NCBI RefSeq assembly: GCF_014873145.1 | Contig: NZ_JADBEK010000001.1 | Location: 11,718,001-11,782,000, forward strand | Origin: Nonomuraea angiospora | Lineage (GTDB): Bacteria; Actinomycetota; Actinomycetes; Streptosporangiales; Streptosporangiaceae | Length of the DNA stretch: 64,000 bases | Direction: 5' to 3' | Shown: piece by piece, positions 1 through 64,000 of the stretch | How positions within the stretch are numbered: the first letter of the stretch is position 1 | Layout: the number at the start of each line of letters is the position of its first letter | Translations under genes and position numbers: made by a program | Notes under the pieces: model-generated | Database searches by the model: none | The model's input: only the letters and a program-made list of their open reading frames with translations | What the model was told of the DNA's origin: nothing

Positions 1-1246
1 GCGCGAGCTCAACTGGATCATCGGCGTCCTGCTGCTGACGCTGGCGCTCGCCGAGGGCCTGACCGGCTACTCGCTCCCCGACGACCTGCTCTCCGGCGCC
101 GGTCTGCGGATCACCGAGGGCGTGGCGATCTCGCTGCCGCTGGTCGGCACGTACATCACGTTCTTCCTGTTCGGCGGGGAATATCCGGGTGAGGATGTCA
201 TCGCCCGGTTCTACTCGCTGCACATCCTGCTCATCCCGGGCATCCTGCTGGCGCTCATCTCGGCTCACATGGTGCTCATGTGGGTGCAGAAGCACACGCA
301 GATGCCGGGCAAGGCTCGCAACAACCACAACGTGGTGGGCGCGCCGTTCTACCCGGCCTTCATGCTGAAGGCGGGGGCGTACTTCCTGTTCACGCTGGCC
401 ACGGTGGCGGGTCTGGCGACGTTCACCCAGATCAACCCGATCTGGCTGTTCGGCCCCTACACGCCCGCGGACATCTCGGCGGGTTCGCAGCCCGACTTCT
501 ACATGGGCTTCCTCGAAGGCGCGCTGCGCATCATGGTGCCGTGGGAGATCAACCTCTTCGGCACGGCCCATGCGGGCACCCTGCCGCTGAGCGTGATCAT
601 CCCGGCGCTGGTGCCGATGGGCATCATCATGACGGGCCTGGCGCTCTATCCGTTCCTCGAACGCTGGGTGACGGGCGACAACCGCGAGCACCACATCGCG
701 GACCGGCCGCGCAACAACCCGCACCGCACCTCGATCGGCATGGCGGCCATCGCGTTCTACGGCGTGCTGTGGCTGCTGGGCGCCAACGACGAGATCTCGG
801 CGAACTTCCACGTCAGCCTCAACGTGACGACGTACGCCGGGCGGGTGCTGATCTTCGTCGCGCCGGCGCTGGCGTACATCATCACCTACCGCATCTGCCT
901 CGGCCTGCAGCGCTCCGACGCCGCGGTCGTCTCGCACGGTGTGGAGTCGGGCGTCATCAAGCGGCTGCCGCACGGTGAGTTCATCGAGGTCCACACGCCG
1001 CCGTCGGACGACATCGAGGCCCACATGCGGGGCAAGGAGCCGGTGGCGATGCTGCCGGTGGCCGAGGACACCGCGGGCATCCCGCCGAAGGGCATGCGCG
1101 GTCCGCTCGGCAAGCTGCGCGCTCGCATGTCGAAGGCGTACGGCGGGGAGAAGATCCCGCTGGACGACGGGCACGGACACGGGCACGAGGAAGAGCACGC
1201 CGCCATCGGCTCCGGTGGCGAGGACGACCGCAGCCTCACGCACTGA
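1..1246 (+). CDS. qcrB: Cytochrome bc1 complex cytochrome b subunit (C-terminal part)
   Basis: Partial gene: the reading frame is open from base 2 and the 5' end lies outside the window. The first residues read RELNWIIGVLLLTLALAEGL, then LPDDLLSGAGLRI, the conserved cytochrome b segment around quinol binding. Several hydrophobic helices follow, then a hydrophilic C-terminal extension rich in His and Glu near the end (residues GHGHGHEEEHA). That extended tail is typical of actinobacterial QcrB, which is longer than mitochondrial cytochrome b. It carries haem b and the quinol sites of the menaquinol:cytochrome c reductase in the plasma membrane and forms a supercomplex with cytochrome aa3. qcrC and qcrA are expected just upstream. 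A strong hairpin follows at 1271. Confidence 0.95.
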   Translation, partial: RELNWIIGVLLLTLALAEGLTGYSLPDDLLSGAGLRITEGVAISLPLVGTYITFFLFGGEYPGEDVIARFYSLHILLIPGILLALISAHMVLMWVQKHTQMPGKARNNHNVVGAPFYPAFMLKAGAYFLFTLATVAGLATFTQINPIWLFGPYTPADISAGSQPDFYMGFLEGALRIMVPWEINLFGTAHAGTLPLSVIIPALVPMGIIMTGLALYPFLERWVTGDNREHHIADRPRNNPHRTSIGMAAIAFYGVLWLLGANDEISANFHVSLNVTTYAGRVLIFVAPALAYIITYRICLGLQRSDAAVVSHGVESGVIKRLPHGEFIEVHTPPSDDIEAHMRGKEPVAMLPVAEDTAGIPPKGMRGPLGKLRARMSKAYGGEKIPLDDGHGHGHEEEHAAIGSGGEDDRSLTH

Positions 1247-1270
1247 CACCACCTCTTCGCCACACACGGC

Positions 1271-1303
1271 ACGGGCCCGGACGACACGTTCGTCCGGGCC
1301 CGT
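1271..1303 (+). terminator. Hairpin terminator after qcrB
   Basis: Perfect 14-bp stem (ACGGGCCCGGACGA at 1271-1284 with its complement at 1290-1303) and a 5-nt loop, 25 bp after the qcrB stop. There is no long T run, as is common for high-GC terminators. Confidence 0.75.
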
Positions 1304-1642
1304 CGCCGTCTTCGCCCCTGGGCGCGGGGAAGGCGGGTGCCGTGCCTGGGATCCGCGGGCGCGCCCGGCCGGGGCGGGGAACGCCGTCACAGGCGCTCTC
1401 GCGAGGTGACGGGCGTGGCTGAGAGAGGTGACGGACCCCGGCCGAAGGCGCGGCAGGGAGGTGGCGGACCCCGGCCGACGGCGCGGTTGGCAGGCGGGCC
1501 TGCCAGAAGGCGGCGCGGCCGGGAGCCGGGAAGTCGCGCCGGTCGCGGGCGCTCAGCCCGAGAGGTCCCGAGGCGGAGCGGCGGCGGGCACGCCGTGCTG
1601 AGCGCCGGGACGGGTCAGCCCGTGTGGGTCAGCCCGTGTGGG
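1304..1642. repeat. Gene-free stretch with short direct repeats
   Basis: About 340 bp without a convincing gene. It holds a near-perfect direct repeat of about 29 bp (starting at 1425 and 1458, core GACCCCGGCCGA is shared) and a 14-bp tandem repeat GGGTCAGCCCGTGT at 1612-1625 and 1626-1639, just before the stop codon of the reverse-strand Lrp gene. Function unknown; it looks like slippage-derived sequence. Confidence 0.5.
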
Positions 1643-1930
1643 TCAGTCGGCCTCGGGGAAGCCGATGGAGAAGGCGGCGTCCAGGTCGTGCTTGGAGTAG
1701 GCGCGGAAGGCGATGTGCGTCTCCGTGTGCAGCACGCCGGCCACCTTGTTGATCCGCCCGGGGACCACCTCGGCGATCTCCTCGTACGCCGCCACCCGCA
1801 CCATCGCCAGCAGGTCGTATTCGCCGGTGATGGAGTAGACCTCGCTGACGCCCTGGATCTCGGCGATCGTCTGGGCGACCTCCGGGATCCGGTCTACCTC
1901 TGCATTGATGTGGACGATAGCCGTGACCAT
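1643..1930 (-). CDS. Stand-alone Lrp/AsnC ligand-binding domain protein
   Basis: 95 residues covering just one Lrp/AsnC C-terminal (RAM/AsnC_trans_reg) alpha-beta sandwich: VTAIVHINAE opens strand 1, SITGEYDLLAMVRV is the central signature, and THIAFRAYSKHDLDAAF closes it. There is no DNA-binding helix-turn-helix. Such single-domain proteins form dimers or higher oligomers and bind small ligands such as amino acids; their effect on transcription is usually unproven. The ATG has no Shine-Dalgarno but a TAGAGT box six bases upstream, so the mRNA is probably leaderless. The domain call is firm; the role is unknown. Confidence 0.85.
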   Translation of the reverse strand: MVTAIVHINAEVDRIPEVAQTIAEIQGVSEVYSITGEYDLLAMVRVAAYEEIAEVVPGRINKVAGVLHTETHIAFRAYSKHDLDAAFSIGFPEAD

Positions 1931-1936
1931 GCATCA

Positions 1937-1942
1937 ACTCTA
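1937..1942 (-). promoter_or_regulatory. -10 box of a leaderless Lrp-domain transcript
   Basis: TAGAGT on the reverse strand followed by exactly 6 nt and the ATG at 1930; this fits the TANNNT rule for leaderless actinobacterial genes. No good -35 is seen. Confidence 0.5.
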
Positions 1943-1947
1943 TCGTT

Positions 1948-3672
1948 TCACCTCAAAGGTCGCCCCTCCCGATTGCGGAGCTGATCAAGGTGGCGGTACG
2001 CGAGGTCGATGCGGGCCTTGTGGCGGGCGGCGCCCCAGGCGGGCAGGCTCCACTCGCCCTCCACCTCCACCAGCCGCACCCCGGGCGACTCCAGCCAGCG
2101 CAGGATGCACTCGGTCTCCTCGGCGCTGGCCGCGTGGATCGGGCCGGCGCCCGGGATGACCGCCTCGGCGGTGGCCGTCAGGGAGGCGACGAAAGCGGTC
2201 GGATGGGTGCCCTTCGGCATGACCCCGGCCGCCGCCAGCCGCCCGTACCGGATGACGTGGATGTCCCATCCGCCGCCGAACGCCGGGCTGGCGGCCACCA
2301 GCTGCGGGATGCGCGTGATGGCGCTCAGGCGCTGCATGCGGGCCGCCGTGCGGACGAAGGCCGCCAGCCGGTCGCGGTCGACCGACGCCTCCTCGTAGCG
2401 CTGCTCCACCGACAGCCGCTCCATGCGCGCCGACACGGCGCTGAAGACGAGCGAGGCGTCGAGCGTCATGGCCCGGCGCGCGCTCTCCGCGTGGAGCGCG
2501 TATTCCTCCTGGCTCTCCTTGCCCTCGCAGGGCGCGCCGCAGCGGCCCATCTCGTGCAGCACGCAGGCCGCCCGCCGGGTGCGCAGCGTGACGGGCTGGG
2601 TGCACTGGCGCAGGGGGACCGCCTCGTGCAGGGCGATGCGGGCCTCGTCGGCCAGCCGGGCGCTGCCGAACGGGCCGAGGTAGGTGGCCCCGTCGTCCTT
2701 GAGCTCGCGCACGATCGACAGCCGCGGGAACGCCTCGGTGGTGAGCTTGAGCCAGACCACCTTCTCGGGGAAGCGGGAACGGCGGTTGTAGCGCGGCTTG
2801 GCGCCACCGATCAGGCGCAGCTCCCTGACCTCCGCCTCCAGGGCGGTCGAGCAGACGATGTGGCGCACCCGCTCGGCGATGCCGATCATCTCGCGGATGC
2901 GCGGGCGGGTCTCGCCCGCGGTGAAGTAGGAGCGCACGCGGTTGCGCAGGTTGGTGCTCTTGCCGATGTAGAGGACCTCGCCGCGCTCGTCCTCGAAGAA
3001 GTAGACCCCGGGGGCGTGCGGCACCGACTCGGCCAGGTGGCGCTTGCGCTGCTGCTCCGGCGTGGGGGCGCGGACGAACGACTTGAGCTCCTCGAGCGTG
3101 TGCACCTGGAACGAGCCGGCCCGCTCGATCAGCCCGTGCAGCACCTCGACGGTGGCCCTGGCGTCCTGCAGGGCGCGGTGGCACGGCTCGGTGGAGCTGC
3201 GGAAGAACCTCGCCAGCGTGGCCAGCTTGGCGTTGGGCACCTCGTCGCGGGTCAGCACGCGGCGGGCCAGGTCGACGGTGTCGACGACCGGATTGGCCGG
3301 CGGGGGATAGCCGTGGGCGGCGCAGGCGGCCTTGACGAAGCGGGTGTCGAAGCCGGCGTTGTGGGCCACCAGCGTGGCCCCGCGAATGAACTCCAGGAAG
3401 CTCGGCAGCACCGCCTCGATCCGCGGCGCGGCCACGACCATCGCGTCGGTGATGCCGGTCAGCACGGAGATGAACGGCGGGATCGGGCCCCCGGGATCGA
3501 CCAGCGTCGAGAACTCGCCCAGCACCTCGCCCGCCCGCACCTTGACCGCGCCGATCTCGGTGATGGCGTCGTCGGACGGGGCGCCGCCGGTCGTCTCGAG
3601 GTCGAAAACGACGAACGTGACCTCGCTCAGCGGAGTGCCGAGCTCGTCGAGAGTGCCTTGAACCGAGTCCAC
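1948..3672 (-). CDS. DEDDh exonuclease fused to GIY-YIG (UvrC-like) nuclease
   Basis: 574 residues from the GTG at 3672. The N-terminal DnaQ/epsilon-like 3'-5' exonuclease domain (about 15-190) shows FVVFDLETTGG (D24, E26), HNAGFDTRF and HRALQDARAT, the DEDDh metal-binding set. A GIY-YIG nuclease domain follows (about 215-300: GVYFFEDERGEVLYIGKSTNLRNR), then a UvrC-like linker with a Cys-rich patch (ACVLHEMGRCGAPCEG). This two-nuclease fusion is conserved in actinobacteria and resembles M. tuberculosis Rv2191. A DNA-repair or processing role is inferred. An in-frame ATG at 3717 would add 15 residues, but it leaves only 30 bp to the divergent kinase gene and the extension looks unlike homologues; TATGGT lies 8 nt before the GTG. 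Confidence 0.88.
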   Translation of the reverse strand: MDSVQGTLDELGTPLSEVTFVVFDLETTGGAPSDDAITEIGAVKVRAGEVLGEFSTLVDPGGPIPPFISVLTGITDAMVVAAPRIEAVLPSFLEFIRGATLVAHNAGFDTRFVKAACAAHGYPPPANPVVDTVDLARRVLTRDEVPNAKLATLARFFRSSTEPCHRALQDARATVEVLHGLIERAGSFQVHTLEELKSFVRAPTPEQQRKRHLAESVPHAPGVYFFEDERGEVLYIGKSTNLRNRVRSYFTAGETRPRIREMIGIAERVRHIVCSTALEAEVRELRLIGGAKPRYNRRSRFPEKVVWLKLTTEAFPRLSIVRELKDDGATYLGPFGSARLADEARIALHEAVPLRQCTQPVTLRTRRAACVLHEMGRCGAPCEGKESQEEYALHAESARRAMTLDASLVFSAVSARMERLSVEQRYEEASVDRDRLAAFVRTAARMQRLSAITRIPQLVAASPAFGGGWDIHVIRYGRLAAAGVMPKGTHPTAFVASLTATAEAVIPGAGPIHAASAEETECILRWLESPGVRLVEVEGEWSLPAWGAARHKARIDLAYRHLDQLRNREGRPLR

Positions 3673-3734
3673 GTTCCAAGACCATAGAGAGAAGGACCGA
3701 CAGGAACGAATAACCATCGCTCTTGATCCTTAGT

Positions 3735-3740
3735 TACCCT
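3735..3740 (+). promoter_or_regulatory. -10 box of a leaderless kinase transcript
   Basis: TACCCT, then 7 nt, then the ATG at 3748; no Shine-Dalgarno precedes the start. Confidence 0.45.
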
Positions 3741-3747
3741 TCCCTGT

Positions 3748-5253
3748 ATGTCCTCGGGAAGACTTGCCGGCCGCTATGCCCTGTTGCGCCCGCTCGGCGC
3801 GGGCGGCATGGGGAAGGTGTGGCTGGCCAGGGACGAGATGCTCGATCGTGAGGTCGCGGTCAAGGAGCTCACGCTGGCCGAGGGCATGTCACCCAAGGAG
3901 CGCTCCGACTCGGTGATGCGGGCCGTGCGCGAGGCGCAGGCCACGGCGAGGCTGCGCCATCCCGGCATCGTGGCGCTGCACGACGTGGTCGTCGAGCAGG
4001 AGCGGCCCTGGCTGGTCATGGAGCTGCTGCGGGGCCGCACGCTCGGGGAGACGGTCCGAGAGTTCGGGCCCATGCCGGCTGATCATGCAGCGCGGGTCGG
4101 CGCCGACGTGCTGGAGGCGTTGATCGCGGCGCACGCGCTGGGGATGCAGCACCGCGACGTCAAGCCGGGCAACGTGTTCCTCACCGAGAGCGGGCGGGTG
4201 GTCCTCACCGACTTCGGCATCGCCCGGCAGGAGGGCCAGGCCACGCTCACCGAGCAGGGGCTGATGATCGGCTCGCCCGGGTTCATCGCGCCCGAGCGGC
4301 TGGCCGGCGAGCCGGGCGGGCCCGCCAGCGACGTGTGGTCGCTCGGCGCCACGCTCTACGTCGCGCTGACGGGCGCGCCGGCCTACGAGGGGTCGGCGGC
4401 CCAGCGGGTGCGGGCCACGCTGACGGAGCCCGTACCGGTCGCTCCCGGGCCGCTGGGGCCGCTGCTGTCGGCCATGATGGCGCACCAGCCGGCCGCCCGC
4501 CCCGACGCCCGGGTGATCGTGTCCGCGCTCCGGCAGGTGGCCGCCGGCGGGCACGCCCCGCGACTGCCCGTCAGCCAGGACGTGACCGCGCCGACCAGGG
4601 TCAGGCGGCGCGGCAGGAGCGCGATCTGGATCGCCGCGGCGACGGCGCTCGTGCTCGGCGCGGGCGGCGCGACCGCCTTCCTCGTCCTCAGGGACCGGGC
4701 GGGCGCGGTCCCGGCCGCGTTCACGGCGCCCATGGACGTGTGCACGCTGATCAGCCAGGAGGAGGTGGGCGTGCTGCTGCGTACGCAGAGCCCGCCCAAG
4801 GCGCAGGCCAGCTCCGACGGCGACGGCCCCAAGTGCGGCTGGACGGTCGCCAACACGGGGGTGGGCCTGCAGGTGCAGAAGGACTCCGACACCGTCGACC
4901 CGTGGTCGATGACCCCGGCCACGGCCGGCGCGCTCTTCAAGGGCCAGCAGCGCTGGTGGACGCGGACCGGCACGGTCGACTGGACCTGGGACGAGATCGG
5001 CGCGAAGACCTCGCAGCGGGCCACGCGCACCCCGGTCCGCGAGATCGCCGGCGTCGGCGAGGAGGCGTTCGGCTTCGAGCTGAAGGGCCCCACGGGCCGC
5101 GTGCACACCGCCCAGGTCTACTACCGCCTGGCCAATCTGGTGGTCACCGTGCAGTTCACCACCCTCGCGGACAAGCCCACCGACGAGGAGATCAGGCAGC
5201 GGGCGCTGAAAGCGGCCCAGGCGAGCGAGCAGGCGTTGCGCAATGCCGGATGA
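3748..5253 (+). CDS. PknB-type Ser/Thr protein kinase with extracellular module
   Basis: 501 residues. Kinase domain about 8-265: glycine loop LGAGGMGKVW, Lys39 (VAVKEL), catalytic loop HRDVKPGN (H135-N142), DFG at 155-157, and the APE-like APERL motif, so all catalytic residues are present. One transmembrane helix lies at about 290-312 after a basic RRRGRS stretch. The roughly 190-residue C-terminal part is outside the cell and has the pattern MDVCTLIS...CGWTV, a Cys pair with a DUF3558-like look. This suggests a membrane receptor kinase sensing an envelope signal. It overlaps the next kinase gene by 11 bp, so the two are co-translated. The ligand is unknown. Confidence 0.93.
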   Translation: MSSGRLAGRYALLRPLGAGGMGKVWLARDEMLDREVAVKELTLAEGMSPKERSDSVMRAVREAQATARLRHPGIVALHDVVVEQERPWLVMELLRGRTLGETVREFGPMPADHAARVGADVLEALIAAHALGMQHRDVKPGNVFLTESGRVVLTDFGIARQEGQATLTEQGLMIGSPGFIAPERLAGEPGGPASDVWSLGATLYVALTGAPAYEGSAAQRVRATLTEPVPVAPGPLGPLLSAMMAHQPAARPDARVIVSALRQVAAGGHAPRLPVSQDVTAPTRVRRRGRSAIWIAAATALVLGAGGATAFLVLRDRAGAVPAAFTAPMDVCTLISQEEVGVLLRTQSPPKAQASSDGDGPKCGWTVANTGVGLQVQKDSDTVDPWSMTPATAGALFKGQQRWWTRTGTVDWTWDEIGAKTSQRATRTPVREIAGVGEEAFGFELKGPTGRVHTAQVYYRLANLVVTVQFTTLADKPTDEEIRQRALKAAQASEQALRNAG

Positions 5254-6682
5254 CCTCTATCTGCTGGCCGGCCGCTACCGCCTCATCGAGCGGCTCGGAC
5301 AGGGCGGCGCGGGCACGGTGTGGCGGGCCATCGACGAGATCCTCGACCGTCAGGTCGCGGCCAAGCAGGTACGCGTGCCGGAGGGGCTCACGCCGCGCGA
5401 GCGGGCCGAGTTCGCCGACCTCGCGATCCACGAGGCCAGGTCGGCCGGACGGCTGCGCGACCCGGCGATCGTGCTGGTGCACGACGTCGTCCTGGAGGGC
5501 GGCCAGCCGTGGATCATCATGGACCTGGTCAGCGGCCGCTCGCTGGACAAGGTGATCAAGGAGCAGGGGCCGCTGCCGCCCGGGTTCGTGGCCGCGGTCG
5601 GGCTGCGCGTGCTGTCGGCGCTGGAGGTCGCCCACGCCCACGGGATGCTCCACCACGACGTCAAGCCCGCGAACATCCTGCTCGACTTCGACGGCTCCGC
5701 CATGCTCACCGACTTCGGCATCGCGACGCCGGTGGGCGGCCAGGGCGGCAGGTTCGGCGGCGCGGGCTCGCCCGGCTACATGGCGCCCGAGCGGCTCAAC
5801 GAGCAGCCCTCGAGCCCGGCGTCCGACCTGTGGTCGCTCGGCGCCAGCCTCTACACCGCGGTGGAGGGGCGGGCGCCGTTCGAGCGGGCGCTGCCCGCGG
5901 CGGTGACGGCGGCGGTGCTGCTGCACGAGCCGCCGTTCCCGGCCAGGGCGGGTCGTGACTTCGGCGGCCTGCTCATGGCCATGCTCGCCAAGGATCCGGC
6001 GGCCCGCCCCACGGCGGCCCGGGTCCGCCAGGCGCTGAGCGCCCTGGCCGGGCCCGCCCCCGTGCCCCGGCGCCGCCGGTGGCTGGTGCCCGTCGCGCTC
6101 GCCGCCGCCGTGACGCTGGGCGCGGGCGGCTGGTACGCCGCGGGCGCGCTGGGCGGCGGGCCCGAGATCGGGAGGTTCGCCACGGCGCCCGATCCCTGCA
6201 AGCTGCTCACCGACGAGCAGGCCGCCCAGATCATGAAGGCCAAGCCGGCGCGCGAGGCCACCCGGCCGGGCGAGTGCCAGTGGATCCTGCGTGACGGCGC
6301 GGAGGACGGCCGGCGCCGCATCGTCGTCCGCGCCTGGGCGGAGCGGCCCGACGGCGATCTCGGCGGTCCCCAGGTGGCGCAGCGCCGCTTCGCCAGCGAG
6401 AAGACCGGCCGCGCCGGCGCGGAGGGCACGGTGATGCGCGAGGTCCGCGGCTCGGTCTCCGACGTCCCGGGGATCGGGGAGTCGGCGATCATCCAGAACA
6501 GCTTCAAGGCCTACATCAACAGCGACGCCAAGGGCTGGTCGGACAGTACGGTGCTCTTCCGCACGAGCAACGTGCTCGGCGAGGTGGTCTGGCACCGCGA
6601 GAACGTTCCGGTCAGCGACCCGGCGGACAAGGGGCCCGCCCTCGCCGCCGCCCGCCTGGTCTCGGCGGCCCTGTCGAAGTGA
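5243..6682 (+). CDS. Second PknB-type Ser/Thr kinase with extracellular module
   Basis: 479 residues; the start overlaps the upstream kinase gene. The kinase domain (about 10-270) has LGQGGAGTVW, Lys41 (VAAKQV), HHDVKPANIL (second His in place of the usual Arg of HRD), TDFGIA and APERL. HHD instead of HRD is a non-RD-type loop, which often means activity does not depend on activation-loop phosphorylation. A transmembrane helix lies at about 283-305 (WLVPVALAAAVTLGAGGW). The external part repeats the pattern of its neighbour, DPCKLLTDEQ...CQWIL. The stop codon lies in a 15-bp tandem repeat. This is a membrane receptor kinase of unknown ligand, probably a duplicate of the upstream gene. Confidence 0.92.
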   Translation: MPDDLYLLAGRYRLIERLGQGGAGTVWRAIDEILDRQVAAKQVRVPEGLTPRERAEFADLAIHEARSAGRLRDPAIVLVHDVVLEGGQPWIIMDLVSGRSLDKVIKEQGPLPPGFVAAVGLRVLSALEVAHAHGMLHHDVKPANILLDFDGSAMLTDFGIATPVGGQGGRFGGAGSPGYMAPERLNEQPSSPASDLWSLGASLYTAVEGRAPFERALPAAVTAAVLLHEPPFPARAGRDFGGLLMAMLAKDPAARPTAARVRQALSALAGPAPVPRRRRWLVPVALAAAVTLGAGGWYAAGALGGGPEIGRFATAPDPCKLLTDEQAAQIMKAKPAREATRPGECQWILRDGAEDGRRRIVVRAWAERPDGDLGGPQVAQRRFASEKTGRAGAEGTVMREVRGSVSDVPGIGESAIIQNSFKAYINSDAKGWSDSTVLFRTSNVLGEVVWHRENVPVSDPADKGPALAAARLVSAALSK

Positions 6683-6712
6683 GCCCTGTCGAAGTGAGCC
6701 CTGTCGAAGTGA
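6668..6712 (+). repeat. 15-bp tandem repeat x3 at a stop codon
   Basis: Three perfect copies of GCCCTGTCGAAGTGA (6668, 6683, 6698). Each contains the Leu-Ser-Lys-stop end of the kinase gene, so the true stop has been copied twice downstream, presumably by replication slippage. Confidence 0.85.
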
Positions 6713-6844
6713 GCACTGTCCGAGGTGGAAGTGGGCGCCGCCGGGGAGGGGCCGCTGCCAGAATGGGCGGAAGTGCTGCAAGTACCTTGCAAGGGGGATG
6801 ACTAGCATGTTTCCCCGCAAGTCAGGGCAACCTCAGGAGTCCCA

Positions 6845-8419
6845 GTGAACCCCGGTAGCGAGTGGGAGCCGTCCACCACCCCTTACCAGGTGCCGGGCAG
6901 GCGCTTCCAGCCGCCCACTCAGCCGCCGACCCAGCCGCCGACCCAGCCGCCGACCCAGCCGCCGACGCTGCCTCCGACGCCACCGCCACCGCCGCCCCGG
7001 CGGCCCGCCTGGCTGCTGCCCGCGCTGGCCGCCGCCGTCGTGGTGCTGGTCGCGATGGGCGGGGTGGGCGCGTACTTCGTGGTCAGCAAGGTCTCGCGCC
7101 CCTCCCAGCCGCCCGCGGCGCAGAGCGAGCGGCCGTCGCGGGGCGCCTCCTCGGCGCCCGTCGGCCTGGACGTGTGCGCCATGCTGCCCGCGGAGGAGGC
7201 CGACCGGCTCGTGCCCGGCGCGACCGTCACCAAGAACTCCAGGGAGGGCGAGTACACGGTCTCCTTCAACTGCGCATGGCAGAACCGGCGCATCTCGTTC
7301 GGCGAGTTCTGGCGCAGCAGGGAGATCGACGTCAGGATCGATCAGCACAAGGCCGACGGCGCCAAGACGGGCAGGGCCATGGCGCAGAACTCGTACGAGG
7401 TCGACTACGGCGGCGACCGGTACGCCGCGACCGCCAAGCCCTCGCTCAAGCCCGACGAGAAGGAGTACATCTCCCCGATCAAGGAGATCCAGGGCGTCGG
7501 TGACGCCGCGCACGCCCAGTACACCTGGCGTCGCAGCGGCAAAATGCTGTGGTACTCCTTCGGCCAGGCCAACGCCCGGGTCGGCGACATGACGATCGAG
7601 ATCAAGTACCAGGCGGGCCAGCAGCGCAAGGACGCGGAGATCCTGAGCAACGAGACCGCGCAGTCGATCACCGAGGAGAACGCGATCCGCGAGGTGAGCC
7701 GGCTGGCCGGGTTCTTCGCCAAGGGCATGGCGGCCTGGCAGGCCCAGCACCCGAACGTCCTGGCCCAGCCGGAGCCGTCGCAGACCCCCGCGTCGCCGAG
7801 CGCGAGTGCGAGCGCGACGCCCTCGCCGACCGTCCTGGCGGCCTTCCCCGCGGAGTGCGGGGCCGTGACCGAGGTGGCCACGCGGCTCGTGCCCGAGCCC
7901 ACCACCAGGGCGCGCGGCACCGAGGCAGGCTCCGACGCCCAGACCGAGTGCCGCTGGCTCAACCTGGACGTGCCCGGGGCGGGCGAGGGGATCACGAAGA
8001 TCCGCAGCGTCCTGATCACCGTGCACCGGTTCACCAACCGGGCGGGCGCCGCCGACGAGCCGGCGGCCGTGAGCTACTACGCGAGCCAGCGGGGCGGCGA
8101 CAAGCAGTTCGAGGACTCGTCACTCGGCGGCATCTCCTGGGGCAAGGTCACCGATCTCAAGGGGATGGGCGATCAGGCGTACCAGCAGTACATCCGGAAC
8201 CGGCACAGCAGGGAGGTCTCCGCGTCGACCGGTTCGATCCTGACGCGCAAGGGCTCGGTGGTCGTGAGGATCGACTTCTCCGGCCACCAGCGGCCCGAGA
8301 AGGAGCCGGCCACCTCGCCCAAGGTCGTGTTCATGCCGCAGAAGGAGGCGATGGACGGCGTGGTCACCGTGGCCGAGGCGTTCATGGCCCAGCTGGCGAA
8401 GCAGCCCGCGGGCAGCTAG
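6845..8419 (+). CDS. Proline-rich membrane-anchored protein with two extracellular modules
   Basis: 524 residues from a GTG with AGGAG eight bases upstream. Residues about 20-50 are a proline-rich cytoplasmic stretch made of PPTQ repeats, followed by one transmembrane helix (about 54-78, WLLPALAAAVVVLVAMGGVGAYFVV). The rest is external and appears to hold two copies of the Cys-pair module found in the two upstream kinases: LDVCAMLPAEEADRLV...CAWQNR and AECGAVTEVATRLV...CRWLNL, separated by a Ser/Ala/Pro linker. It has no kinase domain. It probably works with the kinases as an accessory sensor or substrate, since Pro/Thr-rich tails are common kinase targets; this is inferred from position and shared modules only. 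Confidence 0.75.
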   Translation: MNPGSEWEPSTTPYQVPGRRFQPPTQPPTQPPTQPPTQPPTLPPTPPPPPPRRPAWLLPALAAAVVVLVAMGGVGAYFVVSKVSRPSQPPAAQSERPSRGASSAPVGLDVCAMLPAEEADRLVPGATVTKNSREGEYTVSFNCAWQNRRISFGEFWRSREIDVRIDQHKADGAKTGRAMAQNSYEVDYGGDRYAATAKPSLKPDEKEYISPIKEIQGVGDAAHAQYTWRRSGKMLWYSFGQANARVGDMTIEIKYQAGQQRKDAEILSNETAQSITEENAIREVSRLAGFFAKGMAAWQAQHPNVLAQPEPSQTPASPSASASATPSPTVLAAFPAECGAVTEVATRLVPEPTTRARGTEAGSDAQTECRWLNLDVPGAGEGITKIRSVLITVHRFTNRAGAADEPAAVSYYASQRGGDKQFEDSSLGGISWGKVTDLKGMGDQAYQQYIRNRHSREVSASTGSILTRKGSVVVRIDFSGHQRPEKEPATSPKVVFMPQKEAMDGVVTVAEAFMAQLAKQPAGS

Positions 8420-8429
8420 CAGACCCGGT

Positions 8430-8456
8430 CGAGGAGGGGCGTGGCGCCCCTCCTCG
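8430..8456 (+). terminator. Hairpin terminator
   Basis: Perfect 12-bp stem CGAGGAGGGGCG / CGCCCCTCCTCG with a 3-nt loop, 10 bp after the stop of the proline-rich membrane protein gene. Confidence 0.75.
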
Positions 8457-8628
8457 GTGACGGCCGCGCGCGGGAAACATCCCCCTGACGGATCATCCTG
8501 TCAACGGTTAATGGAGCTGCAACCCGCTTGCAAGCGCGACAAATACCTTTATGTCTTGCAGGACCTGAGCCGCGCGATCACGTTTGTCCAGTACAGGGGC
8601 ATGGGCAAACCGAGGGGGATCACGCGGC
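8457..8628. other. Convergent intergenic region with CTTGCAAG palindrome and hairpin
   Basis: Contains the 12-bp palindrome CGCTTGCAAGCG (8525-8536) and CTTGCAGG at 8555. A 12-of-13 inverted repeat (arms at about 8569-8581 and 8620-8632) could end transcription of the PH-domain operon arriving from the right. No gene is seen. Confidence 0.4.
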
Positions 8629-10236
8629 TCATTTCTTTTCCCGCACCAGGAACGGTTCGAGCAGGCCCGGAACCGCCCGCGCCGCCAACTCCAGGCCGTC
8701 GCCGCGGTCGACGTCCACCACGTCGTAGCGGCCCTTGCCCGCGGCGGTGGCGGCGGAGACGGTCAGCAGGCCGTCGCGGCGCTGGAAGTACGACTCGGTG
8801 ATCGTCCAGCCGGAGACGCCCCTGCGGTCGAGCGCGATCGTCCTGCGTACCACCGCGCCCTGCCTCGTGAGGAGATGGCGGCGGCCGAGCGCGTGGCCGA
8901 GGCTTCTGGCGCTCTCGACGGCCAGCCACATCCCGAACGGCAGCGCCAGCGCGGGGACCGCCCAGACGGCGGCGCGCGACCACTGCCACGGCAGCAGCCA
9001 GGACGCCAGGCCGGCGGCGGCGGCCAGCACGGCCACCGTCACCAGCGCCCGCACGATCCGCCGCCGCCTGGCCGCCGCCGGATGCGGCACCAGCGAGCCC
9101 ATCCCCAGCCCGCCCGCGTCCGCGCTCGCGTCGCGTCCGGTGCCTGGAGTGCCGTGGCCGGAGGCACCCGCCTGGGGTGCGGAGGGCGGCGGGGCGGTGG
9201 GCAGGGTGGCGATCTCGGCGGCGAGGGACCAGGCCAGGGCGCGGGGGAGGGGCGGGGTGAGGGCGGCGACGTCCTCGGTCTCGTGCTCGTCCGCCTTGCC
9301 GAGCCCCGTGGCGATGGTCCTGAGGCGGGCCCCGCCGCCCAGCCGCAGCAGCAGCGGCTCGCTGATCTCCACGCCGCGCAGCCTGCGCTCCTCCAGGGTC
9401 AGGGACCGGGTGGTCAGCAGGCCGCGATGGAGGCGGAGGCGGCCGGGCTCGCGTTCCAGCCGGTAGCGCCCCCACGACTCGGCGAACAGCAGGACGGAGC
9501 CCAGGACGCCGACGGCCAGGTTCGCCGCGAGGATCAGCGGGACCGCCACCAGCGGCCGCGCCGTCACCCAGTCCCACAGCCCGTCGGCCGCCTCTGTGAC
9601 GAGCCCCTTGGCCCCGAACGAGTCCAGCGCCTTGTAGAGCGCCCCGAGCACCAGCGCGGCCCCCGTGAACGACCACAGCGACAGCGGCGCGTACCGGATC
9701 CACGACCAGCGCAGCCGCGCCAGCGGCCCCTCGCCGGAGGCGGGCCGCTCGTCCTGACGCAGCAGAGTACGGCGCAGCGACTCCGCCTCGTGCCTGGTCA
9801 GCGGGTCGAGCACGAGCTCGGTCCCCTCGGCCGCGTGCTCGCCCGTGCCCACCTTGACCACGGTCAGGCCGAACACCCGCGCCACCGGGTCGGCCCGCAG
9901 GTTCACGCTGCGGACCCGGTCGAGCGGGATCGAGCGGTGCTGGCGGACGGTGAGGCCGGAGCGCAGTTCGAGGCGTTCCGGGGTGAGCCGCCAGCGCGTC
10001 GTACGGAGCCTGGCCACGTCATACGCCACCACGGCGGCGACGACCAGCACCGCGGCCGCCGCGCAGAGCGCCACGACCCCGCCGATCGGCCAGTCGCGGC
10101 CCGTCAGGAAACGCAGGAGAGCGGCCACCACGCCGGCGACGATCGCCAGCGACTTGACCGCCGAGGCCCACAGGCTCCGGCCCGCCAGCCGCCGCCAGCC
10201 CCCTTCAGGCGAGATCGCTCCGGCATGGTCGTTCAC
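8629..10236 (-). CDS. Bacterial PH-domain (DUF304, YdbT-like) membrane protein
   Basis: 535 residues from a GTG that overlaps the previous stop as GTGA (10233-10236), showing translational coupling. Hydrophobic helix pairs alternate with bacterial PH (bPH2) segments; RTTRWRLTPERLELRSGLTVRQHRSIPLDRVRSVNL is the clearest one (strand-rich, ending in the RVRSV signature), and two more follow (LRLHRGLLTTRSLTLEERRLRGVEI and HLLTRQGAVVRRTIALDRRGVSGWTI). The architecture matches B. subtilis YdbT, a membrane protein of the DUF304 family. Function is poorly known; resistance to amphipathic bacteriocins has been linked to YdbST. It is the last gene of a three-gene operon. Confidence 0.85.
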   Translation of the reverse strand: MNDHAGAISPEGGWRRLAGRSLWASAVKSLAIVAGVVAALLRFLTGRDWPIGGVVALCAAAAVLVVAAVVAYDVARLRTTRWRLTPERLELRSGLTVRQHRSIPLDRVRSVNLRADPVARVFGLTVVKVGTGEHAAEGTELVLDPLTRHEAESLRRTLLRQDERPASGEGPLARLRWSWIRYAPLSLWSFTGAALVLGALYKALDSFGAKGLVTEAADGLWDWVTARPLVAVPLILAANLAVGVLGSVLLFAESWGRYRLEREPGRLRLHRGLLTTRSLTLEERRLRGVEISEPLLLRLGGGARLRTIATGLGKADEHETEDVAALTPPLPRALAWSLAAEIATLPTAPPPSAPQAGASGHGTPGTGRDASADAGGLGMGSLVPHPAAARRRRIVRALVTVAVLAAAAGLASWLLPWQWSRAAVWAVPALALPFGMWLAVESARSLGHALGRRHLLTRQGAVVRRTIALDRRGVSGWTITESYFQRRDGLLTVSAATAAGKGRYDVVDVDRGDGLELAARAVPGLLEPFLVREKK

Positions 10237-10733
10237 GTGGCGTCCCCCGGCGTGGCCTGGGTGAGGGCGGTGAGGCGTTCGGCCAGTTCGGCCGCCAGCT
10301 CGTGGTCCAGCGCCTCGATCTTGATGGCCCCCGCGGAGGAGGCCGTGGTCACCGTGACGTCCGCCAGCCCGAACAGCCGCTGCACCGGCCCCCGCGCGGT
10401 GTCGACCCGCTGGATCCGCGACATCGGCGCCACCCGCCAGGTGTGGGTCAGCCACCCCTTGCGCGTGTAGACCGCCTGGTCGGTGACCTCCCAGCGCTCC
10501 ACCCGGTACGTGGCCCGCGGCCCCACGACGGCCAGCGCCACGCAGCCCGCCGCGAAGAGCGCCACGCACGCCCCCAGCCAGACCGGCCGAGAGGTGAGGA
10601 TCCAGTACGCCGCCACCGCGGCGGCGGCCACCGGCACCAGGAGGATCAGCCCCTGCACCGTCCACCAGGCGACCGCCCGCGGATCGGCCTGGTTGCGCGG
10701 CGGCCGCAGCCCGGCCGGAGTGCCCCCGTTCAT
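10233..10733 (-). CDS. Bacterial PH-domain (DUF304, YdbS-like) membrane protein
   Basis: 166 residues. The start at 10733 overlaps the upstream small gene as ATGA. A cytoplasmic N-terminus is followed by two membrane helices (VQGLILLVPVAAAAVAAYWI and LGACVALFAAGCVALAVVG) and a single bPH2 domain (YRVERWEVTDQAVYTRKGWLTHTWRVAPMSRIQRVD). This is the small partner of the YdbS/YdbT pair; the two PH proteins probably form one membrane complex. Confidence 0.87.
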   Translation of the reverse strand: MNGGTPAGLRPPRNQADPRAVAWWTVQGLILLVPVAAAAVAAYWILTSRPVWLGACVALFAAGCVALAVVGPRATYRVERWEVTDQAVYTRKGWLTHTWRVAPMSRIQRVDTARGPVQRLFGLADVTVTTASSAGAIKIEALDHELAAELAERLTALTQATPGDAT

Positions 10734-10957
10734 CTGCCGCTCTCCGCGCTCTTGCCCGAGTCGGCCACGGCCAGCAGCACGAACCCGAGCACGCCGATCA
10801 CGATGGCCGCGAACACCTCGTAGCCCTCCAGGAACGGCAGCAGATTGACCAGGAGCAGGTCGTGCGACCACCGCCACCAACCGAGCACGGTGTTCAGCAG
10901 ACCGCCCAGGCCCTGCAGGAGCAGCAGCCAGCCGAGCAGCGTCAGCACCATTTTCAT
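10730..10957 (-). CDS. Small membrane protein, first gene of the PH-domain operon
   Basis: 75 residues, two predicted membrane helices (VLTLLGWLLLLQGLGGLLNTVLG and VFAAIVIGVLGFVLLAVA) and a short polar tail. It overlaps the next gene by 4 bp. No family is recognised; its position makes it a likely partner of the two PH-domain proteins. The ATG at 10957 has no clear Shine-Dalgarno. Confidence 0.7.
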   Translation of the reverse strand: MKMVLTLLGWLLLLQGLGGLLNTVLGWWRWSHDLLLVNLLPFLEGYEVFAAIVIGVLGFVLLAVADSGKSAESGR

Positions 10958-11062
10958 GGTCCCCAGCGTCGTCCACGGGTCACGGGGGCCGCGTCGGCCG
11001 GAGGTCTCGCCCGGCAGCTACTTTGGTCGCTGTCGCCGTGCCCTCGGCAGGGCCTAATCTCG

Positions 11063-12274
11063 ATGAACGTGACGCACGAATACCGGTGGGCGCTGCCGTC
11101 GGTGCTGCTCGGCGACGGCGGGGAGGGCGGCCGGGTGCGCCGCTCGACCCGCGACTGGATCGTCGACATCGGCATGTTCCTGCTCGCGTGCGGCATCACG
11201 CTCGTCACGCTGCCGGAGCTCCAGGACGAGCCGGAGCCGCTGCAGCTGCTGGAGCAGGTGGTGGGGGCGCTGTCGTGCGTGGCGGTGTGGCTGCGGCGGC
11301 GCTGGCCGGTGGGGTTCGCGCTGGTGACGACCCTGCTCTCGTCCTATCTGGAGCTCGCCGGCGGGGCCTCGGTCGTCGGGCTGTTCACCGTGGCGGTGCA
11401 CCGGCCGTTCAAGATCTCCGGCCCGGTCATGCTGTTCTCCCTCGTCACGCTCGTGCCGTACATCCTGCTGCGGTACCAGACCGAGGCGGAGCGCAGCGAG
11501 ATGGTGGCCTTTTCGCTGGCGCTGCTGCTGACCGCGTTCGCGTGGGGCGTCGTGGTCAGGGCCCGGCGGCAGCTCGTCTGGTCGCTCAGGCAGCGGGCCG
11601 ACAGCGCCGCGGAGGAGGCCAAGCGGCTCGAACGCGAGCGCATCGCCCGCGAGATGCACGACGTGCTCGCGCACCGCATCTCCATGCTCAGCCTGCACGC
11701 CGGCGCGCTGGAGTTCCGGCCGGACGCGCCCGCCGAGGAGATCGCCAGGGCGGCCGGGGCGATCAGGACCAACGCCCACCTGGCGCTGCAGGACCTGCGC
11801 GAGGTCATCGGCGTGCTGCGCCACGCGGGGCCGGGCGGCGAGGACGACCCGGTGCCCGACCGGCCGCAGCCCACGCTCGCCGACCTGCCCACGCTGGTCG
11901 AGGAGTGCCGGCACGCGGGCATGGACGTCCGGCTCGACCTGCGGGCCGGCGGTGACGCGCCGGAAGGGCTCGGCCGCAACGTCTACCGCATCGTCCAGGA
12001 GGCGCTCACCAACGCGCGCAAGCACGGTGGCGGGGCGCCCGTGGCGGTCGCCGTCTCGGGCACGCGCGGCGAGGGGCTGTCCGCGGAGGTGCGCAACCCC
12101 GTCGGGGTGCGCCACGTCCCGCACATCCCGGGCGCCGGGGCCGGGCTCATCGGGCTGACCGAACGCGCCGAGCTGGCGGGCGGGCGGCTGGAGCACGGCG
12201 CGACGCCGGACGGCGAGTTCGTGGTGCGCGCGTGGCTACCCTGGCCGGTGGAGACGACTCGGGAGGACGCATGA
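11063..12274 (+). CDS. Two-component sensor histidine kinase (NarL-partner type)
   Basis: 403 residues. Residues about 25-170 hold several membrane helices (IGMFLLACGITLVTL onward). A HisKA_3 dimerisation segment ERIAREMHDVLAHRISML follows with the phosphorylated His199, then a HATPase_c domain with the N-box NVYRIVQEALTNARKHG and a G-box GAGLIGLTERAELAGG. This is the small DesK/NarX-like class typical of actinobacteria. It overlaps the response regulator gene by 4 bp (ATGA), so the pair is co-translated. The signal is unknown; no sensor domain beyond the membrane part is seen. The start at 11063 is chosen because upstream codons are not conserved-looking. Confidence 0.92.
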   Translation: MNVTHEYRWALPSVLLGDGGEGGRVRRSTRDWIVDIGMFLLACGITLVTLPELQDEPEPLQLLEQVVGALSCVAVWLRRRWPVGFALVTTLLSSYLELAGGASVVGLFTVAVHRPFKISGPVMLFSLVTLVPYILLRYQTEAERSEMVAFSLALLLTAFAWGVVVRARRQLVWSLRQRADSAAEEAKRLERERIAREMHDVLAHRISMLSLHAGALEFRPDAPAEEIARAAGAIRTNAHLALQDLREVIGVLRHAGPGGEDDPVPDRPQPTLADLPTLVEECRHAGMDVRLDLRAGGDAPEGLGRNVYRIVQEALTNARKHGGGAPVAVAVSGTRGEGLSAEVRNPVGVRHVPHIPGAGAGLIGLTERAELAGGRLEHGATPDGEFVVRAWLPWPVETTREDA

Positions 12275-12918
12275 TCAGGCTGCTGATCGTCGACGACGAC
12301 GCGATGGTGCGGGCGGGGCTGTCGATGATCCTCGGCGGCGCCGACGACATCGCGATCGTGGCCGAGGCCGGCGACGGGTCCGAGGTGCCGCCGCTGGTGG
12401 CCGAGCACCGGCCCGACGTGGTGCTGATGGACATCCGCATGCCCGGCGTCGACGGGCTCACCGCCACCGAGGCGCTGCGCCGCACGTCCGCGCCGCCCGA
12501 GGTGGTGGTGCTGACCACGTTCCACGCCGACGCGCAGGTGCTGCGGGCGCTGCGGGCGGGGGCGGCGGGGTTCCTGCTGAAGGACATCGCGCCGGGCGAC
12601 CTGGTGCAGGCCATCAGGAAGGTGGCCGCGGGCGAGCCGATCCTGTCGCCCGCGGTGACGCGGCAGCTCATCACGCACGTGTCCGACGGCGCGGCGGGCG
12701 ACCGTACCGGGCGGGCGAGGAAGCTGCTCGGCCGGCTCAGCGAGCGGGAGCGGGAGGTGGCGCTGGCCGTGGGGCAGGGCAGGTCCAACGCCGAGATCGC
12801 GCGGGAGCTCTACATGAGCGTGCCCACGGTCAAGGCGCACGTCTCGCGCATCCTGTCCAAGCTCGACCTCAACAACCGGGTCCAGGTCGCGCTGCTGGTC
12901 TACGACGCCGGCACGTAG
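12271..12918 (+). CDS. NarL/LuxR-family response regulator
   Basis: 215 residues. Receiver domain 1-120 with acidic pocket D8-D9 and phosphoacceptor D54 (VVLMDIRMPG); the conserved Lys is in FLLKDIAPG. The C-terminal LuxR HTH (about 150-210) reads LSEREREVALAVGQGRSNAEIARELYMSVPTVKAHVSRILSKL. It is the partner of the kinase immediately upstream; target genes are not evident from the window. Confidence 0.95.
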   Translation: MIRLLIVDDDAMVRAGLSMILGGADDIAIVAEAGDGSEVPPLVAEHRPDVVLMDIRMPGVDGLTATEALRRTSAPPEVVVLTTFHADAQVLRALRAGAAGFLLKDIAPGDLVQAIRKVAAGEPILSPAVTRQLITHVSDGAAGDRTGRARKLLGRLSEREREVALAVGQGRSNAEIARELYMSVPTVKAHVSRILSKLDLNNRVQVALLVYDAGT

Positions 12919-13980
12919 TCAGCGGGCCAGGAGCTCCTCGATCGTGGCCCGGTGCAGCACCAGGTCGTCGGGGTCGTCGGGCCGGGGCTGCTCGCCGAAG
13001 TGGATCCGGCGCTGCCACACCCTGGCCATGACGATGCCGTGCCGGAGGGCCGCGTACATCTCGTAGAAGTCCAGGTCGCGAGGCTCGTACCCCGTGATTT
13101 CCCGATATTTCCTGCAAACGTCTTCGCTGCGCATGAAGTCGGGCATGCCGGGAAAGCCTGCGGAGACCGTGATGTCCTGGAAGAAGCGGTGGAGGAAGAT
13201 CATCCAGGACAGGTCCAGCTCGGGCGGTCCCACCGAGGCCATCTCCCAGTCGAGCACCGCGACCGGGGTGAAGTCCCTGAACATCATGTTCCCGATCCTG
13301 GCGTCGCCCCAGCACAGCACGTCGGGCCCGGGCTCCTTCGGCCAGTGCGACTCGAGCCACCGGAAGGCCCGCTCCAGCACCGGGATCGGCCGCTCGCCGT
13401 GGGCCCACTCGTAGTAATCGCGCTGGGCCTCGACGTGCGCGCGCAACCCGGCGGCCCCGAACGGGGCCAGCTCCTCGGGCGTGAACTCCGCCCGGTGCAG
13501 CGCCGCCAGGACCGCCACCGCGGCGTCCTGCAGCCTGCGCCGGTCCGCGGGCGCCGCGTCGAGCAGCCAGCTTCCGAACGTGTACGGCATCACGTCCGGC
13601 GGCACGTCGCCGTCCTCCCGCTCCATGACGAGGAACGGCGTGCCCAGATGTTCCGGGTCCGGCTCGAACCAGAGGGCCCTGGGCGCTGGGATCCCAGCTT
13701 TTTCCCTGGCCAGGCGCATGATCCCGAACTGTGCCCCCAGGTCGTACGAGGGGAACACGGGAACGGCTTCTACCGCAGGTGCGAGCCTGGCTACACAGCG
13801 CGTTCGGCTCCCGCCCCAGGAGGCGGTGAAGAAGAGGGTCTCGCTGGACATGCCGTTCTCGGCGGGCCTGGACACTTCGGACACCGAGGCATGCCCGCCG
13901 ACCCTTCCGCGCAGCCAGCGGGTCAGGCTGCCGCGCAGTTCCACCAGGTCACGGGTGGAGGTGCGGATCTCTTCTGCCAT
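12919..13980 (-). CDS. APH-fold phosphotransferase family protein
   Basis: 353 residues from the ATG at 13980, which has AGGAGG seven bases upstream; longer starts are less likely. Kinase-like (aminoglycoside/choline phosphotransferase) fold: WGDARIGNMMF is the catalytic Brenner-type motif and AVLDWEMASVG the metal-binding DWE motif. This variant is the ACAD10-type group of APH proteins, often linked to acyl-CoA metabolism rather than drug resistance. It runs convergently into the response regulator gene, whose stop is adjacent. The substrate is unknown. Confidence 0.85.
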   Translation of the reverse strand: MAEEIRTSTRDLVELRGSLTRWLRGRVGGHASVSEVSRPAENGMSSETLFFTASWGGSRTRCVARLAPAVEAVPVFPSYDLGAQFGIMRLAREKAGIPAPRALWFEPDPEHLGTPFLVMEREDGDVPPDVMPYTFGSWLLDAAPADRRRLQDAAVAVLAALHRAEFTPEELAPFGAAGLRAHVEAQRDYYEWAHGERPIPVLERAFRWLESHWPKEPGPDVLCWGDARIGNMMFRDFTPVAVLDWEMASVGPPELDLSWMIFLHRFFQDITVSAGFPGMPDFMRSEDVCRKYREITGYEPRDLDFYEMYAALRHGIVMARVWQRRIHFGEQPRPDDPDDLVLHRATIEELLAR

Positions 13981-14124
13981 GGTCGGCCTCCTGGGTGAAC
14001 ACCCGTCCCGGCTCAGTCGTATATCCCCAACCAAGCGCTTGTCTAGAGAGAGGTGGCCGTTACGGTCAGGTACGCGGCAGCCGTACCCTTGTCTGAAAGG
14101 GCATGTCACGAAGGGACAAGTGGG

Positions 14125-15447
14125 ATGAGTTCAGCGGGTGAAGGCCTGTCTCGCCCGCTTCCTGAGCAGGTGCGGCTCAATGTCGTCGACCTGGCGTCCC
14201 AGGTCCTCGGTACGATGCCCGCTGCCTCCATACCGCCGCCCCTTCGCGGGATCGCCAAGTTCGACCCCCGAAAACGCGCCAAACTCGGCAGCGCGCCCAT
14301 CGCGGCGCAGCTCGAGAACGACAAGAAGTTCCGCGAGCTGGTCGCCGAGTCGGTGGAGGCCGGCTGGCCCGAACTGGTGGCCTCCCTGGCCGAGGGAAAC
14401 GTCCCGCCGGCCGCCGACCCCGTGCTCGTGGCCGCGGCAGCCTACCTCACCCGTCCGCCCGGCTGGGCGGAGGTGATCGAGGTCGCCCGTACGGACCTGG
14501 TGCAGTCGGCGGTGGCGGCCGAGGGGTCGGAGCGCGAGGAGGCCGTCACCCGGCTCCGCGAGCAGCTCGCCGCGCAGAAGACCGCCGCCAAGGAGGAGGC
14601 CGACCGGCTGCGCGAGCAGATCAGGGCGGCCCGGGCCGAAAACTCTGATCTGCGGCGCAAGCTCCACGACGCCCGCGAGCGGGCCAAGGCCGCGGTGCGG
14701 CGGGCCGAGGAGATGGAGCACGCGGCGGAGGAGGCCAGGTCGGCCGCCTCGGCCGCGGGCACCGCGGGCGAGTCCGAGCTGCGGCGGCTGCGCGAGCGGC
14801 TGGCCGACGTGGAGAAGCAGCTGGAGGCCTCGCGCCGGGCCGCCCGCGAGGGCAGGAGCATCGAGGACGCCCGCATCCGGGTGCTGCTCGACGCGCTGCA
14901 GGACGCCTCGGCCGGGCTGCGCAGGGAGCTCGCCCTGCCCACGACGATAAGCCGGCCCGCCGACTCGGTCGCCGCGGTCACCGGCGAGCGGCCCGGCGTC
15001 CGGGGGGTGCCCGCGCGGGCGCTGGCCGACGACGACCCGCAGCTCCTCGACCAGCTCCTGGCCCTGCCGCAGGTCCACCTGATCATCGACGGCTACAACG
15101 TGACCAAGACCGGCTACGGCACGCTCACCCTCGCCGACCAGCGCACCCGGCTCATGACCGGGCTCGGCGGGCTGGTGGCGCAGACCAGGGTCGAGGTGAC
15201 CGTCGTGTTCGACGGGGCCGAGCTCAACTCCCCGGTGCAGGTCGTGGCGCCGCGCGGGGTGCGGGTGCTGTTCAGCCAGCCGGGGGAGATCGCCGACGAT
15301 CTGATCCGCCAGCTCGTACGCGCCGAGCCGCCCGGCCGGGCCATGGCCGTGGTGTCGTCGGACCGCGAGGTGGCCGAGTCCGTCAGGCGGATGGGAGCCA
15401 GACCCGTTCCGTCTGGCTTGCTGCTGCGCAGGCTGGGCCGGGCCTAG
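14125..15447 (+). CDS. NYN-domain (YacP-like) putative ribonuclease with coiled coil
   Basis: 440 residues from the ATG at 14125. The N-terminal helical region is followed by a long coiled coil (about 140-275, many Arg/Glu/Ala heptads such as RLREQLAAQKTAAKEEADRL). The C-terminal NYN/PIN-like domain (about 315-440) shows HLIIDGYNVTKTGYG, VTVVFDG, EIADDLIRQL and AVVSSDREVAESV, supplying the conserved Asp residues of the YacP family. A nuclease acting on RNA is expected from the family; the substrate is unknown. It lies just upstream of the NlpC/P60 genes, as in other actinomycetes. Confidence 0.87.
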   Translation: MSSAGEGLSRPLPEQVRLNVVDLASQVLGTMPAASIPPPLRGIAKFDPRKRAKLGSAPIAAQLENDKKFRELVAESVEAGWPELVASLAEGNVPPAADPVLVAAAAYLTRPPGWAEVIEVARTDLVQSAVAAEGSEREEAVTRLREQLAAQKTAAKEEADRLREQIRAARAENSDLRRKLHDARERAKAAVRRAEEMEHAAEEARSAASAAGTAGESELRRLRERLADVEKQLEASRRAAREGRSIEDARIRVLLDALQDASAGLRRELALPTTISRPADSVAAVTGERPGVRGVPARALADDDPQLLDQLLALPQVHLIIDGYNVTKTGYGTLTLADQRTRLMTGLGGLVAQTRVEVTVVFDGAELNSPVQVVAPRGVRVLFSQPGEIADDLIRQLVRAEPPGRAMAVVSSDREVAESVRRMGARPVPSGLLLRRLGRA

Positions 15448-15587
15448 ATTACGTCCACCCTTACGGGCGGATTTGCCGTGCTGTGGCAGGGATCGGCGTC
15501 GTATCACGAATTGAGCGGATAAGCTGTGACCCCACCCGCCACTTCTGTACTATTTCGCCCCAGATATAATCCCTGGGAGGCGACACA

Positions 15588-16562
15588 GTGAGGTTTGGCA
15601 GGGTGCCGGTGGCCGCGGGTCTCGCGTTCGGGCTGGTCCTGTCCCCTGTGGGAGCCGCCGTCGCTGATCCCAGGCCCACCCTCGGACAGGCCAAGGCCAA
15701 GCTCGACAAGCTCAACGACAAGGCCGACAAGGTCGTCGACCGCTTCAACACGGCCACCGAGCGGTACAAGGCAGCCAAGGGCGCCTACACCAAGCTGAAC
15801 GACCGCTACAAGACCAAGCTGGCGACGGTCGCGGACCTGCGCGCCCAGGTGGTCGGCATGGCCGTCGACAGCTACAAGCTCGGCACCGACCTGACCTCCC
15901 TGCCCGGCATGATGAGCGCGGACCGTCCCGACGACTTCCTGATGGGCCTGGCGCTGACCGAGCAGATGTCGAAGGAGCGGGCGGAGAAGCTGGCCGCGTT
16001 CGACCGGGAGAACCGTGGCCTGAAGGCCGAGCGCGACAAGGCGGAAGAGGCGCTGGAGGCCGCCGACCGGGAACGGGACGGGGTCGAGAAGGAGCGTTCG
16101 GAGATCATGAAGCTGATCTCCGAGCAGAAGAAGCTCCTGAAGAAGCTGGGCGCCTACAACCCCGGCAACCCGAACAGCGTCGGCATCCAGTACACGGGCC
16201 CGGCCTCGGGCAACGCCGCCGCCGTCCTGCGCTTCGCCTTCGCCCAGGTGGGCAAGCCGTACGTGTTCGGCGGGACGGGTCCGGGCGGCTGGGACTGCTC
16301 CGGCCTGACCCAGGCGGCCTGGCGCGCCGCGGGCGTGTCGCTGCCGCGCACGACCTGGCAGCAGTGGGCCTGGGGCGCGAGCCGCAAGGTCTCACTGAGC
16401 GCCCTCCAGCCGGGGGACCTCATCTTCAGCTCGAGCTTGGGTCACGTCAGTATCTACGCCGGCGACGGGAAAATCGTTCACGCGCCGCAGACGGGCGACG
16501 TGGTCAAGGTCGTCAAACTCTCGGCGTACGGCGGGCGCCTCGTGGGCGCCATCCGCCCCTAG
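15588..16562 (+). CDS. Secreted NlpC/P60 peptidoglycan endopeptidase with coiled coil
   Basis: 324 residues from a GTG with GGGAGG upstream. A signal peptide (about 1-26, ending VGAAVADP) is followed by a long coiled coil (about 30-175) and an NlpC/P60 domain (about 205-324). Catalytic Cys is in GGWDCSGLTQAAW, the first His in LGHVSIYAG and the third polar residue in HAPQTG. This is the RipA/PcsB-like layout, in which the coiled coil restrains a D,L-endopeptidase that cuts peptide stems during division or growth. It corresponds in position to Rv2190c of M. tuberculosis. Confidence 0.93.
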   Translation: MRFGRVPVAAGLAFGLVLSPVGAAVADPRPTLGQAKAKLDKLNDKADKVVDRFNTATERYKAAKGAYTKLNDRYKTKLATVADLRAQVVGMAVDSYKLGTDLTSLPGMMSADRPDDFLMGLALTEQMSKERAEKLAAFDRENRGLKAERDKAEEALEAADRERDGVEKERSEIMKLISEQKKLLKKLGAYNPGNPNSVGIQYTGPASGNAAAVLRFAFAQVGKPYVFGGTGPGGWDCSGLTQAAWRAAGVSLPRTTWQQWAWGASRKVSLSALQPGDLIFSSSLGHVSIYAGDGKIVHAPQTGDVVKVVKLSAYGGRLVGAIRP

Positions 16563-16653
16563 CTACGACGCGGAATCGTTGATCCCGGCGGCCGAACGGG
16601 ACGCCATGGGAACGATCCACGCATACGACGCGCCTCGCAAAAGCCGCAACAAG

Positions 16654-16669
16654 TGTGACAAACGCGACA
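16654..16669 (+). promoter_or_regulatory. Possible second, weaker CRP-type site
   Basis: TGTGACAAACGCGACA: a TGTGA half-site and, after 6 nt, CGACA (4 of 5 matches to TCACA). It lies 48 bp before the perfect site at 16702. Confidence 0.35.
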
Positions 16670-16701
16670 TTTGAGGCCTGACAAACGGGCGCGAAAACAA
16701 G

Positions 16702-16717
16702 TGTGAGCAGAGTCACA
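16702..16717 (+). promoter_or_regulatory. CRP-type operator
   Basis: TGTGAGCAGAGTCACA is a perfect TGTGA-N6-TCACA palindrome, the consensus of cAMP receptor protein in actinobacteria. It lies in an AT-richer stretch about 260 bp upstream of the riboswitch and NlpC/P60 gene. CRP control of cell-wall hydrolase genes (rpfA) is known in M. tuberculosis. Confidence 0.7.
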
Positions 16718-16959
16718 TTTAGGTAACGGAACCTGGCACTCCAGCAGGGATTTCCCTCCTTACTGACTCCACTATCTGATCTTTACAAGCGGTGTTCCGC
16801 TTTGCCGATCCTTGACCCTTCGGCGTAGCTTCTGGCGACGTCGCGGTGAACAAGCCATGTCCTCCGCGAACCCGCATCGGGCTCTCCCGGTGTGAGACAG
16901 ATAAAGATCCGCTGGTCAACCGCCCAAATGTCCCCATATCAACACATTGATCGGACGGT

Positions 16960-17115
16960 TGGCCCGCCGAATCCGTGCAGCCAGGAGGCACGGAGCCGGG
17001 GACCCAAACGATCCCAGTTCCCAGGGATCAGGGGGTGAATCGGCGCGCGCGTCGCGCCGTAGGGCTACTTCCAGGCCCGAATCCGTCAGCTAACCCGGTA
17101 GGCATTCGTGGAAGA
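16960..17115 (+). ncRNA. c-di-AMP riboswitch (ydaO-yuaA type)
   Basis: The conserved core words appear in the right order: GCCGAATCCG, CAGC, GGAGCCGGGGACCCAA, GGGGTGAATC, GTAGGGCTACTTC, then CCCGAATCCGTCAGC and TAACCCGGTAGGC. This matches the ydaO-yuaA family, which binds cyclic di-AMP and usually turns genes off. Family members in actinobacteria precede cell-wall hydrolase genes. The 3' end lies a few bases before the Shine-Dalgarno AAGGAGA of the NlpC/P60 gene. The exact 5' boundary is an estimate. Confidence 0.9.
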
Positions 17116-17129
17116 CACAAGGAGAAATC

Positions 17130-17720
17130 CTGTCTACCTCCCTGCATAACCCCCGTCTGTCCCGCATTGCCCTGAGTGGCGTAGCGCTCACGATGACCGT
17201 GACGGCCGGAGGTGCGATCCTCCATGCCCCAACGGCTCAGGCGGCCACGACCGAGTCGGCTTCGACGTCTGCTTCGACGACCAAGGCGGCCGCGACCGCC
17301 GTCACCTCGAAGACGACCTCGGCCGCGGCGCTGAGGGCGGCCAAGGTCGCCCGCCAGAAGGCGAAGGCCGGCAAGGCCGTCGCCGTGGCCAAGAAGCAGG
17401 TCGGTGACCCGTACCGGTACGGAGCCACAGGCCCTGGTTCGTTCGACTGCTCCGGCCTCGTCCAGTACGCCTGGAAGAAGGCCGGGGTGAAGCTCCCGCG
17501 CGTGGCGGCCAGCCAGTTCGCCCGCATCAGGAACAAGGTCTCGTGGAAGCACCTCCAGCCCGGCGACCTGATGTTCTTCAGGGGGCTCGGCCACGTGGGC
17601 ATGTACGTCGGCAAGGGCAAGATGGTCCACTCGCCTCGGACAGGCGAACGGGTACGCATCGACAAGCTGGGTGGATGGCGGCGGGCGTCGTTCGTCGGCG
17701 CTGTCCGTCCCGGCATGTGA
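17130..17720 (+). CDS. Secreted NlpC/P60 endopeptidase under riboswitch control (probable CTG start)
   Basis: 196 residues if started at the CTG at 17130, five bases after GGAG of AAGGAGA. That start gives a full signal peptide: a basic n-region (HNPRLSR), a hydrophobic core (IALSGVALTMTVTAGGAIL) and a cleavage site after APTAQA. The first ATG (17193) would leave no positive n-region and lie 70 bp after the Shine-Dalgarno. A low-complexity Ala/Thr/Ser/Lys linker leads to the NlpC/P60 domain (about 88-196): Cys in PGSFDCSGLVQYAW, His in LGHVGMYVG, third residue in HSPRTG. It cuts peptidoglycan stem peptides outside the cell. Controlled by the c-di-AMP riboswitch and probably CRP. Confidence 0.88.
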   Translation: MSTSLHNPRLSRIALSGVALTMTVTAGGAILHAPTAQAATTESASTSASTTKAAATAVTSKTTSAAALRAAKVARQKAKAGKAVAVAKKQVGDPYRYGATGPGSFDCSGLVQYAWKKAGVKLPRVAASQFARIRNKVSWKHLQPGDLMFFRGLGHVGMYVGKGKMVHSPRTGERVRIDKLGGWRRASFVGAVRPGM

Positions 17721-17723
17721 AGA

Positions 17724-17755
17724 AGCCCCGCCCGGATCATTGTCCGGGCGGGGCT
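17724..17755 (+). terminator. Intrinsic terminator
   Basis: 13-bp perfect stem AGCCCCGCCCGGA / TCCGGGCGGGGCT with a 6-nt loop and a downstream CTTTT, right after the NlpC/P60 stop. Confidence 0.85.
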
Positions 17756-18340
17756 CTCCGCTTTTCAGTTCTCTTACGGCGGAGCACGGGCGGCACCCGC
17801 TTTCAGTTTTTACGGCGGAGCACGGGCGGCGCCACCCGCCGTACGTGGCGCAGGGCCTCCAGGGAGACGCCCGCTGACCCGCACCCACCGCCCACCGCAA
17901 CGGCGCCCCTCAAACCCAGCCACCCTGTCCCCAAGCCCACACCGCCCACCCCACGGCTCTCCAGGGCCCTCAGCTCACGGCCCCTCGCCTCACGTCCGCT
18001 CGGCCTCGCGACTCTCGGCCCCACCCCGGCGGCTGACGGCCAACCGATCACGGCCCCACGACGCGCCCCTCGGCCCCTCGGCCCCACGACCCCACGACCC
18101 ATAACCCTGAGCCCCACGACGCGGCGCTGACACCCACGGATCACGGCCCCACCGCCCACGGCCAACGGATCACGGCCCCACGGCGCGCGACTCGCCCCTC
18201 GTACCCTCGGCCCCACTATGCGGCGGCTGACGGCCCACGGATCGCGGTGCCACGGCACACGGCTCGCCCCCACGGCGCGGCTGGGCAGCTGACGGTTAAC
18301 GTGGCGAGCAGGCGCGGAGTGGCCGGTCATGGGCTGTCGG
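17756..18340. repeat. Gene-free low-complexity region
   Basis: About 585 bp without a credible gene. A 21-bp direct repeat (core TACGGCGGAGCACGGGCGGC) stands at 17774 and 17810, 36 bp apart. From about 18030 the sequence is built from degenerate copies of words such as CGGCCCCACG, ACGGATCACGGCCCCAC and GGCTGACGG. Open frames across it are compositionally odd and have no domain pattern. Confidence 0.5.
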
Positions 18341-18344
18341 CGGC

Positions 18345-18350
18345 TACGAT
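18345..18350 (+). promoter_or_regulatory. -10 box of a possible leaderless transcript
   Basis: TACGAT, 8 nt before the GTG at 18359; no Shine-Dalgarno is present. Confidence 0.35.
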
Positions 18351-18358
18351 CGGGCATC

Positions 18359-19177
18359 GTGTCAGGGCAGGTGAGTCGGCGGGCCGCGATCGTCTCCGTC
18401 CTGCTCCTCGCCGTCGCCCCCGCCAGCGCCCCCACCCCCGATTCCCCCGTCCTCCCCGCCGAGATCCGCGGCCTGTGGGGTGACGGCGAGGTCGTGGTCC
18501 GCGGGGCGCGGTCCGTAGTCGTCGGCCGGCACACCGCATCCGGTGAGCTCGGCGACATCGCGCGCAGGGCTGATCGGGCGGGGCAGCGGGTGTCGGCGGT
18601 GCTCGGAAGGTCGGTACGACCGCTCGTAGTCGTTCCCCCGTCCGCGTCCGAGGCGGCCGGGCTGGCCGAGGTGGGGCGGGTGGACGGGCTGGCGGCGGTG
18701 GCCGATCGCGGGCGTGTGATCATCGTCCCCGAGTTCTTCGCCAAGCTGAACTCCATCGGCAAGGACGTCGTACTCACTCACGAGCTCACCCACGTCGTGG
18801 CCGGCACCGACCGCCTGCCCCCGTGGCTCTATGAGGGGTTCGCCGACTACGTCGGCTATCGCGACTCCGGGCTCCCCGTGAGGACCGCGGCCGCCGAGCT
18901 CGCCGCCGAGGTGCGGGCCGGGAGGCTGCCGGGGGAATTGCCCGGACCTGCGGCTTTCGCGGCTGACGGGCGGGACCCCGTCCGGCTCGCGCGGGCGTAC
19001 CAGGAGGCTTGGCTGGCGTGTCGCTTCCTCGCTGACCGGTTCGGTGAGAGGACGCTGGTGAGGCTCTACCGTGACGCCCGCGAGGGCGGCGTAGACCGGG
19101 CACTCGCCGCGCTCGGCCTCTCCGCCGCCACGCTGACGGCACGGTGGCGTGACTACGTGCGAGATCAGCTCGCGTGA
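18359..19177 (+). CDS. Secreted gluzincin-type metallopeptidase (peptidase MA-like)
   Basis: 272 residues from GTG 18359 (GTG 18371 is the alternative). Signal peptide about 1-30 (AAIVSVLLLAVAPASA). The zinc motif HELTH at about residue 141 (VVLTHELTHVVAG) is followed by PWLYEGFADYVGY, whose Glu is the third zinc ligand; this is the pattern of peptidase MA-like (M1-related) proteins. The C-terminal helices include AYQEAWLACRFLADRFG. It probably acts outside the membrane on an unknown substrate. It ends 11 bp before the M48 protease gene, so the two may be co-transcribed. Confidence 0.8.
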   Translation: MSGQVSRRAAIVSVLLLAVAPASAPTPDSPVLPAEIRGLWGDGEVVVRGARSVVVGRHTASGELGDIARRADRAGQRVSAVLGRSVRPLVVVPPSASEAAGLAEVGRVDGLAAVADRGRVIIVPEFFAKLNSIGKDVVLTHELTHVVAGTDRLPPWLYEGFADYVGYRDSGLPVRTAAAELAAEVRAGRLPGELPGPAAFAADGRDPVRLARAYQEAWLACRFLADRFGERTLVRLYRDAREGGVDRALAALGLSAATLTARWRDYVRDQLA

Positions 19178-19188
19178 GGGGGAGGCAG

Positions 19189-20793
19189 ATGAGCGAACGG
19201 CGGAACGTGGACGACGCGTCGCAAGAGGCGTCGAAGGAGGATGAGGAGGCGGCCGGAGGCGCGGTGGCGGCCGGGGGCGCGGTGGCGGCCGGGGGCGCGG
19301 TGGCGGCCGGGGGCACGGTGGCCGCTGGAGGCGCGGTGGCGGCCGGGGGCACGGTGGCCGATGGAGGCACGGTGGCCGATGGAGGCACGGCGGCGGGTCC
19401 GGAGGCCGATCCGCCGGGTGCGTCCGTGGAAGGGGAGAGCGCCGGTCCGGTGTCCGGAGGCGGTGTGTTCGTGAAGGGGGAGAGCGGCGGCGGAAGGCGG
19501 GGGCATGGTGAGGACGTGTCCGTGAACGGGGCAAGGCCGCCGGAGTCCGACGGCGAGGGCCGGCTGAGGCGGCAGGCGGCGGTGGCGGCCGTGCTGCTCG
19601 GCCTGGTGATCGCGGCCGTGGCCGCCTTCAGCACCCCGTGGCACCTCCTGACCTCCGGACCGCCCGACCCGGCCCGCGACTTCACCGCCGCGCAGATCGC
19701 CAGGTCCGAGGCGTTCGACGCGGCCAGCACCCTGCCCGGCTACCTCTCGCTGGCCCTCACGCTGATCATCGCCGGGCTGCTCGTCGCCACCCCGGTCGGC
19801 GTGAAGCTGGTGGCCTGGCTCAAAGGCCCCTGGTGGGTCCGCGTGGTGCTGGGCGTCGTGGTCATCACCCTCTTCACCCAGCTGGTCAAGCTGCCGCTCG
19901 CCATCTGGGGCGAGACGCTGCTGCGCAGCTACGGCCTGTCCATCCAGACCTGGGGGTCCTGGGGCTCCGACCGGCTGAAGAACATCGGCGTCGACGCGTT
20001 CATGCTCTGCCTGATGCTGCTGGTGCTCGTGGCGCTGGCCCGCAAATTCAGGCGGTGGTGGATCCCGGCCGCCGTGGGCGCGTTCGCGCTGACGGTGCTG
20101 GCGTCGTTCGTCTACCCGGTGGTGTTCGAGCCGCTGTTCAACGACTTCACGACCATGCAGCAGGGCCAGCTGCGCACCGAGCTCCTGGACATGGCCAAGC
20201 GGGACGGCGTGCCGGTCGAGGACGTGCTGGTCGCCGACGCCTCCCGCCGGACGACGGCGCTGAACGCCTACGTGTCCGGGTTCGGCGCCACGCGCCGCAT
20301 CGTCGTCTACGACACGCTGCTCAAGGCCCCGAAGGCCGAGGTCGAGCTGGTCGTGGCGCACGAGCTGGGCCACGCCAAGAACGACGACGTGCTCTACGGC
20401 ACGTTCATCGGCGCCCTGGGCGCCGCGCTGGGCGCGATCCTGCTGTTCTGGGTGTTCGGCCTGGTACGCCGCCGCACCGGCGTCACCGGCCTGGGCGATC
20501 CGCGCGCGGTCGGCGCGGTCATAGGCCTGATGACGTTCGGCTCGCTGCTCATGAGCCCCGCCGAGAACCTGATCAGCCGCCACATCGAGGCCAGGGCCGA
20601 CCTGCACGCGCTGGATCTCACGCACGACCCGGCCACGTTCATAGCGATGCAGAAACGCCTGGCAGTCACCAATATTTCCGACTTGTCGCCGGATGCGGTG
20701 GAATATGTGCTCTATGCCTCCCATCCTTCCAGCCCCGAGCGCATCGCGATGGCCCGTGCATGGGCCAAGCTGAACGGCGTCCCAGTGCGGTGA
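19189..20793 (+). CDS. M48-family membrane metalloprotease (Ste24/CAAX-protease-like)
   Basis: 534 residues from ATG 19189 with GGGGAGG upstream. Residues 25-66 are seven tandem six-residue repeats of the type AVAAGG, then an acidic Gly/Pro/Ser-rich linker, so the first 120 residues are low complexity and probably cytoplasmic. Then the M48 N-terminal transmembrane region (five or more helices) and the zinc site HELGH at about residue 389 (LVVAHELGHAKND), with the third ligand in RHIEARADLHAL. The layout matches CAAX prenyl protease 1-like enzymes, which in bacteria degrade misfolded membrane proteins. The next gene overlaps its stop by 4 bp. Confidence 0.88.
   Translation: MSERRNVDDASQEASKEDEEAAGGAVAAGGAVAAGGAVAAGGTVAAGGAVAAGGTVADGGTVADGGTAAGPEADPPGASVEGESAGPVSGGGVFVKGESGGGRRGHGEDVSVNGARPPESDGEGRLRRQAAVAAVLLGLVIAAVAAFSTPWHLLTSGPPDPARDFTAAQIARSEAFDAASTLPGYLSLALTLIIAGLLVATPVGVKLVAWLKGPWWVRVVLGVVVITLFTQLVKLPLAIWGETLLRSYGLSIQTWGSWGSDRLKNIGVDAFMLCLMLLVLVALARKFRRWWIPAAVGAFALTVLASFVYPVVFEPLFNDFTTMQQGQLRTELLDMAKRDGVPVEDVLVADASRRTTALNAYVSGFGATRRIVVYDTLLKAPKAEVELVVAHELGHAKNDDVLYGTFIGALGAALGAILLFWVFGLVRRRTGVTGLGDPRAVGAVIGLMTFGSLLMSPAENLISRHIEARADLHALDLTHDPATFIAMQKRLAVTNISDLSPDAVEYVLYASHPSSPERIAMARAWAKLNGVPVR
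19261..19386 (+). repeat. 18-bp tandem repeat x7 inside the M48 gene
   Basis: Seven in-frame copies of GCGGTGGCGGCCGGGGGC or close variants; four are perfect (19261, 19279, 19297, 19333). They encode (A/T)VA(A/D)GG. Confidence 0.85.
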
Positions 20794-21959
20794 CTCGTGC
20801 GGTGACCCGTGCGGTGACACACCCGGCGGCCGATGCCGTGCCCAAGGTGGATGTCGTGCCCAAGGCCGATGCCGTGCCCAAGGTGCTCGTCGTCACGAAC
20901 GACTTCCCGCCCAGGCCGGGCGGCATCCAGTCGTTCGTGCACGGCCTCGCGCTGCGCACGCCGGGCGTGGTCGTCTACGCGCCCGCCTGGCCGGGCTGCG
21001 AGGAGTTCGACGAGCGCCAGCCGTTCCCGATCGTGCGGCATCCGACGCGGCTCATGCTCCCGACCCCGGCCGTCGCCCGCCGGGCGGCGCGGCTGGTGGC
21101 CGAGCACGGCGCGCGGACCGTGGTGTTCGGGGCGGCGGCGCCGCTCGGGCTGCTCGCCCCCCGCCTGCGCCGGGCGGGCGCGCGGCGCGTGGTGATGCTC
21201 ACCCACGGCCACGAGGCGTCGTGGGCGAGCGCGCCGGGTTTCCGCGCCGTGCTGCGCAGGATCGGCGGGCACGCCGACGTGGTGACGTACCTGGGCGAGT
21301 ACACGCGCGGCCGCCTGGTCGCCGCCGTCCCGCCGGGCAAGCTCGTACGGCTGGCGCCCGGCGTGGACGTCGGCCAGTTCCGCCCCGACGCGCCCAAGGC
21401 CGAGCTGGGCCTGGACGGCCGGCCGGTGGTCGTGTGCGTGTCGCGGCTGGTGCCGAGGAAGGGCCAGGACCAGCTCATCAGAGCCTGGCCCCGGGTGCTG
21501 CGCTCGGTGCCGGAGGCGGTGCTGCTGCTGGTCGGCGGCGGCCCCCACCGCAGGACGCTGGAACGCCTGGCGGCGGGGCGGGAGTCGATCAGGTTCACCG
21601 GCACCGTGCCGGCCGCGAGCCTGCCCGGTTACTACGCCGCCGCCGACGTGTTCGCGATGCCGTGCCGTACCCGGTGGAAGGGGGTGGACGTGGAGGGGCT
21701 CGGGATCGTGTTCCTGGAGGCGTCCGCCACCGGGCTGCCGGTGGTGGCGGGCGCGTCCGGCGGCGCGCCCGACGCCGTGCGGTCCGGCGAGACGGGGCTG
21801 GTCGTGGACGGCGAGGACCCGGGCGAGGTGGCCCAGGCGATCGTCGAGCTGCTGACGGACCCCGCCAAGGCCCGCAAGATGGGCGCGGCCGGGCGCGACT
21901 GGATCGCCCGCGACTGGGCGTGGGAGCAGGTGGCCGCCCGCTTCCACACGCTCCTCTAG
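20790..21959 (+). CDS. pimB: GT4 glycosyltransferase, PimB-like mannosyltransferase
   Basis: 389 residues; GTG 20790 overlaps the M48 stop (GTGA). GTGs at 20802 and 20814 are alternatives, because the first 30 residues are repeats (VTRA x2, then DAVPKV-like x3). The core VLVVTNDFPPRPGGIQSFVHGLA, CVSRLVPRKGQDQLI and the GT4 donor-site motif VFAMPCRTRWKGVDVEGLGIVFLEASATG match PimB (Rv2188c), which adds the second mannose of phosphatidyl-myo-inositol dimannoside from GDP-mannose on the inner membrane leaflet. The neighbouring fadD, SRPBCC and arsA genes repeat the mycobacterial order. Confidence 0.85.
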   Translation: MTRAVTRAVTHPAADAVPKVDVVPKADAVPKVLVVTNDFPPRPGGIQSFVHGLALRTPGVVVYAPAWPGCEEFDERQPFPIVRHPTRLMLPTPAVARRAARLVAEHGARTVVFGAAAPLGLLAPRLRRAGARRVVMLTHGHEASWASAPGFRAVLRRIGGHADVVTYLGEYTRGRLVAAVPPGKLVRLAPGVDVGQFRPDAPKAELGLDGRPVVVCVSRLVPRKGQDQLIRAWPRVLRSVPEAVLLLVGGGPHRRTLERLAAGRESIRFTGTVPAASLPGYYAAADVFAMPCRTRWKGVDVEGLGIVFLEASATGLPVVAGASGGAPDAVRSGETGLVVDGEDPGEVAQAIVELLTDPAKARKMGAAGRDWIARDWAWEQVAARFHTLL

Positions 21960-21965
21960 CCCCCG

Positions 21966-22883
21966 CTAACCCTTCGTGGCCCCCAGCGTCAGGCCGGCGA
22001 CGAACTGCTTGTGCAGGAGCTGGAAGACGATCAGCGTGGGCAGCGCCACCAGCACCGACCCGGCGGCCAGCAGGTTGTAGTCGGTGAAGAACTGGCCGCG
22101 CAGGTTGTTCAGCGCGGAGGTGACGGGCAGCTTGTCGCCCGACGACATCAGCACCAGAGCCCACAGGAAGTCGTTGTACATCCAGGTGAACTGCAGCGTG
22201 GACAGCGCCGCCAGCACCGGACGGCACAGCGGCAGCGTCAGCCGCCAGTAGCGCTTCCACACCGAGGCCCCGTCCACCAGCGCCGCCTCGGTGATCTCCT
22301 CGGGGATCGTGCGCATGAAGTTCGCCATGACGAACACGCAGAAGCCGAACTGGAACGCCACGTGGATGAGGATCAGTCCCAGGTAGGAGTCGTAGAGCGA
22401 CTGCGAGTCCGACAGCCACGCGGGCAGCGGGACGAGGGTGTAGAGGGTGTAGAGCGGGGTGATGAGGACCTGCGGCGGCAGCAGGTTCCCGGCGGTGAAC
22501 ACGATCAGCAGCGCCTTGCGCCCGGGGATGCGCAGCCGCGCGATGGCGAAGGCCGTGAACGACGCCATGAACAACGTGATCAGCACGCCGGGCACGACGA
22601 TGATCAACGTGTTGAGGTAGTAGCGGGGCAGCTCGGCCTGCGACCACGCCTGCCCGTAGTAGCCGAGCGTGAGGTGCTCGGGCAGCGAGAAGTAGCCCAG
22701 GCGGGCGGTCTCCTCGTACGGGCGCAGCGACGCGTAGACGGCCAGCGCGAGCGGCAGCAGCCACCCGAGGGCCACCAGCGTCAGGAAGGCGTGCAGCAGG
22801 ATCCGCAGCGGCCGCACCGGACGCCGGGACGGCGCGCGCCGCTCCTGGGCCGGGGGAGCGGCGGCCGGGGCCGTGAGCGTCAT
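21966..22883 (-). CDS. Carbohydrate ABC transporter permease (MalG type)
   Basis: 305 residues, six predicted membrane helices. The binding-protein-dependent transport signature is EEITEAALVDGASVWKRYWRLTLPLCRPVLAA, the EAA loop that docks the ATPase. The start (GGGAGGA upstream) overlaps the other permease gene by 4 bp. It is the second permease of a three-gene sugar importer whose ATPase is not encoded here. Confidence 0.92.
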   Translation of the reverse strand: MTLTAPAAAPPAQERRAPSRRPVRPLRILLHAFLTLVALGWLLPLALAVYASLRPYEETARLGYFSLPEHLTLGYYGQAWSQAELPRYYLNTLIIVVPGVLITLFMASFTAFAIARLRIPGRKALLIVFTAGNLLPPQVLITPLYTLYTLVPLPAWLSDSQSLYDSYLGLILIHVAFQFGFCVFVMANFMRTIPEEITEAALVDGASVWKRYWRLTLPLCRPVLAALSTLQFTWMYNDFLWALVLMSSGDKLPVTSALNNLRGQFFTDYNLLAAGSVLVALPTLIVFQLLHKQFVAGLTLGATKG

Positions 22884-23752
22884 CGTTCCTCCCTGAACAT
22901 CTGCGACAGGTAGGTGACGATGAACCCCAGCGAGATCACCAGCAGGATCACCGCGATCGCCGAGCCGAACCCGATCCTGCTGGCCTCGCCCACGATGTTC
23001 TCGGTGACCAGCACGGACAGCAGCTCCAGCCCGTTCCTGCCCTTGTTGATGGCGTAGACGATGTCGAAGGCCCGCAGCGCCTCGATCACCGTGATGACCA
23101 GCACGATCACGTTGACCGGCCGCAACGTCGGGAACACCACGCGGAAGAACGCCTGCCGCTCGTCGGCCCCGTCGATGGCCGCCGCCTCCTTCAGCGCCGG
23201 ATCGACCGCCTTCAGCCCGGCCAGGTAGATGACCATCACGTAGCCGACGTGCCGCCACCCGGCCGCGACCATGACGACCCAGATGTTGATCGAGCTGTCG
23301 CCCAGCCAGTCCACGGTCAGCCCGGTCACCGCGTTCAGCACGCCGTAGTCGGAGGAGTAGACGAGCTGCGCGATGAAGCCCACGACGGCCAGCGAGAGCA
23401 CGACCGGCATGTAGAGCGCGCTCTGGTAGACGCGCGACAGCCGCAGCCGCCGGTCCAGCAGCACCGCGCAGAACAGCCCGAACGGCGTCGCGATCAGCCC
23501 GAGGAAGCCCAGCCACAGCAGGTTGTTGCGGACGGCCGACCAGAACGGCGGATATTCGGCCGCCAGGTCGTGGTAGTTCTGCCCGCCCACCCACTCGATC
23601 GGCCCGATGCCGTTCCAGCCGGTGGCGGAGAGCCCGACGGAGGCCAGCGTGGGCCCCCAGATGAGGCCCACGTTGACGACGATGGCCATCCCCAGCCCGA
23701 TGACCAGGATGGTCACGTCGCGGGCGGAGTAGCGGCGGGTTTTGACGGCCAT
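22880..23752 (-). CDS. Carbohydrate ABC transporter permease (MalF type)
   Basis: 290 residues with six membrane helices and the EAA loop VDPALKEAAAIDGADERQAFFRVVFPTLRPVN. Its ATG shares one base with the stop of the binding-protein gene (TGATG), so the three genes form one operon. It forms the heterodimeric channel with the downstream permease. Confidence 0.92.
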   Translation of the reverse strand: MAVKTRRYSARDVTILVIGLGMAIVVNVGLIWGPTLASVGLSATGWNGIGPIEWVGGQNYHDLAAEYPPFWSAVRNNLLWLGFLGLIATPFGLFCAVLLDRRLRLSRVYQSALYMPVVLSLAVVGFIAQLVYSSDYGVLNAVTGLTVDWLGDSSINIWVVMVAAGWRHVGYVMVIYLAGLKAVDPALKEAAAIDGADERQAFFRVVFPTLRPVNVIVLVITVIEALRAFDIVYAINKGRNGLELLSVLVTENIVGEASRIGFGSAIAVILLVISLGFIVTYLSQMFREER

Positions 23753-25038
23753 CAGCGGAAGATGTTGGCCTTCTGCTTCTCGATGCTCGCCAGCAGGGAG
23801 TCGATCTCGCCGGGTTTGCTCACGAACGACTGCAGCGACGGGATCATCACGGTGGAGGCGAAGTCCGGCCGCGTGTCGCGGTCGAGGAACTGCGCGATGT
23901 GGGTGGCCTTCGACACCAGCTCGGCGCCGCGCTTCTGCAGGGCGCTGTAGCCGGAGGTGTCGGCCTTGGAGCTGGCGGCCAGCGTGCCCGGGTCCAGCTT
24001 CGTGGCGATGTTCTGCGAGGAGGCCTGGGCGAGGTGCTTGAGCAGCGCCTTGGCGCCGTCCACGTTCCTGGCCTTGGCGGAGATCATGTAGCCGTCGATG
24101 GGCGCGTCGATCGAGTCGGTCCCGTACGCCGGGTTGATCTCGGGGAAGGTGAAGAAGTCGAGGTCCGCGCGGTCGGCCTCGGGGAACTGCTGGGCGACGA
24201 ACATCCCCAGGAGGTACATCCCGGTCTTCTTCTGCGCCAGCGACTGCCCGGCCTCCTGCCAGGTGCGGCCGAGCGCGGCCGGCTGGTGGTACTCCATCAG
24301 CCCCCGCCAGGTGTCGAAGACCTGCTTGACCTTGGGGTCGGTCCACGACTCCTTGCCGGCCATGAGCGAGACGTGGAAGTCGTAGCCGTTGATCCGCATG
24401 TTGAGGATGTCGAACGTGCCCATCGCCGGCCAGCCGTCCTTGTCGGCGAACGCGATGGGGATGAGCCCGTCGGCCTTCATCTTCCCGGCCAGCGCGGTGA
24501 ACTCGTCCAGCGTGGCCGGCGGCTGGTATCCCTTCTCCTGCCAGACGCTCTTGCGGTAGAAGACCGCCCAGGGATAGTACGTGGCCGGCACGAAGTACTG
24601 CTTGCCGTCGGTCCCGGTCGACTGGTCCTTGAACGCCTGCGTGTAGTCGCCGCCGATCTCCCGCCACACGTCCGAGACGTCGGTCGCCAGCCCCTGCGCG
24701 GCGAAGAACTGCATCCGGTAGCCGGCGAACCAGGTGAACACGTCCTCGGGCGTGCCGCGCAGGTAGCGGTTGATGTTCTCCTGGAACGTGTTGTGGTCCA
24801 CCGTGTTGATCTTGACCGTGGCCTGCGTGAAGGCCTTGACCTGGGTCTCCAGGGACTTCTTCGGGATCTCATCCGAGGCGTTGGAGCCGATCGTGACCGT
24901 CCCCAGGTTGCCGGCGGACCTGCCGCCGGCGGGGGCCGGGGTGTCGTCGGAGCCGCAGCCGACGAGGGCGGCGGGCACGCCGAGCGCGGCTGCTCCGAGC
25001 AGGAGATTGCGGCGGGAGATCGGCAGACGTCGGTCCAT
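23752..25038 (-). CDS. Extracellular sugar-binding lipoprotein of an ABC importer
   Basis: 428 residues. Twin-arginine signal (SRRNLLLGAAALG) with lipobox LVGC, lipidated Cys28, so it is exported by Tat and anchored outside the membrane. The body is a family 1 solute-binding protein (FTWFAGYRMQFFAAQGL, YVPATYYPWAVFYRKSVWQ, and KGYQPPATLDEFTALAGKM are typical). The sugar cannot be told from sequence; the DeoR repressor next door suggests a sugar or sugar-phosphate signal. Confidence 0.92.
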   Translation of the reverse strand: MDRRLPISRRNLLLGAAALGVPAALVGCGSDDTPAPAGGRSAGNLGTVTIGSNASDEIPKKSLETQVKAFTQATVKINTVDHNTFQENINRYLRGTPEDVFTWFAGYRMQFFAAQGLATDVSDVWREIGGDYTQAFKDQSTGTDGKQYFVPATYYPWAVFYRKSVWQEKGYQPPATLDEFTALAGKMKADGLIPIAFADKDGWPAMGTFDILNMRINGYDFHVSLMAGKESWTDPKVKQVFDTWRGLMEYHQPAALGRTWQEAGQSLAQKKTGMYLLGMFVAQQFPEADRADLDFFTFPEINPAYGTDSIDAPIDGYMISAKARNVDGAKALLKHLAQASSQNIATKLDPGTLAASSKADTSGYSALQKRGAELVSKATHIAQFLDRDTRPDFASTVMIPSLQSFVSKPGEIDSLLASIEKQKANIFR

Positions 25039-25090
25039 GATGAGTTCCTCCTAGCCGGACCCTTCAAATCCCCCCGACTTCACTGAAAAC

Positions 25091-25120
25091 TCAACATTTC
25101 CGACTGTCAACGCACATTTC
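25091..25120. promoter_or_regulatory. Candidate DeoR operator
   Basis: Two related words, TCAACATTTC (25091) and TCAACGCACATTTC (25107), stand in the same orientation between the divergent binding-protein and DeoR genes. Tentative. Confidence 0.3.
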
Positions 25121-25198
25121 TATGACCTTGCCCTGCGGCCGCGCCGTGTCATGATGCGATCGAACCGGTGTCGGAACCTGTTGGGATCTGGTGATGCG

Positions 25199-25999
25199 AT
25201 GCTCGCCCAGCAGCGTCAGCAGGCGATTCTGGAGCTCGTCAGGCAGAACGGCGGCGTCCGCGTGGTCGAGCTGGTGCGCGCGTTCGGCGTCTCCGACCTC
25301 ACCATCCGCCGGGACCTGGAAGTGCTGGCCGGGCGCGGCCTGCTGGCCAAGGTGCACGGCGGCGCCACCAGCGTCGGCTCCACGGACGAGCCGGGCTTCG
25401 CGGTCAAATCGGTGCGCCAGGAGGGGGAGAAGCGGGCCATCGCCCGCCGCGCCGCCGCCCTCGTACGGCCCGGCGCCACCGTGGCGCTCTCGGCCGGAAC
25501 CACCACCTGGACCCTGGCCCGCCGCCTGGCCGCCGTCCCGGCCCTGACCGTCGTGACGAACTCGGTGCGCGTCGCCGAGGTCTTCCGCCACGCCGGCCGG
25601 GGCGATCAGACGGTCGTGCTCACCGGCGGCGTGCGCACCCCGTCGGACGCGCTGGTCGGCCCGGTCGCGGTGGCCGCGATCCGCCGGCTCAACGTGGACC
25701 TGCTCTTCCTCGGCGTGCACGGCATGACCGTCAGGGCCGGCTTCACCACCCCGAACCTGATGGAGGCGGAGACCGACCGCGCCCTCGTGGAGGCGGCTGG
25801 CCGGCTCGTCGTGCCCGCCGACCACACCAAGTGGGGCACGGTCGGCATCAGCACCATCGCGGAGCTGCGCGAGGCGGACGTGCTCGTCAGCGACTCAGGG
25901 CTGCCGCCGCCGGCCAGGGAGGAGCTGGCCGGGCACGTGGGCGAGCTCCTCATCGCCGAGGCGCCCGGCCCGGCCCCGCGTGGCCGCGACGGCCCCTGA
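25199..25999 (+). CDS. DeoR-family transcriptional regulator
   Basis: 266 residues from ATG 25199 (MLAQQRQQAIL is the usual start of the family; an earlier in-frame ATG at 25151 looks too long). DeoR HTH at about 5-60 (VVELVRAFGVSDLTIRRDLEVLAGRGLLAKVHGGA), then a sugar-phosphate isomerase-like effector domain with VALSAGTTTWTLA and VVPADHTKWG. It is divergent from the ABC sugar importer and is the likely repressor of that operon, responding to a phosphorylated sugar. Confidence 0.92.
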   Translation: MLAQQRQQAILELVRQNGGVRVVELVRAFGVSDLTIRRDLEVLAGRGLLAKVHGGATSVGSTDEPGFAVKSVRQEGEKRAIARRAAALVRPGATVALSAGTTTWTLARRLAAVPALTVVTNSVRVAEVFRHAGRGDQTVVLTGGVRTPSDALVGPVAVAAIRRLNVDLLFLGVHGMTVRAGFTTPNLMEAETDRALVEAAGRLVVPADHTKWGTVGISTIAELREADVLVSDSGLPPPAREELAGHVGELLIAEAPGPAPRGRDGP

Positions 26000-26003
26000 G
26001 CCG

Positions 26004-27752
26004 TCAGCGCTTGCCGTCGTAGAGCTCGTCGATCTCCTTGGCGAAGTCGCGCATGACGAGGTTGCGCTTGACCTTGAGCGTGGGCGTCAGGTGCCCGCTG
26101 TCCTCGGTGATGTCCAGCTCCAGGATCGTGAACTTCTTGATCTGCTCGGGCTTCGACACCAGCAGGTTGGCCCGGTCCACGGCCTCCTGGACCTGCGCCA
26201 GCACCGCCGGGTCCGTGCGCAGCGCGGCGGGGGAGGCCCCGTCGGGCAGCGCCTCCGGGTCGAGGGTGATCAGGGCGGCCACGAAGGGCCGGCCGTCGCC
26301 GACGATCATGGCCTGGGAGATCAGCGGGTGGGCGCGCAGCGCGTCCTCGATCGGCCCGGGGGCGACGTTCTTGCCCGCCGCCGTCACCAGGATCTCCTTC
26401 TTGCGCCCCGTGATCCGCAGGTAGCCGTCGGCGTCCAGCTCGCCGATGTCGCCCGTGTGGAACCAGCCCTCGGCGTCGATCACCTCGGCGGTGGCCTCGT
26501 CGTTCCTCCAGTAGCCCGGGGAGACGTTGCGGCCCTTGGCCAGGATCTCCCCGTCGTCGGCGATGCGCAGGCTCACGCCGGGCAGGGGCTTGCCGACGGT
26601 GCCGATCTTGTTGCCGTACGGCATGTTGACCGTGCACGGCCCGGTGGTCTCCGTCAGGCCGTAGCCCTCGAAGACCTCGATGCCGACGCCCCTGAAGAAG
26701 TGGCCGAGCCGCTCGCCCAGCGCGCCGCCGCCGGAGACGGCGGCCGACAGGCGGCCGCCCGTGGCCGCGCGGAGCTTGGTGTACACCAGCCGGTCGAACA
26801 GCAGATGCTTCAGCCGCAGGCCGAGGGGCACGCCGGCGGCGGAGGCGCGGCTCGAGGCCGTCGCCACGTCCACGGCGCTGGCGAAGATCTTGCCCTTGCC
26901 GCCGGAGATGGCCTTCTGCTCGGCGCCGTTGTAGACCTTCTCGAACACGCGGGGCACGCCCAGCAGGAACGTGGGCTTGAAGTCCTGCAGGTCGGGGGCC
27001 ACGTTCTTCATGTTGGGCGTGTGCGCGATGACCGCGCCCGCCTCGATCAGCACCACCTGGATGATCCGGGCGAGGATGTGCGCCAGCGGCAGGAACAGCA
27101 GGGCCGCCGGGTCCTTGGTGGCGAACAGCGGCTCCAGCGGGCCGCGCAGCACGTTGAGGGCGGTGAAGAGCAGGTTGTCGTGGGTGATGCGGCAGCCCTT
27201 GGGGCGTCCGGTGGTGCCCGAGGTGTAGACGACGGTGGCGAGGTCGGCGATGCCCACCCGCTCGCGCCGCCGATCCACGTCGGCGTCGGAGACGTCACCC
27301 GGCTCCAGGGCGCCGTCGATCCGCCAGACCGCCTTCAGCTCGGGCGCGGCCTCCCTGACGGTCTCCTCGTGCTCGTCCAGCTCGACGAACACCGCCTTCG
27401 CCTCGCTGTCGGTCAGGATCCACCTGACCTGCTCGACCGAGGAGGTCTCGTAGATCGGCACGGTGACCGCCCCGATCGTCCAGATGGCGTAGTCGACCAG
27501 CGTCCACTCGTAGCGGGTGCGCGACATCAGCGCGACCCGGTCGCCGTGCGAGATCCCCGCCGCGATCAGCCCCTTGGCCACCTCGACCACCTGATCGCGG
27601 AACTCGGAGGCGGTGACCACGGGCCAGCCGGAGTCCGCCTTACGGCGCATGATCACGGCGCCCGGCTCCTGCTCGGCCCGCTTGAACACGGTGTCGGACA
27701 GGCCGGCGGAAGCAGGCACATCGACCAGGACGGGAACGCTGTACTCGCGCAA
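26004..27752 (-). CDS. Long-chain acyl-CoA ligase (FadD15-like AMP-binding enzyme)
   Basis: 582 residues from a TTG start; GAGGAG lies eight bases upstream and no better ATG fits. ANL superfamily: the P-loop-like motif TVVYTSGTTGRPKGC at about 173-187, YGLTETTGPCT (A5), GWFHTGDIGELDADGYLRITGRKKE (A7/A8) and a C-terminal Lys in LTPTLKVKRN. It activates long-chain fatty acids with ATP and CoA. The length of about 600 and the neighbours (pimB, SRPBCC, arsA) match Rv2187 fadD15. Confidence 0.92.
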   Translation of the reverse strand: MREYSVPVLVDVPASAGLSDTVFKRAEQEPGAVIMRRKADSGWPVVTASEFRDQVVEVAKGLIAAGISHGDRVALMSRTRYEWTLVDYAIWTIGAVTVPIYETSSVEQVRWILTDSEAKAVFVELDEHEETVREAAPELKAVWRIDGALEPGDVSDADVDRRRERVGIADLATVVYTSGTTGRPKGCRITHDNLLFTALNVLRGPLEPLFATKDPAALLFLPLAHILARIIQVVLIEAGAVIAHTPNMKNVAPDLQDFKPTFLLGVPRVFEKVYNGAEQKAISGGKGKIFASAVDVATASSRASAAGVPLGLRLKHLLFDRLVYTKLRAATGGRLSAAVSGGGALGERLGHFFRGVGIEVFEGYGLTETTGPCTVNMPYGNKIGTVGKPLPGVSLRIADDGEILAKGRNVSPGYWRNDEATAEVIDAEGWFHTGDIGELDADGYLRITGRKKEILVTAAGKNVAPGPIEDALRAHPLISQAMIVGDGRPFVAALITLDPEALPDGASPAALRTDPAVLAQVQEAVDRANLLVSKPEQIKKFTILELDITEDSGHLTPTLKVKRNLVMRDFAKEIDELYDGKR

Positions 27753-27843
27753 CGGATCAACTCCTCTTCGGGGACCGCCTGGACGTTACCGCGTCAAGTT
27801 ACGGGCGGGTAGTGTCACAGCTCACGCTAGCAGTCGGCCTCAG

Positions 27844-27849
27844 TAGGAT
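27844..27849 (+). promoter_or_regulatory. -10 box of a leaderless phosphoesterase transcript
   Basis: TAGGAT followed by 6 nt and the ATG at 27856. Confidence 0.5.
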
Positions 27850-27855
27850 TTGCCC

Positions 27856-28623
27856 ATGAGGGTCCATGTCGTCAGCGATGTCCATGGCAGGGCCGACGCG
27901 CTGGCCAGGGCCGGCGACGGGGCGGACGCGCTGGTCTGCCTGGGCGACCTGATCCTTTTCGTCGACTACGACGACCACGCGCAGGGCATCTTCCCCGACC
28001 TGTTCGGCGCCGAGCGGGCCGCCGAGCTCATCGCGCTGCGCACGGCCAAGCGGTTCGACGAGGCCAGGGCCATGTCCGCGCGCCTGTGGGCGACGCTCGA
28101 CGGCGACCCGCGCGAGCACATCGAACGCCGCGTGCGCTCCCAGTACGAGACCCTCTTCGCCGCCATGCCCACCCCGGCCTTCCTCACCTACGGCAACGTC
28201 GACCTGCCGCGGCTGTGGGGCGACTACCTCAGGCCCGGCATCCAGGTGCTCGACGGGCAGGTGGCGGAGATCGGCGGCCTGCGGTTCGGGTTCGTGGGCG
28301 GCGGGCTGCGGACCCCCTACCGCACGCCGTACGAGATCAGCGACGAGGAGTACGCGGCCAAGGTCGAGGCGGTCGGGGAGGTGGACGTGCTGTGCTGCCA
28401 CATCCCGCCGGCCGTGCCCGAGCTCCTCTACGACGTGGTGGCCAGGCGGTTCGAGCGCGGCAGCGAGGCCACGCTGGCGGCCATCGAGCGGACCCAGCCG
28501 CGCTACGCGCTCTTCGGCCACGTGCACAACCCGCTCTACGCGCGCACCCGCATCGGGCGCACCGAATGCGTGAACGTGGGCCACTTCCGCGGAAGGGGCG
28601 AGCCGTTCGTCCTCGAATGGTGA
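27856..28623 (+). CDS. Calcineurin-like metallophosphoesterase
   Basis: 255 residues. Motifs VVSDVHGRADAL (DxH), CLGDLILF (GD), LTYGNVDLP (GN in place of GNHE), CCHIPPA and LFGHVHNPL (GHxH) give the two-metal site of the calcineurin-like fold. Substrate unknown; could act on a phosphodiester or nucleotide. Leaderless start; the TTG six bases upstream in frame is not needed. Confidence 0.88.
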   Translation: MRVHVVSDVHGRADALARAGDGADALVCLGDLILFVDYDDHAQGIFPDLFGAERAAELIALRTAKRFDEARAMSARLWATLDGDPREHIERRVRSQYETLFAAMPTPAFLTYGNVDLPRLWGDYLRPGIQVLDGQVAEIGGLRFGFVGGGLRTPYRTPYEISDEEYAAKVEAVGEVDVLCCHIPPAVPELLYDVVARRFERGSEATLAAIERTQPRYALFGHVHNPLYARTRIGRTECVNVGHFRGRGEPFVLEW

Positions 28624-28677
28624 CCCGGCCTGCGGTGGCGGCGCCGGGCGATCCACCGCAACGAGCGGATTCTGCAT

Positions 28678-28683
28678 TACGGT
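28678..28683 (+). promoter_or_regulatory. -10 box of a leaderless SRPBCC transcript
   Basis: TACGGT followed by 6 nt and the ATG at 28690. Confidence 0.5.
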
Positions 28684-28689
28684 GGTCGC

Positions 28690-29124
28690 ATGGCTGATCG
28701 CACCACTTCGAGCACCACCATCAGCGCCGGCCGGCCCGAGGTCATGGCGGTCATCGCCGACTTCCCCTCGTACCCCGACTGGGCCGGGCAGGTCAAGAGC
28801 GCCGAGGTCCTCACCACCGACGGGCAGGGCATGCCGGAGACGGTGCGCTTCGTCCTCGACGCCGGGATGATCAGTGACACCTACACCCTCGGCTACAGCT
28901 GGCAGGACGACCACGTGAGCTGGCAGGTGGTCGAGCCGGGCAAGATGGTCTCCGAGCTGCAGGGGAGTTACCGGCTCGCCGACACGGGCAGGGGCACGGA
29001 CGTGACGTACGAGCTCACGGTCGATCTGAGCGTGCCCATGATCGGCATGATCAAGCGCAAGGCCGAGAAGGTGATCGTGGACACCGCGCTCAAGGGCCTC
29101 AAGAAGCGCGTCGAAGGCAGCTGA
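28690..29124 (+). CDS. SRPBCC (START-like) family protein
   Basis: 144 residues: polyketide cyclase/dehydrase-type hydrophobic-pocket fold (VMAVIADFPSYPDWAGQVKSAEV at the start, a final amphipathic helix IKRKAEKVIVDTALKGLKKRV). It matches the position of Rv2185c. Ligand unknown. The arsA-like gene starts 2 bp after its stop, so the two are co-transcribed. Confidence 0.88.
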   Translation: MADRTTSSTTISAGRPEVMAVIADFPSYPDWAGQVKSAEVLTTDGQGMPETVRFVLDAGMISDTYTLGYSWQDDHVSWQVVEPGKMVSELQGSYRLADTGRGTDVTYELTVDLSVPMIGMIKRKAEKVIVDTALKGLKKRVEGS

Positions 29125-29125
29125 G

Positions 29126-30286
29126 TTGAGCCCGAGGGTCCTGCTCTTCACCGGGAAGGGCGGCGTCGGCAAGACCACGGCCGCCGCCGCCACCGCCACG
29201 CTCGCCGCCAGGCGCGGGCTCAAGACGCTCATCGTCTCGACCGACACCGCCCACTCGCTGGCCGACGCGCTCGATGTCGAGCCCGGCGAGATCGCGCCGG
29301 GCCTGCACCTGCACCAGGTGGACACGCAGAGGTCGCTGGAGCGCCACTGGGGCGAGCTGCAGCAGTACGCCAGGGGCGTGCTGAGCGAGCTGGGCCTCGA
29401 CGAGATCACCTCCGAGGAGATCACCGTGCTGCCCGGCGCCGAGGAGGTCATCGCCCTCCTGGAGCTGCGCGAGCACGCCCGCGAGGGCCGCTGGGACGTG
29501 ATCGTCGTCGACTGCGCGCCCACCGCCGAGACGCTGCGGCTGCTGGCCCTGCCCGAGGCGCTCGACTGGCACGTCAGCAAGCTCATGCCCGTCGGGCGCA
29601 GGCTCGTCAGGCTCGTCTCGCCGTTCATGCGCAGCGTCGCCCACGTCAGCGCGCCCGGCGAGGAGGTCATGAGCGCGGGCGAGCGCCTGCACCGCGGCCT
29701 CATGGAGGTGCGCGAGCTGCTCACCGGCGACCACGCCTCCGTGCGGCTCGTGCTCACGCCCGAGTCCGTGGTGCTCGCCGAGGCCAGGCGCACCCTCACC
29801 TCGCTCAACCTGTACGGCTACCGCGTCGACGCCGTCATCGCCAACCGCGTCTTCCCCTCCGGCGGCGCCGACGAGTGGCGCGAGGGGTGGGCGGCGGCGC
29901 AGTCCAGGCTGCTGGCCGAGGCGGAGCAGTCGTTCGCGCCGCTGCCCATCCACGTCATCCCCTACCTGCCCGCCGAGCCCGTCGGCATCGACGCGCTGGC
30001 CGAGGTGGGCGAGGCGATGTACGGCGAGTCCGACCCGTTCGCCGCCCACGCCGTCGAGCCGCCGCTGCGGATGGACGCCGACGAGCTGGTCCTCGCCCTG
30101 CCCGGCGCCGACCGCGGCGACGTCGACCTGGCCCGCAAGGGCGACGAGCTGATCGTCACGGCCGGGCCCTACCGCAGGATCCTGGCGCTGCCCGCGGCCC
30201 TGGCCCGCAGGAAGATCACCGGGGCCGCGCTCCGCGACGGCGTGCTGCGGGTAGGTTTCAGCCCGGGGAGCGAATCCGCGTCCTGA
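29126..30286 (+). CDS. ArsA/GET3-like ATPase with C-terminal HSP20-like domain
   Basis: 386 residues from TTG 29126. Deviant Walker A GKGGVGKTT at about 8-16, switch I-like STDTAHSLADAL, Walker B VIVVDCAPTAETLRLL; the C-terminal 80 residues (LVLALPGADRGDVDLARKGDELIVTAGPYRR) match the ArsA_HSP20 domain. No arsB or other arsenic gene is near, so an arsenite role is unlikely. The position fits Rv2184c. Confidence 0.88.
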   Translation: MSPRVLLFTGKGGVGKTTAAAATATLAARRGLKTLIVSTDTAHSLADALDVEPGEIAPGLHLHQVDTQRSLERHWGELQQYARGVLSELGLDEITSEEITVLPGAEEVIALLELREHAREGRWDVIVVDCAPTAETLRLLALPEALDWHVSKLMPVGRRLVRLVSPFMRSVAHVSAPGEEVMSAGERLHRGLMEVRELLTGDHASVRLVLTPESVVLAEARRTLTSLNLYGYRVDAVIANRVFPSGGADEWREGWAAAQSRLLAEAEQSFAPLPIHVIPYLPAEPVGIDALAEVGEAMYGESDPFAAHAVEPPLRMDADELVLALPGADRGDVDLARKGDELIVTAGPYRRILALPAALARRKITGAALRDGVLRVGFSPGSESAS

Positions 30287-30328
30287 GGAGTTGAGGAGGA
30301 TGAGCGACCCATACGCAGGGAGGGCGAG

Positions 30329-30742
30329 ATGACCGAGAGCAACACCGGCAACGACAGAGACCCGATCGGGACCGTCGCGGACGAGGCACGCAAGCTGTTC
30401 GAGTCGATCCAGGGGCGGGCCACCCGCCAGGTCGGCAGGAGCGTGTTCAACTCGTTCACCGGCGCGGGCCCCCGCAGGGAGCGCGACGTGTGGGAAGAGG
30501 CGGTGTCCGAGTCCCACGACGAGTACATCTGCCGGGCCTGCCCGTGGTGCAGGGCCATCGCGGCGCAGCGCGAGTCGGGCGCCGACGTGACGGGGCACCT
30601 GATGGCCGCGGGCGGGGAGCTGTTCGCCGCGTTCCGCGGCGCGCTGGACTCGCTGAGCAGGCCCGCTCCCCGCGGGCCGCGCGAGGACACGCAGGAGCGC
30701 CGCGACCGCGGCGACAGTGTGGAACACATAGATCTGGGATAG
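30329..30742 (+). CDS. Conserved hypothetical protein with CRACPWC motif
   Basis: 137 residues, no recognised named domain. Mostly helical and polar; the motif ICRACPWCRAIAA (about residues 68-80) places three Cys that could bind a metal. The C-terminus is Arg/Asp-rich. Located between the arsA-like and glucokinase genes, spacing 42 and 15 bp, so it is probably part of the operon. Confidence 0.7.
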   Translation: MTESNTGNDRDPIGTVADEARKLFESIQGRATRQVGRSVFNSFTGAGPRRERDVWEEAVSESHDEYICRACPWCRAIAAQRESGADVTGHLMAAGGELFAAFRGALDSLSRPAPRGPREDTQERRDRGDSVEHIDLG

Positions 30743-30757
30743 GGAGAAAAAGGGGCA

Positions 30758-31690
30758 ATGCTCACGATCGGTGTCGATATCGGCGGGACCAAGGTGGCCG
30801 CCGGTGTGGTCGACGACCAGGGCGTGATCGTCGAACACACACTCAGGCCCACCGCCGCCGACCGCCCCGACGTGGTGGCCGAGACGGTGGCCGATGTCGT
30901 TCGCGAGCTGAGCGCGGGCAGGCAGATCGAGGCCGTCGGGGTCGGCGCGGCGGGATTCGTCGACGAGACCCGCTCGATGGTGCGCTTCGCCCCCAACCTC
31001 GCCTGGCGCGAGGAGCCGCTGCAGAAGAAGATCAGCGGCCTCGTCGGCCTGCCGGTCGTGATCGAGAACGACGCCAACGCCATGGCGTGGGGCGAGAGCA
31101 GGTTCGGCGCCGGGCGGGGCCAGTCTTTCGTGGTCTGCATCACGCTCGGCACCGGCATCGGCGGCGGCCTGGTGGTCGACGGCGCCCTCTACCGCGGCCG
31201 CTGGGGCATGGGCGCCGAGTTCGGCCACATGCAGGTGCTCCCCGGCGGGCGCCAGTGCGGCTGCGGCAACGTCGGCTGCTGGGAGCAGTACGCCAGCGGC
31301 CAGGCCCTCGTCAAGGACACCAGGGAGATCGCCGAGGCCCACCCGGAGCAGGCGAAGATCCTCCTCGGCCTGGCCGGCGGCAAGATCGAGGGCGAGGAGA
31401 TCACCGAGGCGGCCCGGCTGGGCGACGAGGCGTCGCTGGCCGCGTTCGCCAGCCTGGCCGACTGGCTGGGCCAGGGCATGGCAGACCTGGCCTCCGTCCT
31501 CGACCCCGGCTGCTTCATCGTGGGCGGCGGTGTCTCGCGGGCCGCCGACCTGTTCATCGACCGGGCCCGCCAGGCCTTCGCCGACAAGCTCACCGGCCGC
31601 GGGCACCGGCCGCTCGCCGAGATCCGGCTGGCCGAGCTGGGCGCCTCGGCGGGGGTGGTGGGCGCGGCCGACCTGGCCAGGCTGCGCTGA
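30758..31690 (+). CDS. glkA: ROK-family glucokinase
   Basis: 310 residues. DIGGTKVAAGVVD (7-19) is the ATP-phosphate motif; ENDANAMAWGE and GTGIGGGLVVDG follow; the ROK zinc motif CGCGNVGCWEQYASG starts at about residue 167. It phosphorylates glucose at C6 with ATP, and in actinomycetes GlkA also mediates carbon catabolite repression. Co-transcribed with the EEP gene that overlaps its stop. Confidence 0.93.
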   Translation: MLTIGVDIGGTKVAAGVVDDQGVIVEHTLRPTAADRPDVVAETVADVVRELSAGRQIEAVGVGAAGFVDETRSMVRFAPNLAWREEPLQKKISGLVGLPVVIENDANAMAWGESRFGAGRGQSFVVCITLGTGIGGGLVVDGALYRGRWGMGAEFGHMQVLPGGRQCGCGNVGCWEQYASGQALVKDTREIAEAHPEQAKILLGLAGGKIEGEEITEAARLGDEASLAAFASLADWLGQGMADLASVLDPGCFIVGGGVSRAADLFIDRARQAFADKLTGRGHRPLAEIRLAELGASAGVVGAADLARLR

Positions 31691-32382
31691 CGATCCGGGT
31701 CGGCACGTACAACGTACGCGGGCTGCGCGACAGCGTGCCCGCGTTGACCAGGGTGATCACCGCCATGCGCGCCGACGTGCTGTGCGTGCAGGAGGCGCCC
31801 AGGCTCGTCCGCTGGCGGGCCCGGCGCGGGGCCCTGGCCGCCGCGGCGGGTCTGCGCGTGGCCACCCCCGGCCGGATCGGCGGCGTGGCCGTGCTCGCCG
31901 GCCCGCGCGCCGCCGTGCTGCACGCCGAGAGCCACGCCCTGCGGTCGTTCCTCGGGCTGGAGCGGCGCGCCCTCGCGCTCGCCGTGGTGGAGATCGAGGG
32001 GGCCCGCCTGGCCGTCGGCTCGCTCCATCTCGACCTCAACGGCCCGGCCAGGGTCCACCACGCCGCCGAGGCCGTGGCGCTGATGGAGCGCGCGGCCACC
32101 CGGTTCGGCGCGACGATCGTGCTCGGCGGCGACATCAACGAGCAGGCGCACCAGCCCGCCTGGCGCTACCTCGCCGGACGGCTGGCCGACTGCCACGCCG
32201 TGGCGCCCAAGGGCGATGGCCTGACGTTCACCGCGGCCCGGCCCTCCGTGCGCATCGACGGCGTGTTCGCGGCGCGCGAGGCGCGTGTCGTGTCGTGCGG
32301 GGGAGTGGACGCCCCGATCGCCGATCTGGCCGGGGCCAGTGACCATCTGCCTGTTGTCGCAGAGTTGCGAGTTGGGCACTAA
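31687..32382 (+). CDS. Endonuclease/exonuclease/phosphatase-family protein (probable CTG start)
   Basis: 231 residues. The EEP fold motifs are TYNVRGL, VLCVQEAP (metal Glu), VLGGDINEQ (GD-x-N) and ASDHLPVVAEL (SDH). The conserved core starts at residue 4, yet the frame has no ATG, GTG or TTG nearby; the only fitting codon is CTG at 31687, which overlaps the glucokinase stop as CTGA with AGG five bases before. Could act on DNA, RNA or a phosphoester; substrate unknown. Confidence 0.8.
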   Translation: MTIRVGTYNVRGLRDSVPALTRVITAMRADVLCVQEAPRLVRWRARRGALAAAAGLRVATPGRIGGVAVLAGPRAAVLHAESHALRSFLGLERRALALAVVEIEGARLAVGSLHLDLNGPARVHHAAEAVALMERAATRFGATIVLGGDINEQAHQPAWRYLAGRLADCHAVAPKGDGLTFTAARPSVRIDGVFAAREARVVSCGGVDAPIADLAGASDHLPVVAELRVGH

Positions 32383-32407
32383 CGGGCAAGACCGGCCCCC
32401 CAGCCCG

Positions 32408-32413
32408 TAGCAT
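32408..32413 (+). promoter_or_regulatory. -10 box of a leaderless transcript
   Basis: TAGCAT followed by 6 nt and the ATG at 32420. Confidence 0.5.
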
Positions 32414-32419
32414 TTGCTC

Positions 32420-33565
32420 ATGACCCGTCGCTATCAGCGGCGTGCGCTCTCCTTGATCTTGGCGACGTCCGTGGCCTTGACGCAGGTCACGCCCGCCGCG
32501 CATGCCGAACCCCGCCGCCCCGCCACCATGGAGGCGTGGCAGCAGTCGACAAGCGCGCGCCTGCAGGCCGACGGTTCACTGTCCGACGTGCTGGCCGTCT
32601 CCTCCAACGAGGTGTGGGCGGTCGGCCAGCAGGAGATCTGGGACGTCTGGAAGAACCGCGGCACCATCCGCCACTGGAACGGCAGCGGCTGGTCCGAGGT
32701 CTCCCTCCGCGACGCCACCGCCGCGGGCAACCTGCGCGGGCTGGCCGTCGCCGGGCCGTCCGACGTGTGGGCGGTCGGCGACGGGCACGACGGGCTCCCG
32801 TACCTGGCCCACGGCGACGTCAGCGGGTTCGACCGGATCAGGCCGCAGAGCATCCCCAGCGGCGACGAGCGCCCCACCTCTCTCCTGCGGGCGGGAGACT
32901 GGCTGGGCGGCGTGGACGCCAAGCCGGGGCGGGTCGTGGCGGTCGGCAGCCGCGACCAGCAGGGCCTCATCCTCACCGGCCAGGGCAACTCCTGGACCGT
33001 GCAGCAGACCAAGGAGAAGGGCGCCCTCTACTCGGTGGCCGGCGGCTTCGCCGTCGGCGACACCGGCACCGAGCCGCTGATCGTCCACTACTCGGGCGGC
33101 GCGTGGAAGTCCATGCCGGTGCCCTCGATCCCCGGCGGCTACCTGCGTGACGTGCAGGTCGACAACGCCAAGCGGGCGGTGGCCGTCGGCGGCGTCTACC
33201 GCGGGCCCGGCGAGGTCTCGCCGCTCGTGCTCACCTGGAACGGCAAGCGCTGGAGCGAGCAGCCGACGCCGGTCGCCGACGCCCGCCTCTACGGCGTGAC
33301 CGGCGACGGCAAGGGCCGCTACTGGATCACCGGCTACGACCCGGCGCGGGCCGCCGAGCCGTTCATGCTGCGCTGCGAGAAGGGCGAGTGCGCGACCATC
33401 CGCGGCGAGGCCATGCGGGGCCGCAGCAGCGTGCGCCTCCAGGCGGTGGCCTACCTGCCCGGCAAGGGCACGGTGTGGGCGGTCGGGCACGCGGTCGGCA
33501 CGGGCGACCGCTACACCGACGTGGTCGAGTCGTTCGCGCCCAAGACCACCACCGCGAAGTCCTAG
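32420..33565 (+). CDS. Secreted beta-propeller-like protein with WAVG repeats
   Basis: 381 residues. Signal peptide about 1-30 (RRALSLILATSVALTQVTPAAHA). The mature part has repeating blades marked by VWAVG (SNEVWAVGQQ, SDVWAVGDG, GTVWAVGHA) and related AVG words, giving a six- or seven-blade propeller. No catalytic motif; function unknown. Confidence 0.75.
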   Translation: MTRRYQRRALSLILATSVALTQVTPAAHAEPRRPATMEAWQQSTSARLQADGSLSDVLAVSSNEVWAVGQQEIWDVWKNRGTIRHWNGSGWSEVSLRDATAAGNLRGLAVAGPSDVWAVGDGHDGLPYLAHGDVSGFDRIRPQSIPSGDERPTSLLRAGDWLGGVDAKPGRVVAVGSRDQQGLILTGQGNSWTVQQTKEKGALYSVAGGFAVGDTGTEPLIVHYSGGAWKSMPVPSIPGGYLRDVQVDNAKRAVAVGGVYRGPGEVSPLVLTWNGKRWSEQPTPVADARLYGVTGDGKGRYWITGYDPARAAEPFMLRCEKGECATIRGEAMRGRSSVRLQAVAYLPGKGTVWAVGHAVGTGDRYTDVVESFAPKTTTAKS

Positions 33566-33575
33566 CGGCGGGCCC

Positions 33576-34043
33576 CTACAGCACGGCGCCGTCGTCCCAG
33601 CCGGAGTCGTTGGGCGGGCCGTCGCCCATGCGCACCACCAGCGCCACGAACCCGCCGATGAACGCCGCCACGGCCGTGAACAGCGCCCAGCCCTCCATGT
33701 GCCAGCTCGCCATCGCGGCCACCAGGAGATAGGCGGGGCCGCCGAACAGCGCCACCCACGCCAGCTTGGTGGGCAGGTCGAGCTTGGGCAGCGGAGGCGG
33801 CGGGGGCGGCTCGAAGTGCCCCTCGTCCTCCCCCTCGTCGTCCGCGGCGTCCTTGTACGGGTCCTTGTAGGAGTCCTCGTCGGGCTCGGGCTCCTCCGAG
33901 GGTTTGACCACTCGGCGGGTGGGCTCGGCGGGGACGTTCTCGCTGTCCGGCCATGGCTGGTCGGCCGAGTCGCGCTCGGCGGTGTCGTTGAAGGACGCGA
34001 CGATCTGCCGCCAGACCTCGTCCTCGTCACTCTGGGGCGTCAC
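33576..34043 (-). CDS. Acidic membrane protein of unknown function
   Basis: 155 residues from a GTG. The N-terminal 85 residues are strongly acidic (DPYKDAADDEGEDEG) and end in a proline run; two membrane helices follow (LAWVALFGGPAYLLVAAMA and WALFTAVAAFIGGFVALVV). This pattern is common in actinobacteria without a known role. Confidence 0.72.
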   Translation of the reverse strand: MTPQSDEDEVWRQIVASFNDTAERDSADQPWPDSENVPAEPTRRVVKPSEEPEPDEDSYKDPYKDAADDEGEDEGHFEPPPPPPLPKLDLPTKLAWVALFGGPAYLLVAAMASWHMEGWALFTAVAAFIGGFVALVVRMGDGPPNDSGWDDGAVL

Positions 34044-34089
34044 CTAGATGGACCTCTCCACAGCGATCGCGACTTCCCCCTGGGTGCGA

Positions 34090-34848
34090 TCAGTCCCTCT
34101 GCAAGGGTACCGAGGCATGTGTCCGGATGAAGTCGAGGCTCCCGGCAAAGATCCTGTCGGCATCGTTGTCAAGCGTCGCAACATGGTAGCTATCGCTTAG
34201 CTCCTCGATCGTGGCCTGTGGGACCCTCGCGCGGATGATCGCCACACTCGTCGGCTTGACCACATGGTCCTCCGTGCTGTGGAAGACCAGCAGTGGTTGC
34301 GTCACTTTAGCCAGGTCGGCCTGCACCAGCGACCACAGCGAGGGCAGCGACGCGGCCGCCTTCACCGGGGTGCGGGCATAGCCCAGCTCGGTCACGCCGG
34401 GTTTCTTGACGTCGTTGGCGACGCCGGGCACCGACGGCACGAACCACTTGAGCAGCGGAGCGAGCTTGAGCAGCGGCACGTCGTTCGCGATCGACGGGTT
34501 GACCGCGATCACGCCGGCGATCGCCGGGCCGTGCACCTCGGCGAGTCGCAGCGCCAGGCAGCCGCCCAGCGACAGCCCCGCCACGAACACGTCCGAGCAG
34601 CGCCCCTGGAGGTTCGCGAACGCCTTCTCCACCTCGGCGTACCAGTCCTCCCAGCGCGTCCTGTTCATCTCCTGCCACGTGGTGCCGTGTCCGGGCTGGC
34701 GGGGCAGCGAGACGCTCACCCCGTGCGCGGCCAGGAACTCCCCCCAGGGCCGCAGCGACTGCGGCGTGCCGGTGAACCCGTGGCAGAGCAGCACCCCGAT
34801 CTGGCCCGCTCGATGGTGGTACGGCTCCGCGCCTGGCATGAGCGGCAT
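34090..34848 (-). CDS. Alpha/beta hydrolase (carboxylesterase/monoacylglycerol lipase type)
   Basis: 252 residues from ATG 34848, which has GGAGGAG just upstream; an ATG at 34872 is less likely. Oxyanion HG in LLCHGFTGTP, nucleophile Ser93 in GLSLGG, acid Asp in STEDHVV and His in SYHVATLDND. The family hydrolyses short esters or monoglycerides. Convergent neighbour of the acidic membrane protein gene. Confidence 0.87.
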   Translation of the reverse strand: MPLMPGAEPYHHRAGQIGVLLCHGFTGTPQSLRPWGEFLAAHGVSVSLPRQPGHGTTWQEMNRTRWEDWYAEVEKAFANLQGRCSDVFVAGLSLGGCLALRLAEVHGPAIAGVIAVNPSIANDVPLLKLAPLLKWFVPSVPGVANDVKKPGVTELGYARTPVKAAASLPSLWSLVQADLAKVTQPLLVFHSTEDHVVKPTSVAIIRARVPQATIEELSDSYHVATLDNDADRIFAGSLDFIRTHASVPLQRD

Positions 34849-35009
34849 AACAGCTCCTCCATGCAGTTTCATTCCGGCAGATTCCTCCGGGAACGGCCCG
34901 ATCGTCGCACGTTCCGGGGTGTTTGTGCGAGAGCTGGTGTAGGAGCATCGTGTTCAAGGTGGGAAGATGACTCTGCTCACACGTAACGCGCTGGAGAAGA
35001 GGTGCCGGG

Positions 35010-35717
35010 GTGTTCTACTGGGTGGTCAAGGCCATCTTGGGTCCGTTCCTCCTCGCAGTCTTCCGGCCGTGGACGGAGGGCGCCGACAATGTGCCCAAGC
35101 AGGGGCCCGCGATCCTGGCCGGCAACCACCTGTCCTTCGCCGACCACTTCTTCGGCCCGCTGCAGATCCGCCGCAAGGTCATCTCGCTCGGCAAGGCCGA
35201 CTACTTCACCGGGCGCGGCATCAAGGGCTTCTTCACCCGGCTGTTCTTCAGCGGCGTCGGCACCGTGCCGATCGACCGCTCCGGCGGCAAGGCGAGCGAG
35301 GCGGCGCTGCGCACCGGCCTGCGCATCCTGCGTGAGGGCCACATCCTCGGCATCTACCCCGAGGGCACCCGCTCGCCCGACGGCCGCCTCTACAAGGGCA
35401 AGACCGGCGTGGCCAGGCTCGCCCTGGAGTCACGGGCGCCGGTGATCCCGTGGGCCGTGATCAACACCTACGAGATGATGCCGCCGGGGCGGCCGCTGCC
35501 CAAGCTCGGGATCCGGCCGGGCGTCAAGTTCGGCAAGCCGCTCGACTTCTCCCGCTACTACGGGATGGAGGACGACCGGCTGGTGCTGCGCGCCGTGACC
35601 GACGAGATCATGTACGCCCTGATGGAGCTGTCCGGGCAGGAATACGTCGACAAGTACGCCGCGAGCGCCAAGGTGGAGCTGGAGCGCGCCGCGCGCGCCG
35701 CCGCCGCCAAGGGATGA
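35010..35717 (+). CDS. plsC: 1-acyl-sn-glycerol-3-phosphate acyltransferase family (PlsC)
   Basis: 235 residues from a GTG. HX4D motif NHLSFAD (His40, Asp45), TVPIDRSGG and YPEGTRSPDG are the acyltransferase blocks. It transfers an acyl chain from acyl-CoA or acyl-ACP to lysophosphatidic acid at the inner membrane. In M. tuberculosis the equivalent position holds Rv2182c. Confidence 0.92.
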   Translation: MFYWVVKAILGPFLLAVFRPWTEGADNVPKQGPAILAGNHLSFADHFFGPLQIRRKVISLGKADYFTGRGIKGFFTRLFFSGVGTVPIDRSGGKASEAALRTGLRILREGHILGIYPEGTRSPDGRLYKGKTGVARLALESRAPVIPWAVINTYEMMPPGRPLPKLGIRPGVKFGKPLDFSRYYGMEDDRLVLRAVTDEIMYALMELSGQEYVDKYAASAKVELERAARAAAAKG

Positions 35718-35719
35718 GC

Positions 35720-36181
35720 TCACCCGGAGGCGCGTAAGACCGCCTCGGTCTTCCGCATGGCCGAGGTCATCGTGCGCAGCTCCTCGCGGCTGACCCGGTC
35801 GATCAGGTACGCGCGCACGACCTCCAGGTGACCCGGCGCCACCCGTTCCAGGCAGCGCACGCCCGCGTCGGTGAGCACCGCCAGCACCCCGCGCTCGTCG
35901 CCGGGGCAGGTGGCGCGCTCCACCAGGCCCGCCTTCTCGAGCTGGGTGATCTGGTACGTCAGCGCGCTCTTCGACACCACGACGCCCTTGGCCAGCTCGG
36001 TCATGCGCATCTGATGGCCCGGCGTCTCCGACAGCAGCGTCAGGATTTCGAACTGCGGATGGGTCAGCCCGGCCGCGGCCTTGAGCTGCTCCTCGATCCG
36101 CCGTTCGAGCAGGTGGGCGGTGGACAGGAAGGCGCGCCACGCCGCCATCTCCGTCGCGTCAAGCCATCGGGGGTGCGTCAC
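35720..36181 (-). CDS. MarR-family transcriptional regulator
   Basis: 153 residues from a GTG that has TAGACT six bases upstream (leaderless). Winged helix at about 45-110: MRMTELAKGVVVSKSALTYQITQLEKAGLVERATCPGDERGVLAVLT. Divergent from the doxX-like gene, with two matching palindromes between; it probably represses doxX and itself. Confidence 0.92.
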   Translation of the reverse strand: MTHPRWLDATEMAAWRAFLSTAHLLERRIEEQLKAAAGLTHPQFEILTLLSETPGHQMRMTELAKGVVVSKSALTYQITQLEKAGLVERATCPGDERGVLAVLTDAGVRCLERVAPGHLEVVRAYLIDRVSREELRTMTSAMRKTEAVLRASG

Positions 36182-36187
36182 CGGTTC

Positions 36188-36193
36188 AGTCTA
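36188..36193 (-). promoter_or_regulatory. -10 box of the leaderless marR transcript
   Basis: TAGACT on the reverse strand, 6 nt before the GTG at 36181, only 5 bp from the first operator palindrome. Confidence 0.5.
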
Positions 36194-36198
36194 CTGTC

Positions 36199-36245
36199 GT
36201 TCAGATTTGAACAATCGATGCTAGGGTTGTCGTTCAAATCTGAAC
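36199..36245. promoter_or_regulatory. Twin MarR operator between marR and doxX
   Basis: GTTCAGATTTGAAC (36199-36212) and GTTCAAATCTGAAC (36232-36245) are each near-palindromes and are exact reverse complements of one another, 33 bp centre to centre (about three helical turns). A TAGGGT (-10-like) lies between them for doxX. Confidence 0.75.
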
Positions 36246-36263
36246 CACTCCCAAGGAGATCGC

Positions 36264-36692
36264 ATGATCGGCCAGGCGCGCCCCGTCGTCCTTCTGCTCG
36301 CGAGGATCGCCATCGGCGTGATCTTCCTCGTCCACGGCTACCAGAAGTTCGCGACCATGGGGATCGCGGGCACGACCAAGTTCTTCGAGTCCGCGGGCAT
36401 CCCGCTGGCCTCCGTGGCCGCTCCCGCCGTCGCCGTGCTGGAGGTGGCCGGCGGGCTCGCGCTGATCCTGGGCGCCGCGCTGCCGATCGCCGGCACGCTG
36501 CTGGCCCTCGACATGGTGGGCGCCATCGTGTTCGTGCACGGCGCGAGCGGGTTCAGCGCCGGCGAGGGCGGCTACGAGTTCGTCCTGGCGCTGGCCGCGG
36601 CCAGCCTGGCCGTCGGCTTCACCGGTGGGGGCGCGCTGGCCCTGGACAACGTCCTGGCCCGCCGCCGCAGCCCCGAGTCGGCGCTCGCCTGA
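36264..36692 (+). CDS. DoxX-family membrane protein
   Basis: 142 residues with AAGGAG upstream. Four membrane helices; RIAIGVIFLVHGYQKFATMGIAGTTKFFESAGIP is the DoxX signature. Members are linked to thiol or quinone redox balance (in mycobacteria, a DoxX works with SodA and SseA). Likely controlled by the divergent MarR. Confidence 0.9.
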   Translation: MIGQARPVVLLLARIAIGVIFLVHGYQKFATMGIAGTTKFFESAGIPLASVAAPAVAVLEVAGGLALILGAALPIAGTLLALDMVGAIVFVHGASGFSAGEGGYEFVLALAAASLAVGFTGGGALALDNVLARRRSPESALA

Positions 36693-36704
36693 CGGCTTCT
36701 CGCA

Positions 36705-36741
36705 CGGGACCCCGCGACCACGCGGGGTCCCGCCGCGTTTT
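36705..36741 (+). terminator. Terminator between doxX and mmuM
   Basis: 12-bp stem CGGGACCCCGCG / CGCGGGGTCCCG, 4-nt loop, then CCGCGTTTT. It serves the doxX side and lies at the end of the convergent mmuM gene. Confidence 0.85.
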
Positions 36742-37607
36742 CAGGACAGGTGGGCGCGGATCTGCGCGATGTGCTCAGGCGTCGTACGGCAGCACCCGCC
36801 GATCAGCGACGCGCCCGCCAGCTGCCACTCCTTGGCCGCCTGCCCGAACTCCACCGGGTCGGCCAGCCCCAGCCACCTGCGGTGCCCGGCGTCCCACGTC
36901 TCGCCCGAGTTGGGGTAGACCACCACGGGCAGCCCGCCCGCCAGGCACGAGATCAGCCCGGGGATGTGACGCGGCGCGGTGCAGTTGGCCCCGACGGCCA
37001 CCACCTGCGGGTTTCCGCCGAACAGCGCGGCCGCCTCGGTGATCGGCGTGCCGTCGTTGAGCCGCTCGCCGTCGCGGCACGAGAAGCTCACCCACGCCTT
37101 CACCTCGGGCGTGCGGGCCAGCAGCCTGGCCAGCACCCGGGCCTCGGGATAGGACGGGATCGTCTCGCAGGCCAGCAGGTCGGCCCCGGCCGAGGCGAGG
37201 ATCTCCCAGCGCGGCAGGTGCCAGTCGAACAGGCCGTCCTCGTCGAGGTCGTAGTCGCCGGTGTATTCGGCGCCGTTGGCCAGGAAGGCGCCGTACGGGC
37301 CGACCGAGGCCGCCACCAGCCCGCCCCCGGCCTCGTCGCGTGCCTGCGCGGCCAGCTCCACCGACAGCCTGATCAGCCGCTCGGCCGCCGCCACGTCCAG
37401 GCCGCGCCGGACGAATCCGGCGATCGTCGCCTGGTAGCTGGCGGTCGTGGCCACGTCGGCGCCCGCCGCGAAGTAGTCGGCGTGGGCGCGCCGGACCAGC
37501 TCTGGCCGCTCCAGCAGCAGCCGCGCCGACCAGAGCTCGTCGCCGAGGTCGGCGCCGAGCCGTTCGAGCTGGGTGGACAGGCCGCCGTCCAGGACAAGTG
37601 CAGTCAC
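36741..37607 (-). CDS. mmuM: Homocysteine S-methyltransferase
   Basis: 288 residues. The TIM-barrel start ALVLDGGLSTQLE, ANCTAPRHI and the zinc Cys pair GGCCRTTPEHI (about 272-273) match MmuM/BHMT-type enzymes, which methylate homocysteine to methionine using S-methylmethionine or S-adenosylmethionine. Cytoplasmic; no methionine-cycle partner is adjacent. Confidence 0.92.
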   Translation of the reverse strand: MTALVLDGGLSTQLERLGADLGDELWSARLLLERPELVRRAHADYFAAGADVATTASYQATIAGFVRRGLDVAAAERLIRLSVELAAQARDEAGGGLVAASVGPYGAFLANGAEYTGDYDLDEDGLFDWHLPRWEILASAGADLLACETIPSYPEARVLARLLARTPEVKAWVSFSCRDGERLNDGTPITEAAALFGGNPQVVAVGANCTAPRHIPGLISCLAGGLPVVVYPNSGETWDAGHRRWLGLADPVEFGQAAKEWQLAGASLIGGCCRTTPEHIAQIRAHLS

Positions 37608-37646
37608 TCCACCAGGGTACGAGCACGTGGGCGGGCCCGCGGCCCC

Positions 37647-38486
37647 CTACCGGTGGCGTGAGCCCGCGCCCACGACCGGAGGCCGGCCGGGGAAGGCGCT
37701 GATCACGTGGTCGAGCAGGGCCGGCGTGTCCTCGGGGGAGTCCACCGTGAAGTCCGCCACGCGGGCCAGCTCGTCGCCCGTCTCGGCGTTGGCCACCGCG
37801 ACCCGGATGCCCATGAAGGCCGGGTCGCGCTCCTCCCTGCCGCGCAGCGCCTCGAAGGCCCGGCCGTCGGAGAGGTCGTCGCCGAAGTACCAGGCGCGGG
37901 TCAGCGTCTCGATCTCGCGGGCGACGACCGTGCCCTTGTCGCGCTCGACGGGCGGCCTGAGCTCGACGACCATGCGCCCGTACTGCTCCCGCAGCCCCAG
38001 CTCGGCCGCCTTGCGGGACGACCACCGCTCGACCGCGCCGCGCAGCGCCGGGGCCGAGCGGTAGTGCAGCGCCACGATCAGCGCCTTGTCCTCGATCAGG
38101 ATCTCCCGCGGCAGGTCGCGGGCGGCCTCCTCGGCCACCCGCCGCATGACCGGGGTCCACGGCTCGGCCTCGGCGGCCGTGCGCACCCGGCCGTTCTCGA
38201 CGGTCTGCATGCCGTACAGGCCGAACAGGCGCAGCTGGGGAGCGCCCGAGAAGCGGTCGCACAGGTACGCGGCGGGGCGGGCGGACACGATCGCGACCTT
38301 GCTCACGAGCCTGGCCAGCACCTGCAGCCGTGCCACCGCGCCGGCCACGGGGAACACCGCGCCGGGGTCGCGCATGATCGGCGCGATGGTGCCGTCGTAG
38401 TCGAAGAAGAAGCCGGATCCGGCGCTCTCCGAGACGGTGGCGGACACTGCTTCGGCGAAGCGGAGCGGGGCGCGAGAGGTCGCCAT
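37647..38486 (-). CDS. otsB: Trehalose-phosphatase (OtsB)
   Basis: 279 residues from ATG 38486. HAD phosphatase motifs FFFDYDGTIAP (nucleophile Asp29, Asp31), the RPAAYL motif, and WYFGDDLSDGRAFEAL (motif IV DD). It removes phosphate from trehalose 6-phosphate. No otsA is in the window. TATCGT stands 8 nt before the ATG. Confidence 0.9.
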   Translation of the reverse strand: MATSRAPLRFAEAVSATVSESAGSGFFFDYDGTIAPIMRDPGAVFPVAGAVARLQVLARLVSKVAIVSARPAAYLCDRFSGAPQLRLFGLYGMQTVENGRVRTAAEAEPWTPVMRRVAEEAARDLPREILIEDKALIVALHYRSAPALRGAVERWSSRKAAELGLREQYGRMVVELRPPVERDKGTVVAREIETLTRAWYFGDDLSDGRAFEALRGREERDPAFMGIRVAVANAETGDELARVADFTVDSPEDTPALLDHVISAFPGRPPVVGAGSRHR

Positions 38487-38574
38487 GCTCAGTGACGATA
38501 GAACAGCGCGACCGGGTCGGACAGACGCCTTCCCGTGAATTTCCCGGCCCTTGCCCGCCACCCTCCGTTCATGA

Positions 38575-39261
38575 TCAGGACGCCGGGTCCGGGTCCGGGA
38601 GGGCCGCCAGGCGGGCGAGGGCGCGCGGGTCCAGCACGACCACCTCGCCGGCCCGGATCTCGATCATCCCCCGCCGCTCGAACCCGCGCAGTGCCCGGTT
38701 GACGCTCACCCTGGTCGCGCCGATCTCGGCCCCCAGGCCCGCCTGGCCCGCGTGGAGCGGCACCCGGCCCTGGCGCCGGCCCGTGGCGCAGCGCCGTACC
38801 AGCCAGGTGGCCACGCGGGAGGGCACGTCGCGCACCGCCGCGTCGGTGAGCCGCTCGTCGAGGTCCCGTACGGTGGCGGCCAGCGTGCGCAGCAGCCGCG
38901 CCGCGACGGACGGTTCGGCGGCGAGGAGCTCCAGCACCGCCGAGCGCGGCAGGTAGGCCACCTCCACCGCCGTCATGGCCGTCCGGGTCGCGCGGTGCGG
39001 GCCGTCCACGAGGAGCGCCGTCTTGTCGAACGCGACGGGCGCCTCCTCCACGGCGAGCACCACCTCCTTGCCCTCGGCGCTCACCCGCCCGGCCCTGACC
39101 CGCCCGTCGAGCAGCACGATCAGCTGCTCCGCCGGGTCGCCCTCGGTGCACAGCACCTGCCCGGCCGGGTAGCGCCGCCGCCGCGACAGCGCCGCGAGCC
39201 CGCCCAGCCGCCCGTCGTCGAGCCCGCCGAACATCGGCAAATCGGCCAGCGTGTACGTCAT
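38575..39261 (-). CDS. Crp/Fnr-family transcriptional regulator
   Basis: 228 residues from ATG 39261. Cyclic-nucleotide-binding-like beta roll at about 8-120 (LPMFGGLDDGRLGGLAALSRRRRYPAGQVLCTEGDPAEQL). The usual cAMP phosphate-binding RxA context is not obvious, so the effector is uncertain. C-terminal winged helix about 150-215 (GLGAEIGATRVSVNRALRGFERRGMIEI). A 16-bp palindrome covers its start codon. Confidence 0.9.
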   Translation of the reverse strand: MTYTLADLPMFGGLDDGRLGGLAALSRRRRYPAGQVLCTEGDPAEQLIVLLDGRVRAGRVSAEGKEVVLAVEEAPVAFDKTALLVDGPHRATRTAMTAVEVAYLPRSAVLELLAAEPSVAARLLRTLAATVRDLDERLTDAAVRDVPSRVATWLVRRCATGRRQGRVPLHAGQAGLGAEIGATRVSVNRALRGFERRGMIEIRAGEVVVLDPRALARLAALPDPDPAS

Positions 39262-39276
39262 GTATCCCGATATACA
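39261..39276. promoter_or_regulatory. Crp/Fnr-type operator over the regulator's start codon
   Basis: TGTATCCCGATATACA is a perfect TGTAT-N6-ATACA inverted repeat, with the same 5-6-5 spacing as CRP sites. It begins at the ATG of the regulator and lies 46 bp before the divergent yciI promoter box. Autoregulation is inferred. Confidence 0.6.
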
Positions 39277-39321
39277 CCAGCCCGGTGCCCGGCGATGCTG
39301 AGCGCCGGCACCGGGGACCCC

Positions 39322-39327
39322 TAGCGT
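39322..39327 (+). promoter_or_regulatory. -10 box of the leaderless yciI transcript
   Basis: TAGCGT followed by 6 nt and the ATG at 39334. Confidence 0.5.
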
Positions 39328-39333
39328 GCGGCC

Positions 39334-39597
39334 ATGGCGAGATACGTACTCCACCTGGCCTTCGACGGCGACCCCCGCCGCCTCGCGGCGCGCCCCGCGC
39401 ACCGGGAGCACCTGCGGCGGCTCAAGGACCAGGGGCGGCTGGTGACCGCCGGGCCCTGGGCGGACGATTCGGGGGCGCTGCACGTGTACGAGGTGGCCGA
39501 CGAGGCCGAGTTGCGCGACATCCTCCGGGAGGATCCGTACACGGCGGTGAACGGCTACGAGATCGTCCTCATGAAGCAGTGGACCCCGATCCTGTGA
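39334..39597 (+). CDS. YciI-family protein
   Basis: 87 residues: dimeric alpha-beta (ferredoxin-like) fold with the family words HLAFDGD, RRLKDQGRLVTAGPWAD and EDPYTAVNGYEIVLMKQWTPIL. Some homologues act as dehydrochlorinases or isomerases, but the role here is unknown. Divergent from the Crp/Fnr gene. Confidence 0.88.
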   Translation: MARYVLHLAFDGDPRRLAARPAHREHLRRLKDQGRLVTAGPWADDSGALHVYEVADEAELRDILREDPYTAVNGYEIVLMKQWTPIL

Positions 39598-39604
39598 CCC
39601 CGTT

Positions 39605-39632
39605 CTCCGGGGGCCCGGCCGGGCCCCCGGAG
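39605..39632. terminator. Bidirectional hairpin between yciI and the VIT gene
   Basis: Perfect 28-bp palindrome with arm CTCCGGGGGCCC and centre GGCC, in the 42-bp gap between two convergent genes. No T run. Confidence 0.75.
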
Positions 39633-39639
39633 AGAGGTA

Positions 39640-42015
39640 CTAGGAGCGCTTCCAGAACGGGCCGCGCCGAGGGCCGCTCGACCCGCCTGAGCCGGAGCCA
39701 CCCGGGCCGGACCCGCCTGGACCCGAACCGCCTGGGCCGGAGCCGCCCACGAGGGCGGTGAGGACCTCCACCGCCCGGTCGTGCAGGGCCTGGGCGTCGG
39801 CGCCCGGTCGCTCGGCGGACTCCAGCTCGCGGGCCAGCGTCTCCAGCTCCGCGTTGCCCCCGAGGTAGGCCGCCAGCGCCGCCAGCCGCGAGCCCAGGTC
39901 CGCCAGGTAGAGCAGGTCGGCCATGGGCAGCGCCTTCAGCCGGTCGAGCTCGGCCACCAGTTGCGGCCTGACCGAGTCCAGCGGGTGGGCGGGACGCGGC
40001 GCGGACTTCGGCGCCCCGCCGGGCCTGCGCGGCGCGAAGGGAGCGGGCATCGGCTGCCCGGCGAACCCTCCTCCGCCCCCCGCCGGCCCGCCGGTCAGGA
40101 AGTCCGGTGCCGCGTCGGCGGCACCCAGACCGGGGTCCGGCATCCGCATCCGCGGGGCGGCCGGCGGGGCGGCCATCACCGCCGCCTGTGCCACGAAGCC
40201 CATCATCGGCGGGCTCTGCGGCAGCTCCCACCCGCTCGGCGGCTCGACCGGCTGGATGACCCGGTGCTCCGGCCCTCCGTCGGCGACCTGCCTGGTGTCG
40301 ACCGCCACGTACGCGGTGAAGCGGCACAGCACGCCGTACTCCAGCGATGTCCGCACGATCCTCGGCTCCAGGTCGTGCTCGCCCATGGCGTAGCGGTCCT
40401 CCAGCTCGCGCAGGTGCGCGCGGGCCCACACCGCCTGGATGGCCGGATTGTCCACCGTCACGCCCGTGACCTGCTCCTCCCACGGCCCTCCGGCCGCCAG
40501 GCCGCGCACGGTCAGCGAGGAGCCTTCCCGGTAGCGCCCGTACACGCGCAGCGGCACGCCCGGGAAGATCGACCCGAGATGGGTGACGGTGTCCGGCTCG
40601 AGGTCGAGCCCCTTGAGGGAGAGGTCGGTCACCAGGGGAGCGCCGATCCTGCGGTGGATCTGCTCCATGGCCGCGTCCAGCCGGTCCTCCGACTCGACCA
40701 GCTCGCACCGGCCCGCGCCGAGCCCGGCCAGGCGGCCGAGGAAGCCGGCGTTCACGGCGCGGTCGATGCCGACCGTGTGCACGCGCATCGCCGACAGGGC
40801 GCCGCCCGCCTGCTCCAGGATCTGGTCCTCGTTGCCCACCTGGCCGTCGGTGACCAGGACGACGACCCGCTCGCGTTCGTTCCGGCCGTCCAGCAGGGCG
40901 ACGGCCCGACGCAGCGGCTCCAGCAGCTCGGTGCCGCCGCGGGCGTCCACCCGCGCGAGGTGCTCGACGGCGCGGTAGCGGTTGCGGTCGGACGCCTCCA
41001 CCAGCCCCTCGAACGCCTCCTCCACCACCGAGTCGAACGTCAGCACCGCGAACCTGTCCTGGGCCGTCAGCGTGTCGACGATGCGGGCGGCGGCCCTCCT
41101 CGCGGCGACCATCTTCCAGCCGCCCATGCTGCCGGAACGGTCGAGCACCAGCACCAGGTCGCGCGGCGGGCGCGCGGACTGGAGCGGCGGCGGCACGACG
41201 GTGAGCGCGAACGTCCCCCCGCTGTCGAGCTGCAGGGACGTGGACGCGTCGAACGACAGGCGCAGGATGAAGTCGCGGTCGAGCCGCTCGCCGGGGCGCA
41301 GGCGTACCGTGTGGCCGTCCTCCTCCACCACGTGCAGGCTGGAGGCCAGCTCGCGCAGCTCCAGCCCGGCCGCGTCCACGGTCGCGCTCAGCGACAGGCG
41401 CACCGGGTCGGGGAAGCCGGGCAGCAGGACGGGCGGGCTGATCCTGGACGCGTCCGGCACCGCGTCGGTGTCCGGCGCGACGCCGTCGCCCGCGGACGGG
41501 CCGTCGACGGGGCTGCCCGGGATGTAGCGCGGGGCCACGACCAGCGGGAAGCGGAACGTGGCCGCGCCGTCCTCGTACGGCAGGGGCTGGCTCATGCTCA
41601 GCCGGACCGAGACGCGCTCGCCGGGCAGGATGTTGCCCACCCGGATCGTGAACACGTCGGGCCGGTCCTCCTCGGCGATCGCCGCCCGCCTGCCCTCGCG
41701 CAACGCCTGGTCGTAGTCGGCCCGGGCCTGGGCGCGCTCCTTCAGCACCCCCTCGATCACCCGGTCGTCGGCCTCCATCCGGAACCCGGTGACGGCCGCC
41801 CGGTCGGGCAGCGGGAAGACGTACGTGGCCTCCAGGGTGACGTCGAACGGATTCCTGAACCCCTGCGTCACCTCGACCCCGGCGATGAGGCCGGAGATGC
41901 CGACGTTCACGTCCACGCTCTCGAGCGGCAGGTTGCCGCGCTCGGTCCGCAGCGCGCCGAACCCGGCGTCCGGCACCGGCAGGCACCGTGCGGGCTCCAG
42001 CGAAGTGATCTTCAT
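39640..42015 (-). CDS. VIT and von Willebrand factor A domain protein
   Basis: 791 residues. N-terminal VIT (inter-alpha-trypsin) domain about 15-135 (LIAGVEVTQGFRNPFDVTLEATYVFPLPDRAAVTGF...ERAQARADYDQAL), then a vWA domain from about 285 with the MIDAS motif DRSGSM (DxSxS) and VVVLVTDGQVGNED. The C-terminal third is Pro/Gly-rich and ends in GGSGP tandem repeats. No signal peptide, so it is cytoplasmic or membrane associated; its role is probably to scaffold a complex by metal-dependent binding. Start overlaps the MerR stop by 4 bp, so it is co-translated. Confidence 0.88.
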   Translation of the reverse strand: MKITSLEPARCLPVPDAGFGALRTERGNLPLESVDVNVGISGLIAGVEVTQGFRNPFDVTLEATYVFPLPDRAAVTGFRMEADDRVIEGVLKERAQARADYDQALREGRRAAIAEEDRPDVFTIRVGNILPGERVSVRLSMSQPLPYEDGAATFRFPLVVAPRYIPGSPVDGPSAGDGVAPDTDAVPDASRISPPVLLPGFPDPVRLSLSATVDAAGLELRELASSLHVVEEDGHTVRLRPGERLDRDFILRLSFDASTSLQLDSGGTFALTVVPPPLQSARPPRDLVLVLDRSGSMGGWKMVAARRAAARIVDTLTAQDRFAVLTFDSVVEEAFEGLVEASDRNRYRAVEHLARVDARGGTELLEPLRRAVALLDGRNERERVVVLVTDGQVGNEDQILEQAGGALSAMRVHTVGIDRAVNAGFLGRLAGLGAGRCELVESEDRLDAAMEQIHRRIGAPLVTDLSLKGLDLEPDTVTHLGSIFPGVPLRVYGRYREGSSLTVRGLAAGGPWEEQVTGVTVDNPAIQAVWARAHLRELEDRYAMGEHDLEPRIVRTSLEYGVLCRFTAYVAVDTRQVADGGPEHRVIQPVEPPSGWELPQSPPMMGFVAQAAVMAAPPAAPRMRMPDPGLGAADAAPDFLTGGPAGGGGGFAGQPMPAPFAPRRPGGAPKSAPRPAHPLDSVRPQLVAELDRLKALPMADLLYLADLGSRLAALAAYLGGNAELETLARELESAERPGADAQALHDRAVEVLTALVGGSGPGGSGPGGSGPGGSGSGGSSGPRRGPFWKRS

Positions 42016-43349
42016 ATCAGCTCCCTTTCTTCGAGCACCGCGAGCAACGGCCCTGCCGCCGTCAGCACCGCCTGAACGTCCTCCTCGGACGGGACCCGGC
42101 CCGTGTCCAGCACCAGCCGCACCCCGTCCCCCAACCTGACCCCTACGACAACCGCCCCACCCGGGCCCCCCGACCCGCCCTCGTTCGCCACGTCGGGCTC
42201 GGTCGCCACGTGCGGCTCGGCGGCCACGTCCGGCTTGGTCGAACGCGCCCTACCTGGCGCACCGGGCGCGCGGGGCCTGCTGAGGGGCCCGTCGTCCGGC
42301 TCGGCCCGCTGACGGCCCGCCTCCGGAGCCCGCACGCTGCCTTTCCCCGGTCGCTCAGCCCAGAACCGCCCCCGCACCGACCCTCGATCGCCCTCCCGAG
42401 CGCCGCCCTCCCGAGCGCCGCCCTCCCGAGCGCCGCCCTCCCGAGCGCCGCCCTCCCGAGCGCCGCCCTCCCGAGCGCCGCCCTCCCGAGCGCCGCCCTC
42501 CCGAGCGCCGCCCTCCCGAGCGCCGCCCTCCCGAGCGCCGCCCTCCCGAGCGCCGCCCTGCCGATCGCGCGCGGCTTCGGCCGTGCCCGGCACCTCATCA
42601 CCCCGATCATCCCGGGCGCGCACATCGCCACCGGCTGGTGCACCCTCACCGGCTCGTGCATGGTCACCAGCTCGTGAGCCTTCACCGGCCCCCGCCGACC
42701 TGCGCTCGGCCCTGTCCTGGTCGGCCCTGTCGTCCTGGTGGGCCGTGGCCTGGTGGGCCCTGTCGCGGTGGGCCCTGTCCTGCTCGGTTGCGCCGTGCTC
42801 AGGCGCCCTGCGCCCAGCCGCGCCACTGCCCCTGCGGGCGTCGGCTGCCGGGTGTGCGCCGTCGGGTGCCTCGCGTGCGTCAGCGCCCCTCCGGCCGCGC
42901 ATGGCACCGGTCATGGGGGGAGTGGCCGCATGCGTCTGGGGCGGGCCCGGCGTTCCGGAGGTCGCATCCGGCATCCACGGCGCTCCGGACGCCGTCCCCG
43001 GCGCCGCGTCCGAGGCCGCCCCGGACGCCGGGGCCAGGCCCGCGGCGGTCTCCAGCATGCGGTCTGTGGCGCCCGCCAGGGCCGTCTGGATCTGGGCGAT
43101 CGAGTGCCCGGCGGCCTGCAGCCGTTTCACGGCCACGAGTTGCAGCAGGTGCCGCCGGCCGTACTGGGCGATGCGGCCGCGCCTGGTCAGCGGCGGGTCC
43201 ACCAGCCCGATCGTCGTATACCACCTGATCAGCCGCTCGCCGGGCACATCGCGGACCCGGCCGTTGACGCCCGGTGCGCCGTCCGAGCTCGCGCGCAGCG
43301 CCAGCGCCGCGCGCTCGGCCAGTTCGCCGATGGTCCAGCTGTCGCTCAT
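42012..43349 (-). CDS. MerR-like regulator with GGARE tandem repeats
   Basis: 445 residues. N-terminal MerR-type winged helix (about 1-95: SWTIGELAERAALAL, RLIRWYTTIGLVDPPLTRRGRIAQYGRRHLLQLVAVKRLQAAGHSIAQI). A long disordered linker follows, with eleven exact GGARE repeats at about 265-320. The C-terminal 60 residues are ordered again (VVVGVRLGDGVRLVLDTGRVPSEEDVQAVLTAAGPLL). The partner VIT/vWA gene overlaps its end. Likely binds the repeats upstream of its own start. Confidence 0.85.
   Translation of the reverse strand: MSDSWTIGELAERAALALRASSDGAPGVNGRVRDVPGERLIRWYTTIGLVDPPLTRRGRIAQYGRRHLLQLVAVKRLQAAGHSIAQIQTALAGATDRMLETAAGLAPASGAASDAAPGTASGAPWMPDATSGTPGPPQTHAATPPMTGAMRGRRGADAREAPDGAHPAADARRGSGAAGRRAPEHGATEQDRAHRDRAHQATAHQDDRADQDRAERRSAGAGEGSRAGDHARAGEGAPAGGDVRARDDRGDEVPGTAEAARDRQGGAREGGAREGGAREGGAREGGAREGGAREGGAREGGAREGGAREGGAREGGAREGDRGSVRGRFWAERPGKGSVRAPEAGRQRAEPDDGPLSRPRAPGAPGRARSTKPDVAAEPHVATEPDVANEGGSGGPGGAVVVGVRLGDGVRLVLDTGRVPSEEDVQAVLTAAGPLLAVLEERELI
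42391..42555 (-). repeat. 15-bp perfect tandem repeat x11
   Basis: Eleven identical copies (plus-strand unit CCCTCCCGAGCGCCG) without a single mismatch, in frame within the MerR-like gene; they encode GGARE. A further diverged unit follows at 42556. Confidence 0.95.
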
Positions 43350-43359
43350 ACCTCCACAA

Positions 43360-43384
43360 TGACACTGTCATTATTACACTGTCA
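43360..43384. promoter_or_regulatory. Operator-like repeats between merR and dps
   Basis: TGACACTGTCA (43360-43370) is a perfect palindrome; its right part ACACTGTCA recurs at 43376-43384, 14 bp away. It lies just upstream of the MerR start (TGGAGGT, ATG) and 74 bp from dps. Confidence 0.55.
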
Positions 43385-43457
43385 ATGACGCGGAAGAATG
43401 ACCGCCGCCATGTCGTTCTAAATAGGGAAAAGTCCGATCGACGGGGAGGAACAGGAC

Positions 43458-43925
43458 ATGGCCACGATCACCGGCCCGCTCTCGGGAGATGCCAGGGACA
43501 CCGTCGCGGAGGCCCTGCAGGGGGCTCTGGTTGATCTCATCGACCTCTCGCTGGTCGCCAAGCAGGCGCACTGGAACCTCATCGGCCCGCACTTCCGCCC
43601 GATCCACCTCCAGCTCGACGAGCTCACCGAGCTCGCCAGGACCCACATGGACACCATCGCCGAACGCGCCGTCGCCCTCGGGATCAACCCGGACGGACGT
43701 TCCACCACGGTCGCCAGGTCCACGAAGCTCCAGCAGCCGGAGTCCGGCTGGATCGAGGACGGCAAGGTCGTGGCGACGATCACCGGCCTGCTGGACGGTG
43801 TCAGCAAGCGGATGCACGAGCGCGTAAGGGTCACCGACGAGCCCGACCCGGTCACTCAGGACCTGCTCATCGCGGTGGCGCAGGAGATCGACAAGCAGCA
43901 CTGGATGTTCCAGGCCCAGGCCTGA
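43458..43925 (+). CDS. dps: Dps-family ferritin-like protein
   Basis: 155 residues with AGGAAC and GGAGG upstream. Four-helix ferritin-like fold; the inter-subunit ferroxidase motif KQAHWNLIGPHFRPIHLQLDELTE shows the conserved His, His, Asp/Glu. It forms a dodecamer that oxidises and stores iron and may bind DNA in stress. Divergent from the MerR-like gene. Confidence 0.93.
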   Translation: MATITGPLSGDARDTVAEALQGALVDLIDLSLVAKQAHWNLIGPHFRPIHLQLDELTELARTHMDTIAERAVALGINPDGRSTTVARSTKLQQPESGWIEDGKVVATITGLLDGVSKRMHERVRVTDEPDPVTQDLLIAVAQEIDKQHWMFQAQA

Positions 43926-43933
43926 CCCGCCAG

Positions 43934-43967
43934 AAAGCCCGGGAGCCCGCACGGGAGCCCGGGCTTT
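43934..43967 (+). terminator. Terminator after dps
   Basis: Outer stem AAAGCCCGGG / CCCGGGCTTT with an inner CCCG/CGGG hairpin, 9 bp after the dps stop. Confidence 0.8.
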
Positions 43968-44110
43968 GGCATGCCGACAGGGCGTGCCAATGTGCCCCGC
44001 CAACATGCCCCGCCGGTGTGCCGCGCCGGTGTGCCCCGCCAATGTGCCGCGCCACCGGTGTGCCCCGCCGCGCCGCCGGTATGCCCCGCTGGCATGCCTC
44101 GCCGGCAGGG
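43968..44110. repeat. Degenerate tandem repeats after dps
   Basis: About nine imperfect units of 12-18 bp built from GTGTGCCCCGCC and ATGCCCCGCC. Together with 44111-44260 this is a gene-free stretch; TAGCGT at 44232 is a possible -10 box for the next gene. Confidence 0.55.
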
Positions 44111-44260
44111 CCGTAACCCCTGGTCGGTGGTTCGCCGACGTGAGTTGGCCGGATGATCGTGCGGTGGGAGTCCGGGGTTTGCGCAGAGTTTGATGTCGCG
44201 AGTCCCTGCCATTCATGTCGGTGCGGTCGACTAGCGTGGCACCTAGAGGGAGGCCCCACG

Positions 44261-45283
44261 ATGTCCCACAAGACTCTCCTCCGCACGGGCCCGCTCTTGC
44301 GGGGCGGCATCAGCCCGTACGGACCGCTCGGCCTACCGGGCGCCGACGGCCTCGCGCTGCCCTCGGGCTTCACCGGCAGGGTGGTGGCCCGCTCGGGCCA
44401 CAAGGTCGCCGGGCTGACCTGGCACGCGGCCCCCGACGGCGGCGCCTGCTTCCCCGACGGCGACGGCTGGATCTACGTGTCCAACTCCGAGCTGCCCCTG
44501 CTCGGCGGCGCGTCGGCGCTGCGCTTCCGCGCCGACGGCACCGTCGGCGACGCCTACCGCATCCTGTCCGGCACCGACCTCAACTGCGCCGGCGGCGCCA
44601 CGCCGTGGCACACCTGGCTGTCGTGCGAGCTCGGCCACCGCGGCCGCGTCTTCGAGTGCGACCCGTACGGCGCCCGCGCCGCCCGCCCCCGCCTGGCCAT
44701 GGGCCGCTTCAAGCACGAGGCCGCCGCCTGCGACCCCGAGCGGCGCGTCGTCTACATGACCGAGGACGAGCCCGACGGCTGCTTCTACCGGTTCCGGCCG
44801 AGCGACTGGGGCGACCTGACCGAGGGCACGCTGGAGGTGCTGTGCTCCTCGGGCCACTGGCAGGCGGTGCCCTCGCCGGCGGCGCTGCGCACGGAGGCCC
44901 GCCACCAGGTCGAGGACGCCCGCCACTTCGACGGCGGCGACGGCTGCCACTACGCGGGCGGGGTGTGCTACTTCACGACCAAGGGCGACACGGGCCTGTG
45001 GGCCTACGACGCGCAGACCTCCGCGCTCGAGCGGCTGTGCGAGGGCGTGCGCGCCATCACCGCCGCCCCCTCCGGCGACCTGTACGTGGCCAGGGAGACG
45101 ACGGAGGTCGACGTCATCACCCCCGACCGCGCGGTCACGCCGTTCCTCAGGCTGGAGGGGCACGCCGGGACTGAGCTGACCGGGCTGGCGTTCTCGCCGG
45201 AGGGCGAGCGGCTCTACTTCTCGGCCCGGCGCGGCCGCACCGAGGGCCACACCTTCGAGGTGTCGGGCCCCTTCCGCGGCTGA
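44261..45283 (+). CDS. PhoX-like (DUF839) beta-propeller protein
   Basis: 340 residues from ATG 44261 (AGGGAGG 8-10 bases upstream). The words LPSGFTGRVVARSG, HAAPDGGACFP, GWIYVSNSE, LNCAGGATPWHTWLSCEL, GRFKHEAAACDPERRVVYMTEDEPDGCFYRFRP match the DUF839/PhoX family of calcium-dependent phosphatases. No signal peptide is visible and it is shorter than classic PhoX, so phosphatase activity is uncertain. Confidence 0.82.
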   Translation: MSHKTLLRTGPLLRGGISPYGPLGLPGADGLALPSGFTGRVVARSGHKVAGLTWHAAPDGGACFPDGDGWIYVSNSELPLLGGASALRFRADGTVGDAYRILSGTDLNCAGGATPWHTWLSCELGHRGRVFECDPYGARAARPRLAMGRFKHEAAACDPERRVVYMTEDEPDGCFYRFRPSDWGDLTEGTLEVLCSSGHWQAVPSPAALRTEARHQVEDARHFDGGDGCHYAGGVCYFTTKGDTGLWAYDAQTSALERLCEGVRAITAAPSGDLYVARETTEVDVITPDRAVTPFLRLEGHAGTELTGLAFSPEGERLYFSARRGRTEGHTFEVSGPFRG

Positions 45284-45302
45284 GCGCGAGGCGCGGCCCC
45301 GC

Positions 45303-45470
45303 GAGCGGTGAGCGTCGCCCGGCAGTGCGGGGTGCGGGTCCCGCGAGCGGTGAGCGTCGCCCGGCAGCGCGCGGTGCGGACCCCGTGGGCGGTGAGCGTC
45401 GCCCGGCAGCGCGGGGTGCGGGTCCTGCGGGCGGTGAGCGTCGCCCGGCGGCGCGGCGTGGAGCGCCGCG
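45303..45470. repeat. 42-bp tandem repeat x4
   Basis: Four units start at 45303, 45345, 45387 and 45429, each beginning G(A/G)GCGGTGAGCGTCGCCCGG. It fills the gap between the convergent PhoX-like and TetR genes. The unit is a multiple of three, but the open frame across it has no domain and is judged non-coding. Confidence 0.85.
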
Positions 45471-45481
45471 TGGGCCCGTGC

Positions 45482-46075
45482 TCAGCTCAGATAGCGGACC
45501 AGGGCGAGCTTCAGCTCCGCCACCAGCTCCGCGCCGCGTTCCGGCGTCGCCGTGGTGACCAGCGGCATCACCGCCTTCACCATGGCCACCGCCATCGTCC
45601 CCATGAGCGCGGCGCGCTCCTCCGCCAGGCCGGGGGAGCGGCGGCGGAGCATGGCCGCGACCTGCCGGGCGATGTCGTCGTGCAGTCGCTGCGAGGCCGA
45701 GGCCAGCTGGTCGCCCGTCGCCGACCCGTACAGCAGCGACCAGTACGCCGGTGACGCGCTCTTGAACCTGACGCTCTCGTCCACGACCTGCCCCACCAGC
45801 GCCTCCAGCGGCACCTCCGGGGTGACGGCGGCCAGCCGGGCGGCCCAGAACTCCTGCCGGTCGTCGGTGTAGCGGGCCACGAGCCCGTCGAGGATCTCCT
45901 CCTTGTTGCGGAAGAACTGGTAGAGCGACCCAGGTGACATCCCCGCCCGCGTGGCGACGTGGTTCGTCGTCATGTCCGGGTATCCGACCTCGGCGATCAC
46001 CGACTCGGCGGCGTCGAGGATCTCCGCCATGCGCTTCAGGCCACGCGCCTGCCGGCGGACCGTGCGTTCAGGCAT
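45482..46075 (-). CDS. TetR-family transcriptional regulator
   Basis: 197 residues from ATG 46075 (GAGGAG upstream). TetR_N HTH about 12-58: RMAEILDAAESVIAEVGYPDMTTNHVATRAGMSPGSLYQFFRNKEEIL. The C-terminal ligand pocket is variable. Divergent from the MMPL transporter; a palindrome lies between. It is the likely repressor of that exporter. Confidence 0.92.
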   Translation of the reverse strand: MPERTVRRQARGLKRMAEILDAAESVIAEVGYPDMTTNHVATRAGMSPGSLYQFFRNKEEILDGLVARYTDDRQEFWAARLAAVTPEVPLEALVGQVVDESVRFKSASPAYWSLLYGSATGDQLASASQRLHDDIARQVAAMLRRRSPGLAEERAALMGTMAVAMVKAVMPLVTTATPERGAELVAELKLALVRYLS

Positions 46076-46086
46076 GGGTCTCCTCG

Positions 46087-46116
46087 TTGACAAATGCGAG
46101 CATTTACTTGTATTTC
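46087..46116 (+). promoter_or_regulatory. Promoter with TetR operator in the spacer
   Basis: TTGACA (46087-46092), an 18-bp spacer and TATTTC (46111-46116) form a plausible promoter for the MMPL gene. The perfect palindrome AAATGCGAGCATTT (46092-46105) sits in the spacer. Confidence 0.5.
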
Positions 46117-46171
46117 TGATCCGGAGAGCAAACACGAGTAGTTTACCGAGTTTTGATGCGGGGGGCCTCAC

Positions 46172-48355
46172 ATGGCGCTGAACACCCGGCTACGGCCGGT
46201 CAACGAGGAGACGGCCGGGCCGCCGCTGCGCAGGCTGGGCTTCCTTCTCTTCCGGCGGCGACGGGCCGTGCTCGCTCTGGCCCTGGTCGTGCTCGCCGTC
46301 GCCGCGGCGCTGGCGGCCGGGGCGGTGCCGCGGCTGTCGCTGGCCAGGTTCGAGGCGCCGGGGTCGGAGTCGGACCGGGCGCAGGCCGAGCTGGTGCGGC
46401 GGTTCGGGACGGGCAGCCCCGACATGATCTTCCTGGTGACCGCGAAGGCCGGCACCGTGGACGACCCCGCGGTCGAGGCCGAGGGCCGGGCGCTGACCAC
46501 GCGGATCGGCGGGCGCGAGGGAGTCGCCGAGTCCGCGTCGTACTGGACCCGAGGCAGGCCCGCCACCATGCGCAGCGAGGACGGCAGGCACGCGCTGATC
46601 GTGGTGCGCATCCCCGGGGACGCCGACCACGTGCGCGGGCAGGTGCTGCCCCGGCTCGTGCCCGAGATCACCGAGGGCACCGGCCTGCTCCAGGTGCGGG
46701 CCGGGGGAGGGGAGGAGGTCTTCAGGGAGACCGTGCCGCTGTCCAGGCAGGACTTCCTGCGGGCCGAACTGGTCATCTTCCCGCTGGCGTTCGTGCTGCT
46801 CTGGCTCTACCAGCGGCGGGCCATGGCGGCCCTGGTGCCGATCCTGGCCGGGGTGTTCGCGATGGTGATCGGTCTGGCGCTGCTGCGCGCGCCCCTGGCC
46901 TTCACCGGGATCTCCACGTTCGCCCTGAACCTGACCCTCGCGATGGGGCTCGGGCTCGGCATCGACTACTGCCTGTTCGTCATCCAGCGCTTCCGCGAGG
47001 AGACGCGGCGCGGCGCGGACCGGGCGGGCGCGGTGGCCGGGGCCGTGGAGCACGCGGGGCGGACGGTGCTGTTCAGCGGGCTCACCGTGGCCTCGTCCCT
47101 CGCCGTGCTGTTCGCGCTGCCGTTCGACTTCCTGAGATCCTTCGCGTACGCGGGCATCGCCGTCGTCGCCGGCGGCCTCTTCGCGGCGGTGATCGTGCTG
47201 CCCGCCGTGCTGGCCTCGATCGGGACCACGGTGCTCCCCAAGCGGGTCAGGCCGGAGCGGGAGGCGGGGTTCTGGCACGCGCTGGCGGTCCGGGTGATGC
47301 GGCGGCCGCTGGTGTTCGGCGGGCTGGCCACGGCGGTGCTGCTGCTGCTCGCCTCGCCGTTCCTGGGGCTGCGGTTCGGCGTGGCCGACGACCGCATCCT
47401 GCCCCCGGAGGCGTCGTCCCGGCAGACGCAGGAGATCATCCGCCAGTCCTTCCCGGCGGAGGAGACCGACGCCATCCAGATAATCCCCAAAAATCCGACG
47501 TCGGGCGATATTTCGCAGTATGCGGCGGCGTTGTCCCGGCTCCCCGGCGTCGCCCAGGTCGACTCCGCCGCCGGCTCGTTCGCGGACGGCGCCCGGGTGG
47601 GCGACGGCGCTCCCGAGAGGTTCCGCCGCGGCTCGATCTGGGACACCTGGCTGTCCGTGGTCCCGTCCGCCGAGGCGCTGGCCGGCGACCCCGTGCGGCT
47701 GGTGCAGTCCGTACGCGCCGTCGAGCCGCCCTTCGAGGTCCTCGTCGGCGGCTACCCGGCCGAGCTGGCCGACTACCGCGCCTCCGTCGTCGACCGGCTC
47801 CCCCTGGTGCTGGCCCTCATGCTCGGCGTCACGTTCCTGGTCCTGTTCGGGATGACCAGGAGCCTGATCATCCCGCTCAAGGCGTCCCTGCTGAACCTCC
47901 TCAGCATGGGCGTCATGTTCGGCGCCGTCGTCTGGGTCTTCCAGGACGGCAACCTCTCCGGCCTCCTGGGCTTCACCCCGACGGGCACGCTCGACCCCAG
48001 CATCCCGATCCTGATGCTCTGCGTCGCCTACGGCCTGTCGATGGACTACGAGGTCTTCCTGCTCTCCCGCATCAAGGAGGAGCACGACCGGACCGGCGAC
48101 ACCGAGCAGGCCGTGGCCACCGGCCTGCAGCGGGGCGCGCCGCTGATCACGGCCGCCGGCGGGATCCTGGCGCTCACGTTCGCCGCCTACGCCACGGCGC
48201 AGGTGATGTTCGTGCAGATGCTGGGCGTCGGCATGGCCGTGGCCGTGCTGGTCGACGCGACCGTGATCAGGGCGGTGCTGGTGCCGAGCCTGATGCGCCT
48301 GGCGGGCCCGCTCAACTGGTGGCCTAGAGGTCGCGTGCCCACATCTGGTCGGTGA
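46172..48355 (+). CDS. MMPL/RND-family membrane transporter
   Basis: 727 residues, about 12 membrane helices in two repeats, each with a large external loop. The motifs LGIDYCLFVIQRFREE and YGLSMDYEVFLLSRIKEEH are the GxxxDY proton-relay segments of MMPL proteins. Exports lipids or drugs with proton motive force; the divergent TetR suggests substrate-inducible expression. The last 32 bp overlap the convergent MarR-GNAT gene. Confidence 0.93.
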   Translation: MALNTRLRPVNEETAGPPLRRLGFLLFRRRRAVLALALVVLAVAAALAAGAVPRLSLARFEAPGSESDRAQAELVRRFGTGSPDMIFLVTAKAGTVDDPAVEAEGRALTTRIGGREGVAESASYWTRGRPATMRSEDGRHALIVVRIPGDADHVRGQVLPRLVPEITEGTGLLQVRAGGGEEVFRETVPLSRQDFLRAELVIFPLAFVLLWLYQRRAMAALVPILAGVFAMVIGLALLRAPLAFTGISTFALNLTLAMGLGLGIDYCLFVIQRFREETRRGADRAGAVAGAVEHAGRTVLFSGLTVASSLAVLFALPFDFLRSFAYAGIAVVAGGLFAAVIVLPAVLASIGTTVLPKRVRPEREAGFWHALAVRVMRRPLVFGGLATAVLLLLASPFLGLRFGVADDRILPPEASSRQTQEIIRQSFPAEETDAIQIIPKNPTSGDISQYAAALSRLPGVAQVDSAAGSFADGARVGDGAPERFRRGSIWDTWLSVVPSAEALAGDPVRLVQSVRAVEPPFEVLVGGYPAELADYRASVVDRLPLVLALMLGVTFLVLFGMTRSLIIPLKASLLNLLSMGVMFGAVVWVFQDGNLSGLLGFTPTGTLDPSIPILMLCVAYGLSMDYEVFLLSRIKEEHDRTGDTEQAVATGLQRGAPLITAAGGILALTFAAYATAQVMFVQMLGVGMAVAVLVDATVIRAVLVPSLMRLAGPLNWWPRGRVPTSGR

Positions 48356-49235
48356 CCTCGACCCCGTTCTCCACGCTCTTCTCCTCCGACTCCAGCTCGA
48401 ACCCGGCCCCCTGGTAGATCCGCCGCGCGCTCACCAGGCAGTCGCGGGTCCACAGCGTGATCCGCTTGTACCCCTCGGCCCGCGCGTGCCGCAGGCACTC
48501 CTCCACGAGCCGCCGCCCGAGCCCCAGCCCTCTGGCGGACGGCTCCACCAGCAGCATCCGCAGCTTGGCCGTCGTCTCGTCCTGCCGTACGCAGAACACG
48601 CAGCCGGCCCGCTCCCCGCCGACCTCGGCGATCCACCCGGCGTCCCGGGAGAAGTCCAGGTTGCCGACGATCCTGGCGACGAGCTGCTCGAACTCCGTGC
48701 CCCAGCCGTACTCGCGGCTGTAGAGGTCGCCGTGCCGGTAGACGACCCAGCCCAGGTCGCCGGCGCGCGGCGGCCTGATCACGTACGGCTGCCCGGCGCC
48801 CCCGTCGCCCAGCAGCTCCCTGATCGTGGCCATGCCGGCCACCAGCCGCCCCTGGCTCTCGTCCGGCAGCCCGGACAGCAGCCGCTCGATCTCCTCGGCC
48901 GAGCGCCGGTCGAGGTCCCCGAACGTCCGCTCGCCCGTGGAGGTGAGCCGTACGAGCTGCTTGCGGGCGTCCGAGGAGGACCGCTCGCGCGAGATCAGCC
49001 CGTCGGTCTCGAAGCGCGCCAGGATCCGGCTGAGGTAGCCGGCGTCCAGGTCGAGCAGGGAGCGCAGCGCCCCGGTCTCCATCGGCGCGGCGTGCGCCAG
49101 CTCGAACAGCACCCTCACCTCGGTCAGCGAGTACGGCGAGTCGAGCATGCCCGCCTGCAGCACGCCGATCACTTTCGTATAGAACCGGTTGAAGGCCCTG
49201 ACCTCAGAGACCCTTGCCTCTGTCAACGAACTCAT
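48324..49235 (-). CDS. MarR-GNAT fusion protein
   Basis: 303 residues from ATG 49235 (a TTG at 49247 would add four residues). MarR winged helix in about 10-140 (MLDSPYSLTEVRVLFELAH, LSRILARFETDGLISRERSSSDARKQLVRLTSTG), then a GNAT acetyltransferase domain in 150-303 (MLLVEPSARGLGLGRRLVEECLRHARAEG is the acetyl-CoA R/QxxGxG/A loop). This fusion is widespread; the two halves are probably coupled by a common small-molecule signal. It overlaps the MMPL 3' end on the other strand. Confidence 0.9.
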   Translation of the reverse strand: MSSLTEARVSEVRAFNRFYTKVIGVLQAGMLDSPYSLTEVRVLFELAHAAPMETGALRSLLDLDAGYLSRILARFETDGLISRERSSSDARKQLVRLTSTGERTFGDLDRRSAEEIERLLSGLPDESQGRLVAGMATIRELLGDGGAGQPYVIRPPRAGDLGWVVYRHGDLYSREYGWGTEFEQLVARIVGNLDFSRDAGWIAEVGGERAGCVFCVRQDETTAKLRMLLVEPSARGLGLGRRLVEECLRHARAEGYKRITLWTRDCLVSARRIYQGAGFELESEEKSVENGVEVTDQMWARDL

Positions 49236-49266
49236 TGCTACAGTCAACCATGAGAGGATCCCGGTT

Positions 49267-50181
49267 GTGAAGCGCGTCTACATAGGCGGATACGGCCCCG
49301 GCATCGTCACGGTCGGCGGCGGGCTCACCAGAGTGGCCTCGCCGTCGTTCCTGGCCGCCCATCCCACCCTGCCGGTGCTGTACGCGGCGGGCGAGCTCGA
49401 ACGCGGCTGGCTCACCGCGTTCCGGGTGGGCGAGACCCTCGACGTGCTGGACGAACGGCCGAGCGAAGGCTCCTTGCCCTGCCATATCGCCGTGGACCCC
49501 ACCGGCAGCGTGCTCGCGGCGGCCAACTACGGCGACGGCGTCGCCGTCGTCTACCGCCTCGACGATCGCGGCGCGTTCGAGGGCGAGCCGATCGTGCTGC
49601 GCCACCAGGGCTCGGGCCCGGACCCGGAGCGCCAGGAGGGCCCCCATGCCCACGAGGCCGTCTTCCACGACGGGATCCTGCACGTCTCCGACCTCGGCAC
49701 CGACGAGATCCGCCGCTACCGCTACGACGGCACCGCGCTGGAGCCGATCAGGCTCGAGCCCGGCACGGGCCCGCGCCACTTCGCCTTCTCCGGATCGCGC
49801 CTCTACGTGGCGGGCGAGCTGGCCGGCACCGTCACCCTCATCGAGGACGGGCGGCACACGGTCGTCCCCGCCTCGCGCGCGGAGGACAAGGAGGGGGGCA
49901 AGAACGCCCCCTCCCACCTCCAGCTCGCCGACGACCTCGTGTACGTCGCCAACCGCGGCCCCAACACCGTCACCGTGCTGCGCGCCGCCGACCTGTCGCA
50001 CGTGGCGGAGGTGCCGGCGGGCGGCGAGTGGCCCAGGCACTTCGCCGTCGACGGGACCACCATGTACGTGGCCGACCAGCACTCGGACACCGTGGCCGCC
50101 TTCCGGCTGAAGGACGGCGTGCCCGAGCCCACGGGGGAGGTGCACGAGGTCGAGAGCCCGGCCTGTGTGCTGATCATGTAA
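49267..50181 (+). CDS. Lactonase-family beta-propeller (6-phosphogluconolactonase-like)
   Basis: 304 residues from GTG 49267 with GAGAGG upstream. Seven-blade propeller words: YIGGYGPGIVTV, CHIAVDPTGSVLAAANYGDGVAVV, HDGILHVSDLGTDEI, GTGPRHFAFSG, HLQLADDLVYVANRGPNTV, WPRHFAVDGTTMYVADQHSDTV. This matches the YkgB/Pgl lactonase family; whether it acts on 6-phosphogluconolactone is not proven. Confidence 0.88.
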   Translation: MKRVYIGGYGPGIVTVGGGLTRVASPSFLAAHPTLPVLYAAGELERGWLTAFRVGETLDVLDERPSEGSLPCHIAVDPTGSVLAAANYGDGVAVVYRLDDRGAFEGEPIVLRHQGSGPDPERQEGPHAHEAVFHDGILHVSDLGTDEIRRYRYDGTALEPIRLEPGTGPRHFAFSGSRLYVAGELAGTVTLIEDGRHTVVPASRAEDKEGGKNAPSHLQLADDLVYVANRGPNTVTVLRAADLSHVAEVPAGGEWPRHFAVDGTTMYVADQHSDTVAAFRLKDGVPEPTGEVHEVESPACVLIM

Positions 50182-50233
50182 GGAGTTCGCCAAATCACGG
50201 CTCACCGGGTCGTTCGGTCATGACCATGGACGG

Positions 50234-51601
50234 GTGCGAAAGATCCTCGTCATGCTGTCGTCGCTGGTCGTCGTCGCCGGGTGCGGCGGCTCGCCCCCGG
50301 CTCCCACCCCGGACGCGGTCCAGCGCCCCGACCGGGCCGGGACGCCTCCGCCCGTGGCGGAGGTGCAGGAGTCGTGGCACATCACCCGGCGCGGCGCGGA
50401 GCACGAGATCGAGGGCTACGCCGACCGGGTGAGCGTCCTGCCCGGCGAGCGCTTCGGGCTGCGGGTCTCGACGACCGCTCCGCGCTTCTCGGCGCGCGCC
50501 TTCCGCATGGGCGCGAACCCGGTCAAGGTGTGGGAGTCGCCCGCCGTCCGCGGCGTACGGCAGGCGCCGATGCGGCTCGTGGACGGCACGGTGAGCGCGG
50601 CCCACTGGCGGCCCTCGCTCACCGTGGACACCGCGGGCTGGCCCGAGGGCGCGTACCTGATCAGGCTCGACGCCTCGACCGGCGCCCAGCGGTACGTCCC
50701 GATCACCGTGCGCTCGGCCTCCACCGCCGGCCGGGTGGTGATGGTGAACGCGGTCACCACCTGGCAGGCGTACAACCGGTGGGGCGGTCGCAGCCTCTAC
50801 ACGGGCCCGGGCGGGTTCGCCGACCGCTCCCGCGCCGTGACCTTCGACCGCCCGTACGACGACGTCGGGGCCCGGCTCTTCCTGGACTTCGAGAAGGACG
50901 CGCTGGCCGTGGCCGAGCAGAGCCACGTGCCGCTGGCGTACCTGACGAACCTGGACCTCAAGCCCGGCGTGCTCGACGGCGCCCGCGCGGTGGTGTCGCT
51001 GGGACACGACGAGTACTGGTCGCCCGGCATGCGCGCGGTCGTCACCACGGCCAGGGACGCCGGCACGAACCTGGCCTTCCTCGGTGCCAACGCCGTCTAC
51101 TGGCGGATCGCGATGCACGGCAGGACGCTCGCCTGCGACAAGGAGCGGCTGTGCCGGCTGTGGCGCGACTCCAAGCCGGAGAGCACGCTGGTGGGGCAGA
51201 TGTACGACTGCTTCCCGGCGGAGGGCGCCTACCAGGTGACGCGGCCGCACCACTGGATCTTCGCCGGGACCAAGGGGAGGCGCTTCCCGGGGATGGTCGG
51301 CGTGGAGTCCGACAAGGTGTCGCGGGGGTCGCCGGGGAACGTCCAGGTGCTGGCGGAGTCGCCGTACTCCTGCGGCGGCGGGCGGGCGACGCACTCCGAC
51401 AGCACCTATTACGTGGCGCCCAGCGGGGCGGGGGTGTTCGCGTCGGGGACGATGCGCTGGGTGTGCGCGTTGCGGGGGGAGCGGTGCGGGCACGGCGTCT
51501 CCGACCGCGCCGCCGCCTTCACCCGCCGCGCCACCACCAACCTCCTGACCCGCTTCGCCCAGGGCCCGGCCGGCGCCCATCAACACGCCCCGTCGAACTG
51601 A
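50234..51601 (+). CDS. Lipoprotein with N,N-dimethylformamidase beta-subunit-like domain
   Basis: 455 residues from a GTG. Lipobox VVAGC (Cys17), so a membrane-anchored lipoprotein. The body has VTTWQAYNRWGGRSLY, VPLAYLTNLDL, VSLGHDEYWSPGMRAVVTTARDAGTNLAFLGANAVYWRI and the end YYVAPSGAGVFASGTMRWVCAL, typical of the DMFase beta-subunit-like family of actinobacteria. Homologues are usually annotated by this name only; substrate unknown. Confidence 0.82.
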   Translation: MRKILVMLSSLVVVAGCGGSPPAPTPDAVQRPDRAGTPPPVAEVQESWHITRRGAEHEIEGYADRVSVLPGERFGLRVSTTAPRFSARAFRMGANPVKVWESPAVRGVRQAPMRLVDGTVSAAHWRPSLTVDTAGWPEGAYLIRLDASTGAQRYVPITVRSASTAGRVVMVNAVTTWQAYNRWGGRSLYTGPGGFADRSRAVTFDRPYDDVGARLFLDFEKDALAVAEQSHVPLAYLTNLDLKPGVLDGARAVVSLGHDEYWSPGMRAVVTTARDAGTNLAFLGANAVYWRIAMHGRTLACDKERLCRLWRDSKPESTLVGQMYDCFPAEGAYQVTRPHHWIFAGTKGRRFPGMVGVESDKVSRGSPGNVQVLAESPYSCGGGRATHSDSTYYVAPSGAGVFASGTMRWVCALRGERCGHGVSDRAAAFTRRATTNLLTRFAQGPAGAHQHAPSN

Positions 51602-51637
51602 AGCGCCGCTCCGAGCCGAGGCGCCCTGGGGCCCTGA

Positions 51638-52363
51638 TCAGGCCATGGTGTCCCGCAGGAACTCGCCGAGCGTCCGGACGATCTCGCGCTCGGCGGGCTC
51701 CTTCGTCACGCCCAGCTCGCCCAGCGCCCGGGCCACCGGATCGTCGTCCAGCGACAGCACGCCCAGCAGCAGGTGCTCGGTCCCGACGAACGGGTGGCCC
51801 AGCCGCAGCGCCTCCCGCAGCGTCAGCTCCAGCGCCTTCTTGCTCTGCGCCGCGAACGCCACGGCCTCGGCCGTGGGCTCCCCGCCCGGCCCGAGCGCCG
51901 CCCTGGCGGCCTCCCCGACCGCCTCCGGCGAGGCCCCGAGCGTCACCATGGCCTTGGCGGCCAGCCCGTCCGGCTCGCTCAGCAGCCCCAGCACCAGGTG
52001 CCCCACCTCGATGTGGCCGTGCCCACCGTCCTGCGCCTCCTTCTGCGCCCGTACGACGACGCGGCGGGCCCGATCGGTGTAGCGGGCGTAGGCCCGCAGG
52101 TCCCCGGCCGGGGAGCCGCCGTCCTTGGGCACGAACCGCTTCTGCACGGCCTGCTTGCTGACCCCCATGCTGTGCCCGATGTCGGTCCAGGACGCCCCGG
52201 ACCGCCTGGCCTGGTCCACGAAGTGCCCGATCAGGTGGTCGGCCACCTCGCCGATGTGCTCACCCAGGGTCACGGCGTCGGCCAGCTCTTCCAGCGGGTC
52301 GCCGTCCGGGTGGCGGCTCTTGATCGCGTTGATGAGGTCATCGAGACGAACGATTCTGTCCAT
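51638..52363 (-). CDS. HTH and Clp N-terminal domain protein
   Basis: 241 residues. HTH at 57-77 (ASWTDIGHSMGVSKQAVQKRF), then two Clp_N repeats (about 95-241: YTDRARRVVVRAQKEAQDGGHGHIEVGHLVLGLLSE and ALELTLREALRLGHPFVGTEHLLLGVLS). There is no ATPase domain. It could be a DNA-binding protein that recruits or senses ClpC substrates. It is likely autoregulated through the palindromes in its promoter. Confidence 0.87.
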   Translation of the reverse strand: MDRIVRLDDLINAIKSRHPDGDPLEELADAVTLGEHIGEVADHLIGHFVDQARRSGASWTDIGHSMGVSKQAVQKRFVPKDGGSPAGDLRAYARYTDRARRVVVRAQKEAQDGGHGHIEVGHLVLGLLSEPDGLAAKAMVTLGASPEAVGEAARAALGPGGEPTAEAVAFAAQSKKALELTLREALRLGHPFVGTEHLLLGVLSLDDDPVARALGELGVTKEPAEREIVRTLGEFLRDTMA

Positions 52364-52364
52364 G

Positions 52365-52411
52365 CGTCAACCGTAGGTTGACGATCCACCTCCGTCAACC
52401 CTAGGTTGACG
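52365..52411 (-). promoter_or_regulatory. Promoter built into two palindromic operators
   Basis: Palindromes CGTCAACCGTAGGTTGACG (52365-52383) and CGTCAACCCTAGGTTGACG (52393-52411), centres 28 bp apart. On the reverse strand the far one supplies TTGACG (-35, 52393-52398), the near one TACGGT (-10, 52370-52375), spacing 17 bp, and the ATG follows 6 nt after the -10, so the transcript is leaderless. Confidence 0.8.
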
Positions 52412-52413
52412 GC
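52409..52413. repeat. Target-site duplication, left copy
   Basis: ACGGC directly outside the left transposon end, identical to 59625-59629. Confidence 0.9.
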
Positions 52414-52458
52414 TGAGACTCCCAGAGATAGTTGTCACATCCCAGCCATACTTGTCAC
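52414..52458 (+). repeat. Left transposon end with two TnsB-site copies
   Basis: Inverted repeat 52414-52438, then site L1 CCCAGAGATAGTTGTCAC (52421) and L2 CCCAGCCATACTTGTCAC (52441), 20 bp apart. Confidence 0.88.
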
Positions 52459-52495
52459 CAAGATCAGGTTGGCGGTGGCGTCGGGAGGCGAATCG

Positions 52496-52858
52496 GTGAC
52501 GACGGACGTGGCGGCAATGACAGAACGCGAGTACTTCGCCTTCGTGGCCAAGCGGTTGGGCATGTTCGTGGCGGGGTCGAGATTCGCTGGGGTGGAAGGG
52601 TTTCTGGACGGCTATGATCAGCACGCGCTGCGGCATGGAGGTCCTGGCCTGCGTGGCTGGCGGGAGTGGCTGGTAGCTCGGCGAGGCCAGGACTGCAACC
52701 ACGGCTGGCATGGCCAAGTGCGTCATATCGCTCTCCCTGATGGGTGGGAGCGGTGGGATCTGTCCCGCGAAGAGGAAGCCAAGGTTATCGAGGTCCTCTT
52801 CACGCTGCTGGATGAGTTTCTCGCTGAACGGGAACTGTCGACGGCGCCTGGTAACTAG
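52496..52858 (+). CDS. Small cargo protein of unknown function
   Basis: 120 residues from GTG 52496 with GGGAGG seven bases upstream; a later ATG at 52517 is possible. Soluble, Trp-rich and mostly helical: GMFVAGSRFAGVEGFLDGYDQHA, LRGWREWLVARRG, HGWHGQVRHIAL, then a C-terminal helix EEEAKVIEVLFTLLDEFLAERE. Not assigned to a named family. It is the only gene on its strand inside the left half of the transposon and ends tail to tail with tniQ: both stop codons use the palindrome CTAG at 52855-52858. Confidence 0.65.
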   Translation: MTTDVAAMTEREYFAFVAKRLGMFVAGSRFAGVEGFLDGYDQHALRHGGPGLRGWREWLVARRGQDCNHGWHGQVRHIALPDGWERWDLSREEEAKVIEVLFTLLDEFLAERELSTAPGN

Positions 52859-54471
52859 ACCATCCGGCGATAGCTTCGGGTGACAAAGAGCTGCTGGCGG
52901 GCATATTGCTGGTGGATGCCCTGGGTGGACATGCCGACGGCTGCGGCGAGCTCGGCCCAGCTCACCGGCTTGGGCAGGTTCCGTGCGATGGTGAGCGCTT
53001 CGTACTCGTCCCTGTCCAGCTCACGGAGGATGCGTTTCGTGCGTTCCATGGTGAGCTTCACGAGCGCGATCGCGATATCCGGTGTGGGGCTCGGGTCGGC
53101 GCGGGCGGCGGCCAGGGCGTCTTCCAGGGGAAGGAGTTCACCGCGTTCGTGCCAGGCCAGCGCTGCGGGGCCCGTGGCGTAGCGGTCCGTGAGCAGTTCC
53201 AGGCCGGTCAGCGGGGAGGTGGCCGATCGGGCGCGTGGAGGAGGTGGTGGTGGGTGCATGTTGCCTCGCATCGGAGTGCGTCGGAAGACCTCGGCGAGCG
53301 TGCTGGAGCGCCGTGAACTGGTGCGGATGGCGTTGGCCGTCCGCGGGTCGTGCTTGGCGCGGCCGATCAGCTCTTGGAAGGTGTCCCGGGCGCTGTCGGG
53401 GGACGGTTTGCCGAGCAGTTTGTGCGTGATGCAGAGCAGCGCGGCGCAGGCCAGGGCATCGGTCGGCGGGGCGGCCCAGGGAGAGCGGAAACCTCGCCTG
53501 GCCGCTGCCGACGAGGCGTCCGACTGTCGGAGGCGCAGCTCCACTTCGGTGTCGATCGCTGCGGCGAGCGTGCGGGAGGGACAGAGCCGCCGCGTCGCCG
53601 GCCAGGACAGCAGGATTAGGCCGGCGGTGAGGGCGGTGTCGGTGAGGTATTGCAGGGGGTCGACGGCCCGGCCCAGCACGGTGGGTGGTTCTGTCGTCGG
53701 CTGCCCGGGTTCGATGTGCTGCAGAAGCCGGGTCTGCAGCTTGAGCAGGCGGCGCAGGTCAGCGACTTCCAAGGGCGGCGTTGCCAGGTCGGTCAGTGTC
53801 GCCGCGCAGGCCGGCGTGCGTGGCCGGAGCGAGTAAGGGACCTTCTGCGGGACGGTTGCGACGGTGGCGCGGCATCGCAGGGGGTGCAGGCTCGGGTCGG
53901 TGGCCCGGCCGACCGCGCAGGGCGGGGACTGCGCGCTGGTGGTGTGTCCGCAGACGCGGCAACGGGCGACGAGGACCGTCATGTGCTCTGGGCAGATGAA
54001 GACCACCGGCAGGTGCCACTGCTTGCGCCAAGAGCCGCCGAACTCCGTCTGGACGGGACTTCCGTCGCCGGCCAGGCATTGCGGGCACCAGCGGCTGGCA
54101 GCGGTGAAGACCCACGGGGTCTCGAAGGCAGCGCGGCGGAGATCGTCAGAGGCACCCTTGCCGCGGTCGGGGAGCCGGAGAGCAGAGAAGGACCTCATCT
54201 GCAGGTTCTCTGCTTCTTGCCTGGTCAGACGGGTGCTTTCGGCGAAGACGCCGAGAGCGGAAGCATCGTCGAAGAAGGCGAGCCGGCGGCTGGGGATCTG
54301 ATGCGGAAGGTGAGCTGGGAGGCCGAGCCGCCTGACGGCCGGCATGAGCCCGGTCAGAACGGTGAGTTGTGCGGGGGAGATCTCCAGCCGGTAGGACAGC
54401 CGCAGGACATAGCCGCGCAGCGATTCGTCGGGCAGCGGGTCCAGGCTTCGGGGGAGGGGGAGAACGTCCAT
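52855..54471 (-). CDS. tniQ: TniQ-family target-selection protein
   Basis: 538 residues from ATG 54471 (upstream starts possible). The N-terminus LPLPRSLDPLPDESLRGYVLRLS is the TniQ hallmark. A zinc-binding region follows: CPQC (Cys129, Cys132), CPEH (Cys160, His163) and CRVC (Cys171, Cys174). The C-terminal half is a long variable region with an HTH-like end (SWAELAAAVGMSTQGIHQQYARQQLF). It is larger than TniQ of CRISPR-associated systems and nearer TnsD in size, fitting recognition of a DNA target site. It would recruit TnsC to the target. Confidence 0.92.
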   Translation of the reverse strand: MDVLPLPRSLDPLPDESLRGYVLRLSYRLEISPAQLTVLTGLMPAVRRLGLPAHLPHQIPSRRLAFFDDASALGVFAESTRLTRQEAENLQMRSFSALRLPDRGKGASDDLRRAAFETPWVFTAASRWCPQCLAGDGSPVQTEFGGSWRKQWHLPVVFICPEHMTVLVARCRVCGHTTSAQSPPCAVGRATDPSLHPLRCRATVATVPQKVPYSLRPRTPACAATLTDLATPPLEVADLRRLLKLQTRLLQHIEPGQPTTEPPTVLGRAVDPLQYLTDTALTAGLILLSWPATRRLCPSRTLAAAIDTEVELRLRQSDASSAAARRGFRSPWAAPPTDALACAALLCITHKLLGKPSPDSARDTFQELIGRAKHDPRTANAIRTSSRRSSTLAEVFRRTPMRGNMHPPPPPPRARSATSPLTGLELLTDRYATGPAALAWHERGELLPLEDALAAARADPSPTPDIAIALVKLTMERTKRILRELDRDEYEALTIARNLPKPVSWAELAAAVGMSTQGIHQQYARQQLFVTRSYRRMV

Positions 54472-54484
54472 GTTGTCCACTGTC

Positions 54485-55756
54485 TTAGCTCGCTGAGGAA
54501 CTGCTGGCCGGCCCACGGTCGTCGAAGACCGTGTTGCGGCCGCGCTTGTATGCCGGTGCAGGCCGGGGCGGCTGGGGGACCTCGGGGATCTCTCCGGCTT
54601 GCGGGTCGCGTCCGGGGACGTCCCGCAGGTCGATGTGAATGTCGTCGAGGAGGCTGACGGTGAGCTTCTCGGTGCCGTTGTCGATCGCGGCGGCGCATCC
54701 GTCCTCGATGAGCCGTTCCAGGAGGCCGACGACTCCCTGGGTGCGGCGGAACAGGTATTCCGGCATGTCGCCGGTGGTCAGCATGCCGGGCTCGGCGTGG
54801 AACAGGCGCAGGCAGTCTTCGAGGCCGGCCAGGTGGCTGGTCCAGGCGGCGATCCTGGCCGGGCTGTCGTAGCGGAACGGGTCGAGGTCGATCAGGTCGA
54901 AGCGCCGGTCGGTCTGCGTCCCCGCCTCGTCGTTGAAGTAGCTCTTGCCGTCTTTCCGGGGCAGGAAGCGCCATTGGCCGGAGGCCGCGTCGTAGTGCCC
55001 GCCGGTCAGCAGCCCGGATTGCCGGATGCCGACACCCACCAGGACGAGTGTGACGTTCATGCTCATCAGCCCGCGCATCAGGTCCAGCGCGTCCTGATCG
55101 GCCTCGCGGTGCATCTTCAACCGGGTCACATCGTCCAGGATCAGGACGCGCGTGCCGTGATCGCGAAGTGACGCGCGGACCAGCCGGCAGAGCTGGGGCA
55201 GGGTCGCGCCCCGAGCGATCGGAGCGCCGAAGAAGTCGAGGATGGCCTCGCAGACGCTCTTGGGCTTGGCCGTCACCGGCGTCTGCACGTAGGCGACGGG
55301 CGCGTGCAGATCACGGGTCCCCGCGACGGCATCAGGGTTGAGCTCCTGATGCAGATCGCGCAGGAAGTCCTCGAAGGCGGCCGCGCAATCGCAGACCGTC
55401 TCCGTCTTGCCCTGGAACCCGCCGCCGGAGACCATCAGGCCGGACTGCGTGCTCGCCTTGGTCTTCAACGCGTTGTTCTGCATCCGAAAGCGCATCAGCC
55501 GGTCAACGGCCGCGCTCATCGGCGTCTCCAGCAGCGGCAGATTGACGTGCGTGGCAGTGCGGTGCAAGTCATGCAGCGCCTTGCGGCGCGGGCTCAACCG
55601 GCGATAGTCGGCCAGCGTCAGCCGCGGCGCTGGCTGAAACGACGCCCGGGTGAGCCGATAACGCTGCCAGCCCGCGAGGGTCTCGCGGTCCGGCGGCTGC
55701 GTCACCGGGAGCACGAACGGGCTGACCGGCTGACCGGCAGGCTCAGGCTGGATCAT
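54485..55756 (-). CDS. tnsC: TnsC/TniB-family AAA+ ATPase
   Basis: 423 residues from ATG 55756 (GGAGGG eight bases upstream; ATG 55762 also possible), overlapping the tnsB end. Walker A GGGFQGKT (about 111-118), Walker B VLILDD (204-209), sensor region VLVGVGIRQSG. It links target-bound TniQ to the transposase and confers target immunity. The start of tniQ lies 13 bp after its stop. Confidence 0.92.
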   Translation of the reverse strand: MIQPEPAGQPVSPFVLPVTQPPDRETLAGWQRYRLTRASFQPAPRLTLADYRRLSPRRKALHDLHRTATHVNLPLLETPMSAAVDRLMRFRMQNNALKTKASTQSGLMVSGGGFQGKTETVCDCAAAFEDFLRDLHQELNPDAVAGTRDLHAPVAYVQTPVTAKPKSVCEAILDFFGAPIARGATLPQLCRLVRASLRDHGTRVLILDDVTRLKMHREADQDALDLMRGLMSMNVTLVLVGVGIRQSGLLTGGHYDAASGQWRFLPRKDGKSYFNDEAGTQTDRRFDLIDLDPFRYDSPARIAAWTSHLAGLEDCLRLFHAEPGMLTTGDMPEYLFRRTQGVVGLLERLIEDGCAAAIDNGTEKLTVSLLDDIHIDLRDVPGRDPQAGEIPEVPQPPRPAPAYKRGRNTVFDDRGPASSSSAS

Positions 55757-57989
55757 GCTCATCGCCCTCCGGATCCTCCGTCTCGTCGGCGGCGGGAAGC
55801 AGGAACAGATTGCCCCGCCGGTAGCTGTCTCCCAGGCGGCCGGGCAGGTTCGGCTTCTCGGCTGTTGTGGCCTCCCGTCGACGCCGCCGTTCGGCATCGA
55901 CCGCCTGAACTGCCTGAACGGGACGCGGTGCGGCGGGCAGGGCCGTCACAGTGTTCTCCGTCGGCCGCTCTTGACCAGCGGCGGCCGGGGGCCGGTCCGC
56001 GGCTGCGGCCTGTCCTTGCAAGGCTTCGCGCGCGTGCTCGGCCCGCTTCTTCTTCGGCATCTGCGTCGGCCAGGAGGCCACCGGGATGAGGCCGCCGATG
56101 AGTTCCAGCAGCACCGGCAGCAACTCGGCGTCGGACCGGGGGGCCAGCCCTGCCCGTTTGGCCTCCCGCAGCAGCTCGGTGACCCGGGCGTCGCCGAAGC
56201 AGGGCACCTCCCCCTCCGGTGGCAGCCCGGTCCACCGCAGCGTGTGCCACTCCTCGGTGCGTGGATCTTGGAAGAAGGTGTAGCGCCGATCGCGAGGATC
56301 ACGGCGGATCACCCAGCCGCGCTTGTGCCGGCCGCCCCTGGCAGAGGGCTGGTTGCGGAAGTCGTCCAGGGCTGGATCGTCATAGAACAGGCCGCGGACC
56401 TTCACCCCGCGCCCCGGGTCGATGCGCCGGACGTAAGTGATGGGCAGCAGCTCGAAGAACAACTCCGGGGCGGGGATCTGCATCGCGAACCCGCCCTGGC
56501 CCATGGCCACCGCCATCAGGCTGTTGGGGCTGTGCTCCTCGCCCGGCCCCCACGCGGGGGCGTGACCGCCGAGTTTGCGGTTCTGCCAGACCTTCACGAT
56601 CCAGGTGGCGATCTCGTGTTCCATCTGCTCGATGGTCAGCACCGCGTCCCCTTCGGGATCGGATCCGCGGTCGGCGACGTCGACGCCGGTGTAACCGAGC
56701 AGCCGCTCGAACAGCAGCGACCGGAACGCGCCGAAGGCCCGCTCGATGGCCTGCTTGTCCGTCGGCCGCAGCACCCTCGACGGCAGGATGTTCGTCCCGA
56801 TCACACGCTGGACCTCCACCAAGTGGTGGTTGCGATAGACCGACCCGTGATCAGTGGTCACCGTCTCCGGCGTGAAGAACGGCAGCGCGGCCACCTTGTG
56901 CCCGGCGAACTCCGCCACCACCGTGGCCGGCAACCCCGGATAGGGCCACTCCAGCTCCTCGCCCCAATCCTCCCGCAGCGGCAGAGGCATCATCATGTCG
57001 CGCAGCAACATCGCGACATCGATCGAGGAGTCGGAGACCAGCGTCAGCCGGAACGCCACCGCCGAATGCGTGTAGGCGTCCAGACCCGTGGTCAGATGCA
57101 CCGACACCGGTTCGCCGAACACGCCGTCCAGCACCTTCACCGGCAAGATCGTGGTGTCCAGGACCACCACCTGCCCCGGCCGGTGCACGACCACGTGCTG
57201 CCCGGATGCCTTGAGTGAGGAGGCGGCATAGCGCTGACGCGCCCCGCCGGGCCCAAACAGCTCCTTCCAGACCAGCCGCAGCGTCTCCCGGGCGGGCACC
57301 GGAATCTGCGGGCCGTGCTTCTCCAGGACCAGCTGGCGCAGCAGCACCTCGCGCGAGGCCATGCTCATCCGCGAGCGCCGCAGCGACTCCTGCCGAACCT
57401 CATAGATCGCTTCCAAGACCAGATCGCTGACGCTGGGATGACCGCCTCCCGGCCGCAGCCACCGGCCGTCCGCGCAACCCAGCGCGCCCAGACGCCGCTT
57501 GCGGACCTCCCACCTGATCAACGTCCGGTAGCCGACCTTGTGCAAGGCCAGCAGCCGGGCGTGCTCACGATCGAGCGCGCGCAGCTCGGCGACCTTCGCG
57601 TGGCGCCGCTGGGTGAGCGTGGTGGCCGCCGGATCGTAGGCCGGCTTCGGCTCACCCGGGCCGGGGCGGGTGGGATCGCCGCCGCGAAACCCGGTTTCGA
57701 CCTCGAGCAGGTGCGCCATCCGCAAGGCGACCAGGTCCTGCTGATGAGGTGTCAGATCGTCGAGCACGGCCGGCTGACGGCTGCCCTGGGCCGGCGATCC
57801 CACCGCCTCAGGTTCGGGCCCGAAGCCGGCGTGCGTGAGCAGATACCGGATGTTCGTGCGCTCCCGCAGCCCGTTCTCGCTCATCAGCACGACCCGACTG
57901 TGCTGAGGTTCGAGCTGGTCGACCACCCAGCGCATGCCGTGCATCTCCACGTCGGAGCCGACCGCAAGGTTCAGTAATCCCGCACTCAT
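55743..57989 (-). CDS. tnsB: TnsB/TniA-family DDE transposase
   Basis: 748 residues; ATG overlaps the tnsA stop (ATGA). N-terminal HTH regions bind the end repeats; the catalytic core has Asp about 278 (VVVLDTTIL), Asp about 376 (TTDHGSVYRNHH) and Glu about 415 (KQAIERAFGAF), then a Mu-transposase C-terminal barrel and a polar tail that would contact TnsC. It cuts the 3' ends and joins them to the target. Confidence 0.94.
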   Translation of the reverse strand: MSAGLLNLAVGSDVEMHGMRWVVDQLEPQHSRVVLMSENGLRERTNIRYLLTHAGFGPEPEAVGSPAQGSRQPAVLDDLTPHQQDLVALRMAHLLEVETGFRGGDPTRPGPGEPKPAYDPAATTLTQRRHAKVAELRALDREHARLLALHKVGYRTLIRWEVRKRRLGALGCADGRWLRPGGGHPSVSDLVLEAIYEVRQESLRRSRMSMASREVLLRQLVLEKHGPQIPVPARETLRLVWKELFGPGGARQRYAASSLKASGQHVVVHRPGQVVVLDTTILPVKVLDGVFGEPVSVHLTTGLDAYTHSAVAFRLTLVSDSSIDVAMLLRDMMMPLPLREDWGEELEWPYPGLPATVVAEFAGHKVAALPFFTPETVTTDHGSVYRNHHLVEVQRVIGTNILPSRVLRPTDKQAIERAFGAFRSLLFERLLGYTGVDVADRGSDPEGDAVLTIEQMEHEIATWIVKVWQNRKLGGHAPAWGPGEEHSPNSLMAVAMGQGGFAMQIPAPELFFELLPITYVRRIDPGRGVKVRGLFYDDPALDDFRNQPSARGGRHKRGWVIRRDPRDRRYTFFQDPRTEEWHTLRWTGLPPEGEVPCFGDARVTELLREAKRAGLAPRSDAELLPVLLELIGGLIPVASWPTQMPKKKRAEHAREALQGQAAAADRPPAAAGQERPTENTVTALPAAPRPVQAVQAVDAERRRRREATTAEKPNLPGRLGDSYRRGNLFLLPAADETEDPEGDEHDPA

Positions 57990-58828
57990 CGCCCGGCCTC
58001 CTCGGCGGGGTAAACGATCGAGTCGTCGGTAAGCGGGCAGACCAGGTCAACACCTGCCCGCCGCCACCACAACAGGTGCAGTAGCTGAGCGCGAGCGACA
58101 GCCGAAGCGACCGTGCCGGCCACCAGCGTGCCGAACGAGCAGGGCCCAGACCGCAGCCTGTCCAGCAGAAGCGGCCGCAGCTTCAACGGATCAGACGACG
58201 ACCGGCGCTGGGAGGAAATACCGTCCAGCGTCGTCATCACCTGCTGCCGCCAGCCGGCCACCACCAGATACCGCCATCCACAGGCCAACGCGACCTCCGC
58301 CGTGGCGGCGAACTTGACCCGGTCGTCCGGACCGATCCGGCCCTGGGGACGCACATCGATCAGCCACGTCCCCGACCTCGTGACCGCCAGGACATCCGGG
58401 GCATGCTTCGCAGGGCCCTCTGGCGTGGCGAAGTGCAACCAGAACGGCTGACACAACAGCGTGGTGATCCCGCCCAGGAAGTCCAGCGCCAGCAGGAGCT
58501 TGGCCTCCTCTAGACTCTCGAACCCCACCTGCAGGCCCGTACTGACCATGTAGGCCAGCCCGGGCCGGTGTCGTTGCCCTGTCCGCCAGGTGAACCGGCG
58601 CGCCGGCTCGGCCCGGCGCACCTCGAACGAGGTCATGTCACGGACGGGGCAGACCACCTCTGTGCTGTTGACCTGCCACGACGTCGTCCATCTCCGAGAC
58701 CAGTCCGGGCTCATGCTCCAGCCCAGCTCGGCCCAGGACACCGCCCCGGGATCTCCGATGATCAGGTCCAGGAGATCACAGCAATGCGAGAGAACCTCGC
58801 GTGTGTCACACCGTCCCAGCGGCACCAT
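57986..58828 (-). CDS. tnsA: TnsA-like transposase endonuclease subunit
   Basis: 280 residues. The PD-(D/E)XK-like core: FESLEEAKLLLALDF (Glu about 104-108), KHAPDVLAV (Asp145) and WLIDVRPQ (Asp158, Arg160 where Tn7 TnsA has Lys). TnsA cleaves the 5' ends, so with TnsB the element moves by cut and paste. TACCGT stands 6 nt before the ATG, making this the leaderless first gene of the operon. Confidence 0.85.
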   Translation of the reverse strand: MVPLGRCDTREVLSHCCDLLDLIIGDPGAVSWAELGWSMSPDWSRRWTTSWQVNSTEVVCPVRDMTSFEVRRAEPARRFTWRTGQRHRPGLAYMVSTGLQVGFESLEEAKLLLALDFLGGITTLLCQPFWLHFATPEGPAKHAPDVLAVTRSGTWLIDVRPQGRIGPDDRVKFAATAEVALACGWRYLVVAGWRQQVMTTLDGISSQRRSSSDPLKLRPLLLDRLRSGPCSFGTLVAGTVASAVARAQLLHLLWWRRAGVDLVCPLTDDSIVYPAEEAGR

Positions 58829-58834
58829 CGCACC

Positions 58835-58840
58835 ACGGTA
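58835..58840 (-). promoter_or_regulatory. -10 box of the leaderless tnsABC-tniQ operon
   Basis: TACCGT on the reverse strand, 6 nt before the tnsA ATG at 58828. No clear -35. Confidence 0.45.
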
Positions 58841-58940
58841 GGAATCGCGTTATGTGCAGCTCTATATACGCAGAGCAACACTTCTGTGTCCTAGATGATC
58901 AATTCCAAGGGGTGCCTGCCGAGGGTGTGGGGGTGGGCGG

Positions 58941-59330
58941 TCAGGCGTCGGGGTCGACTTCGGGGTGCGTAAACCGCACGGGCTTGCCCAGCGACCGGGC
59001 GTAGGCGATTTCGGCTCGGGTGCTGTCTCCGATGTAGTCGCCGACTACGAACACCTCATCAGCGAGCCGGATCTTCGCGAGGTGCAGATCGTCGAGTCGA
59101 ACCTTCAGCGCCTCGGCCTCGACAGGATCGGACCAAAGTTCGTGCGGCGACTTCATGTCGCAACCCGGCTTGACGACAATCTTCCCGGCTTTGGTCTCCC
59201 GCAGATCGGCCTCGGTCATCTCGGTCATGAAGCGGGTGGAGCCGCAGATCACGACGATACGCGGGAGGCTCAGCTGCTTCTTCGCGTCGGCGAGTTTCTC
59301 CTCGGGGGTGAGCTGTTGCGGGTATGACAC
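58941..59330 (-). CDS. Nucleoside 2-deoxyribosyltransferase-like protein
   Basis: 129 residues from GTG 59330 with AGGAGGA upstream. Rossmann-like fold: VVICGSTRF at the start, ADEVFVVGDYIGDSTRAEIAYARSLGKPVRF near the end, the pattern of DUF4406/nucleoside 2-deoxyribosyltransferase-type proteins (D-E-V-x-V-V then S-x-x-A-E-I-A-Y-A). It may bind or cleave a nucleoside or nucleotide; catalysis is unproven. Sits as a passenger in the IS relic inside the transposon. Confidence 0.75.
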   Translation of the reverse strand: MSYPQQLTPEEKLADAKKQLSLPRIVVICGSTRFMTEMTEADLRETKAGKIVVKPGCDMKSPHELWSDPVEAEALKVRLDDLHLAKIRLADEVFVVGDYIGDSTRAEIAYARSLGKPVRFTHPEVDPDA

Positions 59331-59368
59331 TGGTTCCTCCTGGTGATGTGGTCCAAGGGGTGCCTGCG

Positions 59369-59455
59369 GAGACGAACGCGCTGACCGCCGCGATCTGGCA
59401 CAACGACGCCACCGGACCAACCGTCCTACGCTCACTGATCGCCTACGATCACTGA
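59369..59455 (+). pseudogene. C-terminal remnant of an IS transposase
   Basis: In-frame tail reading LTAAIWHND, then LRSLIAYDH and stop, the typical end of DDE transposases of IS5/IS982-like elements. No start or catalytic core remains. Family assignment is tentative. Confidence 0.65.
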
Positions 59456-59490
59456 CCTCTTGGAATAGATCATCTAGCGCGATGCTCAAG

Positions 59491-59624
59491 GTGACAACTA
59501 CCGCAAGCAGCTTGGCGCAGGTGACGGATACCCCCGGGAAGAAGTGACAGATACCTCTGGGCAAGGGGGTGCCGGAGGGCTGTACGCGATGGATACTCAG
59601 TGACAGTTATCGCTGGCAGTCACA
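59491..59624 (-). repeat. Right transposon end with four TnsB-site copies
   Basis: Read outside-in on the reverse strand: R1 at 59600-59616 (CCAGCGATAACTGTCAC), R2 at 59544-59561 (CCCAGAGGTATCTGTCAC), R3 at 59521-59538 (CCCGGGGGTATCCGTCAC), R4 at 59491-59507 (GCGGTAGTTGTCAC). The inverted repeat is 59600-59624. Confidence 0.88.
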
Positions 59625-59629
59625 ACGGC
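59625..59629. repeat. Target-site duplication, right copy
   Basis: ACGGC directly outside the right transposon end; the remaining 45 bp to the glpK stop contain nothing else recognisable. Confidence 0.9.
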
Positions 59630-59674
59630 GAGTGGGTCGACGGCTCCGCCGCGAGCCCGGCGGCACCCGTGGTC

Positions 59675-61150
59675 CTAGCGCCGGGAGCCAGACGCTTCCC
59701 GGGAGGTCAGCTCGACGGCGGCCCGCCAGCGCTCGTAGGCGGCGTCGTCCCGCGGGCCGGGCTCGAAGCGGCGTTCGAGCTGCCACGTGTGGCGCAGCTC
59801 GGTCCGCGAGCCCCACACGCCCGCTCCCAGCCCGGCCAGGAAGGCGGCGCCGAGGGCGGTGGTCTCCTGGATCACCGGGCGCTCCACCGCCGCCCCGAGC
59901 TGGTCGGCCTGGAGCTGCATGAGCAGGTCGTTCGAGCTGGCCCCGCCGTCGGCCTTGAGCACCGGTACGGCGCCCCCGGTCATCACCTCCACCACGTCCC
60001 GCACCTCGAACGCGATCGCCTCCAGCGTGGCCCTGACCAGGTGTGCCCGCGTCGTGCCCCGCGTGATGCCGGTGATCAGCCCGCGCGCGCCGGGGTCCCA
60101 GTGCGGCGCCCCGAGCCCCGTCAGAGCCGGGACGAACACCACGCCCCCGCTGTCGGGCACCGTGCGCGCCACGGCCTCGGACTCCGGCGCCGTGCCGATC
60201 AGCCCCAGCCCGTCGCGCAGCCACTGCACGGCGGCCCCGGTCACGAAGATCGACCCCTCCAGCGCGAACGTGCGCTCGCCCGCCGGCGTCTGCCAGGCCA
60301 CGGTGGTCAGCAGCCCCTTGTCGGAACGGACGATCTCCCCGCCGAGGTTGGCCAGCACGAACGAGCCCGTGCCGTAGGTGCACTTGACGTCCCCCACGTC
60401 GAAGCACGTCTGCCCGAACAGCGCCGCCTGCTGGTCGCCGGCCACCCCGCTGATCGGCAGCTCCAGCCCGAGGAAGGCGGCCGGCTCCGTGAGCCCCAGC
60501 GGCCCGTAGTTGGGCACGATCTCGGGCAGGGCCTCCATGGGCACCCCGAACAGCTCGCACAGCTCCGGCTCCCAGCCGCCGGAGGCGAGGCCGTACAGGA
60601 GGGTGCGCGAGGCGTTGGACGGGTCGGTCACGTGCCGCGCGCCCGCCGTGAGCCTGGCGATGAGGTAGGAGTCGACCGTCCCGACGGCGATGTTCCCGGA
60701 CCGGATGCCCGCCCACGTGCTCTCGTCGTGCTCGGCGAGCCACGTCAGCTTCGTCGCGGTGAAGTACGGGTCGAGCCGCAGCCCGGTCAGCTCCGACACG
60801 CGCGGCTCGTGGCCCGCCTCGCGCAGCCGGTCGCAGATCCCGGCCGTGCGCCGGTCCTGCCACACGATGGCCCGGCACGGCGCCGCCAGTGTGTGCCGGT
60901 CCCACAGCACGGCGGTCTCGCGCTGGTTGGTGATGCCGACGCAGGACGGGGAGACGGAGGCTCCGCTCAGCGCGGTGCCGCACGCGGAGAGCGTGGCCTG
61001 CCAGATGTCTTCGGGATTGTGCTCCACCCATCCGGGGGAAGGAAAGTGCTGTGCGAACTCCTCGTAGCCCTTGGACTCGATTTGTCCGTTTTCTGTGACT
61101 ACGAGAGCAGTCACGCCCGTCGTCCCGGCGTCAATGGCCAACACACTCAC
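59675..61150 (-). CDS. glpK: Glycerol kinase
   Basis: 491 residues from GTG 61150. FGGY kinase: AIDAGTTGVTALVV, NQRETAVLWDRHT, FTATKLTWL, GVAGDQQAALFGQ, TYGTGSFVLAN and KADGGASSNDLLMQLQAD signatures. Phosphorylates glycerol to sn-glycerol 3-phosphate. No glpF or glpD adjacent. Divergent from pfkA across a dre site. Confidence 0.94.
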   Translation of the reverse strand: MSVLAIDAGTTGVTALVVTENGQIESKGYEEFAQHFPSPGWVEHNPEDIWQATLSACGTALSGASVSPSCVGITNQRETAVLWDRHTLAAPCRAIVWQDRRTAGICDRLREAGHEPRVSELTGLRLDPYFTATKLTWLAEHDESTWAGIRSGNIAVGTVDSYLIARLTAGARHVTDPSNASRTLLYGLASGGWEPELCELFGVPMEALPEIVPNYGPLGLTEPAAFLGLELPISGVAGDQQAALFGQTCFDVGDVKCTYGTGSFVLANLGGEIVRSDKGLLTTVAWQTPAGERTFALEGSIFVTGAAVQWLRDGLGLIGTAPESEAVARTVPDSGGVVFVPALTGLGAPHWDPGARGLITGITRGTTRAHLVRATLEAIAFEVRDVVEVMTGGAVPVLKADGGASSNDLLMQLQADQLGAAVERPVIQETTALGAAFLAGLGAGVWGSRTELRHTWQLERRFEPGPRDDAAYERWRAAVELTSREASGSRR

Positions 61151-61181
61151 GAAATATCCCCGCAATCTGGGCAGGCTGGCG

Positions 61182-61197
61182 TTTGGTCTAGACCACT
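61182..61197. promoter_or_regulatory. DasR-type dre site
   Basis: TTTGGTCTAGACCACT contains the perfect 12-bp palindrome TGGTCTAGACCA, the core of the dre consensus bound by the GntR-family regulator DasR, the GlcNAc-responsive regulator. It lies 31 bp upstream of glpK and 64 bp upstream of pfkA. Confidence 0.75.
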
Positions 61198-61215
61198 GCC
61201 CGCGACGACGGGCAG
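61196..61215 (+). other. Small hairpin upstream of pfkA
   Basis: CTGCCCG / CGGGCAG stem with a 6-nt loop, partly overlapping the dre site; it may lie in the 5' leader of pfkA. Confidence 0.35.
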
Positions 61216-61261
61216 AATGCGAGTCTGACATCAAGGTGACCCCCATCGGGAGGAACCCGCC

Positions 61262-62287
61262 ATGCGTATTGGAGTGCTGACCGGGGGCGGCGACTGCCCC
61301 GGCCTCAACGCCGTGATCAGGGCAGTAGTGCGTAAGGGGGTGAGCGTCTACGGTCACGAGTTCGTCGGATTCCGTGACGGCTGGCGCGGCCCCCTTGAAG
61401 GCGACACGATGCCGCTCGACATCCAGGCCGTGCGGGGCATCCTGCCGCGCGGCGGAACGATACTGGGTTCTTCCCGCACCAACCCCATCAAAATTGAGGG
61501 CGGGGTCGACCGGATCAAGGAGAACCTCGCCGCCACCGGCGTCGACGCCTTGATCGCCATCGGCGGCGAAGACACGCTGGGCGTCGCCAAGCAGCTCTAC
61601 GACCGCCACGTCAACGTGGTGGGCGTGCCCAAGACCATCGACAACGACCTGTCGGGCACCGACTACACCTTCGGCTTCGACACCGCCGTCAACATCGCGA
61701 CCGAGGCCATCGACCGCCTCCACACCACCGCCGAGTCCCACCACCGGGCCCTCATCTGCGAGGTCATGGGCCGCCACGCGGGCTGGATCGCGCTGCACGC
61801 GGGCATGGCGGGCGGCGCGAACGTCATCCTCATCCCGGAGCGCCCGTTCGACATCGACCGCGTCTGCGAATACGTCGAGTCCCGCTTCCGCACCCGCTAC
61901 TCGCCGATCATCGTGGTCGCCGAGGGCGCCCACCCGATCGAGGGCCAGATGGAGCTGCAGACGGGCGAGCTCGACGCGTTCGGGCACGTACGGCTGGGCG
62001 GCATCGGCGAGATGCTGGCCAAGGAGATCGAGAAGCGCACCGGTAAGGAGGCCCGCACCACGGTGCTCGGCCACATCCAGCGCGGCGGCACCCCGACGGC
62101 CTACGACCGGGTGCTGGCCACCAGGTTCGGGCTGCAGGCCATCGACGCGGCCCACGAGGGCGACTACGGCAAGATGGTCGCCCTGCGCGGCACCGAGATC
62201 GTCCGCGTCGGGCTCGACGAGGCCACGGCCGAGCTGAAGACCGTGCCCGCCTCGCGCTACTCCGAGGCGGAGGTGTTCTTCGGCTGA
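61262..62287 (+). CDS. pfkA: 6-phosphofructokinase
   Basis: 341 residues, GGGAGG upstream. TGGGDCPGLNAVIRAVV (nucleotide loop), GGEDTLGVAKQLYDR, PKTIDNDLSGTDYTFGFDTAVN (catalytic Asp), MGRHAGWIALHAGMAGGAN. Converts fructose 6-phosphate to the 1,6-bisphosphate. The GGEDT form is the actinobacterial group that contains both ATP- and pyrophosphate-users, so the phosphate donor is not certain. Confidence 0.93.
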   Translation: MRIGVLTGGGDCPGLNAVIRAVVRKGVSVYGHEFVGFRDGWRGPLEGDTMPLDIQAVRGILPRGGTILGSSRTNPIKIEGGVDRIKENLAATGVDALIAIGGEDTLGVAKQLYDRHVNVVGVPKTIDNDLSGTDYTFGFDTAVNIATEAIDRLHTTAESHHRALICEVMGRHAGWIALHAGMAGGANVILIPERPFDIDRVCEYVESRFRTRYSPIIVVAEGAHPIEGQMELQTGELDAFGHVRLGGIGEMLAKEIEKRTGKEARTTVLGHIQRGGTPTAYDRVLATRFGLQAIDAAHEGDYGKMVALRGTEIVRVGLDEATAELKTVPASRYSEAEVFFG

Positions 62288-62295
62288 GTGAAAGC

Positions 62296-62307
62296 CGCTT
62301 GCAAGCG
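62296..62307. other. CGCTTGCAAGCG palindrome
   Basis: Perfect 12-bp palindrome right after the pfkA stop, identical to 8525-8536. Role unknown. Confidence 0.3.
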
Positions 62308-62353
62308 CGCGGCCGTACCTTCTGAACCAGCGGGGTCGGAAAACCTCGCCTCA

Positions 62354-62410
62354 GGGTACGGCTTGCGCCGCGGCGAGTCGGCGGCCCACCACGCGTCGCA
62401 AGCCGTACCC
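62354..62410. terminator. Hairpin between convergent pfkA and MHYT gene
   Basis: Perfect 14-bp arms GGGTACGGCTTGCG (62354-62367) and its complement (62397-62410), 29-nt loop that can also pair internally. Confidence 0.6.
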
Positions 62411-62420
62411 AAGAGATAGC

Positions 62421-63236
62421 TCAACCGCGGGGCGTGCCGAAGAGATCCACTTCCGGCGCGCCCTCGTCGTTCCCGCGCAGCCGATCCCGGTATTCCGCCT
62501 CGCTGCGCAGCTCCTTCTCCGAGGGGGAGAGGAGGACGGCGAGCAGCAGCCCGACGGTGATCACGCTGATGCCGACGATCAGCGGCAGCAGCAGGTCGAC
62601 GGCCTTGACGCCGGGCACGGGCACCATGTCGGAGTGCAGGTCCACCGACATCGAGTACATCCCCGTGTAGTGCATGCCCGAGACCGCCACGCCCATGACC
62701 AGCGCGGCGCCGCCGATCCTGAGGGCGCCGCTGACGCGGACCGTGAACCAGAGCGCCACCGTCGCCGCCGCCACCGCGATCAGGACGGACAGGGAGACGA
62801 CCAGCGGGTCGTAGGAGACCATGGCCGACATGTTCATCGCGTACATGCCGAGGTAGTGCATGCCGGCCACGCCGCAGCCGGTCAGGACGCCGCCGCCGAG
62901 CAGGTAGGTCAGCCGCTCGCCGCCGTAGGAGACCAGGAACAGGCCCATCCCCACGACGACGACCGCGATGAGCGCGGACAGGGCGGTGAGCGGCACGTCG
63001 TAGCGGATCACCGAGCCGGTCACGGAGAAGCCGAGCATGGCGAGGAAGTGCATCGTCCAGATGCCGGTGCCGCCGATCGCGAAAGCGGCGCCCACCAGCC
63101 AGAACTTGCTCTCGCGCCCGCTGGACAGGCGGGCTCTCGAGGTCAGCAGCAGGCCCAGCATGGAGCCCACGCTGGACATGACGTACGCGAGCGCGGGCGT
63201 TAACAGCCCAAAGGAGAAATGATCGATCGGCGACAC
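62421..63236 (-). CDS. MHYT-domain membrane sensor
   Basis: 271 residues from GTG 63236. Seven membrane helices with the three MHYT motifs (TMHFLAMLGF, GMHYLGMYAM, GMHYTGMYSM), whose Met/His pairs are thought to bind copper or another metal near the outer face and to sense O2, CO or NO. No GGDEF, EAL or kinase domain is attached, only a short charged tail. Confidence 0.92.
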   Translation of the reverse strand: MSPIDHFSFGLLTPALAYVMSSVGSMLGLLLTSRARLSSGRESKFWLVGAAFAIGGTGIWTMHFLAMLGFSVTGSVIRYDVPLTALSALIAVVVVGMGLFLVSYGGERLTYLLGGGVLTGCGVAGMHYLGMYAMNMSAMVSYDPLVVSLSVLIAVAAATVALWFTVRVSGALRIGGAALVMGVAVSGMHYTGMYSMSVDLHSDMVPVPGVKAVDLLLPLIVGISVITVGLLLAVLLSPSEKELRSEAEYRDRLRGNDEGAPEVDLFGTPRG

Positions 63237-63302
63237 GAACCCCCACCCCAACCCCTTACGCACCGATAAGGGAGTATGAACAGGGAGTTGCGCCCCGCGC
63301 AA

Positions 63303-64000
63303 CTATCTTCTGCGGCCCTGCATGGCCTGGCGGCGCGGCCGCGGCATCGGCATCGGCGGCGGCGGCGCGGGGTAGGTGAGCTGCTGCTCCTGCTGGGCGG
63401 TACGCCGGCGCAGCTCCAGCTTGGCGACCAGCTCGGCGTCCTCGTGCAGCTCCTCCTCCGAGGGCGACAGGATCACCATGAGCAGCATGGTCAGCGTGAT
63501 CAGGCTGATCACGGTCATGAGGGGCACGAGGAAGTCGAGCGCGTCGGCGCCCGAGACCACGCCGGGCTCGGGGTCGACCGTGACGTGCATCGCGTAGATG
63601 CCGGTGTAGTGCATGCCCGAGACCGCCACGCCCATGACCAGGGCGGCGAGGGTGATCCAGATGGGCTTCTTGACCCGCAGGGTGAACCACAGCGCCACCG
63701 TCGCGGCCACGACGGCGATGACCACGGAGGCGGCCACGGTGAGGCGGTCATAGGAGACGTGGGCGGACATGTTCATCGCGTACATGCCCAGGTAGTGCAT
63801 GGAGGCCACGCCCAGGCCGGTGAGCAGGCCGCCGCCGAGGAGCGCCAGGACCCGGCCGCGGCCGTACGAGACCAGCAGCAGGCCGGTGCCCACCACCACG
63901 ATGGCCACCACCGCGGAGGCGGCGGTGAGCCACACGTCGTACTTGATCTGGGTGCCCTCCACCTGGAAGCCCATCATGGCGATGAAGTGCATGACCCAGA
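63303..64000 (-). CDS. MHYT-domain membrane sensor (5' end outside window)
   Basis: Partial: frame open to the window end. Three MHYT motifs (WVMHFIAMMGF, SMHYLGMYAM, GMHYTGIYAM) and a tail with Gln-rich and Pro/Met/Arg-rich segments (PAPPPPMPMPRPRR). A paralogue of the gene just downstream. Confidence 0.92.
   Translation of the reverse strand, partial: WVMHFIAMMGFQVEGTQIKYDVWLTAASAVVAIVVVGTGLLLVSYGRGRVLALLGGGLLTGLGVASMHYLGMYAMNMSAHVSYDRLTVAASVVIAVVAATVALWFTLRVKKPIWITLAALVMGVAVSGMHYTGIYAMHVTVDPEPGVVSGADALDFLVPLMTVISLITLTMLLMVILSPSEEELHEDAELVAKLELRRRTAQQEQQLTYPAPPPPMPMPRPRRQAMQGRRR

Follow-up and report, generated by a model that had tools for sequence, protein, structure and literature searches.

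Known Tn7-like elements are described as inserting where the host is not harmed, for example at the end of glmS or downstream of tRNA genes. Tn7 itself (TnsABC with TnsD) lies downstream of glmS, at attTn7, with its tns genes and glmS codirectional and its tnsA-side end facing the target. The element described here, a complete Tn7-type transposon in the soil actinomycete Nonomuraea angiospora with tnsA, tnsB, tnsC and tniQ all intact, resembles Tn7 in gene order (tnsA-tnsB-tnsC-tniQ/tnsD), in its predicted arrays of TnsB-type sites, in its 5-bp target duplication and in what appears to be a dedicated site. Unlike Tn7, it turns its tniQ-side end toward the target, and that target would be a promoter/operator upstream of a gene rather than the 3′ end of glmS; its left neighbour is the promoter of a Clp_N/HTH gene and its right neighbour is glpK. 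Among the six ORFs of the element, Pfam returned no match to TnsE and none to the cas proteins of CRISPR-associated transposons, and no CRISPR array occurs among the 20 repeat families listed for the window, meaning the whole 64,000-nucleotide stretch analysed. The presence of tnsA separates the element from the Tn5053/Tn402 type, which is without TnsA.

The element is also like the actinobacteria-dominated Tn7-like clade of Benler et al. 2021 (PMC8649781), in that its TnsA matches an actinobacterial family and its hosts are actinobacteria. The sections of that paper available to us describe the clade as having no experimentally characterised member as of 2021 and make no mention of a promoter site for it, and our limited literature searches found no description of a landing place beside a regulator promoter.

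Genes, ends and limits of the element

The element spans positions 52414–59624 (7,211 bp), and its four core genes are open frames on the minus strand with profile matches, bearing out the gene assignments of an earlier sequence-only reading of this DNA. The tnsA gene (57986–58828, 280 aa) matches NF033179 (TnsA_like_Actin) at 126.1 bits against a cut-off of 110. Its product, a putative endonuclease from whose presence the sequence-only reading deduced cut-and-paste movement, keeps E104 and D145, while the third active-site residue, a lysine in Tn7 TnsA, is arginine in every one of the 16 near rows of the alignment (the window included, from 15 distinct places) and lysine in 6 of 9 distant rows. 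The DDE-type transposase TnsB (tnsB, 55743–57989, 748 aa) matches solved TnsB structures; D278, D380 and E416, to which we assigned the triad labels, are conserved in at least 95% of 23–24 aligned rows. TnsC (tnsC, 54485–55897, 470 aa as listed) is an AAA+, TniB-like ATPase matching PF05621 (6.9e-10) and PF13401 (7e-8), and in our judgement an ATG at about 55762 is its likelier start. The TnsD-like protein TniQ (tniQ, 52855–54516, 553 aa as listed) matches PF06527 (2.9e-23) and more plausibly starts at about 54471, which gives 538 aa as in P0001, a 97% identical TniQ from Nonomuraea sp. NPDC003707.

The left tip (52414–52438) is TGAGACTCCCAGAGATAGTTGTCAC and the right tip, read as the reverse complement of 59600–59624, is TGTGACTGCCAGCGATAACTGTCAC; the two agree at 20 of 25 positions and are flanked by perfect copies of ACGGC on the plus strand (52409–52413 and 59625–59629), so that the coordinates given earlier for ends and duplication hold. 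Taken alone, however, such a combination is no proof. When the entire window was scanned for perfect 5-bp duplications with inverted ends of at least 18/25, spaced 0.5–15 kb apart, it yielded 102 pairs; five random sequences matched to it in dinucleotide composition yielded 17–30. With a score of 20 the claimed pair was the single best in the window, but three of the five random sequences also held one pair scoring 20. The 7,211-bp limits, originally drawn from these features, instead gain their support from additional sites and from a relative. The target-proximal, tniQ-side end (52414–52458, plus strand) is predicted to carry two TnsB-type sites, one in the tip repeat (about 52421–52438) and a second at about 52441–52458, and the tnsA-side end (59491–59624, minus strand) four (about 59600–59617, 59544–59561, 59521–59538 and 59491–59508). 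A related element in another genus, G179, with a TnsA 86% and a TniQ 70–75% identical to those of the window, has the same arrangement of predicted sites at its left end, aligns at its right end with 76% identity over 151 bp, and is bordered by its own duplication, CGATC. The boundaries are secured by the extra TnsB-type sites together with the aligned tips and separate duplication of G179. The claim of a complete Tn7-like element is upheld by its genes, by its site arrays and by relatives that each have a duplication of their own: judged from sequence comparison, the element is real, and the proof comes from comparison with other genomes.

Two further features lie within these limits. A cargo ORF of 120 aa (52496–52858, plus strand) belongs to an unnamed actinobacterial protein family, none of its 89 homologues having a telling name. 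PADLOC returned nothing informative for the two cargo ORFs, and Pfam gave no match for one and a weak, below-cut-off match to DUF7768 for the other. Near the right end, a piece of about 0.6 kb (58891–59477), bounded by inverted ends of 23 nt (91%) in which CTAG occurs and carrying an ORF on the minus strand (58941–59330), is missing from G179 and looks like a nested IS remnant.

The junction with the Clp_N/HTH gene

Directly beyond the tniQ-side end lies a gene on the minus strand (51638–52363) for a 241-aa protein with a Clp_N domain and an HTH-like stretch, the latter giving a weak HTH_AsnC match below cut-off; a literature search on this gene found nothing useful. The region between gene and element (52364–52413, minus strand) contains two GTCAACC-NNN-GGTTGAC boxes and reads TTGACG, 17 nt, TACGGT, 6 nt, ATG, the layout of a promoter for a probably leaderless Clp_N/HTH gene. 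The first two bases of the left ACGGC copy are the last two of the TTGAC of box 2. The same layout, TTGAC-17/18-TANNNT inside the boxes, is found in 31 of 33 Clp_N loci compared. In the window, in G179 and in a more distant relative, G172, the tniQ-side end adjoins the doubled box 2–4 bases beyond the second TTGAC, and the insertion ends 14–16 bp from the −35 hexamer. One junction, in one orientation, thus recurs in three genera, each time with a perfect 5-bp duplication of its own (ACGGC in the window, CGATC in G179, GACCG in G172). We propose, with a probability of roughly 0.88, that the element occupies a programmed site at the promoter of the adjacent Clp_N/HTH gene, a point that the sequence-only reading had overlooked.

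Our first idea, by analogy with the geometry of Tn7, was that the element attaches at the 3′ end of glpK, with the Clp_N gene incidental. The glycerol kinase gene (NCBIfam; 59675–61144, minus strand, start set by us) runs in the same direction as the tns genes, and about 50 bp separate its stop from the tnsA-side end. Against this very improbable reading, the fetched stretches of G179 and G172, where the element adjoins the Clp_N gene, gave no glpK match, and decayed copies in G065 and G011 are likewise without glpK in the 18–20 kb fetched. On the evidence of these fetched stretches we rejected glpK as the attachment gene and regard the glpK side of the element as incidental. In another decayed copy (G018) glpK is still present on that side, about 3 kb further on, so that at this locus an ancestral neighbourhood alone is indistinguishable from targeting.

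Recurrence of the junction and loci without the element

To the 30 best Clp_N matches from the same genus (six further matches, at 58–68% identity, were left out) were added three loci from other genera because the element had been found there. When all 33 loci were scored for the tip, seven reached at least 16/25, every one at an offset of 2–4 after the TTGAC of box 2, compared with 2 of 1,188 nearby windows; six reached at least 19, compared with none of the 1,188. The reference set itself included four of these seven tips. Two loci were left out of the count: G061, whose junction is tip-like by eye, scored 12 (within the null), and G023, where a TniQ-like remnant of 33 residues lies about 1 kb away from the Clp_N gene, has no tip. 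Five other copies (L005, L008, G020, G104 and G295), on short contigs or with ends that were not found, were left out of target assignment. Random insertion, with a neighbourhood that is meaningful in appearance alone, is the least probable reading; it could draw on the single window and on the chance-level score of ends and duplication, but the junction is the same within 3 bp at seven loci in four genera.

Among the 30 same-genus loci the tip is present at the site in four, two of them decayed, and no recognisable tip occurs in 26; by this measure the site is uncommon, a point against the proposed targeting. A pattern search for the box followed by the tip found 4 of 341 genomes of the family (reversed control, 0). 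Across 394 genomes of the class, a sample containing neither G179, G065 nor G163, it returned only two already-known family members and none new outside the family (reversed control, 3). The empty site foreseen by the sequence-only reading is partly in evidence: of 29 other same-genus loci fetched, 11 lack the element and have glpK next to the Clp_N gene, no more than about 150 bp apart. No close relative showed the base-for-base form, because the nearest, G010, whose flanking genes are 93% and 97% identical and which lacks the element, holds about 2.5 kb of other genes there.

Proposed recognition of the promoter site

The element would move by site-directed transposition, as a TnsA/TnsB/TnsC/TniQ transposon of the actinobacterial Tn7-like type for which the doubled operator-like box, together with the promoter of the Clp_N/HTH regulator gene, serves as attachment site. 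TniQ, probably through its C-terminal extension, may bind either the boxes in the promoter or the gene's first codons and recruit TnsC, which in turn would set TnsAB at a fixed distance. Strand transfer would then join the tniQ-side end 2–4 bases past the second box, 14–16 bp upstream of the −35 hexamer, and yield the 5-bp duplication; at that distance the regulator gene would retain its whole core promoter. Halting a few bases before a promoter, with operator boxes and core promoter intact, would be another way of sparing the host. It also makes a simple question testable, whether the operator alone suffices to call the transposon, and such an element might serve as a natural site-directed insertion system for actinomycetes with a short and defined target.

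We favour TniQ itself as the reader of the promoter. Among solved structures, the best match to its model was TnsD in the TnsD–TnsC–DNA complex, at E 1.9e-3, none reaching 1e-3; a PDB sequence search gave nothing useful. The C-terminal extension (about 417–553) is predicted to be helical with an HTH-like stretch inside, in a low-confidence model too weak for naming a fold. In G172 the same promoter site is occupied by an element whose TniQ has a C-terminus with no convincing alignment to that of the window, so that the reading could fall to the core of TniQ, to different modules or to a host factor.

An unlikely alternative keeps the same promoter, overlaps the main explanation and differs in the reader alone, which would be a host protein on the promoter (the autoregulator or RNA polymerase) contacted by TniQ or TnsC. 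The sharing of one promoter by two such dissimilar TniQ C-termini is consistent with it, as are the TniQ and TnsC trees, where window/G179 and G172 are not sisters, and the Streptomyces relatives, whose shorter TniQs (the L004 ORF has 411 aa) halt at a fixed distance from the palindrome of another regulator. The proposed contact lacks positive support, however; the G035 relative sits at the apparent 3′ end of a gene, and TnsD of Tn7 itself binds its own site, according to PMC2918618.

The Streptomyces relatives (L002–L004, L006 and L007) are like the window element in TnsB (about 60% identical), in tip and sites, in having 5-bp duplications, and in the fixed spacing between their tniQ-side end and a palindrome of autoregulator type. 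They differ in that the regulator gene is of the XRE type, the palindrome's second half is 40–42 bp away, TniQ is about 34% identical, and the elements in L003, L004, L006 and L007 are larger. A tentative generalization, less likely than not, is that an actinobacterial Tn7-like branch homes to the promoters of autoregulated regulators, using the operator as attachment site and halting just clear of the core promoter. The operator used would vary from branch to branch, and two lineages of TniQ could have converged on one, perhaps via DNA-binding modules resembling those of host repressors. The window TniQ ends in the stretch SWAELAAAVGMSTQGIHQQY, and the HTH-like stretch of the target protein is SWTDIGHSMGVSKQAVQKRF; the two are identical at 5 and similar at 14 of 20 positions (E 0.03 for that single comparison, profile probability 22%), a resemblance that may be taken as a hint only.

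The probable attachment site at the Clp_N/HTH gene

The tniQ-side (left) end of the window's Tn7-like element (52,414–59,624) adjoins a gene for a 241-aa protein with an HTH-like stretch and a Clp_N domain, and the elements of G179 and G172, from two other genera, adjoin the same gene. Two GTCAACC-NNN-GGTTGAC boxes precede the gene, and the element tip (its outermost 25 bases) starts 2–4 bases beyond the TTGAC of the second box. Tips were scored at 33 loci: 30 from the window's genus (the best 30 matches of a search across 54 genomes) and those of G179, G172 and G163 (a further genus), which were added because an element had already been seen there. Seven loci, those of the window genome, its congeners G065, G011 and G018, and G179, G163 and G172, scored at least 16/25; six scored at least 19, and the remaining 26 reached at most 13. 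Among 1,188 null windows 40–300 bp farther on, two scored at least 16 and none at least 19. Four of the seven tips belonged to the reference set and hence score 25 by construction; those outside it scored 19 (G018), 19 (G011) and 16 (G172). A combined box and tip pattern was found in 4 of 341 family genomes (window genome, G065, G172 and G163; reversed control 0), missing G179 because its box reads AGTTGAC. A looser pattern gave two hits in 394 class genomes, both known before, against three control hits. The position and orientation of insertion are fixed, and we consider it highly probable (about 0.88, a figure covering the site only) that the attachment site is the boxed promoter of the Clp_N/HTH gene.

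Read towards the gene, 31 of the 33 loci share the layout TTGAC[G/C], 17 or 18 bases, TANNNT, 6 or 7 bases, start codon; the first spacing is 17 in 25 loci and 18 in six, the second 6 in 29 and 7 in two. Given this layout, the half-boxes resemble −35 and −10 elements of the sigma-70 promoter type. The transcript is probably leaderless, and the element ends 14–16 bp before the −35 in all seven tip-bearing loci. The paired palindrome has the appearance of an operator, to which the gene's own HTH product may bind.

The right flank, occupied by glpK in the window, is not part of the site rule. The stretches examined in G179 and G172 gave no glpK match, nor did the surroundings of the decayed copies in G065 and G011; in G018 glpK lies ~3 kb beyond. 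The sequence-only reading had proposed a search for the empty site in related genomes; of 29 other loci from the genus, 11 have the flanking genes joined within ~150 bp, but the closest relative, G010, which lacks the element, has ~2.5 kb of other genes between them. In that intergenic region (L066, 8235–10700), ORF reading gives a methyltransferase-like and two regulator-like genes in place of the element; G018 and G071 have some 3 and 6 kb there, respectively.

Genes, ends and relatives of the element

Family matches and solved TnsB chains identify all four core genes that had been named from sequence. On the minus strand, tnsA matches NF033179 (126.1 bits, cut-off 110), tnsC matches TniB and AAA_22, and tniQ matches TniQ (2.9e-23); the rve match of tnsB is weak, below its cut-off, and solved TnsB chains were matched at E 1.4e-9. 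D278, D380 and E416 of TnsB show at least 95% conservation (23–24 aligned rows) and are taken for the putative catalytic triad. TnsA retains E104 and D145, with arginine at the third position, where Tn7 TnsA has lysine; because of this replacement, the predicted cut-and-paste transposition remains an expectation only.

The left tip (52414–52438) and the reverse-complemented right tip (59600–59624) match at 20/25 positions and ACGGC is present on both flanks, recovering the ends as claimed. An end scan (perfect 5-bp duplication, inverted ends of at least 18/25, spacing 0.5–15 kb) gave 102 pairs in the window versus 17–30 in five random sequences matched for dinucleotide composition. The claimed ends are the window's sole 20/25 pair, but three of the five random sequences also hold one, so ends and duplication by themselves do not define an element. 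Support for it comes from the genes, the site arrays and the relatives. The arrays, CCAGNGATANNTGTCAC-like sites with two copies in the left end and four in the right (tip sites counted), are as expected for TnsB and are its predicted sites.

In the G179 copy (other genus, same family), tnsA is 86%, tnsC 85% and tniQ 70–75% identical to the window's. Its left tip, TGAGACTGCCAGAGATAGTTGTCAC, is preceded by ...GTTGACGATC, and its right end, 76% identical over 151 bp, terminates ...GGTCACA, then CGATC, a clean 5-bp duplication. This copy is defective, with tnsB lacking residues ~223–683 and tniQ split in two. In G172 (third genus), identity is 57% for tnsB and 32% for tniQ; the tip, TGTGCCTCCCGCCGATAG, is preceded by ...GGTTGACCG, and the right end reads ...GGAGGCACA, then GACCG. 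G065 retains a left end and right-end sites ~3.1 kb apart, with no tns match. In G163 (fourth genus; L105, 6600–6800), a solitary left end that includes TnsB-type sites stands at the Clp_N promoter, and the 18-kb contig gave no tns match. A TniQ 97% identical to the window's comes from Nonomuraea sp. NPDC003707, which makes Nonomuraea the probable host genus. A related element in G008 (L031) has tnsB and tnsA each in two broken frames and a tnsC match of only 90 residues.

Inside the right part of the window element lies a 0.6-kb piece (58891–59477), missing from the G179 copy, that is bounded by 23-nt inverted ends, with CTAG at each edge. Because an 80-base part matches four other genome places at 79–80%, the piece resembles an IS whose interior has been replaced; it carries a small ORF read as nucleoside-deoxyribosyltransferase-like. 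A cargo ORF (52496–52858, 120 aa) belongs to an unnamed, widespread actinobacterial family (89 homologues, best 98%).

TniQ and its proposed role in target recognition

We propose that TniQ would bind the boxes or the first codons, TnsC would bridge, and TnsAB would join the tniQ-side end nearest to the site. At glmS, TnsD binds the end of the gene (PMC2918618). According to Faure et al. 2023 (PMC10293859), TniQ/TnsD is modular and occurs singly in 2,905 loci, and its C-terminal regions may be what recognises the site; in their main text “operator” and “Actinobacteria” are absent and the lone “promoter” belongs to an expression plasmid. “Promoter” is likewise absent from the accessible text of Benler et al. 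2021 (PMC8649781). Among the titles and abstract starts listed by literature searches, none describes a Tn7-like element that homes to promoters or operators.

The top solved-structure match of the TniQ model (40-row alignment A1, mean pLDDT 75.3) is TnsD in a TnsD-TnsC-DNA complex at E 1.9e-3, with none below 1e-3. The C-terminal region (417–553) is poorly modelled; an HTH-like stretch within it weakly resembles that of the target protein. The G172 TniQ C-terminus gives no convincing alignment with the window's, which speaks against any simple rule of one module for each site. In FastTree trees of TniQ and TnsC, the window and G179 stand apart from G172, and in the TniQ tree they pair with G228 (support 0.998); G172 placement is poorly supported for TnsA and TnsB. 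Since the TniQ and TnsC trees separate these lineages, either the Clp_N site would have been reached twice or its reader would be something shared.

Other targets in the same group

At five Streptomyces loci (L002, L003, L004, L006 and L007), with TnsB ~60% identical to the window's, the tniQ-side end lies 40–42 bases before the CTTGCAANAGTTAG of a palindrome preceding an XRE regulator gene (HTH_3 8.7e-16 in the L002 copy). Their duplications are ACGGC, GGCCG, CGGGG, ATCGG and CGGAT. Of 343 genomes from the G056 genus, a pattern search found 14 with GTCACA before CTTGCAANAGTTAG (control 0); some of these matches, which comprise end motif and target motif only, may be chance or decayed. The gap is 40–43 in all 14 (search window 32–46), the same XRE-type start stands behind the motif in each, and nine show an additional half-site, GACA, precisely 13 bases in front of it.

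Promoters are not the sole targets of the group, since the left-end repeats of G035 are located where a gene read as pyridoxamine-oxidase-like has its 3′ end, and the left end of G228 lies 225 bases upstream of a gene read as sugar-binding-protein-like. A right end and duplication were looked for in G228 and not found. At L002 (~1640–1680), the Streptomyces element is adjoined at its right end by the end of a second element, and the two have ACGGC in common; these are stacked insertions at one site.
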